From assembly GCA_022706865.1 (NCBI GenBank), contig JAKJBT010000006.1, positions 1 to 39,196 on the forward strand: DNA of 39,196 nucleotides. Direction: 5' to 3'. Shown in pieces: positions 1 through 39,196 of this stretch. The position numbers and the translations under genes were made by a program. The stretch's first letter is position 1. Each line of letters opens with the position of its first letter. Source of the DNA: Bacillota bacterium (GTDB taxonomy: Bacteria > Bacillota_A > Clostridia > Lutisporales > Lutisporaceae). The notes beneath the pieces are model-generated. The model made no database searches. It worked only from the letters and a program-made list of their open reading frames with translations, and was not told the origin of the DNA.

Positions 1-62
1 AAGTTACAGTGACAAACAATATTTTAGCAATTTATTGAACTTAATAATAAATTTATCAGAAA

Positions 63-126
63 AAGAGGATTTTGCCTCTTCCGTGTCGAATATTTCAATT
101 GCGCTAAATAATCATTTCGCGCAATT
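63..126 (+). promoter_or_regulatory. Leader of the xer gene: short hairpin, TGTCGAA box and 8-bp inverted repeat
   Basis: The leader holds three small signals. A 6-bp hairpin (AAGAGG/CCTCTT) lies at 63-80. A TGTCGAA heptamer, identical to the core of the Spo0A box, lies at 84-90. A perfect 8-bp inverted repeat (AATTGCGC/GCGCAATT) occupies 97-104 and 119-126, ending 32 bases before the start codon. The repeat has no T-run, so it looks more like an operator or leader hairpin than a terminator. Spo0A binding is inference from a 7-base match only. Confidence 0.35.
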
Positions 127-158
127 ATGCTCAAAAAATCAAAAAGGGGATATGTAAT

Positions 159-1109
159 ATGATTAAACTTCCTGATATCGCAGTTGAATTTCTTGAATAC
201 ATGGAAACCATCCGCGGTAAATCAAAAAATACTATCACCGCTTATAGTTATGACCTTGCTCTCTTTTTCAAATTTATAAAAATGAAACGTGGTTATGTGG
301 CAACTGATATGGACATTGATGAAATTCCTGTTGATGATGTAGATATGTATATAATCAACAATATAAGCCTTGCTGACTTATATTCCTTCCTCTCCTTCGC
401 GGCTAACCAGAGAGATAATAAAAACTATGCCCGGGCCAGAAAGGTTGCATGTATAAGATCATTCTTCAAATATCTTCATAAAATGAAAATGATCAAAGAA
501 AATCCAAGTGCAGAATTAGAATCACCGAAAATCAACTCAAGGCATCCTATTTACCTCACCCTTGAGGAAAGCAAGCAGCTTCTTGCTTCTATAGATGGTG
601 AAAACAAAGAAAGAGATTATGCTATAATTACTCTCTTCCTAAACTGCGGACTGCGCCTTTCAGAACTGATAAGCATAGATATAAACAAAATCAACAATGA
701 CATACTGACTGTAATCGGAAAAGGCAGCAAAGAACGGACTGTATATCTGAACAAGGCATGCATAGATGCAATAAACAATTACTTAAAGGTTCGTCCTGTT
801 GACGATGTTGAAGATAAGAATGCATTGTTCTTAAGCGAAAGAAAGCGCAGAATCAGCAAAAGGACCGTACAATACCTTGTGAAAAAATATATCGGTATTT
901 CCAACCTCGATATGGAGAAATACTCCCCTCATAAACTGAGACATACTGCTGCCACTCTAATGTATAAGTACGGAAAAGTCGATATCAGGTCTATTCAGCA
1001 GATTCTTGGACACGAAAACATCTCAACAACACAGATTTATACGCATCTGGATGATGAAACTCTGAGGAACGCAGTAAATGCCAATCCCCTTGCCGAAGAG
1101 AAAAAATAA
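159..1109 (+). CDS. xerC: Xer-type tyrosine recombinase (XerC/XerD family)
   Basis: A site-specific recombinase of the phage-integrase fold, 316 residues. The N-terminal SAM-like DNA-binding domain covers about residues 5-110 and the catalytic domain about 130-305. All the catalytic residues of the family are visible: R166 in NCGLRLSEL, K188 in GKGSKER, H258 and R261 in HKLRH, H285 in LGHENI, and the nucleophile Y294 in QIYTH. Family members resolve chromosome dimers at dif with FtsK. The N-terminal domain is somewhat long, with an insertion around residues 45-90. The AAGGGG ribosome binding site lies 9 bases before the ATG. No phage genes or attachment sites flank it, so a housekeeping role is more likely than an integrase role. 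XerC versus XerD cannot be settled from one copy, and a third Xer paralogue is also possible. Confidence 0.82.
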   Translation: MIKLPDIAVEFLEYMETIRGKSKNTITAYSYDLALFFKFIKMKRGYVATDMDIDEIPVDDVDMYIINNISLADLYSFLSFAANQRDNKNYARARKVACIRSFFKYLHKMKMIKENPSAELESPKINSRHPIYLTLEESKQLLASIDGENKERDYAIITLFLNCGLRLSELISIDINKINNDILTVIGKGSKERTVYLNKACIDAINNYLKVRPVDDVEDKNALFLSERKRRISKRTVQYLVKKYIGISNLDMEKYSPHKLRHTAATLMYKYGKVDIRSIQQILGHENISTTQIYTHLDDETLRNAVNANPLAEEKK

Positions 1110-1113
1110 ATCT

Positions 1114-1155
1114 AAGAAATGATTAACATAAATATTTTTATGTTAATCATTTCTT
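1114..1155. terminator. Bidirectional terminator, 19-bp perfect stem
   Basis: Perfect inverted repeat 1114-1132/1137-1155 with a 4-base loop, and a T-rich run on the plus strand after it. It separates the rightward xer gene from the convergent cysteine-rich gene. The TAA stop of the latter (1143-1145) lies inside the stem. Confidence 0.85.
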
Positions 1156-1400
1156 TCTTTTTCACTGTAATCAACTATATAGTCCTTTTCATATTTCCAT
1201 TTTTCCAGATCTTCCGTATCCAGCTCAGCATTTTCATCTTCTATTATCTCATCTATCTCAATGCTGGTGTAATCAGCGGTCTTATCTATGCAAGCGCAGC
1301 AATTGTCGCAGATTTTATTGGGGTCAAGGTCACATATGTTACATTCTCCGCAATCGGTACATTCTCTGTCCATTAAGACACACTCTTTCTTGTAACCCAT
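1143..1400 (-). CDS. Small cysteine-rich, acidic protein of unknown function
   Basis: 85 residues. Nine cysteines sit in the first 37 residues, at 7, 14, 17, 20, 23, 31, 34, 35 and 37, giving C-x2-C-x2-C-x2-C, then C-x2-C-C-x-C. This spacing suggests metal (zinc or iron-sulfur) binding, but it lacks the proline and spacing of bacterial ferredoxins. The second half is strongly acidic (repeated I/D/E stretches) and ends in a charged tail. A consensus ribosome binding site (AGGAGG) lies 6 bases before the ATG, and a possible TTGCAT...TAAAAT promoter sits upstream, which together with the terminator support a real gene. I do not recognise a named family. The complementary-strand frame is less convincing because it lacks a ribosome binding site and runs through the terminator. 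Confidence 0.7.
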   Translation of the reverse strand: MGYKKECVLMDRECTDCGECNICDLDPNKICDNCCACIDKTADYTSIEIDEIIEDENAELDTEDLEKWKYEKDYIVDYSEKERND

Positions 1401-1631
1401 ATAACTTCCTCCTAAATTTATATGTCAATTCTATTTTACAATGTATAGACACTAAAATGCAATCCGGCCGTAAACTTTGATAATTCTTCAATTATCTATT
1501 CAGAGAAGGATATATTATGCCGATATTATATTTATAATAATGCAAAAATATGTCCTTTTTCTCCAATCGAAAAGCTATCTGCTGATATGTATAAGCTTGC
1601 TTTATATTTGTATAAGAAGGTGGTGTTAATA

Positions 1632-2822
1632 TTGATTAATATTTCTACTAATATCTTTGTTTTTACAGCTTATATTTTCTTACTGGTAATTGAGTTTATT
1701 TTTATGAAAGTACTTGATGTTAATTTCAGCACTCCCTGGCTTATTACCACATTAATATATATTATGTTCATAATATACCAGATTCTGTACAGAGTTAATG
1801 AGCAGATAGAAAAAGGCAGGATAAAGGAGATTCTGTATTGTATCATCGACACTATTAACGGGATACCACTGGTCAATAAGGATAATAAAATAATCATACA
1901 ATGGGATGTAATTTTTAAAAAACTGATTGACAAAAAAGAATACTTCCTATATGACAATATCATTAAAATAAAAACAAAAAACATTGACCGATATGTTAAC
2001 CAGTATCCCTCCCTCCTATTTAACAGTTCCATGGATATGCTGGAAAGAAAAAGCAAGATAGATACCAAATCTATTGTTAAAGGAAAAGAATCCGGCTTGG
2101 ATGATATATCAAAGGGATTGGATATAGACGAAGATATGAAAAAAATATTGTTTGTCAAATATCTGAGCAATAATAAAATGACATTGGCGAATTTTGATTC
2201 TTCCATTTACTTCGACATTGTGGTAAATGATGAATATGAGCCCCCTGAATATGAAAAATTCGGTATCCAGCCTGATGACAGATATGATGGTTTTTCATTG
2301 GTTGCTTATCATAAGGATAAGAAGTACATCCTGGTTCCAAGGATAATGCTATTTGGTAAAAGAATAGACAAGGAAAAGTGGCTGTATCGAAATATAGACA
2401 GAATCATAAAATGCGCCGAAAATATAGCTGCAGGTATAGAGGATTACTTAATAATTGTAGATGAGCTGAGTTTAAAAGATTTAACAACTGATTACTATGG
2501 TGAAGATGCCGAAGTAATACCGCCTTTCTTTTTTGAACGCTTAGACAATAATATCCTGGTATTTTCCGGAATAGTAAAAGGCAAAGAAGTATCAAGGGCT
2601 TACTGTACACTGGAAACAAGTCATAACGGCTTTGAAATCAAGATGCAAAAATATGAGTTGATTATTGATGGTATCAGCGAAGTTGTGGAAGAAGAAAAAA
2701 CCATCGCCATAGGTAATGCATATCAACCTATTGTTGCCCTAATGGAGAAAATGCCGACAATATCCAACAATATAAAATTGGCTATATTAAAAAAGGATAT
2801 TGAAGACCTTGTAATTAAATAA
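1632..2822 (+). CDS. Unknown membrane protein with two N-terminal transmembrane helices
   Basis: I chose the TTG at 1632 because AAGGTGGTG at 1617-1625 lies 6 bases upstream; the ATG at 1587 in the same frame has no ribosome binding site. The protein then has 396 residues. Two hydrophobic helices, about residues 5-25 (FVFTAYIFLLVIEFIF) and 32-50 (WLITTLIYIMFIIYQIL), precede a roughly 340-residue soluble, charged region rich in lysine, aspartate and isoleucine. With a short connection between the helices, the soluble part probably lies in the cytoplasm. No catalytic motif, signal peptide or repeat is evident. Its stop is 8 bases from the stop of the convergent LysM gene, without a clear terminator. 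I do not recognise the family. Confidence 0.7.
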   Translation: MINISTNIFVFTAYIFLLVIEFIFMKVLDVNFSTPWLITTLIYIMFIIYQILYRVNEQIEKGRIKEILYCIIDTINGIPLVNKDNKIIIQWDVIFKKLIDKKEYFLYDNIIKIKTKNIDRYVNQYPSLLFNSSMDMLERKSKIDTKSIVKGKESGLDDISKGLDIDEDMKKILFVKYLSNNKMTLANFDSSIYFDIVVNDEYEPPEYEKFGIQPDDRYDGFSLVAYHKDKKYILVPRIMLFGKRIDKEKWLYRNIDRIIKCAENIAAGIEDYLIIVDELSLKDLTTDYYGEDAEVIPPFFFERLDNNILVFSGIVKGKEVSRAYCTLETSHNGFEIKMQKYELIIDGISEVVEEEKTIAIGNAYQPIVALMEKMPTISNNIKLAILKKDIEDLVIK

Positions 2823-2830
2823 TAAATATT

Positions 2831-3121
2831 CTATTTGAAGCTTGGGAAATATAAAAGTTCTCCAGGCTTTAAATTTGCGTTCTGCAAATTGTTGATCTCC
2901 ATAACCCTGGAAATATATTCCCTTATATCCATGCCTCCCTTATGCTTCTGTGACATGTTCCACAGAGTATCCCCTTCTTCTACGTATTCAGGAATCATCA
3001 GAACATCCTGATTCTCTCTGGCACTTACTGCCAGTGTAAAAAGCGAGGACATTGCAAATATCATTATAATGCCGATAGAGACTATAAACCTCGATTTGCT
3101 CCTGATAACAAACCTTTTCAT
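2831..3121 (-). CDS. LysM-domain secreted or anchored protein, YneA-like SOS division inhibitor candidate
   Basis: 96 residues: a hydrophobic signal or anchor (about 10-33, FIVSIGIIMIFAMSSLFTLAV) followed by one LysM domain (about 44-93, EYVEEGDTLWNM...GELLYFPSF) that binds peptidoglycan. The start is the ATG at 3121, with GGAGG six bases upstream. The in-frame ATG at 3160 overlaps the -10 box and cannot be the start. The architecture (short N-terminal anchor plus LysM) and the divergent position next to lexA match Bacillus YneA, which delays division during the SOS response. Two LexA boxes overlap its promoter. Function is therefore inferred from architecture, synteny and operators; sequence identity to YneA is not asserted. 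Confidence 0.8.
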   Translation of the reverse strand: MKRFVIRSKSRFIVSIGIIMIFAMSSLFTLAVSARENQDVLMIPEYVEEGDTLWNMSQKHKGGMDIREYISRVMEINNLQNANLKPGELLYFPSFK

Positions 3122-3137
3122 ATAATTACCTCCATTG

Positions 3138-3187
3138 CGAACATTTGTTCTTTTCTCCATTATATGCGAACATATGTGCTATGTCAA
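3138..3187 (-). promoter_or_regulatory. SOS promoter of the LysM gene with two LexA boxes
   Basis: On the minus strand, TTGACA (3187-3182) and TATAAT (3164-3159) are separated by exactly 17 bases. One LexA box (CGAACATATGTGCT, 3167-3180) fills the spacer, and a second (CGAACATTTGTTCT, 3138-3151) lies just past the expected transcription start. Both fit the Gram-positive consensus CGAAC-N4-GTTCG, with one or two changes in the right half. Confidence 0.85.
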
Positions 3188-3206
3188 GAAAAAAAATAAA
3201 AATTTA

Positions 3207-3246
3207 CGAACGTATGTTTGAAATTTATAACTTGTTATGTTATAAT
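3207..3246 (+). promoter_or_regulatory. lexA promoter with an autoregulatory LexA box
   Basis: TTGAAA (3218-3223) and TATAAT (3241-3246) have a 17-base spacer. The LexA box CGAACGTATGTTTG (3207-3220) overlaps the -35 element, so LexA should repress its own gene. Transcription should begin near 3253, which excludes the in-frame TTG at 3261 as a well-spaced start. Confidence 0.85.
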
Positions 3247-3290
3247 GATAGAAGAAATTATTGGGAATTATATTTATATTGGAGAGTAAT

Positions 3291-3911
3291 ATGAATATTG
3301 ATGATTTAAGTAAAAAGCAATTTGAAGTCTTGAACTTCATAAAAAAGGAGATCAATAAGAAAGGTTATCCCCCTTCTGTCAGGGAGATATGTGATGCCGT
3401 GAAGCTGAAATCCACTTCTACCGTTCACGGCCACCTGGAGAGGCTTGAAAGAAAGGGATATATCCGAAGAGACCCGACAAAGCCTCGTGCCATTGAAGTC
3501 CTCGATAGCAGCAGTTCTGTAGTTACAAAAAAGGAAATGGTAGAGCTGCCTGTTGTCGGTAAGGTTACAGCAGGCCTTCCCATACTTGCCGAAGAAAATA
3601 TCGAAGATACATTTCCGGTACCTATAGATTTTGTCGGAAACAATGAAGCTTTTATGCTGATTGTAAAGGGTGACAGCATGATAAACGCCGGTATATTTGA
3701 CGGCGATTATGTAATTGTAAGGAAGCAGTCAATCGCCAAGAACGGTGATATTGTAGTGGCTTTGTTAAATGATGAAGCTACGGTTAAGACCTTTTATAAA
3801 GAAAAGGATTATTTCAGGCTGCAGCCGGAGAATCCCTACCTCATGCCGATAATAGCCAAGGAGCTTTCCATCCTGGGGAAAGTCATAGGAGTATTCAGAT
3901 CAATAAGATAA
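3291..3911 (+). CDS. lexA: LexA repressor, SOS regulator and self-cleaving serine protease
   Basis: 206 residues from the ATG at 3291, preceded by GGAGAG; this matches the usual LexA length of about 200-210. The N-terminal winged-helix domain (1-70) contains the recognition region [19 protein letters not shown]. The C-terminal S24 peptidase domain has the Ala94-Gly95 cleavage site (VTAGLP), the nucleophile Ser129 in KGDSM and the general base Lys166 in ATVKTF. RecA filaments would stimulate self-cleavage and so derepress the LysM gene and lexA. It is transcribed alone, with a hairpin directly after the stop. Confidence 0.97.
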
Positions 3912-3916
3912 AAATA

Positions 3917-3956
3917 ATCCGATAACCGCTGTATATACTCTAATAGGTTATCGGAT
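3917..3956. terminator. Hairpin between convergent lexA and the AraC-family gene
   Basis: 11-bp perfect arms ATCCGATAACC (3917-3927) and GGTTATCGGAT (3946-3956) with an 18-base loop. A short T-run follows on the plus strand (3961-3967). It probably ends lexA and may serve the convergent gene too. Confidence 0.6.
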
Positions 3957-3971
3957 CTGTATTTTTTGTAT

Positions 3972-4835
3972 CTATTTCTTCCGGACAGGAATCCAGACTT
4001 CACTGTAAGCATAATCTTTCTTCTGTTTATCCATTTTAGTAAATGAAAAGGAAGGAGCATTGATTACTTCGTAATCCGACGAAGGAAGCCATTCTGAATA
4101 TATCCTTGCCATTGTATCCTGCAGCGTGGAAGGAAACGGTCCTTCATTAGGAAATACGGCCCATGTGCAGGCTTCGACGGTTACTTTTTCCAATAGGTCA
4201 CTTACTTGATTTTCAGTGGTTAAGATACCTATCAAGTGAGTTAATTCTCCTTCTTCTCTTAAGAAATTAGCATCAGCATCATAAGAAGCATTGACAATTT
4301 CATAAGGCTCCATATTTTGAAGAGAATGCATTTCTTTTTTTTGTTCCTCTGTAATGCTTTCTGCAAGCTTTACAATTTCTTTGTTGATACCTTCAAATTG
4401 CATAGGAACACGTTTACTTACACCGACTAAATTAAACGCCGGTTTATCCTCAATTCTATATTCCATGTTTATTCCTCCCTTGACTGTTATTATGAATGAA
4501 AGCTTGGGATACGATTTGATTATGCCTTTTTTCACTACTTCTGAAGGCAAAAATCCGCTCCATTTCTTAAATGCCCGGGTAAAGCCGTCCATTGACTGAT
4601 AACCATACTTAAAAGCAACATCCGTTACCTTTTCTCCATTCAATAAATCCTTATTTGCTTCCGACAGCTTTCTGTTCTTGATATATTCGTTAAGAGTCAA
4701 ACCAGAAAGATAGAAGAATATCTTCCTGAAGTGATAGTCAGAAACCCCGGCATACTCGGAAATTATTTCGGGAGTTATATCATCGGTTAAATGATCTTCA
4801 ATATAGTCTATAACATGATTTAATCCCTTGAGCAT
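3972..4835 (-). CDS. AraC-family regulator with a GyrI-like effector-binding domain
   Basis: 287 residues from the ATG at 4835, chosen because GGGAGGGAG lies just upstream; a longer in-frame start at 4853 has none. The AraC DNA-binding domain is at the N-terminus (about 1-105): two helix-turn-helix units, including EYAGVSDYHFRKIFFYLSGLT and VAFKYGYQSMDGFTRAFKKW. A GyrI/SOUL-like small-molecule domain occupies about 125-285 (MEYRIEDKPAFNLVGVSKRV ... FAYSEVWIPV type). This layout is that of Rob and similar multidrug-responsive regulators, so it may sense a drug or lipophilic compound. It lies downstream of an efflux operon on the same strand, about 100 bases away, but whether it controls that operon is inference. 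Confidence 0.85.
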   Translation of the reverse strand: MLKGLNHVIDYIEDHLTDDITPEIISEYAGVSDYHFRKIFFYLSGLTLNEYIKNRKLSEANKDLLNGEKVTDVAFKYGYQSMDGFTRAFKKWSGFLPSEVVKKGIIKSYPKLSFIITVKGGINMEYRIEDKPAFNLVGVSKRVPMQFEGINKEIVKLAESITEEQKKEMHSLQNMEPYEIVNASYDADANFLREEGELTHLIGILTTENQVSDLLEKVTVEACTWAVFPNEGPFPSTLQDTMARIYSEWLPSSDYEVINAPSFSFTKMDKQKKDYAYSEVWIPVRKK

Positions 4836-4932
4836 TTTCTCCCTCCCTTTCATATCAACATAATATCAAAGTAAGCATGAAGATACTCGACTTTTATAAT
4901 ACAAAAAATATCGAATCGTAACAATTAAACAA

Positions 4933-6171
4933 TTAATCAAGTCCGCCCTTTACTTTGGTGCCTTCTTCCAGTGTCTCATCCGGTGACAGGATTATTTCCT
5001 CTCCTTCCATCAAGCCTCTTACCACCTCAACCTGTTCGCTGCCCTCAATCCCCTTTTCGATAGCCCTTAGTTTTGCTACACCGTCTTCATTGACAAAAAC
5101 ATGATCTTTTCCCTGATAGCTGAATACGGCTTTCTCATCAATAATAAGTGTACCTTTGCTGCTTTGCTTTATGATTTTAACTGTCATTTCATATCCCGGC
5201 CTCAGCCCTGTTGCTTCATTTTCCAAATTTATTTCAACCCTGACTCTTTTCTGTTCTATTCCAAGAGCGGACATGACGCTTTGAGCTTTAGGGTGTATTT
5301 TTCTTATTGTTCCTTTGACACCTTGCATACCAATTTCTTCATCATCAATTATTACGGCTGAACCTACACTTATTCCTGCAATATCCTCAATAAGCACATC
5401 GCTTTCAATATAATATCCTTCCGATCCTCCTATTTCAAATAGCTTCATCCCTGGCTGCACAATACTGCCTGTTTTTGCTTCGGCAGTTAATACCAAGCCG
5501 TCTATTGGGGCTTTAACAATCATATCTTCGGATTTAAGCTTTAGTTGTTCAATTCTGGCGTTAATTTCGGAAAGCTGAGCTTCATATTGTTTTTTTATGT
5601 TCCCCGAAATATCCTTCTCAGCAATTGCCAGATTACTTTTTGCAGTTTCCAGCCCTGCTTCTGCAGCTGCAAGGTTTGTAAGAGAGCTCTTATAAGTGCC
5701 GAGGCTTATTGCACCGGCTTCATATAATACCTTATTATTTTCCATTGTCCTTTTTGCTTCTTCATATACAGCTTCCGCAGAGCGCACCTGTGCATTCAGG
5801 ATACGTATAGCTTCATCATCCGCCGAGGTTTTAGCTTCTGCATATTTTGCCGAAATCCCAAGCTTTTGTGCTTCCAATGCTTTTATCTGCAGATTTATAT
5901 CGCTGTTATCAATTTTGGCAATAACTTCTCCTTCTTTTACCGGATCACCTTCTTTTTTTAGTACTTGTATTACTCTTCCGGATACTGCAGAATACACGGC
6001 TGTTTCTTGCTCGAGCATCAGGCTTCCGGTTTCTTCAACATATTCTTCGATATCGCCTCTGGTGACCTTTGCTAATTCCACAGTTACTGCCGGACTTCCC
6101 ATCTTGACTTTCAAGCCTGCTGCAATTGCTGTTAATAAGATTACACCTGTCCAGATGACTTTTTTCTTCAA
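4933..6171 (-). CDS. Efflux periplasmic-adaptor family protein (HlyD/MacA/YknX-like)
   Basis: 412 residues with a TTG start; AGGGGGT lies 7 bases upstream and no better start exists. One N-terminal membrane anchor (about 4-22, VIWTGVILLTAIAAGLKV) precedes a split lipoyl/barrel-sandwich domain (about 50-90 and 215-245), a coiled-coil hairpin (about 95-215, rich in A, E, K and L) and a beta-barrel region (about 250-330). In Gram-positive bacteria such adaptors work with an ABC transporter of the MacB/YknYZ type in the membrane, exporting peptides, lipids or toxic compounds. It is the last gene of the operon, 12 bases after the permease. The substrate cannot be read from the sequence. Confidence 0.88.
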   Translation of the reverse strand: MKKKVIWTGVILLTAIAAGLKVKMGSPAVTVELAKVTRGDIEEYVEETGSLMLEQETAVYSAVSGRVIQVLKKEGDPVKEGEVIAKIDNSDINLQIKALEAQKLGISAKYAEAKTSADDEAIRILNAQVRSAEAVYEEAKRTMENNKVLYEAGAISLGTYKSSLTNLAAAEAGLETAKSNLAIAEKDISGNIKKQYEAQLSEINARIEQLKLKSEDMIVKAPIDGLVLTAEAKTGSIVQPGMKLFEIGGSEGYYIESDVLIEDIAGISVGSAVIIDDEEIGMQGVKGTIRKIHPKAQSVMSALGIEQKRVRVEINLENEATGLRPGYEMTVKIIKQSSKGTLIIDEKAVFSYQGKDHVFVNEDGVAKLRAIEKGIEGSEQVEVVRGLMEGEEIILSPDETLEEGTKVKGGLD

Positions 6172-6183
6172 TTTTTATACCCC

Positions 6184-8541
6184 CTATGATATACGGCTTT
6201 TTAACGCATCAATGAAGTTCAGATTATATATTCTTCTTAATGCAGCGAGCTGTGCAATTATTGCAAAGATAATTGTTGCTGCAGCTGCCTGTATAAAAAA
6301 TCTTGGTGAAAAGATAACCGGGAAAGTTATCATTTCCGAACTGAAGGAATCAGCCATACCGTTAATCATACCTGCTCCCAAAGGGACCCCGACTATTATG
6401 GCTATTAAAGCCATGATAAGATTTTCCTTGCTGAGCATACTATATATGTCTTTTTTCTCAAAGCCCATTATCCGCAGTGATGCAAATTCCATTTTACGTT
6501 CGGAAATACTAATAATGGTTGCATTATATATCAAGGCGAAACCCAGTATTCCACCAAACAACATATACATCCATATTGCAAGATTCATGGTATCAAGATA
6601 CTCCACAAAAGATTGCTTCATATCATCAACAGAGCTTATCGTAGTAATATTTTTAACATCCTTTAGCTTTTCCTTCAGATTATCCTTAGAGGCAACTGAT
6701 ACTCCTGTAATCATCTGCCTTTCTAAAAGCAATGTCCTCATTTCTTCAATATTCATATAGGCATTAGCCCCCAAATATTGCTTTACTATACCCGCTACTT
6801 TCAGAGGTACATCCTTCTTCCCCGGCAAAAAGCTTTTCACAATTATTGACTCACCTTCTCGTACATTAAGTGATTTTGCTATAGCTTCAGTTATAAAAAT
6901 TCCTTTATCCGGCAATTTGACATCATTACTTTCCTTATCCACAAATTTGTAAAATGCTGTCTCCTGCGGTATGCCGATTATTGCGACAGTATTTTTCCTC
7001 CAGCCGTTTGCAAGCTCAAAAGGATACTCAATCCTTGGCTCAATTCTATCCGCCTTGATCAGATGGCTTAAATCCGTTATTTTTCCTTCAGAAAGAGGAC
7101 GTGCAAAATTTATTGTATAATCCATTTTCTGATATTCTCCATATTGAAGCTCAAACATTGATACCATAGTATTCATCATATACAATGGAACAACATTAAT
7201 GCCATAAGCCAAGGCCAAACCCAGAACCAGGAATGAAAATCTTTTCTTGTTTCTAAATATATTTCGTACAACCATTTTCCAGCTGAAAGAGACACGCCTC
7301 CAAAGTATGGTTAGTCTTTCCAGGATAATACGCTTGCCCGATTTCGGGGCTTCAGGACGCATAGAGTCAGCCGGCATTATTTTTATTACACCTCTGGCAC
7401 CAAAGAGTCCCGAACCAATGCAAAACAAGCTGGTCAGCACTATGGCATTCAGTATATAACTGTATTGTACTTTAATACCTGAAAGAGGTATATTAAAATA
7501 AGATACAAATACTTCGCTCATAGGCTTTGATAAAAGAACTCCCCCTGTAATTCCTGCAGCAGAACCTGCAAGGCCAATTGCCAATGCATATTTTGTGTAA
7601 TGGGATAGAATGTTATAATTACTGTATCCCAAAGCCTTCAGTACACCTATAGCCATCCTGTCGTTATTGACAATTCTGGACAGCATAATCGATATTATTA
7701 TTGCTGCAACCATAAGGAACATAACAGGCAGTACGGAAGACATCATTTCAATTCCTTCTATCTTCTGCATTAATACATTATTGCTAAGTTGGTCTTCAAG
7801 CTTTGTTATTCGTTTTAGCCCGTACTTATCCAGCTTTTTTTCTACTATATCAATTACATCCTCAATGTTTTTCTGTTCCGCCAATTTAATCAGAACTTCA
7901 TTATAGCTTCCCCTATACCCAAAGACAGATTGCGCAAAAGCTTCAGTGACATAAGCCACACCAAACTTATCAAGAGCCGGCAGGAGAGATTGTTCATTTT
8001 CCATTAAATATATATATTCTGAACTGGCAGCGATTCCGGAAACCCGCAGATTGTGAGTTCTGCCGTTTATATATGGTGTTATGACTTCATCAATCTCTAT
8101 ATTCCTTGCATTGGCAAACTGTTGGAGCAGGATCACATTATCGTCGCCTAATTCCGATCTGTTGCCTTTTATAGTATGGAGCTTGTTTATAACCCCTCCA
8201 TTCTTAGGAATTGATACTATACGTATATTCACTCTTTCATTTTTGTCGTCAACCTGCAGCGGTACATCTACACTTACGCGTCCTTGCACATTACTTATTC
8301 CGTCTATTGACTTCAAATCGTCAACTGCGGCCTGCGGGACTCTCATTAACTCAATTACGATGTCGTTTATGTTTGTTTCACCGTAATATTGTTCAACTGC
8401 ATTATTTATATTGATGGTTGTTATACTGAACAATATATATATGCATAACGCAACAGCTACAATTACGGTAACTGAAACGAACTGTCCCTTGGAATGATTG
8501 ACCATTCTCAGCAGTCTGACGTCCAGCTTTTTCATCACCAT
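6184..8541 (-). CDS. FtsX-type ABC permease with two FtsX domains (MacB/LolC-like)
   Basis: 785 residues, about twice the length of a single MacB or YknZ unit. An N-terminal helix (about 17-39) is followed by a large extracytoplasmic domain, three helices of a first FtsX domain (about 265-385), another helix (about 430-452), a second extracytoplasmic domain, and a second FtsX domain with three helices near the C-terminus (about 655-775). It is thus an internally duplicated, 8-helix permease. These move substrates by mechanotransmission between ATPase and extracellular domain rather than through a channel. The start at 8541 is 4 bases from GAAAGGA. The third codon is also ATG, at 8535, and would give a TGATG overlap with the ATPase stop; either is possible. 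Confidence 0.9.
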   Translation of the reverse strand: MVMKKLDVRLLRMVNHSKGQFVSVTVIVAVALCIYILFSITTININNAVEQYYGETNINDIVIELMRVPQAAVDDLKSIDGISNVQGRVSVDVPLQVDDKNERVNIRIVSIPKNGGVINKLHTIKGNRSELGDDNVILLQQFANARNIEIDEVITPYINGRTHNLRVSGIAASSEYIYLMENEQSLLPALDKFGVAYVTEAFAQSVFGYRGSYNEVLIKLAEQKNIEDVIDIVEKKLDKYGLKRITKLEDQLSNNVLMQKIEGIEMMSSVLPVMFLMVAAIIISIMLSRIVNNDRMAIGVLKALGYSNYNILSHYTKYALAIGLAGSAAGITGGVLLSKPMSEVFVSYFNIPLSGIKVQYSYILNAIVLTSLFCIGSGLFGARGVIKIMPADSMRPEAPKSGKRIILERLTILWRRVSFSWKMVVRNIFRNKKRFSFLVLGLALAYGINVVPLYMMNTMVSMFELQYGEYQKMDYTINFARPLSEGKITDLSHLIKADRIEPRIEYPFELANGWRKNTVAIIGIPQETAFYKFVDKESNDVKLPDKGIFITEAIAKSLNVREGESIIVKSFLPGKKDVPLKVAGIVKQYLGANAYMNIEEMRTLLLERQMITGVSVASKDNLKEKLKDVKNITTISSVDDMKQSFVEYLDTMNLAIWMYMLFGGILGFALIYNATIISISERKMEFASLRIMGFEKKDIYSMLSKENLIMALIAIIVGVPLGAGMINGMADSFSSEMITFPVIFSPRFFIQAAAATIIFAIIAQLAALRRIYNLNFIDALKSRIS

Positions 8542-9245
8542 TCAATCCTTTCGGGAGGAATCGGAGAAGCATTTTCCTTGATTTCTACTATACGTCCGCT
8601 TCTCATCTTTATTACACGGTCTGCCATTTCTCCAATTGCCATGTTATGCGTAATAATAACTACAGTTTTATTAAACTGCCGATTAATCTTATGAAGCAAT
8701 GACAATATCAAAAGGCCGGTCTTATAATCCAATGCGCCGGTCGGTTCATCACAAAGCAGCATAAGCGGATTCTTTGCTACAGCTCTGGCGATAGCAACAC
8801 GCTGCTGCTCTCCTCCGCTCAATTGTGAAGGAAAATGATCCTTCCTATCTCCAAGCTCCACCGCTTCCATAACCTCGTCAATATTCAAAGCTTCCATGCA
8901 CATTTCTGTTGCCAGCTCTACATTTTCCTTTGCAGTCAGGTTAGCCATAAGGTTATAAAATTGGAATACAAATCCTACCTTATCCCTTCTATAGGCTGTC
9001 AGCTTCCTGTCATTATATTTATTAATTTCATCATCCCTCAGAAATACTTTGCCCTGGGTTGGCAAGTCCATTCCTCCTATAATGTTCAGAAGCGTACTCT
9101 TGCCTGAGCCGCTGGGTCCAAGTATAACAATGAATTCACCTTCGTAGATATCAAAACTTGCATCGCAAAGTGCATTAACGGTAACCTCTCCCATCCTATA
9201 GTCCTTGCTCAGGTTTTCGACCCTCATCAATATCTTCTTCTGCAC
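8535..9245 (-). CDS. ABC transporter ATPase, MacB/LolD type
   Basis: 236 residues with a GTG start; AGGAGAGGG lies just upstream. Walker [10 protein letters not shown] (about 43-51), Q-loop [11 protein letters not shown], signature LSGGEQQR, Walker [12 protein letters not shown] and the switch histidine in ITHN are all intact, so it should be active. It powers the FtsX permease encoded directly downstream, overlapping it. Its start lies inside the 3' end of the tetR gene (50-base overlap), which points to translational coupling and one transcript. Confidence 0.95.
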
Positions 9246-9849
9246 TCTTCACCCTCTCCTTTTCCCCAAACAGCCCGAATTTCAAAAAATCAATGAAATT
9301 GCCGTAAAACTTGATCATTTTGTTTTCATCGCTCAGAAAGTCAATGCTCAAGAGTGCCTTCGGCAGATTCATAAGCAGCTCGGACATAAAATCCAGATCC
9401 AGCTCCCGAATCTCTTTGTTCCTTATTCCCTCATAAATAATATGCTCAAATATGGGTAGCATCAAGTTTTTCTTTATCTCCGTCACCTTATCCAAAAGGT
9501 TCTTTTTCTCCATGATATCCCTTATGAGTACCAGTGAATAATTTTTTGCCATATCGGTTGAATAGTTATAGAGCGTTTCAATTCTTTCAATTGAGCTGCT
9601 GCTCTCACTTATTGCCTTCATTATTTCGCAGGCATGATGCTCTATATCTTTCTTAATTACTTCCATAAACAAATCTTCTTTTGAGTTATAGTACTTATAT
9701 ATTGTCATTTTGCTTATTCCGGCCTCATCTGCAATTCTGTCAACGGCAACAGCATTGTATCCGTATTTCAGGAACAGTTCTTTGGACTTCTCCAATAGAT
9801 CCTTTAACTTTTTTTCGGTTCGCCTGTTCATGTTCATTATCACTCCCAA
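9196..9849 (-). CDS. TetR/AcrR-family repressor of the efflux operon
   Basis: 217 residues. The N-terminal helix-turn-helix (about 12-60, KSKELFLKYGYNAVAVDRIADEAG then SKMTIYKYYNSKEDLFMEVI) is typical of TetR. The variable C-terminal ligand domain (about 70-205) is helical. It is the first gene of the tetR-ATPase-permease-adaptor operon, and a palindrome upstream of it fits an autoregulatory operator. The inducer is unknown. The start could also be one of the next two ATG codons (residues 5 and 7); I keep the longest because GGGAGTGATA precedes the region closely. Confidence 0.88.
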   Translation of the reverse strand: MGVIMNMNRRTEKKLKDLLEKSKELFLKYGYNAVAVDRIADEAGISKMTIYKYYNSKEDLFMEVIKKDIEHHACEIMKAISESSSSIERIETLYNYSTDMAKNYSLVLIRDIMEKKNLLDKVTEIKKNLMLPIFEHIIYEGIRNKEIRELDLDFMSELLMNLPKALLSIDFLSDENKMIKFYGNFIDFLKFGLFGEKERVKSAEEDIDEGRKPEQGL

Positions 9850-9870
9850 AATTGTCAGACTTGTATACTT

Positions 9871-9889
9871 TTATACTATATCAGTATAA
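9871..9889. promoter_or_regulatory. Probable TetR operator upstream of the efflux operon
   Basis: Perfect inverted repeat TTATACT-N5-AGTATAA, about 22-40 bases before the tetR start codon. On the minus strand a -10-like TACTAT at 17 bases from a TTGAAA lies just upstream, so a bound repressor would block transcription start. Inferred from position and symmetry. Confidence 0.55.
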
Positions 9890-9962
9890 TATTATAGTAC
9901 TTTATCTTGAGTATTTTTTCAACTGTTCTTCCATCAAAATCTGTTGTAGAATGAACGAAAAA

Positions 9963-10002
9963 AGGATATCGCCAACTACTTAAAATAGTTTTGCGATATC
10001 CT
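9963..10002 (-). terminator. Terminator hairpin of the glutamine synthetase gene (copy 1 of a related pair)
   Basis: Arms AGGATATCGC (9963-9972) and GCGATATCCT (9993-10002) with further pairing inside. On the minus strand a run of six T follows, 15 bases after the stop codon. The sequence resembles the hairpin at 13503-13543 beyond what two unrelated terminators need. Confidence 0.8.
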
Positions 10003-10016
10003 CTTCATCCTTATGC

Positions 10017-11942
10017 TTATATATCTATCAAATTCTTCTTATAATCACTGTACAGCTCTTTTAATTCGCTCATTTTTTCAGCCATTTCCTTCTGAAGCCG
10101 GGACAGGGTTTCATAGTCTTTTACTTTTGCAGCTTCTCTCACTCTTGTGAAGAGTGATTTTGAATTATAGGTATCCTTCATCAGATAGTGCCTCAGGTGA
10201 TCAACCTGCGCCCAATAGGTTATATCAAGGTCCTGAGCTTTCTGTTTGCTGTGAACAGCTCTGCATTTTCTCACAATATCCATGTTTTCCGGAAGCAGCC
10301 TGTTTATAATCTCAGTTACCCATCTGTTTGTGACAGCAGTGGTAAAGCTCTTTACCAGCTTCTCATCCAGCACATTTCCCTCCAGTATCACACTTAGCTT
10401 TTCAGGATATTCAACGAAGTTATTAATGTTCTCATATACTGTTGCGGGATGTACTCCAAATAAACTGTTTCTTTCCTCCTGAGAATAATAATCGAAAACA
10501 TCCTCCTCGCTTCTGTACGCCCTGCCTTTTTCAAGGTAGAAGCCTTCGGACTCAGGCGCTTTTGATATTTCCTTTTCAAGTTCTGCATTAGTTTTACCGG
10601 ATTCGCAGGCAGCCTTTATACCATCCAGCATTGACTGATAAATCGCTGCAAGTGCAAGATATGTGTTTGTCTTAGGATTTGGTGACCTTATCTCAAAACG
10701 TGTAGCAAGCGGATTACTCATATTCCTGACCAATCCTGCAAGTACCGTTCTGTTTCTTGATGGTGTTTCAACATCATGGCCTAAGGAGCATACTATGCAA
10801 ACCGGTGCTTCAAATCCAGGCTTAAGTCTGTTAAACGAATCATTGGTAAATGAAATGAAAGGATTTACAGCTTCATAGTTCTTCAGCAGTCCCATTAAGG
10901 CTCCATATCCGATAATACTCAAAAAGTCCTTTTTCATATCCGACGGTGTGAACAGATTCACTGTTTTGCCATTCTTAAGCCTTGCAGCAACTCCTACATG
11001 AGTATGTTCACCATTTCCTGCAACTCCTTCAATAGGTTTTGCATCGAATGTAACATCAAGCCCGTTTTTCCTGAATACTTCTTTTACAATGTATCTGACC
11101 CATTTTTCATTGTCTGCTGCCTGAAGAGCAGAATCATATCTCCAGTCTATCTCCAGCTGTTCCATTATATGAGTGAGGTTACCTGTTTCATCAAGCTTCG
11201 CCTTTATGCCGCCAACCTCCTTATGCCCCATTTCAGGTTTTAGATTGTATTTATCCATCAAAAGAAGCGACTGCTCCAGAGAGGTTCTGACTATTCCCTT
11301 GGTTCTTTTCCAATATGATTCCTGAAGCTCCTGAGATGCTGTAAGAGCTTCTGTATCTGCCTTGTCGTTGGGAGTCATTACCCAGAATTCAAGCTCTGTA
11401 GCTGAAGTCAACAGAATCTCATCAATATCGCCGTAACTAATTCCATATTCTTTGCATATGGACGGATATTTTTCAAAAATCTTCATTATTTCGGCCTTGA
11501 AACGGTTTATTGCACGAATAAGAATCGATCTTGAATCCACATACTTATTGCCGTGCATCAGAAAGGAAGGTATCCTTAAAGTGCCCACCGGCCTGCCTGT
11601 CTCATAATCGATGTTCTCATAATTGTAATCTACGAACCATATACAATTGGTATCGGCGACTAAATCCAATTTTCCGTCATTAAGTGTTGCTATGCCGGGC
11701 AGTACAACACTTGAACCGTCAGTTTGAACAGAACCGTTAAGAAATTCTTCAATATCCTCGATAAAAGCCTTTACAGGTATTCTCTCATCTGTACTATTGC
11801 CTGTCAGGTCTGCACCGGCCATAGATACAAATCGTATTTCCGGGTGATCCTTCAGCAGGTTAATAAGCTCTTCCCTTTGGTATTCCTGTGGATTTATTAC
11901 ATATAGTATATCATTCTTAATCAAATCTGAAAGACTTGTCAT
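10017..11942 (-). CDS. glnA: Glutamine synthetase family protein with a long C-terminal extension
   Basis: 641 residues from the ATG at 11942 (GAGGTGG upstream); a longer frame to 12008 has no ribosome binding site. Glutamine synthetase makes glutamine from glutamate, ammonia and ATP. The catalytic signatures are present: metal ligands E183 and E185 in ELEFW, E237 in PEMGHKEVGG, the GNGEHTH loop at 309-315, SRNRT near 395-399, and RFEIRSPNPKTNTYLALAA. The core ends near residue 450, followed by about 190 helical, charged residues. Common GSI-alpha and GSI-beta enzymes (about 440-470 residues) lack that, and it is shorter than typical GSIII (about 700). I see no Tyr adenylylation signature. 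It stands alone between terminators. The symbol marks the family; it may be a secondary paralogue, or act on another amine. Confidence 0.82.
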   Translation of the reverse strand: MTSLSDLIKNDILYVINPQEYQREELINLLKDHPEIRFVSMAGADLTGNSTDERIPVKAFIEDIEEFLNGSVQTDGSSVVLPGIATLNDGKLDLVADTNCIWFVDYNYENIDYETGRPVGTLRIPSFLMHGNKYVDSRSILIRAINRFKAEIMKIFEKYPSICKEYGISYGDIDEILLTSATELEFWVMTPNDKADTEALTASQELQESYWKRTKGIVRTSLEQSLLLMDKYNLKPEMGHKEVGGIKAKLDETGNLTHIMEQLEIDWRYDSALQAADNEKWVRYIVKEVFRKNGLDVTFDAKPIEGVAGNGEHTHVGVAARLKNGKTVNLFTPSDMKKDFLSIIGYGALMGLLKNYEAVNPFISFTNDSFNRLKPGFEAPVCIVCSLGHDVETPSRNRTVLAGLVRNMSNPLATRFEIRSPNPKTNTYLALAAIYQSMLDGIKAACESGKTNAELEKEISKAPESEGFYLEKGRAYRSEEDVFDYYSQEERNSLFGVHPATVYENINNFVEYPEKLSVILEGNVLDEKLVKSFTTAVTNRWVTEIINRLLPENMDIVRKCRAVHSKQKAQDLDITYWAQVDHLRHYLMKDTYNSKSLFTRVREAAKVKDYETLSRLQKEMAEKMSELKELYSDYKKNLIDI

Positions 11943-12026
11943 TACTGCCACCTCTCTTCTATTATTTCTACAATAATAATTAAAAATTATACCACTAGAA
12001 AAGTTCAATGTAAATAAAATAGAAAT

Positions 12027-12067
12027 GCAGTATTAATAATACTTTCTAATATTATCATTAATACTGC
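12027..12067 (-). terminator. Hairpin downstream of the ynbB-like gene
   Basis: 11-bp perfect arms GCAGTATTAAT (12027-12037) and ATTAATACTGC (12057-12067), with further A/T pairing inside. On the minus strand it lies 40 bases after the stop and is followed by a moderate T-rich stretch, so it is a probable terminator. Confidence 0.6.
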
Positions 12068-12106
12068 TTAATTAATACCTTACAAAACCTGATTGCTGCA
12101 TATAGC

Positions 12107-13402
12107 TTATATACTTATGAACCCTTTGCTTGCCAGATTCTGCAAAGCATAAATCAACCCGATTTTTACATGTTCAAAGGTAACTCCGCCTTGCAAATAT
12201 GCAATATAGGGAGGCCTTAAGGGTGCATCCGCACTCAATTCTATAGACGCTCCCTGCACAAAGCCTCCGGCGGCCATTATCACCTGATCATTGTAGCCCG
12301 GCATATCCCAAGGCTCAGGATCAACAAAAGAATCAACCGGTGAGCCCTTTTGAATGCCTTGGCAAAAAGCAATCAGCGCATCTCTGTTATTGAACTTGAT
12401 AGCCTGAATGATATCACTTCTTTTGGTATTATAATCGGGATTGACTTCAAAGCCCAGCTTTGAAAACAGCCTTGAGCAGAATACTGCTCCTTTGACAGCT
12501 TCAGATACTATATGGGGAGCGATGAAAAGGCCCTGGAAAAAAAGTCTGTTAATTCCAAGGGTAGCCCCGCATTCTTTTCCTATACCCGGAGCGATAAGCC
12601 TGTTTGCAGCCATTTCCACCAAATCAGCCCTTCCGCATACATATCCTCCTGTAGGTGCAATGCTTCCCCCGGGATTTTTAATCAGCGAACCTGCTATAAT
12701 ATCCGCACCTGCTTCTGTAGGTTCTTTAAAATCGAGGAATTCTCCATAGCAATTGTCAACCATGCAGATTATATTCGGATTCATTATCTTGATGAATTTT
12801 ATGGTATATTCGATATCTTCCAGTGTCAGGGCGGGTCTCCAGGAATAACCCAGGGATCTTTGTATAAGTATCATTTTTGTCTTTTCATTTATCTTCTTTG
12901 TTATTTCATTGTAGTTAATTTTTCCTGCTGCAGTAAGCTCTATCTGTTTGTATACCACTCCCATCTCGCTGAGGCATCCGGCAGGGCGTTTATCGGTTGT
13001 TCCGATAATGTTCTCCAAAGTGTCATAAGGCTTTCCCGTAACAGAGATAAACTCGTCACCGGGCCTTAATATACCAAACAGGCAAAGAGCCAATGCATGG
13101 GTACCCGATACTATTTGCGGCCTTACCAGTGCATCCTCACAGGCGAATACTTCCGCGTATACCTTCTCCAGGGCTTCACGTCCCACATCCCCGTAGCCGT
13201 AACCGGTAGAACAGTTAAAATGCATATCACTTATCCTGTTCCTCTGCATAGCGGCAAGTACTTTGTACTGATTAAACTCACTTACCTCATCAATCTTTTT
13301 GAATTGCTCCGAGACTTCATCCTCGGTGGATACGCAGATATCTATTATCTTCTTGCTTATATTCAGCTTGTTAATAAGATAGTCCGTTGTTTTATAATGC
13401 AT
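12107..13402 (-). CDS. ynbB: PLP-dependent enzyme of the methionine gamma-lyase / aluminium-resistance family (YnbB-like)
   Basis: 431 residues, fold-type I PLP enzyme. The substrate-binding and cofactor regions are visible: SGTHALAL (about 96-103), VDNCYGEF (about 215-222) with the aspartate that contacts the pyridine ring, and GSLIKNPGGSIAPTGGY, whose lysine should form the Schiff base. The family is widely annotated as cystathionine beta-lyase-like or aluminium resistance protein; its true reaction is poorly defined. It is the Bacillus ynbB neighbour of hfq and miaA, and the same order is kept here, which supports the call. AGAGG lies upstream of the ATG. Confidence 0.88.
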   Translation of the reverse strand: MHYKTTDYLINKLNISKKIIDICVSTEDEVSEQFKKIDEVSEFNQYKVLAAMQRNRISDMHFNCSTGYGYGDVGREALEKVYAEVFACEDALVRPQIVSGTHALALCLFGILRPGDEFISVTGKPYDTLENIIGTTDKRPAGCLSEMGVVYKQIELTAAGKINYNEITKKINEKTKMILIQRSLGYSWRPALTLEDIEYTIKFIKIMNPNIICMVDNCYGEFLDFKEPTEAGADIIAGSLIKNPGGSIAPTGGYVCGRADLVEMAANRLIAPGIGKECGATLGINRLFFQGLFIAPHIVSEAVKGAVFCSRLFSKLGFEVNPDYNTKRSDIIQAIKFNNRDALIAFCQGIQKGSPVDSFVDPEPWDMPGYNDQVIMAAGGFVQGASIELSADAPLRPPYIAYLQGGVTFEHVKIGLIYALQNLASKGFISI

Positions 13403-13502
13403 AATATTACCTCTTTTTCTTCTTTAGGCTAAACTTCTGCAATTATTATAGCATAAACCTCCATATTGAGACAACGCACCGAAATATTCTTCAAATACTA
13501 AA

Positions 13503-13543
13503 GGGATATCGCAAACTGCTTATTCAACGGTTTTGCGATACCC
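13503..13543 (-). terminator. Hairpin after hfq (copy 2 of a related pair)
   Basis: Arms GGGATATCGCAAAC (from 13503) and GTTTTGCGATACCCC-type sequence (to about 13543), located 22 bases after the hfq stop on the minus strand. It probably terminates the miaB-hfq operon before ynbB. It shares GGATATCGC, AACT, CTTA and GTTTTGCGATA with the hairpin after the glutamine synthetase gene. Confidence 0.7.
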
Positions 13544-13564
13544 CCTTGATTGTAATGGAATCAA

Positions 13565-13822
13565 TTATTTAACTGTATTATCCGCCGGTTTGTTATCGCT
13601 GAAAGCGAAATTAATCGGTTTTACAGGTATAATAGTCGATACTGCATGCTTATAAACCAGCTGCTGCTTCCCTTCGTTATCCAGTACTATTGTATAGTTA
13701 TCGAAGCCTCTGACATTTCCTCTAAGCTGAAATCCATTCACGAGATAGATGGTAATGGTGATGTGCTCTTTCCTGACCTGGTTCAAAAACACATCCTGAA
13801 GATTTATATTTACCTTGTTCAT
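13565..13822 (-). CDS. hfq: RNA chaperone Hfq
   Basis: 85 residues from the ATG at 13822, with GGAGGGG six bases upstream; the longer frame to 13858 has no such signal. The Sm-like fold shows the Sm1 region ([29 protein letters not shown]) and the Sm2 motif VYKHAVSTI, in which the YKH residues bind RNA. Hexameric Hfq binds small RNAs and A-rich RNA. A short polar tail (about 70-85) follows. It lies 80 bases downstream of miaA in the conserved miaB-mutS-mutL-miaA-hfq run. Confidence 0.97.
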
Positions 13823-13902
13823 CCAATTCCCCTCCAAAATAAAATAAGCAAATGCCAAGTATATGTATATTTATATTATTATATAATTATTAGTTATTTA
13901 TT

Positions 13903-14847
13903 CTATATTAAAGGAATTTTTCCTGCAATATACCTAATTATATTTTCCACTATGGCTTCCTTTCTATAGAAACTGTCAACATCCACCCAATTCACCCTTT
14001 TATCCCCCCTGAACCAGGTCAGCTGCCTTTTGGCATAATGCCTTGTATCTCTCTTCAGTATCCTCACAGCTTCGTCTTTCGAAACAGATCCGTGCAAGTA
14101 ATCCGCAATCTCCTTATAGCCCAATGCCTGCATTGAATTAAGCTCTCTGCCGTATCCTCTCTTAATAAGCCCTTCCACTTCTTCTACCAGCCCGGATGCC
14201 ATCATTTTATCAACTCTCTGTTCGATTCTTTCATAAAGCTTCCGCCTGTCCATAGACAATGTGATGTATGCAAAGTCATACCTTGGCGGTTGTTTCCGGG
14301 ATTCTTCCTGAAAGTATGAAATCGGCCTGCCTGTATGCTTATAAACCTCCAGGGCTCTGATCACTCTCCTCAGGTCGTTTGGATGAAGCCTCTTATAAGA
14401 TGCCGGATCAACAGCTTCCAGCATGGCATGCACATATTCATTTCCTTTTACCTGAGCTGTTTCCTGCATTTCCCTCCTGTATTCCTCATCAGAAATGGAG
14501 TCCGTAAAATCCAGATTATTAAGCAGGGAATTTATGTAAAGCCCTGTTCCTCCCGTTATTATCGGCAGCTTGCCTCTATCGTTGATATCTCTTATATATA
14601 ATTCGGCCTTTTCTCTGAATTGGGCTACACTGAAATCCATATCCGGAGTAACTTCGTCTATCATATAATGCCTTATGCCCTGCATTTCTTCTTCCTTGAG
14701 CTTCGCCGTTCCTATATCCATATATTTATAAACCTGGGCAGAGTCTGCTGATATTATTTCACCGCAAAGACTCCTTGCCAGAGCGAGGGATATCTCAGTT
14801 TTCCCTACGGCTGTAGGTCCTGCGAGTATGCAAATTTTTGGCAGCAA
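13903..14847 (-). CDS. miaA: tRNA dimethylallyltransferase MiaA
   Basis: 314 residues. Adds a dimethylallyl group to N6 of A37 in tRNAs that read codons starting with U. The P-loop GPTAVGKTE (about 9-17), DSAQVYKYMDIGTAK (35-49) with the catalytic Asp, and the SYF/QALGYKE substrate region are present. It starts with TTG, AGAGG nine bases upstream; no ATG fits. It follows mutL by 18 bases. MiaB in the same operon carries out the next step, methylthiolation of the same base. Confidence 0.97.
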   Translation of the reverse strand: MLPKICILAGPTAVGKTEISLALARSLCGEIISADSAQVYKYMDIGTAKLKEEEMQGIRHYMIDEVTPDMDFSVAQFREKAELYIRDINDRGKLPIITGGTGLYINSLLNNLDFTDSISDEEYRREMQETAQVKGNEYVHAMLEAVDPASYKRLHPNDLRRVIRALEVYKHTGRPISYFQEESRKQPPRYDFAYITLSMDRRKLYERIEQRVDKMMASGLVEEVEGLIKRGYGRELNSMQALGYKEIADYLHGSVSKDEAVRILKRDTRHYAKRQLTWFRGDKRVNWVDVDSFYRKEAIVENIIRYIAGKIPLI

Positions 14848-14865
14848 TTCTAAACACCTCTGAGC

Positions 14866-16632
14866 TTAAATTATTCTTTTAAACTTTTTCTCCAGCTCGT
14901 ATCTGCTCATGGTTATTATAGTCGGCCTTCCGTGAGGGCAGGTGTATGGCTGGCTTGTTTTCATCAGCCTCTCCAGCAGCACACTTATTTCCTCGGGTGC
15001 AATGTTGTCCCCTGCCTTTATCGAATTTTTGCAGGCCATGCTTATTATGATCTTTTCCAAAGGCGAAGATGCAATAGATGTCGATTCCTTCAGAGAATCA
15101 AGGATATTACTGAAAAATTCTCCTGTACAAGGCTCGCCCATTAAAATCGGTACTGCTCTTATTGCCAGGGTGTTTTCTCCGAACCATTCTATTTCAAAAC
15201 CCAGGTTCTGAAAAATAAGGCTGTTTTCTGTATACAGCACCTTCTCTGCAGGGCTTAATTCAATGACTATGGGCATCATAAGCTCCTGCACGGAAATATT
15301 CTTTTCATTATACTTTTCTTTTATATACTCGAACATTATCCTTTCATGGGCTGCATGCTGGTCTATAATGCAAAAATCATCATCCATCTGCCCCAGAATA
15401 TATGTTCCGAATAATTGTCCTATTATCCTTATTTCATTGTTAAACTGTTTTTGCTGTACCTCCGGCTTCCTGTCATAATCGTACTGTCTCTTATAGCTGT
15501 CAATCTTAGGTGCTGCAGTCTCCTTTCCGAATGAAAGCTGATCAAAAGACACATTTTTCGGCTCGTAGGAGCTTCTGCTTTCAAACGCAGATGACGGCGC
15601 TTCCTGGGGTTCCGTTACATCCTCAAGGTTTTCAAATATCAGGCTGTTGTTGTTAAGACAGTTTTTTACCGCAAGGTACAATGTATTGAAAATAGCCCTT
15701 TCATCTGATAACTTGACCTCCTGCTTTGTCGGATGCACATTTACATCCGTCATTTCTGATTTTATGTTGATGTTAATAATGCTGAAAGGGTAGCGGTTAT
15801 TCATAAGAAGGGTTTTATACGCCTGCTTCACAGCTTCTGCCATCATTCTGTTCTTTACATACCTTTTGTTTACCGAAAAGGTCATGTAGGTGGAATTGCC
15901 TCTTGCAATTTCAGGCTTTCCTATGTATCCTTCAATGCTTATAATATCATTTTTATATTCAAGGGGGAGCATCGCTCCGGATATATTCTTTCCGTATATA
16001 CACAGAATAACCGAAAGCAGATCACCGTTTCCGGGGGTATGCAGGACCACTTTGTTGTTTACTGTAAGCTTCATGGATATTCCGGTATTTGTCATGGCAA
16101 GCTTTTCAATAATGTCAACTATGGCCCCCTGTTCTGAAGTATCGCTTTTCAGAAATTTCAGCCTTGCCGGGGTATTAAAAAACAAGTCCCTTACAGTAAC
16201 GCTTGTACCTGTAGGATAGCCAATGCTTTTACTCTGCACGAGCTTCCCTCCCTTGACTATGACATGGCTTCCGGCTGTATCCTCCTCTGCCTTTGTTAAA
16301 AGCTCCACCTCAGACACTGCAGCTATGCTTGCCATAGCCTCACCGCGGAAGCCCAGGGTGCTTATTCCCTGAATATCTGCGGAATCTTTTATTTTGCTGG
16401 TGGCATGCCTGAAAAATACTTGCTCAGTATCCTCCTTCATTATGCCGCAGCCGTTGTCCGATACATTTATAAAGCTTTTTCCGCCTTCCTGTATCTCTAC
16501 GCTGATAGCTGTCGCCCCTGCGTCTATAGAGTTTTCCACCAGTTCCTTTACTATAGAGGCGGGCCTTTCTATCACTTCTCCTGCTGCAATCTTATTTATT
16601 GTTGCCTCATCCAGAATATGAATTTTCCCCAT
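14866..16632 (-). CDS. mutL: DNA mismatch repair protein MutL (endonuclease type)
   Basis: 588 residues. The N-terminal GHKL ATPase shows IAAGEVIERPASIVKELVENS, DNGCGI and TLGFRGEAMASI. The C-terminal dimerisation domain carries the metal endonuclease motif DQHAAHERIMFE, plus ACKNSIKAGD and CPHGRPT, so this MutL should nick DNA itself, as in organisms without MutH. The linker is about residues 335-395. It follows mutS by 11 bases and acts with it. Confidence 0.98.
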   Translation of the reverse strand: MGKIHILDEATINKIAAGEVIERPASIVKELVENSIDAGATAISVEIQEGGKSFINVSDNGCGIMKEDTEQVFFRHATSKIKDSADIQGISTLGFRGEAMASIAAVSEVELLTKAEEDTAGSHVIVKGGKLVQSKSIGYPTGTSVTVRDLFFNTPARLKFLKSDTSEQGAIVDIIEKLAMTNTGISMKLTVNNKVVLHTPGNGDLLSVILCIYGKNISGAMLPLEYKNDIISIEGYIGKPEIARGNSTYMTFSVNKRYVKNRMMAEAVKQAYKTLLMNNRYPFSIININIKSEMTDVNVHPTKQEVKLSDERAIFNTLYLAVKNCLNNNSLIFENLEDVTEPQEAPSSAFESRSSYEPKNVSFDQLSFGKETAAPKIDSYKRQYDYDRKPEVQQKQFNNEIRIIGQLFGTYILGQMDDDFCIIDQHAAHERIMFEYIKEKYNEKNISVQELMMPIVIELSPAEKVLYTENSLIFQNLGFEIEWFGENTLAIRAVPILMGEPCTGEFFSNILDSLKESTSIASSPLEKIIISMACKNSIKAGDNIAPEEISVLLERLMKTSQPYTCPHGRPTIITMSRYELEKKFKRII

Positions 16633-16643
16633 ATTATATTCTC

Positions 16644-19244
16644 CTATATCATTTCTTTGGCCTTATCCTGCAGCTCCTGGAGCTTGTTAAGCGCCTGAAC
16701 AGGCGTAATATTAGCCAGATCCACGGATTTTAACTCTTCAGCTAATGAAAAACTTACAAAATTAAATAGGTTAGGTTCATGGTCATTTAAAACCGGATTC
16801 TTTCTTCTTCGCCTGACATATACGTCAGTGTGACTGTTCTTTTCGGATTTTTGAAGTATTGATATTATTTCCGAGGACCTTTCAAGTATTTGTTCCGGTA
16901 TTCCTGCAAGCCGTGCCACTTGAATTCCGTAACTGCCTCCTGCTCCGCCCCGTGCGATTTTTCTCAGAAATACTATGTCTTTTCCTTTTTCCTCCACCAA
17001 TATGCAATAGTTCTTGACCCCTTCAATCTTGTCCTCCAGTTCAGTAAGCTCATGGTAGTGGGTTGCAAAAAGAGTTTTGGCTCCAAGCTTTGCTTTGTCA
17101 GCTATGTATTCCACCACAGACCAGGCAATGCTTAGTCCGTCGAAGGTACTTGTGCCTCTTCCTATTTCATCAAGTATTATCAAGCTTTTGCAGGTTGCAT
17201 TATTTATAATATTTGCAAGCTCGCTCATCTCTACCATGAAGGTGCTCTGGCCCGATGCCAGGTCGTCGGAGGCCCCTACCCTGGTGAATATCCTGTCCAC
17301 AACGCCAATCTCCGCTTTTGATGCCGGAACGAAGCATCCTATCTGAGCCATCAGCGTTATAAGCGCCACCTGCCTCATATAAGTGGATTTCCCCGCCATA
17401 TTGGGCCCTGTGATAATAAGCATCCTGTTCTCATCATTATCAAGATTCGTATCATTGGGTACGAACTTAAGCTCTTTGTCCTGGGCTTCCACCACCGGAT
17501 GCCTTCCGTTTTCTATAATTATTCTGTCCTCATTATTTACTTCAGGCCTTACATAATTATTCTTCTGGGATACCTCAGCCAGGGAACACAGACAGTCAAG
17601 GTCTGAAAGGCATGAAGCTGTCTGCTGTATCCTCTTAATATGCCCCGCTATTTCATTCCTAATTTGTATAAAGGTCTGGTATTCCAGTTCTATAAGCTTT
17701 TCCTCGGATCCCAGTACCAGGTCTTCCAGTCTCTTCAGCTCAGGAGTGATATATCTTTCCGAGTTTGAGAGGGTCTGTTTCCTGATAAAATACTCCGGAA
17801 CAGAGGGCAGGTTTGATTTTGTTATGTCTATGTAATATCCGAAGACCTTGTTAAAGCCTATTTTCAAAGATTTGATACCCGTCTTTTCTTTTTCCGCCTG
17901 TTCCAGCTCCGCAATCCATTGCTTACCGTTGACCGATGCCGAACGTATCTCGTCCAATTCCGGAAGATAACCGTCCTTGATGAGATTCCCCTCCCTGAGT
18001 AAAAAGGGCGGATCTTCATTTATTGATGCATCAATTATTAGGAACAAATCCTCAAGCACATCCAGCTTCTCGGATATATCCTTCATAAGGGTGCTTGTAC
18101 AATCGGACAGCAGGCTTTTAATGTAGGGCAGATTCCTGATTGAGTTCTTGAAGGCTATTAGATCCTTCCCGTTGGCACTTCCCAAAGCTATGCGGGTTGC
18201 CAGCCTTTCAATATCATACATGCTCTTCAGGTATTCCTTTATTTCTTCCCTCTTCAGAAAATCATCATACAACTCAGCTACAGCGTCAAGCCTGCCGTTA
18301 ATGTCAACCGTGCTTAAAAGGGGTTTTTCCAGCCAACTTTTAAGCTTCCTTCCTCCCATGGCGGTGGAAGTTCTGTCTATTACTGATAGAAGCGCTCCTT
18401 TCCTGGATTTGCCCCTGATTGTCTCCGAAAGCTCCAGATTCCTTCTGGTGCTCTGGTCCAGCACCATGAAATTGCTTATGCTGTATCTCTTAATATAGTT
18501 TATATTATCCAAACTGATCTTTTGAATGTCATCAAGGTATAAAAGCAACGCCCCGGCACTTCTTAAAAGTGTTTCATTGTCTATTCCAAGCCCTTCAAGG
18601 CTTGATACGCCGAACTGCCTTTTAAGCCTTCTCTCACATGGTTCGTGGTCGAAATACTTCTTGTCCAATATGTTGCAAGCAGAGTATGCTGCCTTGATAT
18701 CCTGAAAATCTGTGTTGGAAATTATCTCAGCCGGATTAATCCTGCTTATTTCGTTTCTGACAGCCGATGCATCGCTTATATCTGCATATGTGCAGTAGAA
18801 TTCTCCTGTGGAAAGGTCTGTATAGGACAATGCTGCCTGCCTGCCGTCGCTATATAAGCTTAAAAGGTAATTGTTGACTCTTTCATCAAGCATTGAGCTT
18901 TCTATTACCGTACCGGGGGTTATTATCTTTATTACCTCCCTGCGGACTATGCCTTTTGCCAGTGCAGGATCCTCAACCTGCTCACATATTGCCACCTTGT
19001 AGTTTTTTTCTATAAGCTTTGCAATATAGCTCTCTGCCGCATGATATGGAATGCCGCACATAGGTGCCCTTTCCTCCTGTCCGCAATCCCTTCCCGTAAG
19101 GGTTATCTCCAGCTCCTTGGATGCGGTTATTGCATCCTCAAAAAACATTTCATAGAAGTCACCCAGTCTGAAGAACAGTATTTTGTCCTTATGCTGGTTT
19201 TTTATTTCAAAATATTGCTTCATCATTGGTGTAAATTGCGCCAT
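16644..19244 (-). CDS. mutS: DNA mismatch recognition protein MutS
   Basis: 866 residues, the usual length. The mismatch-wedge motif GDFYEMF lies near residue 27-33. The ABC-type ATPase at the C-terminus shows Walker A GPNMAGKST (about 610-618), STFMVEMSE, Walker B LIILDEIGRGTSTFDG and the ATHYHEL switch. The ATG overlaps the miaB stop by one base (TAATG), which couples translation of the two genes. The last ~50 residues form the tail that binds MutL or the sliding clamp in related proteins. Confidence 0.98.
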   Translation of the reverse strand: MAQFTPMMKQYFEIKNQHKDKILFFRLGDFYEMFFEDAITASKELEITLTGRDCGQEERAPMCGIPYHAAESYIAKLIEKNYKVAICEQVEDPALAKGIVRREVIKIITPGTVIESSMLDERVNNYLLSLYSDGRQAALSYTDLSTGEFYCTYADISDASAVRNEISRINPAEIISNTDFQDIKAAYSACNILDKKYFDHEPCERRLKRQFGVSSLEGLGIDNETLLRSAGALLLYLDDIQKISLDNINYIKRYSISNFMVLDQSTRRNLELSETIRGKSRKGALLSVIDRTSTAMGGRKLKSWLEKPLLSTVDINGRLDAVAELYDDFLKREEIKEYLKSMYDIERLATRIALGSANGKDLIAFKNSIRNLPYIKSLLSDCTSTLMKDISEKLDVLEDLFLIIDASINEDPPFLLREGNLIKDGYLPELDEIRSASVNGKQWIAELEQAEKEKTGIKSLKIGFNKVFGYYIDITKSNLPSVPEYFIRKQTLSNSERYITPELKRLEDLVLGSEEKLIELEYQTFIQIRNEIAGHIKRIQQTASCLSDLDCLCSLAEVSQKNNYVRPEVNNEDRIIIENGRHPVVEAQDKELKFVPNDTNLDNDENRMLIITGPNMAGKSTYMRQVALITLMAQIGCFVPASKAEIGVVDRIFTRVGASDDLASGQSTFMVEMSELANIINNATCKSLIILDEIGRGTSTFDGLSIAWSVVEYIADKAKLGAKTLFATHYHELTELEDKIEGVKNYCILVEEKGKDIVFLRKIARGGAGGSYGIQVARLAGIPEQILERSSEIISILQKSEKNSHTDVYVRRRRKNPVLNDHEPNLFNFVSFSLAEELKSVDLANITPVQALNKLQELQDKAKEMI

Positions 19245-20689
19245 TATTGTTTCACCTCATCAACCATTTGGCCGTTCAAAAACCATGAATGGATTTCATT
19301 TATCCTTACATTCACCAGCTTGCCGATTATCCCGTCAGTTCCTGTGAAATTCACAACCTTGCCGGTTCTTGTCCTTCCGGTATATTTTGAAGGGTCATTC
19401 TTGCTGCTGCCCTCTGCCAGAACTTCAACGGTTTTGTCCATGTATTCATCATTCAGTTTTTTTGATATGCCATTCTGAAGCTTTACCAGCTTTTCAAAAT
19501 TCCTGTGTTTATCCTCATAGCTGGACGTATCCTCCATTTCGGCAGCAGAAGTACCGACTCGCCTTGAATATATGAACATAAATACCTGATCAAATTCTAC
19601 CCTTCTCAATACATCAAGGGTCTCTTCAAAATCCTCGTCGGTTTCACCGGGAAAACCAACTATTACGTCTGTACTGAGAGCCAATCCGGGTATTTCCTGC
19701 TTTGCCTTAAATACCTTATTAAGGTATTCCTCTTTTGTATACTTCCTATTCATCCTTTTCAATATTTTGTTGCTCCCTGCCTGGAAAGGCAGGTGAAGCT
19801 GCTCGCATACCTTTTTGCAGTCTCTCATGGTATGAATAAGTTTATCGGAAATATCCTTAGGGTGTGAGGTCATGAACCTTATTCGCTCAATTCCCTCTAT
19901 TTCATTTACCATTCTTATGATGTCGGCAAAATCCACTCCCATATTTAAATCCTTGCCGTAGGAATTCACATTCTGACCCAGAAGTGTTACTTCTTTGCAC
20001 CCGTCTTTGGCAAGGCTTTCAATTTCTTTTATGATATCCTCAGGCTTCCTGCTCCTCTCCCTCCCTCTTACGTGAGGCACTATACAGTAAGAGCAGAAAT
20101 TATTGCACCCATACATAATTGTAACCCATGCCTTGAACTTTTCCTCCCGCAGCACAGGTATATCCTCTATTATCATGCCCTCGGTGTTCATTATATCTAT
20201 CAGGGTATATTTCTCATCAATTGAGCGTTCAAGCAGCTCAGGAAGCTTGTATAGGTTGTGAGTGCCGAATATTATATCCACATGCCGGTATTTCTTTCTG
20301 ATCATTTCAACCGCATGCTCCTGCTGCATCATACAGCCGCATACACCTATTATCAGTGACGGATTCTCCTCTTTAAGCTTTTTTAATGCACCGATATTGC
20401 CGTACAGCTTCAATTCTGCGTTCTCTCTTACACAGCAGGTATTAATTATTATGACATCAGCATGTTCTTTTATATCGGTTCTGGCATATCCCATTTCAGC
20501 AAGCATACCCATTATCTTCTCTGAATCGGAGTTGTTCTGCTGGCAGCCGAAGGTTATCACATGCATGCGTTTCTGCTTTCCCGTCTTAAGCTTTTCAATA
20601 TCATTGTTCTCTCTTATTCTCAGGGCTATTTGCTTTTGCCGTTCCATTTCGGCATTATTAACTTTATCTGGTGCTTTTCTTTCCGACAT
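19244..20689 (-). CDS. miaB: tRNA-2-methylthio-N6-dimethylallyladenosine synthase MiaB
   Basis: 481 residues, a radical-SAM methylthiotransferase that adds a methylthio group to i6A37 of tRNA. The N-terminal MTTase domain (about 40-160) has cysteines in ITFGCQQNNSDSE, INTCCVREN and GVCGCMMQQ for the auxiliary iron-sulfur cluster. The radical-SAM motif CNNFCSYC lies in the centre, then a C-terminal TRAM domain (about 410-475). The N-terminus has a ~35-residue charged extension. GAGG lies 6 bases before the ATG. First gene of the operon. Confidence 0.96.
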   Translation of the reverse strand: MSERKAPDKVNNAEMERQKQIALRIRENNDIEKLKTGKQKRMHVITFGCQQNNSDSEKIMGMLAEMGYARTDIKEHADVIIINTCCVRENAELKLYGNIGALKKLKEENPSLIIGVCGCMMQQEHAVEMIRKKYRHVDIIFGTHNLYKLPELLERSIDEKYTLIDIMNTEGMIIEDIPVLREEKFKAWVTIMYGCNNFCSYCIVPHVRGRERSRKPEDIIKEIESLAKDGCKEVTLLGQNVNSYGKDLNMGVDFADIIRMVNEIEGIERIRFMTSHPKDISDKLIHTMRDCKKVCEQLHLPFQAGSNKILKRMNRKYTKEEYLNKVFKAKQEIPGLALSTDVIVGFPGETDEDFEETLDVLRRVEFDQVFMFIYSRRVGTSAAEMEDTSSYEDKHRNFEKLVKLQNGISKKLNDEYMDKTVEVLAEGSSKNDPSKYTGRTRTGKVVNFTGTDGIIGKLVNVRINEIHSWFLNGQMVDEVKQ

Positions 20690-20715
20690 TTTTTACCTCA
20701 ATCTATAATTCGCAT

Positions 20716-21016
20716 ATTATGAAGAATGCGTCGTACCTGAAGTTTGTAGTCATCCTACAGTGCACTTGCCTTGTATAACAGTGAGCACTTATTGGCTTTG
20801 GCAACAGAATCGAGTGAAGATGCGCAGTAAAATACGTGGGATTTACGTGAGGTAAATCCAGCACATACCTACAGGAGGTAGGGTTTATGTGCGTCAGGAT
20901 TTTACAAGTATCAAGCTCTGATTCTGTCCAAAGCTAATACCGTGCGAGTCGGTATACAAGGCTATTGCTCTGGGAGTATGACTGCGAACTTATAATTAAG
21001 TCGCATTATTCCTCTT
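20716..21016 (+). ncRNA. Long branched hairpin: candidate structured RNA or MITE-like element
   Basis: The 385-base gap between miaB and the PAP2 gene has no convincing reading frame but folds into one long arm with a branched tip. Paired segments, outside to inside: 20721-20730/21002-21011 (one mismatch), 20740-20753/20978-20991 (14 pairs), 20769-20777/20953-20961 (perfect 9), 20785-20801/20928-20945 (with a small loop), 20804-20811/20920-20927, 20812-20814/20916-20918, 20819-20823/20908-20912, 20827-20833/20899-20905. The tip has hairpins 20839-20859 (8-bp stem) and 20861-20892 (7 plus 5 bp). All four wobble pairs I checked are G-U in the plus-strand RNA and would be A-C on the other strand, which favours rightward transcription; TATAAT at 20704-20709 is suitably placed, though its -35 is weak. 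It does not match RNase P, tmRNA, SRP RNA or riboswitch motifs I know. A MITE is the main alternative. Confidence 0.6.
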
Positions 21017-21074
21017 ATGTATTATTATATTTTTGTTCATATTATAACATATATATACAAATTTATCATGGACT

Positions 21075-21977
21075 TTAGGGTAAAAGAGGCAAATCACAAT
21101 CATTTACCCTTGACGGGTATGCAATAACCTGCTCATAAGGCGGAGGCATAAGGTCCGCATTCCTGCTCTCAGTTATCGGAATGTCAATTCCGCTTTGATT
21201 TGCATCACTTTGTTTCATCAGTTCCACTACAATTATTCTTCCTATTTGACGGCCCAGTCTCAAACCTTCAGTTATATCCTCAATAAAATGTACTCCCCCG
21301 TAAAGCCTGGATATGCTGTTTTCCTCAGTCAGTTCTTTTAATCTTTCTGCTTCGGGAGGAAAGAAATGGCTGAGTATGACTTCTGTAGTTCCGGATATCA
21401 CTGAGTGTCCGGAAGGATAGCTCGGAAACTTGGGAGTGCATATTGCGGTAACTAACCTTTGATCTAACTGATTAGGACGCGGCACATCCCATAAATACTT
21501 GAAATACCATGTTATCACAAAGGCATCGTTAATACCTGCCTGTACAGCTGCCAGCACCCTTGCTGCACGTACAGGTGAAAAACCGTACGTATCCAACAGC
21601 CGGTCGATAATCGGCGTCCACTGCTTGGTTGCAGGCCCATCCCCCCAGTACTCCGCGATTATGCGCTGCTTCGGAGTCAAATGCTTAAGTACACCCTTTA
21701 CAATTAACACTGATGCATCAAAATTAAAGTTATCGGGATGCTGGATATCAAAGCTGACAATGTTTCCATCCAAGGTAGTAAACAAACCGTCTTCATTTCT
21801 TCTGAAAAAGTAAGTAGACCAGGAGCCTGCTGCAGGGTCGAGTCCTTGGGGTATCCTTGATTCCCCAGAGTAAGACAACTCCGACCATTTTCTTGGTAAA
21901 TTTACTGCATGCACTGCTTTTTCTTCAGTATGCCTGTCAGAATACTGCATGGCTTTTGTTTTAGGCAGAATTTCCAT
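21075..21977 (-). CDS. PAP2-superfamily phosphatase / vanadium haloperoxidase-like protein
   Basis: 300 residues. All three PAP2 motifs are complete: K160-x6-R167-P168 (KYLWDVPRP), P-S189-G190-H191 (SYPSGHS) and S-R224-x5-H230-x3-D234 (SRLYGGVHFIED). These bind phosphate or vanadate and use the second histidine as nucleophile. No signal peptide or transmembrane helix is visible, so it is probably cytoplasmic, unlike the membrane lipid phosphatases. Its overall form resembles soluble vanadium-chloroperoxidase-like proteins. Substrate unknown. AGAAGGGATGG precedes the ATG. It converges with the structured region at 20716-21016, with no clear terminator. Confidence 0.88.
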   Translation of the reverse strand: MEILPKTKAMQYSDRHTEEKAVHAVNLPRKWSELSYSGESRIPQGLDPAAGSWSTYFFRRNEDGLFTTLDGNIVSFDIQHPDNFNFDASVLIVKGVLKHLTPKQRIIAEYWGDGPATKQWTPIIDRLLDTYGFSPVRAARVLAAVQAGINDAFVITWYFKYLWDVPRPNQLDQRLVTAICTPKFPSYPSGHSVISGTTEVILSHFFPPEAERLKELTEENSISRLYGGVHFIEDITEGLRLGRQIGRIIVVELMKQSDANQSGIDIPITESRNADLMPPPYEQVIAYPSRVNDCDLPLLP

Positions 21978-22162
21978 ATTACCATCCCTTCTAAATTTAA
22001 TGGATTAATCTGCCAATGCTCACACCCAATTGAATGATTGTCCATTCTCTATTATAGAATACGTGTTTTTATAAAATTTGTGCAATCAGACAAAAAATAA
22101 ATAGCCAAGCACCTTTAATCAGCACCCGGCTTATGGAACTATATTATTATCTTTTTTTCTCA

Positions 22163-22630
22163 CTATACTTGTCTTTCCTTCAGAGATATATTTATATCAA
22201 ATTCTCCTATCGGAGTTGTAAGAATTAATTGTAAAGCTCTTTCACTGGCCATTGTAAATGATTTGTATTGTCCGATAAAAATCTGCGGAGGGACAATATC
22301 GCATGCGTAGTTGTTTTCCGCCAAAAGTGTCATTGCATTGCCGCTTATAATATTAGCCACTTCCCCTAATGCGGAGGATGCAAAGCTGTCAATCCTGTCC
22401 ATTTCCATTCCCGACATAATCCTGATCATTTCCAAGGTCATATCTTTAGGGAATCCAAAAAGGATAGTACCCTTCAAATCTCCGGTTACTCCCAGTACAA
22501 CACTTGCATCTTTGCTGCTTACCATATCTTCAATGACCCTAAGATCCTTTTTCTGAGGATCTATCCCAACCATTAATTTAAACACATCCTTTGTTGCCTT
22601 ATAAAAGGAGTTTACATATTCTGCCTTCAT
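22163..22630 (-). CDS. cheX: CheX-like CheY-P phosphatase
   Basis: 155 residues of the CheC/CheX/FliY family. One copy of the ExxN active-site motif, E90-V-A-N93 in LGEVANIISGNA, is seen; CheX enzymes carry one such helix and act as dimers, whereas CheC has two. It should hydrolyse the aspartyl phosphate of CheY or a related receiver domain. The ATG overlaps the hemerythrin stop by one base (TAATG), implying translational coupling. No cheY or cheA occurs here; a lone cheR is about 9 kb away. Confidence 0.88.
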   Translation of the reverse strand: MKAEYVNSFYKATKDVFKLMVGIDPQKKDLRVIEDMVSSKDASVVLGVTGDLKGTILFGFPKDMTLEMIRIMSGMEMDRIDSFASSALGEVANIISGNAMTLLAENNYACDIVPPQIFIGQYKSFTMASERALQLILTTPIGEFDINISLKERQV

Positions 22631-23049
22631 TATGCTTCTCCTCCTTTGCTCTTAGCGTATTCCCCTATCATCTGGTCCATTTTTCCCACATGCATTATCA
22701 GCCAGGCCATGAGCTTACCGCCGAATTCCTGTATCTTTTCTTCGTTGAAGCCTTCCTTTTCAAAGATTTTTACATAGTCATTTATTCCCTCTTTAAATTT
22801 ATGATGAGCTATTTTGTGATTCTCAATTTCCGGGTAGCCGATTTGTGCCTGATAAGCTTCCTCATCGTCAAAATGGACTATTACGTACTCCTGCATGAAA
22901 GACATGGTTTCCTTAACTTTTTCCAGTTTGTCCTCCCAGCTATCCTTGCTCTCAACTGTCTGCAGAAAGTCAGAAACCCGCTTGAAAAGCTCTTTATGCT
23001 GTTCATCTATAAGTTCTATACCGATACTATATTTGTCTTTCCACATCAT
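22630..23049 (-). CDS. Bacteriohemerythrin, non-heme di-iron oxygen-binding protein
   Basis: 139 residues from the ATG at 23049, with AAGGGGGTG seven bases before it; an upstream TTG is too close to that site. The four-helix fold shows the di-iron ligands H18 (DEQH), H59 and E63 (HFDDEE), H78 and H82 (HKIAHH), H120 and D125 (HVGKMD), so it should bind O2 reversibly. In anaerobes such proteins sense, store or scavenge oxygen. It forms an operon with cheX, suggesting a link between oxygen and behaviour or phospho-signalling, though this is inference. Confidence 0.93.
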   Translation of the reverse strand: MMWKDKYSIGIELIDEQHKELFKRVSDFLQTVESKDSWEDKLEKVKETMSFMQEYVIVHFDDEEAYQAQIGYPEIENHKIAHHKFKEGINDYVKIFEKEGFNEEKIQEFGGKLMAWLIMHVGKMDQMIGEYAKSKGGEA

Positions 23050-23160
23050 ATTCAAGCACCCCCTTTACTCTTTATAATAATTTTTCTTTGATTATTGTTA
23101 TGTATAACATATTATAGCATAATTTGACATATTGCACACTAAAATTAAGTATAAAGAAAA

Positions 23161-23186
23161 ATCAAGCAAAGAAAACTTCGCTTGAT
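23161..23186 (-). terminator. Terminator of the liv operon
   Basis: 11-bp stem ATCAAGCAAAG/CTTCGCTTGAT (one G-U on the minus strand), 4-base loop, and on the minus strand a T-run follows. It starts 35 bases after the livF stop. Confidence 0.85.
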
Positions 23187-23220
23187 CTTTAATAATATAT
23201 TGGAGAAATCATTATTTTCA

Positions 23221-23928
23221 TTACTTCTTCGTCCCCAGGTATGCCTCCTGTATCTTTGGATCACTTGCGATGTCACTTGCCCGCCCGGAAGCCGACATTT
23301 TTCCCTGTTCCAATACATAGGCTCTGTCAGCTATTGAAAGCGCTTTGTATGCATTCTGTTCCACCAGAAGGATTGTTTTCCCCATCTTTCTGATATCTAA
23401 TATTATGTCAAAAACAGTCTGCACTAATAATGGGGCAAGCCCAAGAGACGGTTCATCAAGAAGCATAATATCGGGACTGCTCATGAGCCCCCTGCCCATA
23501 GCAAGCATTTGCTGTTCTCCTCCGCTTAAAGTTCCTGCTACCTGCTTTTCCCTCTCCTGAAGCCTTGGAAAGAGTGAATATACCTTCTCCAGATCCTTTT
23601 TAATCTCATTTTTGTCTTTTCTTAGGTATGCACCCATAATGAGATTGTCCCTTACCGTAAGATTGGCAAACACAAGTCTGCCTTCCGGCACTTGACAAAT
23701 ACCCATTTTAACTATTTTGCTTGGGTTAAATCCTAATTTATTGCCTTTATAGCTGATCTCACCTTCTTTGTACTTCAAGAAACCCGATATGGCATTGAGC
23801 AGGGTTGATTTTCCTGCACCGTTGGAACCTATGATAGATACTATTTCCCCTTCATTGACCTCCAGGTTTATCCCCTTTAATGCATGAATCCCGCCATAGT
23901 ATACATGTAAATCCTTAACCATTAACAT
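23221..23928 (-). CDS. livF: Branched-chain amino acid ABC transporter ATPase LivF
   Basis: 235 residues. Walker A GSNGAGKST (about 34-42), signature LSGGEQQ, Walker B IMLLDEPSLGLAP and switch EQN are intact, and the length and PSLGLAP motif are those of LivF rather than LivG. It pairs with LivG on the cytoplasmic side of LivHM. GGAGG upstream of the ATG overlaps the last codons of livG. Last gene of livKHMGF. Confidence 0.95.
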   Translation of the reverse strand: MLMVKDLHVYYGGIHALKGINLEVNEGEIVSIIGSNGAGKSTLLNAISGFLKYKEGEISYKGNKLGFNPSKIVKMGICQVPEGRLVFANLTVRDNLIMGAYLRKDKNEIKKDLEKVYSLFPRLQEREKQVAGTLSGGEQQMLAMGRGLMSSPDIMLLDEPSLGLAPLLVQTVFDIILDIRKMGKTILLVEQNAYKALSIADRAYVLEQGKMSASGRASDIASDPKIQEAYLGTKK

Positions 23929-23930
23929 AG

Positions 23931-24695
23931 CTATACCTCCACCCCCAAATACGCTTCAATAACCGACTTGTCATTCTGCACCTCTGTGGGGGTACCCTCT
24001 GCAAGCTTGCATCCGAAGTTAAGCACCATAATATTTTCGCAGATACCCATTACGAGATCCATGTGGTGTTCTATTATTAATATAGTCAGATTAAATTTCT
24101 TTCTTATTTCCGATATCAGCTTCATAAGCTGTTCTGTCTCATCAGGATTCATCCCTGCTGCCGGTTCATCCAGCAGAAGCAGTTTGGGCATAAGCGCAAG
24201 AGCACGTGCTATTTCAAGTCTTCTTTGCAACCCGTAAGGCAAATTGTTGGCAATAAGATCCTTCCTATCTTCGAGGCCCATTATTTCAATAAGCTCAGCA
24301 GCTTGTTCATTCAGCTTTTTTTCTTGCTTTCTGAACTTCGGCGACCTCAGCACCGAATCCAAAAGCGAATAGTTGGCGTTATAATGGCATGCTGTAAGTA
24401 CATTCTCGTAAACAGTCAGTTTTTTGAACAGCCTTATGTTTTGAAATGTCCTGGTTATCCCTGATTCTGCTATCAGGTATGGCTCCTTATTAGTAATATC
24501 TTTGCCGTCGAATATTATTTTTCCGCTTGTTACCTTATATACACCTGTTATAAGGTTGAATATTGTGGTCTTGCCGGCTCCGTTGGGTCCGATAAGTCCT
24601 GTGATGCTGTCTTTCTCAACATTGAAATTCACGTCTCCGACTGCGGTAAGTCCTCCAAATGTCTTTGTAAGGCCTTGTAATTCGAGTATGCCCAT
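23931..24695 (-). CDS. livG: Branched-chain amino acid ABC transporter ATPase LivG
   Basis: 254 residues from the ATG at 24695 (GGGAGGTGA eight bases upstream); a longer frame to 24716 would overlap livM. Walker A GPNGAGKTT, the LivG-type insertion TRTFQNIRLFKKLTVYENV, the degenerate signature LPYGLQRRLEIARAL and Walker B LLLLDEPAAGMNPDE are present. It starts right after the livM stop. Confidence 0.95.
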   Translation of the reverse strand: MGILELQGLTKTFGGLTAVGDVNFNVEKDSITGLIGPNGAGKTTIFNLITGVYKVTSGKIIFDGKDITNKEPYLIAESGITRTFQNIRLFKKLTVYENVLTACHYNANYSLLDSVLRSPKFRKQEKKLNEQAAELIEIMGLEDRKDLIANNLPYGLQRRLEIARALALMPKLLLLDEPAAGMNPDETEQLMKLISEIRKKFNLTILIIEHHMDLVMGICENIMVLNFGCKLAEGTPTEVQNDKSVIEAYLGVEV

Positions 24696-24696
24696 A

Positions 24697-25593
24697 TTAC
24701 TTGTCACCTCCCGCACGCTGAAGCGTATTTTTTCGCTTTGACGCGATATTTCTGAACAGCTTTTTCATACTTGAAGGGGTTAGCTCATAGCCGCCCATCA
24801 AGCCTTCAGGCCTCGATATCATTATGAATATTACAGCCAATCCATAGAACACCAGCCTCCATGAAGAAAAAGCCCTTAATATCTCCGGAAGTGAGGTAAG
24901 AACCAAGGCCCCCAGTACACTGCCGGATATGCTGCCTAATCCGCCGAATATTACGATGATAGTAAGCTCTGTTGATTTTGCAAGGCTGAACATCTTAGGC
25001 TGCAGGAATGTCATATAATGCCCCATCAGCCCTCCTGCTATTCCTGCATAAGCAGCACTGATAATGAGAGAAGTCATCTTATACTTGAATACATCTATCC
25101 CAACAATCTGTGAAGCCAGCTCCTCCTCTCTGACTGCAATCATGTTCCGTCCGTGTCGTGAGTGAATCAGATTGGCAAGTACAATTATTGCTACTATATT
25201 AACTCCAAGTACGTTCAAGAAACTTGTATAATGGGGTATTCCCGGCCAGCCTCTTGCGCCTCCGAAAGTCTGCACATTATCCAATATCAGCCTGATTGCC
25301 TCTCCGAAACCCAAAGTAGCAATACAAAAGTAGTCTCCTTTAAGATTTAGGGTCACTTTACCCAGTGCTGCACTTACCAATGCAGCTGCAAGTCCGCCTA
25401 CCAAAAGAGCCGGTATGAAGGGCCAATGAAAGTTTACCGTCATCAGCGCAGTAGCATAGCCTCCTATTGCCATAAAACCTGCATGTCCAAAGGAGAACAA
25501 GCCTGTAAATCCTGTGAGCAATGATAAACCGAGTACTGTCATAAGGTTTATTCCCGCTAATGTTAATATACCCAATATATATTCATTTCCCAT
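24697..25593 (-). CDS. livM: Branched-chain amino acid ABC transporter permease LivM
   Basis: 298 residues, very hydrophobic, about 8 membrane helices, with the family motif GFTGLFSFGHAGFMAIGGYA (about 28-47) and the EAA-like loop VGIDVFKYKMTSL (about 162-175). Forms the channel with LivH. GGGGGTGCAGAT precedes the ATG, and the gene follows livH by 12 bases. Confidence 0.95.
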   Translation of the reverse strand: MGNEYILGILTLAGINLMTVLGLSLLTGFTGLFSFGHAGFMAIGGYATALMTVNFHWPFIPALLVGGLAAALVSAALGKVTLNLKGDYFCIATLGFGEAIRLILDNVQTFGGARGWPGIPHYTSFLNVLGVNIVAIIVLANLIHSRHGRNMIAVREEELASQIVGIDVFKYKMTSLIISAAYAGIAGGLMGHYMTFLQPKMFSLAKSTELTIIVIFGGLGSISGSVLGALVLTSLPEILRAFSSWRLVFYGLAVIFIMISRPEGLMGGYELTPSSMKKLFRNIASKRKNTLQRAGGDK

Positions 25594-25605
25594 ATCTGCA
25601 CCCCC

Positions 25606-26490
25606 TTATGCCTTATCCTCGGTAACCTTGCCCATGAGTCCCATAGGCCTGACTACCAGAACAGTAATTAATAGTACAAATGCAATAAGATCCCTGTACT
25701 GAGATGAAAGGTATCCTGCTGTAAAGGTCTCAATAATTCCCAGCAGCACAGAACCAATTACCGCACCTGGCAGGCTTCCCAGGCCTCCAAATACCGCAGC
25801 AATAAATGATTTATTCGTAATAATTCCTATTTGGGGATATACAGTATATTTCATACCGAACAACACTCCGGCTATACCGGCTAAAAAACCGCCCATAAGG
25901 AATACTGTAATTAATATAAAGTCAGTATTGACCCCCATTAAGGCGCTGGCTTTCAAGTTGTAAGAAGTAGCCTGAATAGCTTTTCCTATCTTTGTATGAT
26001 CAATGATATAAATCAATATAATCAGGCATATGGCAGATATCAGGAACATAGCTATATCAAGCTTTCCCATTGCCAGTTCGCCAATTTTTATCGGCTGTTT
26101 ATTAAATATCTCAGGATAGGTCCTAAAGGTCGGTCCAATGGCCGGAATAGCTATTACAAGATTCTCCATAAAAATGGATGCACCCATCGCAGATATTATA
26201 AAATACAAAAATGGAGCTCTTCTTTCTCTAAGAGGCTTATATGCCACTCTCTCAATAATCAGTGCCAAAATGGCAGAGCATATGGCAGCCGAAATGAATG
26301 CCAAAGGAAAAGGAAACTTTAAAAATGTAAGAAAAAAGAATCCGAAATATGCCCCGAACATTATTACGCCGCCGTGGGCAAAATTACTGAAATTCATAAT
26401 ACTATATACGAGAGAATAACCTACAGCCATCAAAGCATATACACTGCCTATGGAAAGACCGTTAATAAGCTGTTGAAAAAATTGTGTCAT
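25606..26490 (-). CDS. livH: Branched-chain amino acid ABC transporter permease LivH
   Basis: 294 residues from the ATG at 26490, chosen for GGAG about 8 bases upstream; the longer frame to 26547 runs into the intergenic hairpin. LivH features: QLINGLSIGSVYALMAVGYS at the N-terminus, NFSNFAHGGVIMFGAYFG, the EAA-like loop GKAIQATSYNLKASALMGVN, and FGGLGSLPGAVIGS near the C-terminus. About 8 membrane helices. Confidence 0.95.
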   Translation of the reverse strand: MTQFFQQLINGLSIGSVYALMAVGYSLVYSIMNFSNFAHGGVIMFGAYFGFFFLTFLKFPFPLAFISAAICSAILALIIERVAYKPLRERRAPFLYFIISAMGASIFMENLVIAIPAIGPTFRTYPEIFNKQPIKIGELAMGKLDIAMFLISAICLIILIYIIDHTKIGKAIQATSYNLKASALMGVNTDFILITVFLMGGFLAGIAGVLFGMKYTVYPQIGIITNKSFIAAVFGGLGSLPGAVIGSVLLGIIETFTAGYLSSQYRDLIAFVLLITVLVVRPMGLMGKVTEDKA

Positions 26491-26549
26491 TATTTTCTTC
26501 TCCTTTACACGTTTAGGAAAATAAACTGTATTGAGCAGAAAGAACATTT

Positions 26550-26580
26550 ATAGAGCAGAAGGAGTTTCCTTCTGCTCTAT
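26550..26580 (-). terminator. Strong intergenic hairpin between livK and livH (attenuator or RNA stabiliser)
   Basis: A perfect 14-bp stem, ATAGAGCAGAAGGA (26550-26563) and its complement (26567-26580), with a 3-base loop. It begins 21 bases after the livK stop. There is no strong T-run, so it may partly terminate or protect the livK transcript, giving more binding protein than permease. It is a common design in ABC operons, here inferred. Confidence 0.7.
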
Positions 26581-26600
26581 TTCACATGGTCAATTAATGT

Positions 26601-27785
26601 CTATTCTGCAGCAAACTTCTGCTGGAATACATACTTGCCATCAACTATTTTGAGTATAGCAGCATCTTTTCCTTCCGGATTATGGGTATCCTTGCTTATC
26701 TTTATCCTTCCTGTGATACCCTTTATATCTGTAGTTTCAAGAGCCTGAGCAATCTTTTCTCCATTGGCTTCTCCCGCTTTGGTCAAAGCATCTACAAACA
26801 TGAGAACTGCATCATGTACAAGATAACCATTAAGCTCAACATCTTTGTCGTACTTTGCCTTGTATCTGGTCTTGAAATCCTGAACTTCAGGATCATCGTA
26901 ATCCAAATGATTTACGAAGAAGGAACCTTCTACAGCATCCTTTGCCATGCTTATAAGCTGCTCGGACGGCCATCCGTCTCCTCCCATGAGTATCGCGTTT
27001 ATGCCAAGCTCTCTTGCTTGATTGGAGCTTAATGCCACTTCCTTAAAGAAGTAAGGCATGAATATAACCTCAGGATTAGCAGCCTTAATTTTTGATAACT
27101 GTGGCCTGAAGTCTACGTCACCTGTTTTGAAGCCTTCCTTGGCAACAATGGTTCCGCCTTTCTTTACAAAGAACTGTTCAAAGAACTCTGTAAGTCCCTG
27201 TGAGTAATCATCCCCTACATCGTAAAGAACTGCAGCAGTCTTGGCTTTAAGAACATCAGCCGCATATCCTGCAGCAACGGCACCTTGATAGGGGTCAATA
27301 AAGCATACTCTGAAGTTATAGGGCTTTACTTTACCGTCAAGTACAGTAACCTTTGGATTTGTTGCAACTGTAGCAATATCCGGAACCTTTGCCTCTTCAA
27401 GCACAGGGGCTATCGGTATAGCATTCCCGCTGGCATTTGGGCCCAGTATAGCGCAAACTTTGTCCTGAGTTGTAAGTCTCTTTGCAACGTTTACAGCTTC
27501 CTGCGGGTCGCCTTTTGTGTCATAACCGATAACTTCCAGCTGCTTTCCAAGCACTCCGCCTTTTGCATTGATTTCTTCAAAAAGCATCTTGACAGTGTTC
27601 AGTTCGCACTGTCCCCATACTGCCTGGTCACCTGTAAGAGAACCCATCCAGCCGACTAATATTTTTTCTCCGGCAGGAGCTGCAGATTCTGCAGGTGCTG
27701 CTGTCTGTGGGCTGCTGCAACCTGCAAGCCCGGCTGTAACAGCCATCAAACATACCATTAGTAATGCCAGTACTTTCTTTTTCAT
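26601..27785 (-). CDS. livK: Branched-chain amino acid-binding lipoprotein LivK/BraC type
   Basis: 394 residues. A lipoprotein signal peptide ends with LAGC at residues 20-23 (Cys23 should carry the lipid), followed by a Ala/Pro-rich linker and a type I periplasmic-binding fold (ILVGWMGSLTGDQAVWGQ ... GGDGWPSEQLISMAKDAVEGSFF). It captures leucine, isoleucine, valine or related amides outside the membrane and delivers them to LivHM. GGAGGAGGAATATT precedes the ATG. First gene of the operon. The fold also binds other amino acids, so the ligand is inferred from the operon. Confidence 0.9.
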   Translation of the reverse strand: MKKKVLALLMVCLMAVTAGLAGCSSPQTAAPAESAAPAGEKILVGWMGSLTGDQAVWGQCELNTVKMLFEEINAKGGVLGKQLEVIGYDTKGDPQEAVNVAKRLTTQDKVCAILGPNASGNAIPIAPVLEEAKVPDIATVATNPKVTVLDGKVKPYNFRVCFIDPYQGAVAAGYAADVLKAKTAAVLYDVGDDYSQGLTEFFEQFFVKKGGTIVAKEGFKTGDVDFRPQLSKIKAANPEVIFMPYFFKEVALSSNQARELGINAILMGGDGWPSEQLISMAKDAVEGSFFVNHLDYDDPEVQDFKTRYKAKYDKDVELNGYLVHDAVLMFVDALTKAGEANGEKIAQALETTDIKGITGRIKISKDTHNPEGKDAAILKIVDGKYVFQQKFAAE

Positions 27786-28092
27786 AATATTCCTCCTCCA
27801 ACTTACTGAAAATAAATTAAAAACAATATCCTCCTTTCTATATAACGCTTCAGCAGGAAATTTTTCGATTGCAGAAAAGCTTCCTTACCTCTGCGCGTCT
27901 CAACGCGAGTAAAGAAATGCCTCGTTAGAATACAAATATGTATATTACTGTATAAATATATTTAAAATATTTAGAAAAATGACATGTATATAGTCAGCAA
28001 AATTATATCATCAGAATAGTTGCTTTATTCTAACGTATGTCTTATGATTCTACACAAATTCATTTTATCCTTCTAAAAAAAATCCTTTTAAT
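27786..28092 (-). promoter_or_regulatory. Leader and promoter region of livK (354-base gap with 28093-28139)
   Basis: No gene is visible. A CodY-box-like sequence, AACTTACTGAAAATA (27800-27814), has three mismatches to the palindromic consensus AATTTTCWGAAAATT and sits close to the livK ribosome binding site, so CodY repression is possible. A small hairpin CGCGT/ACGCG lies at 27894-27907. CGTTAGAATA occurs inverted at 27923-27932 and 28027-28036, possibly two regulator sites. Minus-strand TATAAT-like elements exist near 27995-28000, but I cannot fix a full promoter. No T-box or riboswitch core is seen. Confidence 0.4.
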
Positions 28093-28126
28093 AAAAAATA
28101 CACTATATAGCTATAGTGTATTTTTT
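28093..28126. terminator. Bidirectional terminator, 15-bp perfect stem
   Basis: AAAAAATACACTATA (28093-28107), 4-base loop, then its exact complement (28112-28126). T-runs occur on both strands. It ends the leftward Rad52-like/beta-CASP transcript 14 bases after the stop codon. Confidence 0.85.
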
Positions 28127-28139
28127 TCACAAATGATTA

Positions 28140-28730
28140 TTACATAAGCTTTGTCCCTTGATTTTCAGTAACATCCCGTTCCTTAAGCATCCTGATTATC
28201 TTGCTTGCATCATTTTTTGAAAGATCTTTGCTGAAGCTCTTTCCCGTCTTATCCTGTATAAGATCTCTCAGCTCATCATTTGATATATTAAGATTTTTTG
28301 CTATCGCAAATATAGTGTTGATCTGCGTTTTTGTAGCAGCTTCAGAATTTTTCTGTTCCTCAGCCTGCAGGATCTGTTTCTCTTCACTAATATTTTTTCC
28401 CTCACCCACCTCCTCAAATCCTGTATATTCAACTCCATAGCCGGCAAATCGCAGTGCCCTGGCAATTGCCCTTGTCTCTGCAAGCTCAAGAATTGCATTG
28501 GAAAGCACCTTATCCCTCTTTACTGAGGCATTCCCCAATCCGTTAAAGGTCCCTTTTTCGGTCTTTACAGAAGCCTGGACCACTGTTGATTCCTCGTTAT
28601 ACTGCACTACGCTGGTTTCTATGGATAAATTCTTGTTCTCATCATGGGCTAGTCTCAATCTGCCGCCAACCACAGGGTATATTTTACCCTGTACCTTAAC
28701 AAGTTCTTCATTCTTAAATGTACTCGGCAT
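28140..28730 (-). CDS. Rad52/DdrA-like DNA repair protein, candidate single-strand annealing protein
   Basis: 196 residues. The N-terminal domain (about 1-106) resembles the Rad52/ERF/DdrA group: a mixed beta region, then an AETRAIARALRFAGYG helix (84-99) that parallels the ETSAIGRALA motif of ERF and related annealing proteins. A Glu/Lys/Gln-rich linker (107-133) leads to a small C-terminal domain (about 134-184, TKTQINTIFAIAKNL...DLSKNDASKIIRML) of the type found at the end of such proteins. If so, it binds single-stranded DNA during repair. It is not near phage genes, so it seems a chromosomal repair protein. The ATG is preceded by GGAGGG, but both are held in a hairpin. The assignment is by motif resemblance and moderate. 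Confidence 0.55.
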   Translation of the reverse strand: MPSTFKNEELVKVQGKIYPVVGGRLRLAHDENKNLSIETSVVQYNEESTVVQASVKTEKGTFNGLGNASVKRDKVLSNAILELAETRAIARALRFAGYGVEYTGFEEVGEGKNISEEKQILQAEEQKNSEAATKTQINTIFAIAKNLNISNDELRDLIQDKTGKSFSKDLSKNDASKIIRMLKERDVTENQGTKLM

Positions 28731-28776
28731 ATTATTCCCTCCTGGATATATATTGTGAGGGTAAGAGAATAATATG
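28728..28776 (-). promoter_or_regulatory. mRNA hairpin sequestering the ribosome binding site and start codon of the Rad52-like gene
   Basis: CATATTATTC (28728-28737) pairs perfectly with GAATAATATG (28767-28776), and CCTC (28738-28741) with GAGG (28757-28760). In the minus-strand mRNA the second arm holds the start codon AUG and GAGG of the ribosome binding site. It begins 9 bases after the beta-CASP stop, with no T-run, so it looks like translational control rather than a terminator. Confidence 0.6.
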
Positions 28777-28785
28777 CATATATCT

Positions 28786-30399
28786 TCAGCTTATTTCCTT
28801 TTTCAGTTCTGCTATGCTTTCTTCAAGTTTTTTCAGGTGATACAGCAATGAATCATTCTTAACATTGCTGCCCTCAGATATAATGTATTCAAGGCTGTCT
28901 AAAGTATCACCCGAATTAGCCTTCAGTGACCTCAAATAGCTTATGAGATCATATTTATCCATACTCTTGCTTTCGGCTGTTATTTCCCTGGCAGCTGCTT
29001 CAGAAAGCTCTACAGTCTCCCCAAGCTTTGCCACTTCAACGGGAATCCCCAGCTCTGATTCCATAAGCTTGGAAAGCACCTTCGACGATTCTTCTTCTCC
29101 ATGTACCAGAAATACTTTTTTGGGTTTTCTCATGAAAGCCCCTACCCAATCTATAAGCCCTCTCTGGTCCGCATGACTTGAAAATCCTTCAATAGAGTAA
29201 ATGTTACAGTTTACACTTATTTCTTCGCCGAATATCTTTACAAGCTTTTCTCCGTCCTTTATTCTTCTGCCCAGCGTATTCTTAGCCTGATAACCCACAA
29301 ATACCACACTTGACTCTTTACGCCACAGGTTGTGCTTGAGATGATGCTTGATCCTGCCTGCTTCACACATACCGCTGGCGGATATTATTATGCTGCTTCC
29401 CTCTTTAGTATTGATAGCCTTTGATTCTTCAGCCGTGTGTGTGAATATGAGGTTAGGAAATTCAAAAGGATTATCTCCCTTATTTATCAATTTTTGTGTG
29501 TCCTCATCCATATAAGGCAGGAAGCTCTGAAATATACCTGTTGCATTAATTGCAAGAGGGCTGTCCACATATACCGGGATATTGCATATTGTTGAAGACT
29601 CGCATTCCTTCAGCATGTTCAGTATATAAAGTATTTCCTGTGTCCTTTCGACTGCAAAGGAAGGTATTACCACATTGCCGTTCCTCTCTATCGTATCAGT
29701 GATAATATCAAGCAGTGCCAGCGTACTGTTTTTGGCCTCCCTGTGCAGCCTATCCCCATATGTGGATTCCATTATCAAATAGTCGGCTTCTTCAATTATT
29801 GAAGGATCATTCAAAATCGGCGTATCTTTTTTTCCTATATCTCCTGAGTATAGCAGTTTTATCTCCTCGTTGTTTTCCCTGATCCACATTTCAATGATTC
29901 CCGAACCGAGTATATGTCCTGCATCTTTGATCCTGATAGAGATATTTGAGTCTATACCTATGATCTTATTGTACTCTGCAGGCTGAAAAAGCTTTAATGA
30001 AGCTTCCGCATCCGTGACGGTATACAAGGGTTCTATAACTTCTTTTCCTGCTCTTTTTCTCTTCCTGTTCTTCCATTCTGTTTCTGATTCCTGTATGAAT
30101 GCACTGTCAGGAAGCATAATTTTGCAAAGCTCAAAAGTCGGGGCTGTGGAAATGATCTTGCCCTTGAAGCCCCGTTTGACAAGCTGCGGTATCCTTCCGC
30201 TGTGGTCGATATGAGCATGGGATAGTATAAGGATATCAATTTCTGAAGGATTGAACCTGAATTGTTCAAAATTCATTTCGTCAGCTTCACTTCCGCCTTG
30301 AAACATACCAGTGTCCAGAAGTATCTTTTTATTTCCTGTCTCGATAAGATGGCAGGATCCCGTTACAGTACCTGCCGCACCGCAAAAAGTAAGCCTCAT
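28786..30399 (-). CDS. Beta-CASP metallo-beta-lactamase-fold nuclease with RMMBL domain
   Basis: 537 residues. The zinc-binding motif is H61-A-H63-I-D65-H66 (SHAHIDHSG), with further ligands in STYGD, the beta-CASP insertion with VYVDSPLAI, and SASGMCEAGRIKHHL, followed by the RMMBL motif GFSSHADQRGL. This is the family of RNase J and CPSF73-like RNA-processing enzymes; bacterial members close to this one are usually called MBL-fold RNA-specificity hydrolases. A C-terminal tail (about 460-537) is helical and specific to this group. A predicted endo- or exoribonuclease; it is not RNase J itself (it lacks the RNase J N-terminal HIDH context and length). It shares the transcript with the Rad52-like gene. 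Confidence 0.88.
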   Translation of the reverse strand: MRLTFCGAAGTVTGSCHLIETGNKKILLDTGMFQGGSEADEMNFEQFRFNPSEIDILILSHAHIDHSGRIPQLVKRGFKGKIISTAPTFELCKIMLPDSAFIQESETEWKNRKRKRAGKEVIEPLYTVTDAEASLKLFQPAEYNKIIGIDSNISIRIKDAGHILGSGIIEMWIRENNEEIKLLYSGDIGKKDTPILNDPSIIEEADYLIMESTYGDRLHREAKNSTLALLDIITDTIERNGNVVIPSFAVERTQEILYILNMLKECESSTICNIPVYVDSPLAINATGIFQSFLPYMDEDTQKLINKGDNPFEFPNLIFTHTAEESKAINTKEGSSIIISASGMCEAGRIKHHLKHNLWRKESSVVFVGYQAKNTLGRRIKDGEKLVKIFGEEISVNCNIYSIEGFSSHADQRGLIDWVGAFMRKPKKVFLVHGEEESSKVLSKLMESELGIPVEVAKLGETVELSEAAAREITAESKSMDKYDLISYLRSLKANSGDTLDSLEYIISEGSNVKNDSLLYHLKKLEESIAELKKEIS

Positions 30400-30479
30400 A
30401 TTGCACCTCCGTAATTACTGAATATATACACATATATTGACTATATTCTACATCTATTCACCATTACCTTTTGAAAAAC

Positions 30480-30517
30480 AAAAAGACCTTAAATAAATTA
30501 ACCTGCAAGGTCTTTTT
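30480..30517. terminator. Terminator between the beta-CASP gene and tRNA-Pro
   Basis: 11-bp perfect arms AAAAAGACCTT (30480-30490) and AAGGTCTTTTT (30507-30517). A T-run lies on either strand. On the minus strand it would stop readthrough from the CotS-like gene before it enters the beta-CASP gene. Confidence 0.75.
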
Positions 30518-30542
30518 ATTGAAACAATGGAACCAAATTCTA

Positions 30543-30571
30543 TTGACAATAAATTCATTTCGTTATATCAT
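30543..30571 (+). promoter_or_regulatory. tRNA-Pro promoter
   Basis: TTGACA (30543-30548), 17 bases, TATCAT (30566-30571), ending 16 bases before the mature tRNA. Strong match to the sigma-A consensus. Confidence 0.85.
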
Positions 30572-30587
30572 TTATATTGTCAGTTTG

Positions 30588-30664
30588 CGGGGCGTAGCGC
30601 AGCTTGGTAGCGCGCTTGGTTCGGGACCAAGAGGTCGCAGGTTCAAATCCTGTCGCCCCGACCA
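30588..30664 (+). tRNA. tRNA-Pro (anticodon CGG)
   Basis: 77 bases including an encoded CCA end. Acceptor stem CGGGGCG/CGCCCCG, D arm with GCGC...GCGC, anticodon stem CTTGG/CCAAG around loop TTCGGGA, which gives anticodon CGG, and T arm GCAGG-TTCAAAT-CCTGT. All pairs are sound. It reads CCG codons. There is no terminator before the convergent CotS-like gene 12 bases on. Confidence 0.96.
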
Positions 30665-30676
30665 TTAAATTTAAGA

Positions 30677-31765
30677 CTACAACTCAATAATATCCGGGTC
30701 ATAATCCAAATCCAGCCCATAGAAATTGATATAGCAATAAATGAACTCCCTTTTATAGTCTCTGCTCCTTAATTGTCTTTTAAGCTTTTTCATATACTTC
30801 TTTTCGTTCCACTTTTTATTTCCTATATACCGCTTTCTGCCCAGCTTCCAGAATTTGTGAGGAAAAACCAATATTGCCAGTAACATTTCATATTCTTCCT
30901 TTGACATAGGCCGTAGCTTGCAATAGCTCTCAATAAGCCTTCTGCACAAGTCAAAATCCCATTTGAACCTTTTCTTTGAGAGTATCCTTCTTATCATTTT
31001 ACCTAAATCGCTCATTGGAATATCATATTGACATGACTCCAGGTCAACGACAAACAGTTTATTATTTTTGTCAACAATTATGTTCTGATAATAGAAGCTG
31101 TCGTGACATATACTGCCTTCATTTATATAATACTCACAAAGTTCATCGTACCTGCTGTGATCGAGTATTCTGATTGCAAGCTCTGCTTCCCTAATAAAAT
31201 AGTCAATATTGCTCTTATATATGTAATCGAACTCTGCTTTCAGCTTAAGCTTGTCAATATGTTCCCTGTATCCCGCCAGTTCATCCCGGCACTTTGCAAA
31301 GGTCCGACGCCACTTCATAATATGAGACTTGACCTTAACATGCTTAGGAGTCTTGAATCCCTTTGCTCTGTTGTGAAAATCCGCCAGAAGCTCAGAATAC
31401 CTTTCTATTTCCTCCGGTATTGAAAAACTTGCTTCGCATCCTTCAATCCAATAAGTAAGATAAAAAGCCGTGTCCCTACGTTTTATTATCGGTTTTCCTT
31501 CTTTTGTACAGTAGTATTCTGCAATATAGTCACAGCCGTTTTCTTTCAAATGCAGCATAATATTATAGCTCTTCTTAGCTTTTTCATAACCATTGCTTAC
31601 ACGTTTCAAACAAAAAAAACCTTTATCCGTACCAACCTTATATGCACTTCTGACTCTGTCTATCGATTCTACCCGAAAATCATAATTGTTTAATACATCT
31701 GCCAGGGTTCTCATTTCTTTTTGATTTATATCCGATGCACATTTGATTTCCGTCCGTGACAGCAT
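30677..31765 (-). CDS. CotS-family spore coat kinase-like protein
   Basis: 362 residues from the ATG at 31765 (GGAGTGG upstream; the longer frame lacks a site). It belongs to the aminoglycoside-phosphotransferase/CotS kinase-like fold. Visible motifs: an N-lobe lysine in GFFCLKRV (about 51-58), catalytic-loop type ICHDSFYYQNIIVD (about 220-233) with the Asp and Asn of the APH Brenner motif, and the metal-binding VVDLESCQYDIPMSDLG (about 240-256). CotS proteins are spore coat components of Bacillus and Clostridia, so this marks a spore former. It is between two tRNA genes transcribed the other way. Confidence 0.82.
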   Translation of the reverse strand: MLSRTEIKCASDINQKEMRTLADVLNNYDFRVESIDRVRSAYKVGTDKGFFCLKRVSNGYEKAKKSYNIMLHLKENGCDYIAEYYCTKEGKPIIKRRDTAFYLTYWIEGCEASFSIPEEIERYSELLADFHNRAKGFKTPKHVKVKSHIMKWRRTFAKCRDELAGYREHIDKLKLKAEFDYIYKSNIDYFIREAELAIRILDHSRYDELCEYYINEGSICHDSFYYQNIIVDKNNKLFVVDLESCQYDIPMSDLGKMIRRILSKKRFKWDFDLCRRLIESYCKLRPMSKEEYEMLLAILVFPHKFWKLGRKRYIGNKKWNEKKYMKKLKRQLRSRDYKREFIYCYINFYGLDLDYDPDIIEL

Positions 31766-31866
31766 TATATCCACTCCAATCACAATATGTACCTATAATT
31801 CCGGTTAATATATTATATTTTGGAGTGCTATGATATATATCAAAAGAAAAAAAACAAACTTGTCAA

Positions 31867-31895
31867 TTGACAAATTTATTTCGTTAGTATATTAT
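31867..31895 (+). promoter_or_regulatory. Promoter of the CAT-anticodon tRNA
   Basis: TTGACA (31867-31872), 17 bases, TATTAT (31890-31895), 17 bases before the mature tRNA. It shares TTGACAA...ATTTCGTTA with the tRNA-Pro promoter. Confidence 0.85.
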
Positions 31896-31912
31896 TATAT
31901 TTGTTGCTGTTT

Positions 31913-31989
31913 GGGCCTTTAGCTCAGTTGGTTAGAGCAACCGGCTCATAACCGGTTGGTCCGGGGTTCGAGTCCCTGAAGGCCCACCA
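31913..31989 (+). tRNA. tRNA with CAT anticodon, probably tRNA-Ile2 (lysidine), alternatively elongator tRNA-Met
   Basis: 77 bases with encoded CCA. Acceptor GGGCCTT/AAGGCCC, anticodon stem ACCGG/CCGGT around loop CTCATAA, T arm CCGGG-GTTCGAGT-CCCTG type pairing. A CAT anticodon may be Met or, after TilS converts C34 to lysidine, Ile. The acceptor has C4-G69 and C5-G68, known TilS recognition pairs, and the sequence resembles the Bacillus subtilis Ile2 tRNA more than its Met tRNA. I favour Ile2 by this comparison. It ends 9 bases from the convergent cheR stop. Confidence 0.9.
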
Positions 31990-31998
31990 TTACACTTC

Positions 31999-32781
31999 CT
32001 ATACTTGTCCGCTTCTTTTATAGAAGAAAGTTTTCACTGACTCCAGTTTATATCTGTGCGGAAGTATTATCTGCTCCGTGCTGCCGACAAACAACACTCC
32101 ATTGCTGCTTAGGGAATTCCTGAAATTATGGTACATTATTGTTTTAGCTTCTTCCGTAAAATAAATCATTACATTCCTGCATACAATCAGATCACAGTTT
32201 TCAGGGTATTTGTCCACCAGCAGGTTATGATGCCTGAATTCTATACAGTTGGTTATCTTTTCACTTATCTTGTAATAATCCCCCGATTTTACAAAAAAAT
32301 TATCAACAAAATTCCTTGGCAGGTTCTCAAGGCTCTTTGAAGAATATATCCCCTTTTTTGCCTTATTCACCGCAGCGTCGTCTATATCCGTTGCAAGTAT
32401 CTTGAGGCTGCTCAGATCAACGAATCTGCTCATCATCATTGCAAGAGAGTAAGGTTCTTCTCCTGTAGAACATGCAGCGCTCCATATTTTAGGCTTTTTA
32501 TTAAATTTCATTATTTCAGGCATTATTTCATTCTCCAGGACCTTCCACTGCTCGGGATTCCTGTAAAACTCTGATACATTAATTGTCAGATAATTGATGA
32601 ATTCATTATATAGATCTGAATCCTGCGTCAATGCTTTGTAATACATATCGTAGTCATCATAGTTGTTCCTGCGGATAAGCGAGTCTATCCTTCTTCGCAT
32701 CTGCCGCTCCTTGTAGCTTGACAAATCTATCCCCGTAAGCCTTAATATCTTTTCTTTAAATCCTTCATAGTTATCTAACAT
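31999..32781 (-). CDS. cheR: CheR-type chemoreceptor methyltransferase
   Basis: 260 residues from the ATG at 32781 (AGGAG seven bases upstream). Uses S-adenosylmethionine to methylate glutamates of chemoreceptors. An N-terminal all-helical domain (about 1-70) contains SSYKERQMRRRI, which binds the receptor helix, then NVSEFYRNPEQW and the SAM-binding motif ACSTGEEPYSLAM (103-115), followed by NCDLIVCRNVMIYF. No receptor, CheB or CheA lies nearby, so its partners are elsewhere in the genome. Confidence 0.94.
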   Translation of the reverse strand: MLDNYEGFKEKILRLTGIDLSSYKERQMRRRIDSLIRRNNYDDYDMYYKALTQDSDLYNEFINYLTINVSEFYRNPEQWKVLENEIMPEIMKFNKKPKIWSAACSTGEEPYSLAMMMSRFVDLSSLKILATDIDDAAVNKAKKGIYSSKSLENLPRNFVDNFFVKSGDYYKISEKITNCIEFRHHNLLVDKYPENCDLIVCRNVMIYFTEEAKTIMYHNFRNSLSSNGVLFVGSTEQIILPHRYKLESVKTFFYKRSGQV

Positions 32782-32853
32782 AAGCAAACTCCTAACAGAT
32801 TAATAATAGATTGGATTATCACTATTCTATCATATGAAAAACATAAAAAAAAG

Positions 32854-32876
32854 TCGTGATATGTATTATATCACGA
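32854..32876 (-). terminator. Hairpin in the gap upstream of cheR
   Basis: 9-bp perfect stem TCGTGATAT (32854-32862)/ATATCACGA (32868-32876), 5-base loop, and a run of eight T follows on the minus strand. It is a second, downstream terminator for the ispH-rpsA transcript, isolating cheR. Confidence 0.75.
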
Positions 32877-32900
32877 TAATATAATGTAAAGGGGGTCTCA

Positions 32901-32972
32901 ATGTATTTTGTGAGGTCGATATTAGTGTTGACAATAAAAAAATATTTATACATAAATGCTAAAACAAATTAA
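32901..32972 (+). CDS. Candidate 23-residue small reading frame (weak)
   Basis: AAGGGGG at 32888-32895 lies 5 bases before an ATG that opens a 23-codon frame ending in TAA at 32970-32972, just before a hairpin. The peptide is basic and hydrophobic. A TATAAT at 32880-32885 lies too close to the ribosome binding site to drive this message well. No homology is recognised; chance is quite possible. Confidence 0.15.
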   Translation: MYFVRSILVLTIKKYLYINAKTN

Positions 32973-32975
32973 AAA

Positions 32976-33011
32976 AGCACACTTCTTGTGAATTTCACAA
33001 TGAAGTGTGCT
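32976..33011 (-). terminator. Terminator of the ispH-rpsA gene
   Basis: 10-bp arms AGCACACTTC (32976-32985) and GAAGTGTGCT (33002-33011) enclose a further 7-bp pairing, TTGTGAA/TTCACAA. On the minus strand six T follow. It begins 17 bases after the stop codon. Confidence 0.9.
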
Positions 33012-33027
33012 GCTTGTGGTTCTTTGT

Positions 33028-35235
33028 TTATTCTTTAGTTGTTTCTTCAATGGTTTCTTCAGCTGCCTCAGCAATTGGCTTTTCAGCTTCCTCAGTAATT
33101 GCCTTTTCGGCTTCTTCTTTAGCTTGCTCAGCAATTGGCTCTGCTGTTTCTTCCTTAACTTCCTCAGCGGCTGGCTTTTCAGCTTCTTCTTTGGCTTCCT
33201 CAACAACTGGCTTTTCAGCTTCTTCTTTAGCCCCTTCGCCATTTACTTCAATGAGTTCTTTTATACTCAAGCTTATCTTCTTTTCTTCAGGCTTTATATC
33301 AATTATTTTTGCTTTGACGGTTTCTCCTATTTTCAGTGCATCTGAAGGCTTTGCAATTCTCTTGTCAGATATCTGTGAAATATGAACAAGACCGTCTATA
33401 CCCGGTTCAAGCTCTACAAAGGCTCCAAAGTTCGAAAATCTCAATACCTTAACATCAACTGTATCTCCCGGCTTATACTTTTCTCCCACAACAGACCACG
33501 GCTCCGGAAGAGTCTGCTTAAGCCCGAGGGAAATCTTTTTCTTTTCCTTATCAACAGATAATACTATTACTTCAACTTTGTCGCCGGGTTTTACAATCTC
33601 AGAAGGATGTTTAACTCTTGACCATGAAAGTTCAGATATATGAATGAGTCCGTCTACACCGCCAAGATCTGCAAAAGCACCAAAATCAGCAAGTCGCTTA
33701 ACCTCAGCAGTTAATTTCTGTCCTACTTCGATGTTTTCCCATAACGCTTTTTCTTTAATTTCATTCTGCTTTTTCAGAAGCGATTTTCTGGATACAACAA
33801 CTTTTCTTTTATCCGGATCAAATTCAATAACTTCAACATCAACTTTTTTATTAACGAAGCCGCTAAGGTCCTCGGAATACCGTACATCGAACTGGGATGC
33901 AGGCATAAATGCCTTAACGCCCATAATTTCGACTATCCCTCCGCCCTTAACTATTTCCTTAACATAACCTTCAACAGGAGTTTTTTCATTAAATGCCGCT
34001 TCAATTTTATTAAAGTTCTTTTCGGCATCCAGAAGTTTCTTGGAAAGCACGACATTACCTTCACCGTCATTTATGCTTACTACCATTACTTCCAATTCGT
34101 CTCCGGTTTTTATTATATCCTTCAGGTTAACATCAGTCTCCCAGGTATAGTCTTCCTTTTTTATTATCCCGTCGGATTTATATCCAATATTAACCATGAC
34201 CTCATCATCAGTAACCATGATTACGGTTCCTTTTACAGTGTCCCCGGGGTAGACTGATCTCATGGTCTTTTCATATTCTTCCATCATGTTTCCCTGGTCT
34301 TCTGCCGTATCTTCCTGTTTCTCCATTTCTTCCCTATCATCCACTATGTTTTCCTGATTCTCCGCTATTTCTACCGGATCCCCCATAATATTGCCGTTGT
34401 CCTGCATTTTTACGATAACCTCCTTAATTAACCAATCAGGTGTGGATGCACCCGCCGTAATACCAACTGTCTCAAATCTCTTCAGCATTCCTGCCGGCAA
34501 ATCCTCCGCTTTCTCAATATGATAAGCATTATCGCAATTCTCCTTGCATATCTGATAAAGCTTATTTGTATTAGAACTTTTTCTGCTTCCAATTACAATC
34601 ATACAATCAACTTTTTTTGAAAGCTGTTCAGCCGATTCCTGCCTTTTTTCAGTTGCGCTGCATATGGTATTAAATATAATTGCATTTTTATATTTTTTAT
34701 TAATAGCATCCACTACGCTGTCCCAAATTTTTTTTGTAATAGTAGTTTGTGCAACTAAACATATTTTATCATATATAGGAAGTTTGTCTACTGTTTTTTC
34801 ATCCTCAATTACATGTGCCGAATTGTCACACCATCCATTTATACCTATTACTTCGGGGTGAGCTTTATCTCCTGCGATAAATATTTTATAGCCTTTCTTA
34901 TGATATTCCTGTACCTTTTTATGTATTGCCGATACATAAGGACATGTGCAGTCAATATATCCAAATCCCTTTTCTTCAATTTGCCTGTACTTTTCCTCGC
35001 CTATTCCGTGTGAACGAATAATAAGTTCGGCACCTTCACAGTCTATCTCATCTAGGCTGTCCACAGATTTTATACCAAGTTCCTCAAGCTTGCCTGTTAC
35101 CTGATCATTATGAATAAGGGGGCCAAAAGTAAAAATCTTTCTGTCCTTCTTATTATCCGCTTCTCCAAAGGCTTTATCTACAGCTCTTTTTACACCGAAA
35201 CAGAATCCTGCATATTTATCAATAATTATCTTCAT
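33028..35235 (-). CDS. ispH: Bifunctional IspH (HMBPP reductase) - ribosomal protein S1 fusion
   Basis: 735 residues from the ATG at 35235. Residues 1-280 are IspH, the last enzyme of the MEP isoprenoid pathway, which reduces HMBPP to IPP and DMAPP; its 4Fe-4S cysteines C12 (GFCFGV), C98 (CTCPYV) and C192 (TICSATEKRQ) and histidines H42 and H126 are present. An acidic linker (about 285-328) leads to four S1 RNA-binding domains, about 330-400, 418-488, 503-575 and 588-660. The third and fourth carry the RNA-binding DFGAF/NFGAF...HIS motifs. A Glu/Ala/Lys-rich tail fills 664-735. This fusion is known in Clostridia; I infer the S1 part serves as the ribosomal or mRNA-binding S1 protein. The start overlaps plsC by 17 bases, with cmk upstream, giving a cmk-plsC-ispH/rpsA operon. 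Confidence 0.95.
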   Translation of the reverse strand: MKIIIDKYAGFCFGVKRAVDKAFGEADNKKDRKIFTFGPLIHNDQVTGKLEELGIKSVDSLDEIDCEGAELIIRSHGIGEEKYRQIEEKGFGYIDCTCPYVSAIHKKVQEYHKKGYKIFIAGDKAHPEVIGINGWCDNSAHVIEDEKTVDKLPIYDKICLVAQTTITKKIWDSVVDAINKKYKNAIIFNTICSATEKRQESAEQLSKKVDCMIVIGSRKSSNTNKLYQICKENCDNAYHIEKAEDLPAGMLKRFETVGITAGASTPDWLIKEVIVKMQDNGNIMGDPVEIAENQENIVDDREEMEKQEDTAEDQGNMMEEYEKTMRSVYPGDTVKGTVIMVTDDEVMVNIGYKSDGIIKKEDYTWETDVNLKDIIKTGDELEVMVVSINDGEGNVVLSKKLLDAEKNFNKIEAAFNEKTPVEGYVKEIVKGGGIVEIMGVKAFMPASQFDVRYSEDLSGFVNKKVDVEVIEFDPDKRKVVVSRKSLLKKQNEIKEKALWENIEVGQKLTAEVKRLADFGAFADLGGVDGLIHISELSWSRVKHPSEIVKPGDKVEVIVLSVDKEKKKISLGLKQTLPEPWSVVGEKYKPGDTVDVKVLRFSNFGAFVELEPGIDGLVHISQISDKRIAKPSDALKIGETVKAKIIDIKPEEKKISLSIKELIEVNGEGAKEEAEKPVVEEAKEEAEKPAAEEVKEETAEPIAEQAKEEAEKAITEEAEKPIAEAAEETIEETTKE
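33031..33234 (-). repeat. Low-complexity Glu/Ala/Lys-rich repeats coding for the S1 tail
   Basis: Degenerate in-frame repeats of about 30 bases encode variants of EEAKEEAEKP (residues 668-735 of the fusion). Such repeats may change length between strains by slippage. Confidence 0.75.
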
Positions 35236-35818
35236 TTTTATCATCCCTCTTAAGCTCATAAATCTTTTTCATAATATCGATACTTATTTTAATATACTCA
35301 TCATTCAAAAGCTTCTTATCATAGAATTCAGCAAGCTCAATCGGTTCTCCTATAACTACATCTGTCCTCTTAAAAAACTTATAACTGCTGATAATTGCCA
35401 CCGGTACAATCGGAACTTTTGACTTTATTGCTAACATTGCAATACCGGGCTCAGCATCAATTTCTTCACTTTTTTTCCTTGTTCCCTCCGGAAAAAGAGC
35501 AAGGATTTTTCCGCTGTTTAAAAGCTTAAGAGAAGTTTTTATACTCTTAATATCCACTTCCCCTCTTTTTATCGGAAATGCGCCCAGGCTGTTCATCAAT
35601 GCCCTCAGCAGTCTATTTCTGAATAATTCAACCTTTGCCATGAAGTACATCCTTTTTGGTATTGCGATTCCCACAAATATCGGATCTATTGCACTTACAT
35701 GGTTTGCACAGACGATATATGAGCCGTCCTTTGGAATATTTTCCCGGCCTGTTATTCTGTAATTATAAAATAATAAAAATACAGGTATCAATAATGCCCT
35801 GGCAAACCTATAAAACAT
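35219..35818 (-). CDS. plsC: 1-acyl-sn-glycerol-3-phosphate acyltransferase PlsC
   Basis: 199 residues, membrane associated. Motif I is H40-x4-D45 in NHVSAID, motif III FPEGTR at 107-112, with a hydrophobic N-terminal stretch (8-20) and VPIVPVAI near residue 135. It adds the second acyl chain to lysophosphatidic acid to form phosphatidic acid. It lies between cmk and the ispH-rpsA gene. Confidence 0.95.
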   Translation of the reverse strand: MFYRFARALLIPVFLLFYNYRITGRENIPKDGSYIVCANHVSAIDPIFVGIAIPKRMYFMAKVELFRNRLLRALMNSLGAFPIKRGEVDIKSIKTSLKLLNSGKILALFPEGTRKKSEEIDAEPGIAMLAIKSKVPIVPVAIISSYKFFKRTDVVIGEPIELAEFYDKKLLNDEYIKISIDIMKKIYELKRDDKNEDNY

Positions 35819-35836
35819 CAGCCCCTCCCCCTTTGA

Positions 35837-36484
35837 TTAAATATATGAAACTACTTCATTCAATACTTCATCTATACTTTTGCCTGTCGTATCGATTATT
35901 ATGGCATCAGAGGCTGCTTTCAGAGGAGAGTCACTTCTTGTAGAATCAATATAATCCCTTTTTTCGATTTGTGATCTGATATCCTTAATCTCAGCCTCAT
36001 AGCCTTTCTGCTTCAACTCTTTATATCTTCTCTCCGCTCTTTCCTCAACAGAAGCTGTAATATAAAATTTTAAATCGGCATTGGGAAAAATGACTGTACC
36101 TACATCACGTCCATCCATTACCACATTTTTATTCATGGATATCTTCCTTTGAATATCAACCAAAAGCTTCCTTATCTCAGGTATTGCTGCAATATAAGAT
36201 ACATTTCTGTTTACATCCTCTTCTCTTATTTCTGTATTGACAGCTCTGCCGTCAAGATATATGCTGTTTTCATGAAAATCTATATCCGTTTGTTCAGCCA
36301 TGCTGATCAACATGTCTTTCTTTTTCATCGGAATATTTTCTCTCAGCGCCTTCAGCGTTATTGCCCTGTACATTGCCCCTGAGTCTATGTAAGTATAGCC
36401 TATGGTATCTGCAAGCCTTTTTGCTATGGTACTCTTTCCTGCTCCGGCAGGTCCGTCTATGGCTATTACTTTATAACCGCTCAT
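35837..36484 (-). CDS. cmk: Cytidylate kinase
   Basis: 215 residues. Phosphorylates CMP and dCMP with ATP. The P-loop GPAGAGKST lies at 11-19, the substrate region SGAMYRAITLKA at 36-47, MDGRDVGTVIFP near 120-132 and the lid RRYKELKQKG near 155. GGGGGG lies 7 bases upstream of the ATG. First gene of the cmk-plsC-ispH/rpsA operon. Confidence 0.97.
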   Translation of the reverse strand: MSGYKVIAIDGPAGAGKSTIAKRLADTIGYTYIDSGAMYRAITLKALRENIPMKKKDMLISMAEQTDIDFHENSIYLDGRAVNTEIREEDVNRNVSYIAAIPEIRKLLVDIQRKISMNKNVVMDGRDVGTVIFPNADLKFYITASVEERAERRYKELKQKGYEAEIKDIRSQIEKRDYIDSTRSDSPLKAASDAIIIDTTGKSIDEVLNEVVSYI

Positions 36485-36567
36485 GGATAACCCCCCTATT
36501 GTTTTGACATATACAATTTTACCAGAAAGGATTTCAAAATAAAAGATTATTGGTCACAGATATGCTC

Positions 36568-37026
36568 CTATTTTATCCTTATCCTGTCAATCATCACAAG
36601 ATTGTCTTTCACATATACAAGCTTTCCCGGTTCGGGCACCGTTATGCTGTCGGATACAGCCGTAACCTTAAGAACCGCCGTATCATTCAAGGGGCCTCCT
36701 CCTACCTCAATAATATCACTATCCTTCACTTGCAGCCTTATGGATCTTCCATTCGGAGCATCAATGCTTTTTCCGTTTATATAAAAAACCAGCGGCTTCA
36801 GTGTTGAATAATTCTCTATTGTTATCTCAATCTCTCCCCTTTTTATAAAAAGCTGGCTATCGGCTATGGACTTACCTTCCAGCTTGTCTATCCTGCTTAT
36901 AAAGGTTCTTATTGCCTGGTTTAACAGCAATGCCTGTGAAATTATGAGAGCTGCAAATAATAGAAGAAGAGCTTTTCTGATTAAACCGTCAACTCTGCCC
37001 CACCAGCTTTGGAAACTGCTATTCAC
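36568..37026 (-). CDS. Unknown single-pass membrane protein
   Basis: 152 residues with a GTG start and GGAGG nine bases upstream. One transmembrane helix (about 17-38, IRKALLLLFAALIISQALLLNQ) and an extracytoplasmic part of about 110 residues that looks beta-rich (EIEITIENYSTLKPLVFYINGK...GRSIRLQVKDSDIIEV), suggesting an Ig-like or small beta-sandwich fold. No catalytic motif. It lies between cmk and a BaiN-like gene on the same strand. I do not recognise a named family. Confidence 0.75.
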   Translation of the reverse strand: MNSSFQSWWGRVDGLIRKALLLLFAALIISQALLLNQAIRTFISRIDKLEGKSIADSQLFIKRGEIEITIENYSTLKPLVFYINGKSIDAPNGRSIRLQVKDSDIIEVGGGPLNDTAVLKVTAVSDSITVPEPGKLVYVKDNLVMIDRIRIK

Positions 37027-37090
37027 TTTCTTTATCCTCCCTCATGTGTATTTATTTAGATAATTCCTCTTTAGGGAGGTGTTTATTCAG

Positions 37091-38323
37091 CTATGCGTAA
37101 AAACCTGCCGCATAACCGGTGGAAAATGCAATCTGCAGATTGAAACCTCCGGTAAAAGCATCCAGATCAATTATTTCACCTGCAAAGTACAATCCCTTAA
37201 CAAGCTTTGACTCCATTGTCCTGGGGTTAATCTCCTTCAGATTGATACCTCCTGAAGTAACTATGGCTTCTTCAATAGGCCTTGTATCTGATACAGTGAC
37301 TGTAAATCCCTTAAGCAGCTTTACCATGTCCTTCCTTTCCTGTTTGGTTATCTGGTGAACCTCTTTTGATTCGTCTATTCCCGATCGGGATATTACAACC
37401 GGTATGAGTTTTTGAGGCAGTAATTGATCCAGTGAATTCTTGAACTGTTTATTTATATTCTTTTCAAAATCGCGGATTATTCTTTTATCAAGCTCTTCTT
37501 CGGAAAGAGCCGGTTTCAGGTCAATACTTATTATTATTTCTTTCTTTCTTCTGAGATAATCTGAAATAAAAAAACTGGCAGACAAAATAACAGGGCCTGA
37601 TAATCCATAGTGGGTAAAAAGCATTTCTCCGAAGTCCTCATACAAAAGCTTCCCCTCTGCGTATGCTTTAATTGCAACATTTTTCAAGGACAGTCCCTGC
37701 AATTCCTTAATAAATGCATCATTTGACACCAGAGGCACCAATGACGGCCTGGGCTCTACTATGCTGTGTCCTGCTTTTCCTGCAATTCTATATCCGTCTC
37801 CCGTTGACCCTGTCAATGGATATGATAGTCCGCCTGTGCAAATGATTATTGAGCTGCATTCCACTACCTGGCCATTGTCAAATAAAGCCCCTGTTACAGC
37901 ACCATCTTTCTGTCTTATGTCCAGAAGCTTACTGTTAAGCTTTACATCAACTTTATTCTTATTCAGATATCTTTCCAAGGCTTTTATTACATCACCGGAC
38001 TTGTCGGATTCGGGGAAAACCCTCCCGCCTCTCTCCACCTTTGTTTTAAGTCCCAGGGATTCCAAAAGTAAAATAAGGTCATCGTTTGAAAAGCTGCTGA
38101 AGGAGCTGAAAAAGAATTTTGAATTCTTCGGAATATTCTTCATAAATTCATCAAAATCAGCGGTATTTGTAACATTACATCTTCCTTTGCCCGTGATAAA
38201 CAGCTTTTTGCCAAGCTTTTCATTCTTTTCTGCCAGCATGGTACTTTTCCCTCTAGAGGCGGCTGTACCGGCAGCAATCATTCCTGCGGGGCCTCCCCCG
38301 ACAACTATTACATCATATTTCAA
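37091..38323 (-). CDS. BaiN/HI0933-type FAD-dependent oxidoreductase
   Basis: 410 residues. The start is the TTG at 38323, six bases after AAAGGATG, giving the common N-terminus MKYDVIVVGGGPAGM with the FAD-binding GxGxxG motif. A second dinucleotide-binding region (IICTGGLSYPLTGSTGDGY, about 158-176) and the C-terminal LYFAGEIIDLDAFTGGFNLQIAFSTGYAAG (about 375-405) define the HI0933/YhiN/BaiN family. Family members are flavoproteins with few known substrates; BaiN reduces bile acid derivatives. Substrate here unknown. Confidence 0.9.
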   Translation of the reverse strand: MKYDVIVVGGGPAGMIAAGTAASRGKSTMLAEKNEKLGKKLFITGKGRCNVTNTADFDEFMKNIPKNSKFFFSSFSSFSNDDLILLLESLGLKTKVERGGRVFPESDKSGDVIKALERYLNKNKVDVKLNSKLLDIRQKDGAVTGALFDNGQVVECSSIIICTGGLSYPLTGSTGDGYRIAGKAGHSIVEPRPSLVPLVSNDAFIKELQGLSLKNVAIKAYAEGKLLYEDFGEMLFTHYGLSGPVILSASFFISDYLRRKKEIIISIDLKPALSEEELDKRIIRDFEKNINKQFKNSLDQLLPQKLIPVVISRSGIDESKEVHQITKQERKDMVKLLKGFTVTVSDTRPIEEAIVTSGGINLKEINPRTMESKLVKGLYFAGEIIDLDAFTGGFNLQIAFSTGYAAGFYA

Positions 38324-38365
38324 GAAAAACATCCTTTCAACTATTTAATTAACTATACAATCCTG

Positions 38366-38992
38366 CTACATATTTTCTTCCTCTAAATGACTGGTGTCAT
38401 TCAGACATATTAATACAGGCTTTTCTGTGTCATCCTCAGGAAATTCCAGTATTGAAACTGATGCGTTGTCTATCATGAATCTCTTAAAGTCAATAATATC
38501 TAATCCCAGTATTCTGATTATTACTGCTTTAATAGCCGTACCATGGGATACCAGCAGTATATTGCTGCCTGTATGACGGCTGACTATATCCATAACCGCA
38601 CCATATGTACGCTCTGTAAGATCAATAAGGGTTTCTGCCCCGGGCAGTTTAAAATTAACCGGATCCTCTCTGTAGGCCCTGTAATGTTCACTGTACTTTT
38701 CCTTGATTTCATTTATTGTCATACCCTCCCAGGGGCCGAAGCATATCTCGTGATACTTATCGGATTTAATAATCTCACATTGCTTATACTCTGCAATAAT
38801 CTCAGCCGTTTTCAAAGCTCTTCTCAGACTGCTGGAGTATATTACGTTTATATCTTCTCCTGCAAGCCTCCTTGCTAACAGTTCCGCTTGCATTACTCCT
38901 TCAGGGCTGAGTTCTGTGTCTGTTCTTCCCTGAACCTTGCCATTTTTATTCCATTCAGTTTCTCCATGCCTTACAAGATAAAGCCTGGTCAT
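38366..38992 (-). CDS. Histidine phosphatase family protein (GpmB/CobC-like)
   Basis: 208 residues. The RHGE motif at R8-H9-G10-E11 carries the phosphorylated histidine; the second catalytic histidine is in LLVSHGTAIKA and the Glu in FGPWEGMTINEI. Length fits the small phosphoglycerate-mutase-like phosphatases. AAGGGGG lies before the ATG at 38992. It may act on 3-phosphoglycerate, alpha-ribazole phosphate or a sugar phosphate; the sequence does not decide. Confidence 0.92.
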   Translation of the reverse strand: MTRLYLVRHGETEWNKNGKVQGRTDTELSPEGVMQAELLARRLAGEDINVIYSSSLRRALKTAEIIAEYKQCEIIKSDKYHEICFGPWEGMTINEIKEKYSEHYRAYREDPVNFKLPGAETLIDLTERTYGAVMDIVSRHTGSNILLVSHGTAIKAVIIRILGLDIIDFKRFMIDNASVSILEFPEDDTEKPVLICLNDTSHLEEENM

Positions 38993-39040
38993 CAAATTCC
39001 CCCTTAAATTACATTAGTTATTATATCATAAAAACATGAA

Positions 39041-39072
39041 AAAAATCCTGCTTTGTACAAAGCAGGATTTTT
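39041..39072. terminator. 32-base perfect palindrome with terminator form
   Basis: 15-bp arms AAAAATCCTGCTTTG (39041-39055) and the exact complement (39058-39072) around a central TA. T-runs flank it on both strands. It lies between divergent genes, where no terminator is expected, so it may end a leftward transcript entering from the right, or act on a leader. Confidence 0.65.
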
Positions 39073-39101
39073 CAGACTGAAGACAAAGTATAAAATTTTC
39101 G

Positions 39102-39132
39102 AGAGAATCCTTGAAAACAAAAAGGATTCTCT
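39102..39132 (+). terminator. Hairpin in the leader of the right-edge gene (possible attenuator)
   Basis: 11-bp arms AGAGAATCCTT (39102-39112)/AAGGATTCTCT (39122-39132), 9-base loop, then a T-rich stretch. A TATAAA-like -10 at 39089-39094 lies just before it, so it may fold at the 5' end of the next message. Confidence 0.45.
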
Positions 39133-39139
39133 TCTTTTA

Positions 39140-39146
39140 TGTCGAA
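39140..39146 (+). promoter_or_regulatory. TGTCGAA box (Spo0A-like) before the right-edge gene
   Basis: TGTCGAATAT, with the same ten bases as at 84-93 upstream of the xer gene. TGTCGAA is the core of the Spo0A box. It lies 37 bases before the next start codon. A match of seven bases is weak evidence. Confidence 0.3.
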
Positions 39147-39182
39147 TATATACAGTAAAGTATTGATATGGTGGTGTTTTAG

Positions 39183-39196
39183 ATGTTAACGAAGGA
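39183..39196 (+). CDS. 5' end of a rightward gene cut by the window edge
   Basis: An ATG at 39183 with GGTGGTG about 6 bases upstream opens a frame of four complete codons (MLTK) before the window ends. Nothing can be said about its product. Confidence 0.45.

Follow-up and report, generated by a model that had tools for sequence, protein, structure and literature searches.

In the window, i.e., the whole analysed stretch of 39,196 nucleotides, a branched hairpin lies between the start of one minus-strand ORF (19244-20689) and the end of another (21075-21977); reading the sequence alone, we take these genes to be miaB and a PAP2-like gene. Measured from inverted repeat to inverted repeat, the element occupies 20721-21011 on the plus strand, and its outer ends may run about 13 nt further on each side. 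The ORF list gives one frame within it (53 aa, minus strand, 20703-20864), and no transposase gene is found inside. A search of 20600-21100 against Rfam at E up to 5 returned no matches, and at gathering thresholds the whole window gave two tRNA genes (RF00005; 30588-30661 and 31913-31986, plus strand) and nothing for the element. A 743-aa frame at 33028-35259 (minus strand) is, judged by eye, presumably an IspH domain fused to S1-type repeats.

The minimum free energy (MFE) fold of 20700-21030 (plus strand) has 116 pairs and -132.8 kcal/mol (z = -10.3); the mean of 100 shuffled sequences is -82.1 (sd 4.9), and none is as good as the native one. The reverse strand gives -102.3 kcal/mol (z = -6.3). 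A long interrupted stem leads to a three-way junction with two tip hairpins. The outer pairs are 20721-20723/21009-21011 and 20725-20730/21002-21007. They involve the left terminal inverted repeat GAAGAATGCGTC (20721-20732), a variant of GAA(T/G)AATGCGAC, and the right one, GTCGCATTATTC (21000-21011). In the parsed MFE structure, a helix of 14 consecutive pairs, two of them U-G, joins 20740-20753 to 20978-20991. Hairpin 1 (20839-20859; pairs 20839-20846/20852-20859) has the loop GTGAG in the group of the window's copy and a loop of the CA(N)GGANG type in most other clusters. Hairpin 2 (20861-20892; pairs 20861-20872/20878-20892) has the loop sequence ACAGGAGGT. A core of 210 nt (20762-20971) is common to seven sources (the window and genomes G001 and G004-G008), and the inner module (20796-20933) scores 152.5 bits with covariance model R1 and 132.2 bits with model R2, this copy itself being among the source sequences of both. 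The sequence-only reading had described this branched hairpin from a slightly shorter stretch, with 75-80 pairs; its outer stem from 20721 to 21011 and both tip hairpins are present in the fold, and its 14-pair helix with two G-U pairs is reproduced exactly.

The same reading had placed a -10 box TATAAT at 20704-20709. The letters are there, but a promoter is not supported: between 20600 and 21120 a scan listed 2 promoter-like sites, this one not among them, where shuffled sequences have 1.7 (sd 1.2), and no TATAAT is kept at the equivalent place in the aligned copies inspected.

Dispersed copies, their sites and ends

The hairpin belongs to a repeat with copies dispersed over the chromosomes of a group of Clostridia and does not represent an RNA gene in single copy. 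Genome G001, from a close relative, has 16 near-full-length copies (at least 267 bases), 87-94% identical, plus fragments. The DNA search found copies in 6 of 148 genomes, G001 included; full scoring of G004, G005, G006, G007 and G008 gave 11, 9, 18, 3 and 26 matches, respectively, counts that include fragments and reverse self-matches. The self-matches in reverse orientation show that the two arms of the core are still alike, as in an inverted duplication.

A search with the PAP2 protein pointed to contig L003 (JAGOLK010000015.1, a Clostridia MAG, genome G001; best segment 93% identical). There, miaB and PAP2 are syntenic with the window, and the intervening stretch is shorter, dissimilar and without the element; model R2 finds none in the contig. 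Sequence divergence between the two miaB-PAP2 stretches prevents a base-by-base alignment, and the exact insertion point is not visible. Of the signs of an RNA gene proposed earlier, compensatory changes are indeed observed (see below), but a single syntenic copy is not, considering the 16 copies in G001 and the absence at the L003 site.

Two diverged genomes, G005 (L053) and G006 (L096), share the core at one syntenic position, so some insertions are old and have been kept. In L053 the core adjoins a Methyltransf_4 (PF02390) gene. A clean empty site was not obtained: at the place corresponding to the site of L025, G005 (L165) has an outer-arm remnant and another palindromic repeat, with no core. 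The latter repeat, of the type GGACACGGGGACGTTTC, begins at about 2730 of L165 (G005:C17) and also occurs in L060, L030, L075 and L079; once it stands beside the outer-arm remnant where the core would be. BLAST at E up to 0.1 gave no matches in plasmid and phage records. Among viral contigs, one sequence pattern matched L162-L164 and a second gave 0 matches; since R2 finds no module in these three contigs at E up to 0.01, the matches are taken as chance and were rejected.

The copies are intergenic, and their neighbour genes are unrelated to each other. A simple ORF caller was applied to 50 copies. Upstream, the neighbouring gene has the strand of the element in 21 cases and the other strand in 23, and none is visible in 6; downstream, the corresponding counts are 15, 32 and 3. 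A Pfam search of 20 neighbours revealed no transposase, and two of them had no match at all. With no conserved promoter and no upstream orientation bias, a role at the DNA level is easier to propose than one at the RNA level.

The ends GAA(T/G)AATGCGAC and their reverse complement occur 41 and 42 times in G001 at up to 2 mismatches, against 11 and 14 for the reversed pattern. These terminal inverted repeats are common to the G001 family; other lineages have different ends. In G001 these ends also delimit further foldback stretches, 42 to about 300 bp long; the stretches between element-type inverted repeats are very short in L069, L073 and L074 (93, 125 and 42 bp). Base preference fades about 13 nt outside the ends, as judged from 106 end matches, some of which are chance matches in unrelated loci. 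Target-site duplication was not detectable in 42 end-bounded stretches: the best offset has 3 observed cases against 0.17 expected, hundreds of settings having been tried and several of the stretches joining a true end to a chance end. Of the three features proposed earlier as the mark of a MITE, dispersed copies and inverted repeats are observed and target duplications are not. Inspection by eye of the matches in one fragmented genome gave no end pair 0.6-3 kb apart that would suggest an autonomous parent.

Conservation and strandedness of the fold

The branched fold has been kept by compensatory changes while the sequence changed, and the element is not a decaying palindrome. The consensus of 40 copies of the 210-nt core (from the window, G001 and G004-G008) has 78 pairs, 25 of them with two-sided change. 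Model R1, built on the inner 139 positions, matches 13 of the 22 genomes analysed from the order (E up to 0.001); six of the 13 supplied model sequences and seven are outside its sources (G013, G014, G018, G019 and G023, with weaker matches in G017 at 4.8e-6 and G011 at 4.7e-4). The stem sequences in these seven are quite different.

In 39 aligned copies, pairing holds in 96.5% of the cells and two-sided change occurs in 45 of 51 pairs; the double-change cells number 468, as compared with 148.7 (sd 9.9) in shuffled data and 25 to 71 with the partners slid. One copy per genome is advised as a guard against pseudogenes (PMC11234323). Such a set of 13 sequences (the window and 12 genomes, G011 being below the score cut), with identity down to 0.38, gives 97.1% of cells pairing and two-sided change in 41 of 51 pairs, against 25.7 (sd 2.4) pairs expected; its double-change cells number 165 against 46.6 (sd 5.6). 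The fitting of A6 and A7 to the model biases these two alignments towards its structure. Alignment A8 is a check free of this bias, since it was made from the 13 sequences without structural information; it yields a similar fold, with two-sided change in 37 of 49 pairs. The junction and loop bases are conserved; with one sequence per genome, the conservation is 0.82 in unpaired columns and 0.72 in paired ones.

The fold also favours one strand, as assigned to each copy by the covariance model. In 28 representatives of the 91 modules, the plus strand folds better in all 28 with RNA parameters (by 5.9 kcal/mol on average) and in 26 with DNA parameters, and the bias is greater with the former. 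The window fold has 6 wobble pairs and five 1x1 mismatches, none of them A-C; this G-U asymmetry, noticed earlier in the window, holds across the family. G-U cells outnumber A-C cells 156 to 50 overall, 75 to 26 among 42 pairs picked by a strand-neutral rule, 29 to 8 in the cluster consensuses, and only 38 to 21 among distinct departures within clusters; the model was built on the plus strand, so that G-U is somewhat favoured in these counts. The asymmetry argues against a plain palindrome and leaves RNA and single-stranded DNA (ssDNA) unseparated.

The module may occur several times at one place. As model R2 shows, this fold recurs in the B-type elements of G001 and also in the extra hairpin of G006. 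Several modules are present at 22 of the 65 loci that have one at E up to 1e-9. Neighbouring modules less than 600 bases apart are ordered minus-plus in 20 cases and plus-minus in 0, with 4 minus-minus and 1 plus-plus; many of these pairs go back to a small number of composites (G001/G004, G006, G014/G018, G019), and hence the binomial value of 2e-6 overstates their independence. The outer arms and ends vary between lineages, and the core outlives their replacement. At least 5 copies (L043, L109, L111, L116 and L117) have about 50-70 nt more inside hairpin 2; this extra stretch can itself form two small hairpins and represents either the full form or an insertion.

A probable mobile repeat with a structured strand

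We conclude that the element is a foldback repeat of the mobile kind whose structure has, at the same time, been conserved on one strand. The earlier choice between a new structured RNA and a mobile element thus meets features of both, a covarying strand-specific fold on the one hand and dispersed copies with inverted repeats on the other; as a whole, that reading is partly supported. Our best explanation, which in our judgement has about an even chance of being right, is a non-autonomous mobile repeat with a conserved branched fold that would be recognised as a folded single strand in mobilisation. A trans-acting factor would recognise the folded strand, and the recognised form would most likely be ssDNA during the element's own mobilisation, the main alternative form being a transcribed RNA. 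Mobility is suggested by the dispersed copies, the inverted repeats of the G001 family, the absence in L003 and the lack of a transposase of its own; the folded strand is suggested by the covariation, the plus-strand bias and the 20 to 0 excess of divergent module pairs. Against the best reading stand the missing target duplication, the failure to see an autonomous partner with the same ends or to obtain a clean empty site, and the core shared at one site by G005 and G006, which makes some copies old. The strand bias, greater with RNA than with DNA parameters, and the Y1 transposase data also speak against it.

Y1 transposases are the best-known enzymes acting on hairpin ssDNA. Y1_Tnp is above the cut-off in 8 of 13 carriers of the element and in 8 of 9 non-carriers; these similar frequencies lend no support to Y1 as the mover, and its link with carriage was rejected. 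In these possibly incomplete genomes, Y1 was not detected in four carriers (G001, G011, G013 and G018) and was under the cut-off in G019; G001 and G018 have many copies of the element.

The foremost rival, which we consider possible but clearly less probable, is a regulatory RNA that is transcribed and has multiplied as a repeat; in the most specific version, the RNA-binding protein CsrA is titrated or recruited by CA(N)GGANG loops of the tip hairpins. It would account for the better folding of all 28 plus strands with RNA parameters. GGA occurs in hairpin 1 in 12 of 17 clusters (51 of 91 copies) and anywhere in hairpin 2 in 16 of 17 (85 of 91 copies), and one or more CA(N)GGANG motifs are present on the plus strand of 76 of 91 copies and on the minus strand of 5 of 91. 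By sequence, these loops resemble the CsrA SELEX consensus RUACARGGAUGU, with GGA in hairpin loops (PMC7652899). However, hairpin 1 lacks GGA in the largest cluster, which is that of the window; the stems are long, whereas very stable hairpins are possibly a disadvantage for CsrA sites (PMC7652899); and promoter-like sites are at the chance level. Moreover, all modules are of common descent, so the loops indicate constraint and not repeated origin. Among the carriers 8 of 13 have csrA, among the non-carriers 7 of 9; this is uninformative and shows no link of csrA with carriage. A combined version, a transposable decoy, appears rather unlikely to us: the folded RNA of a mobile element would show one or two CsrA-type loops per module and, multiplied genome-wide in divergent pairs, would titrate or recruit CsrA. 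If true, a selfish repeat acts as the carrier of a post-transcriptional control site across an order of Clostridia.

A plain MITE also seems improbable. Here a DDE transposase would read the terminal repeats only, and the fold would be a by-product of palindromic origin, its symmetry kept by hairpin-templated repair. The terminal inverted repeats, the further foldback stretches (42 to about 300 bp) that share these ends and the still similar core arms fit this proposal; against it stand the unpaired columns being more conserved than the paired ones (0.82 against 0.72), the strand asymmetry of the fold, the core outliving swaps of outer arms and ends, and the target duplication that was not found. 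A REP/BIME system of unusually large size, with a RAYT (Y1 HUH) transposase as its mover, would explain the divergent pairs, the strand-specific hairpins and the lack of target duplication, but we regard it as very improbable considering the Y1_Tnp counts given above, with none in the copy-rich G001 and G018, and the modules of about 140 nt in elements of about 300, as against 20-40 bp for REPs (PMC3733652).

Structured repeats are usually classed as noncoding RNA candidates or as MITEs, and this family bears the marks of both; its covariation is strong enough to ask experimentally whether RNA or ssDNA is the working form. The loops are conserved while stems and ends are replaced. The family would make it testable what recognises such repeats, and its copies can be used as markers of past insertions in these Clostridia.

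Comparison with known systems

Bacterial MITEs and stem-loop repeats (PMC2267715) are, like the element, small intergenic foldable repeats of similar size. The element resembles MITEs in its short dispersed copies without transposase (in G001) and in its terminal inverted repeats, and differs in that no target duplication or parent transposon was found and that the core is kept across lineages with different ends. REP/BIME sequences with RAYT (PMC2817692, PMC3733652) share the hairpins and the alternating module orientation; the modules of the element are far larger and have no association with a Y1 transposase. If our best reading is right, the strand-specific recognition of folded ssDNA would be common to the element and the hairpin ends of IS200/IS605 (PMC6006769); the element is unlike the latter in having terminal inverted repeats and no tnpA or tnpB gene. 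The CsrA-binding RNAs of the CsrB/RsmZ type (PMC7652899, PMC10729762) carry GGA in hairpin loops, as copies in most clusters of the element appear to; the element has two hairpins per module, is dispersed and shows no link to csrA.

The nearest parallel is the set of 250 mobile or repeat sequence candidates (MRSC) from a survey of 50 bacterial genomes, often located near transposase, integrase, nuclease or helicase genes (PMC11109978). The candidates and the element alike have a covarying structured motif, many copies, a variable gene orientation and the question of DNA or RNA, which that survey poses for MRSC-65-2 (PMC11109978). In the literature, with the MRSC supplements (PMC11109978) outside the scope, we found no published description of the element's fold. 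MRSC-65-2 is described as consisting of one long stem in which a UYCCGG repeat is conserved, and a transposase gene sometimes lies nearby (PMC11109978); the element has a three-way junction, conserved loops and changing outer arms, and among the 20 neighbours tested there is no transposase, integrase, nuclease or helicase gene. The kind is thus already known as MRSC, whose other candidates lie outside this comparison and may include the element, and the branched fold is unlike the single-stem MRSC-65-2. Considering this fold and the lack of an Rfam match, we call the element a new variant of the MRSC kind.
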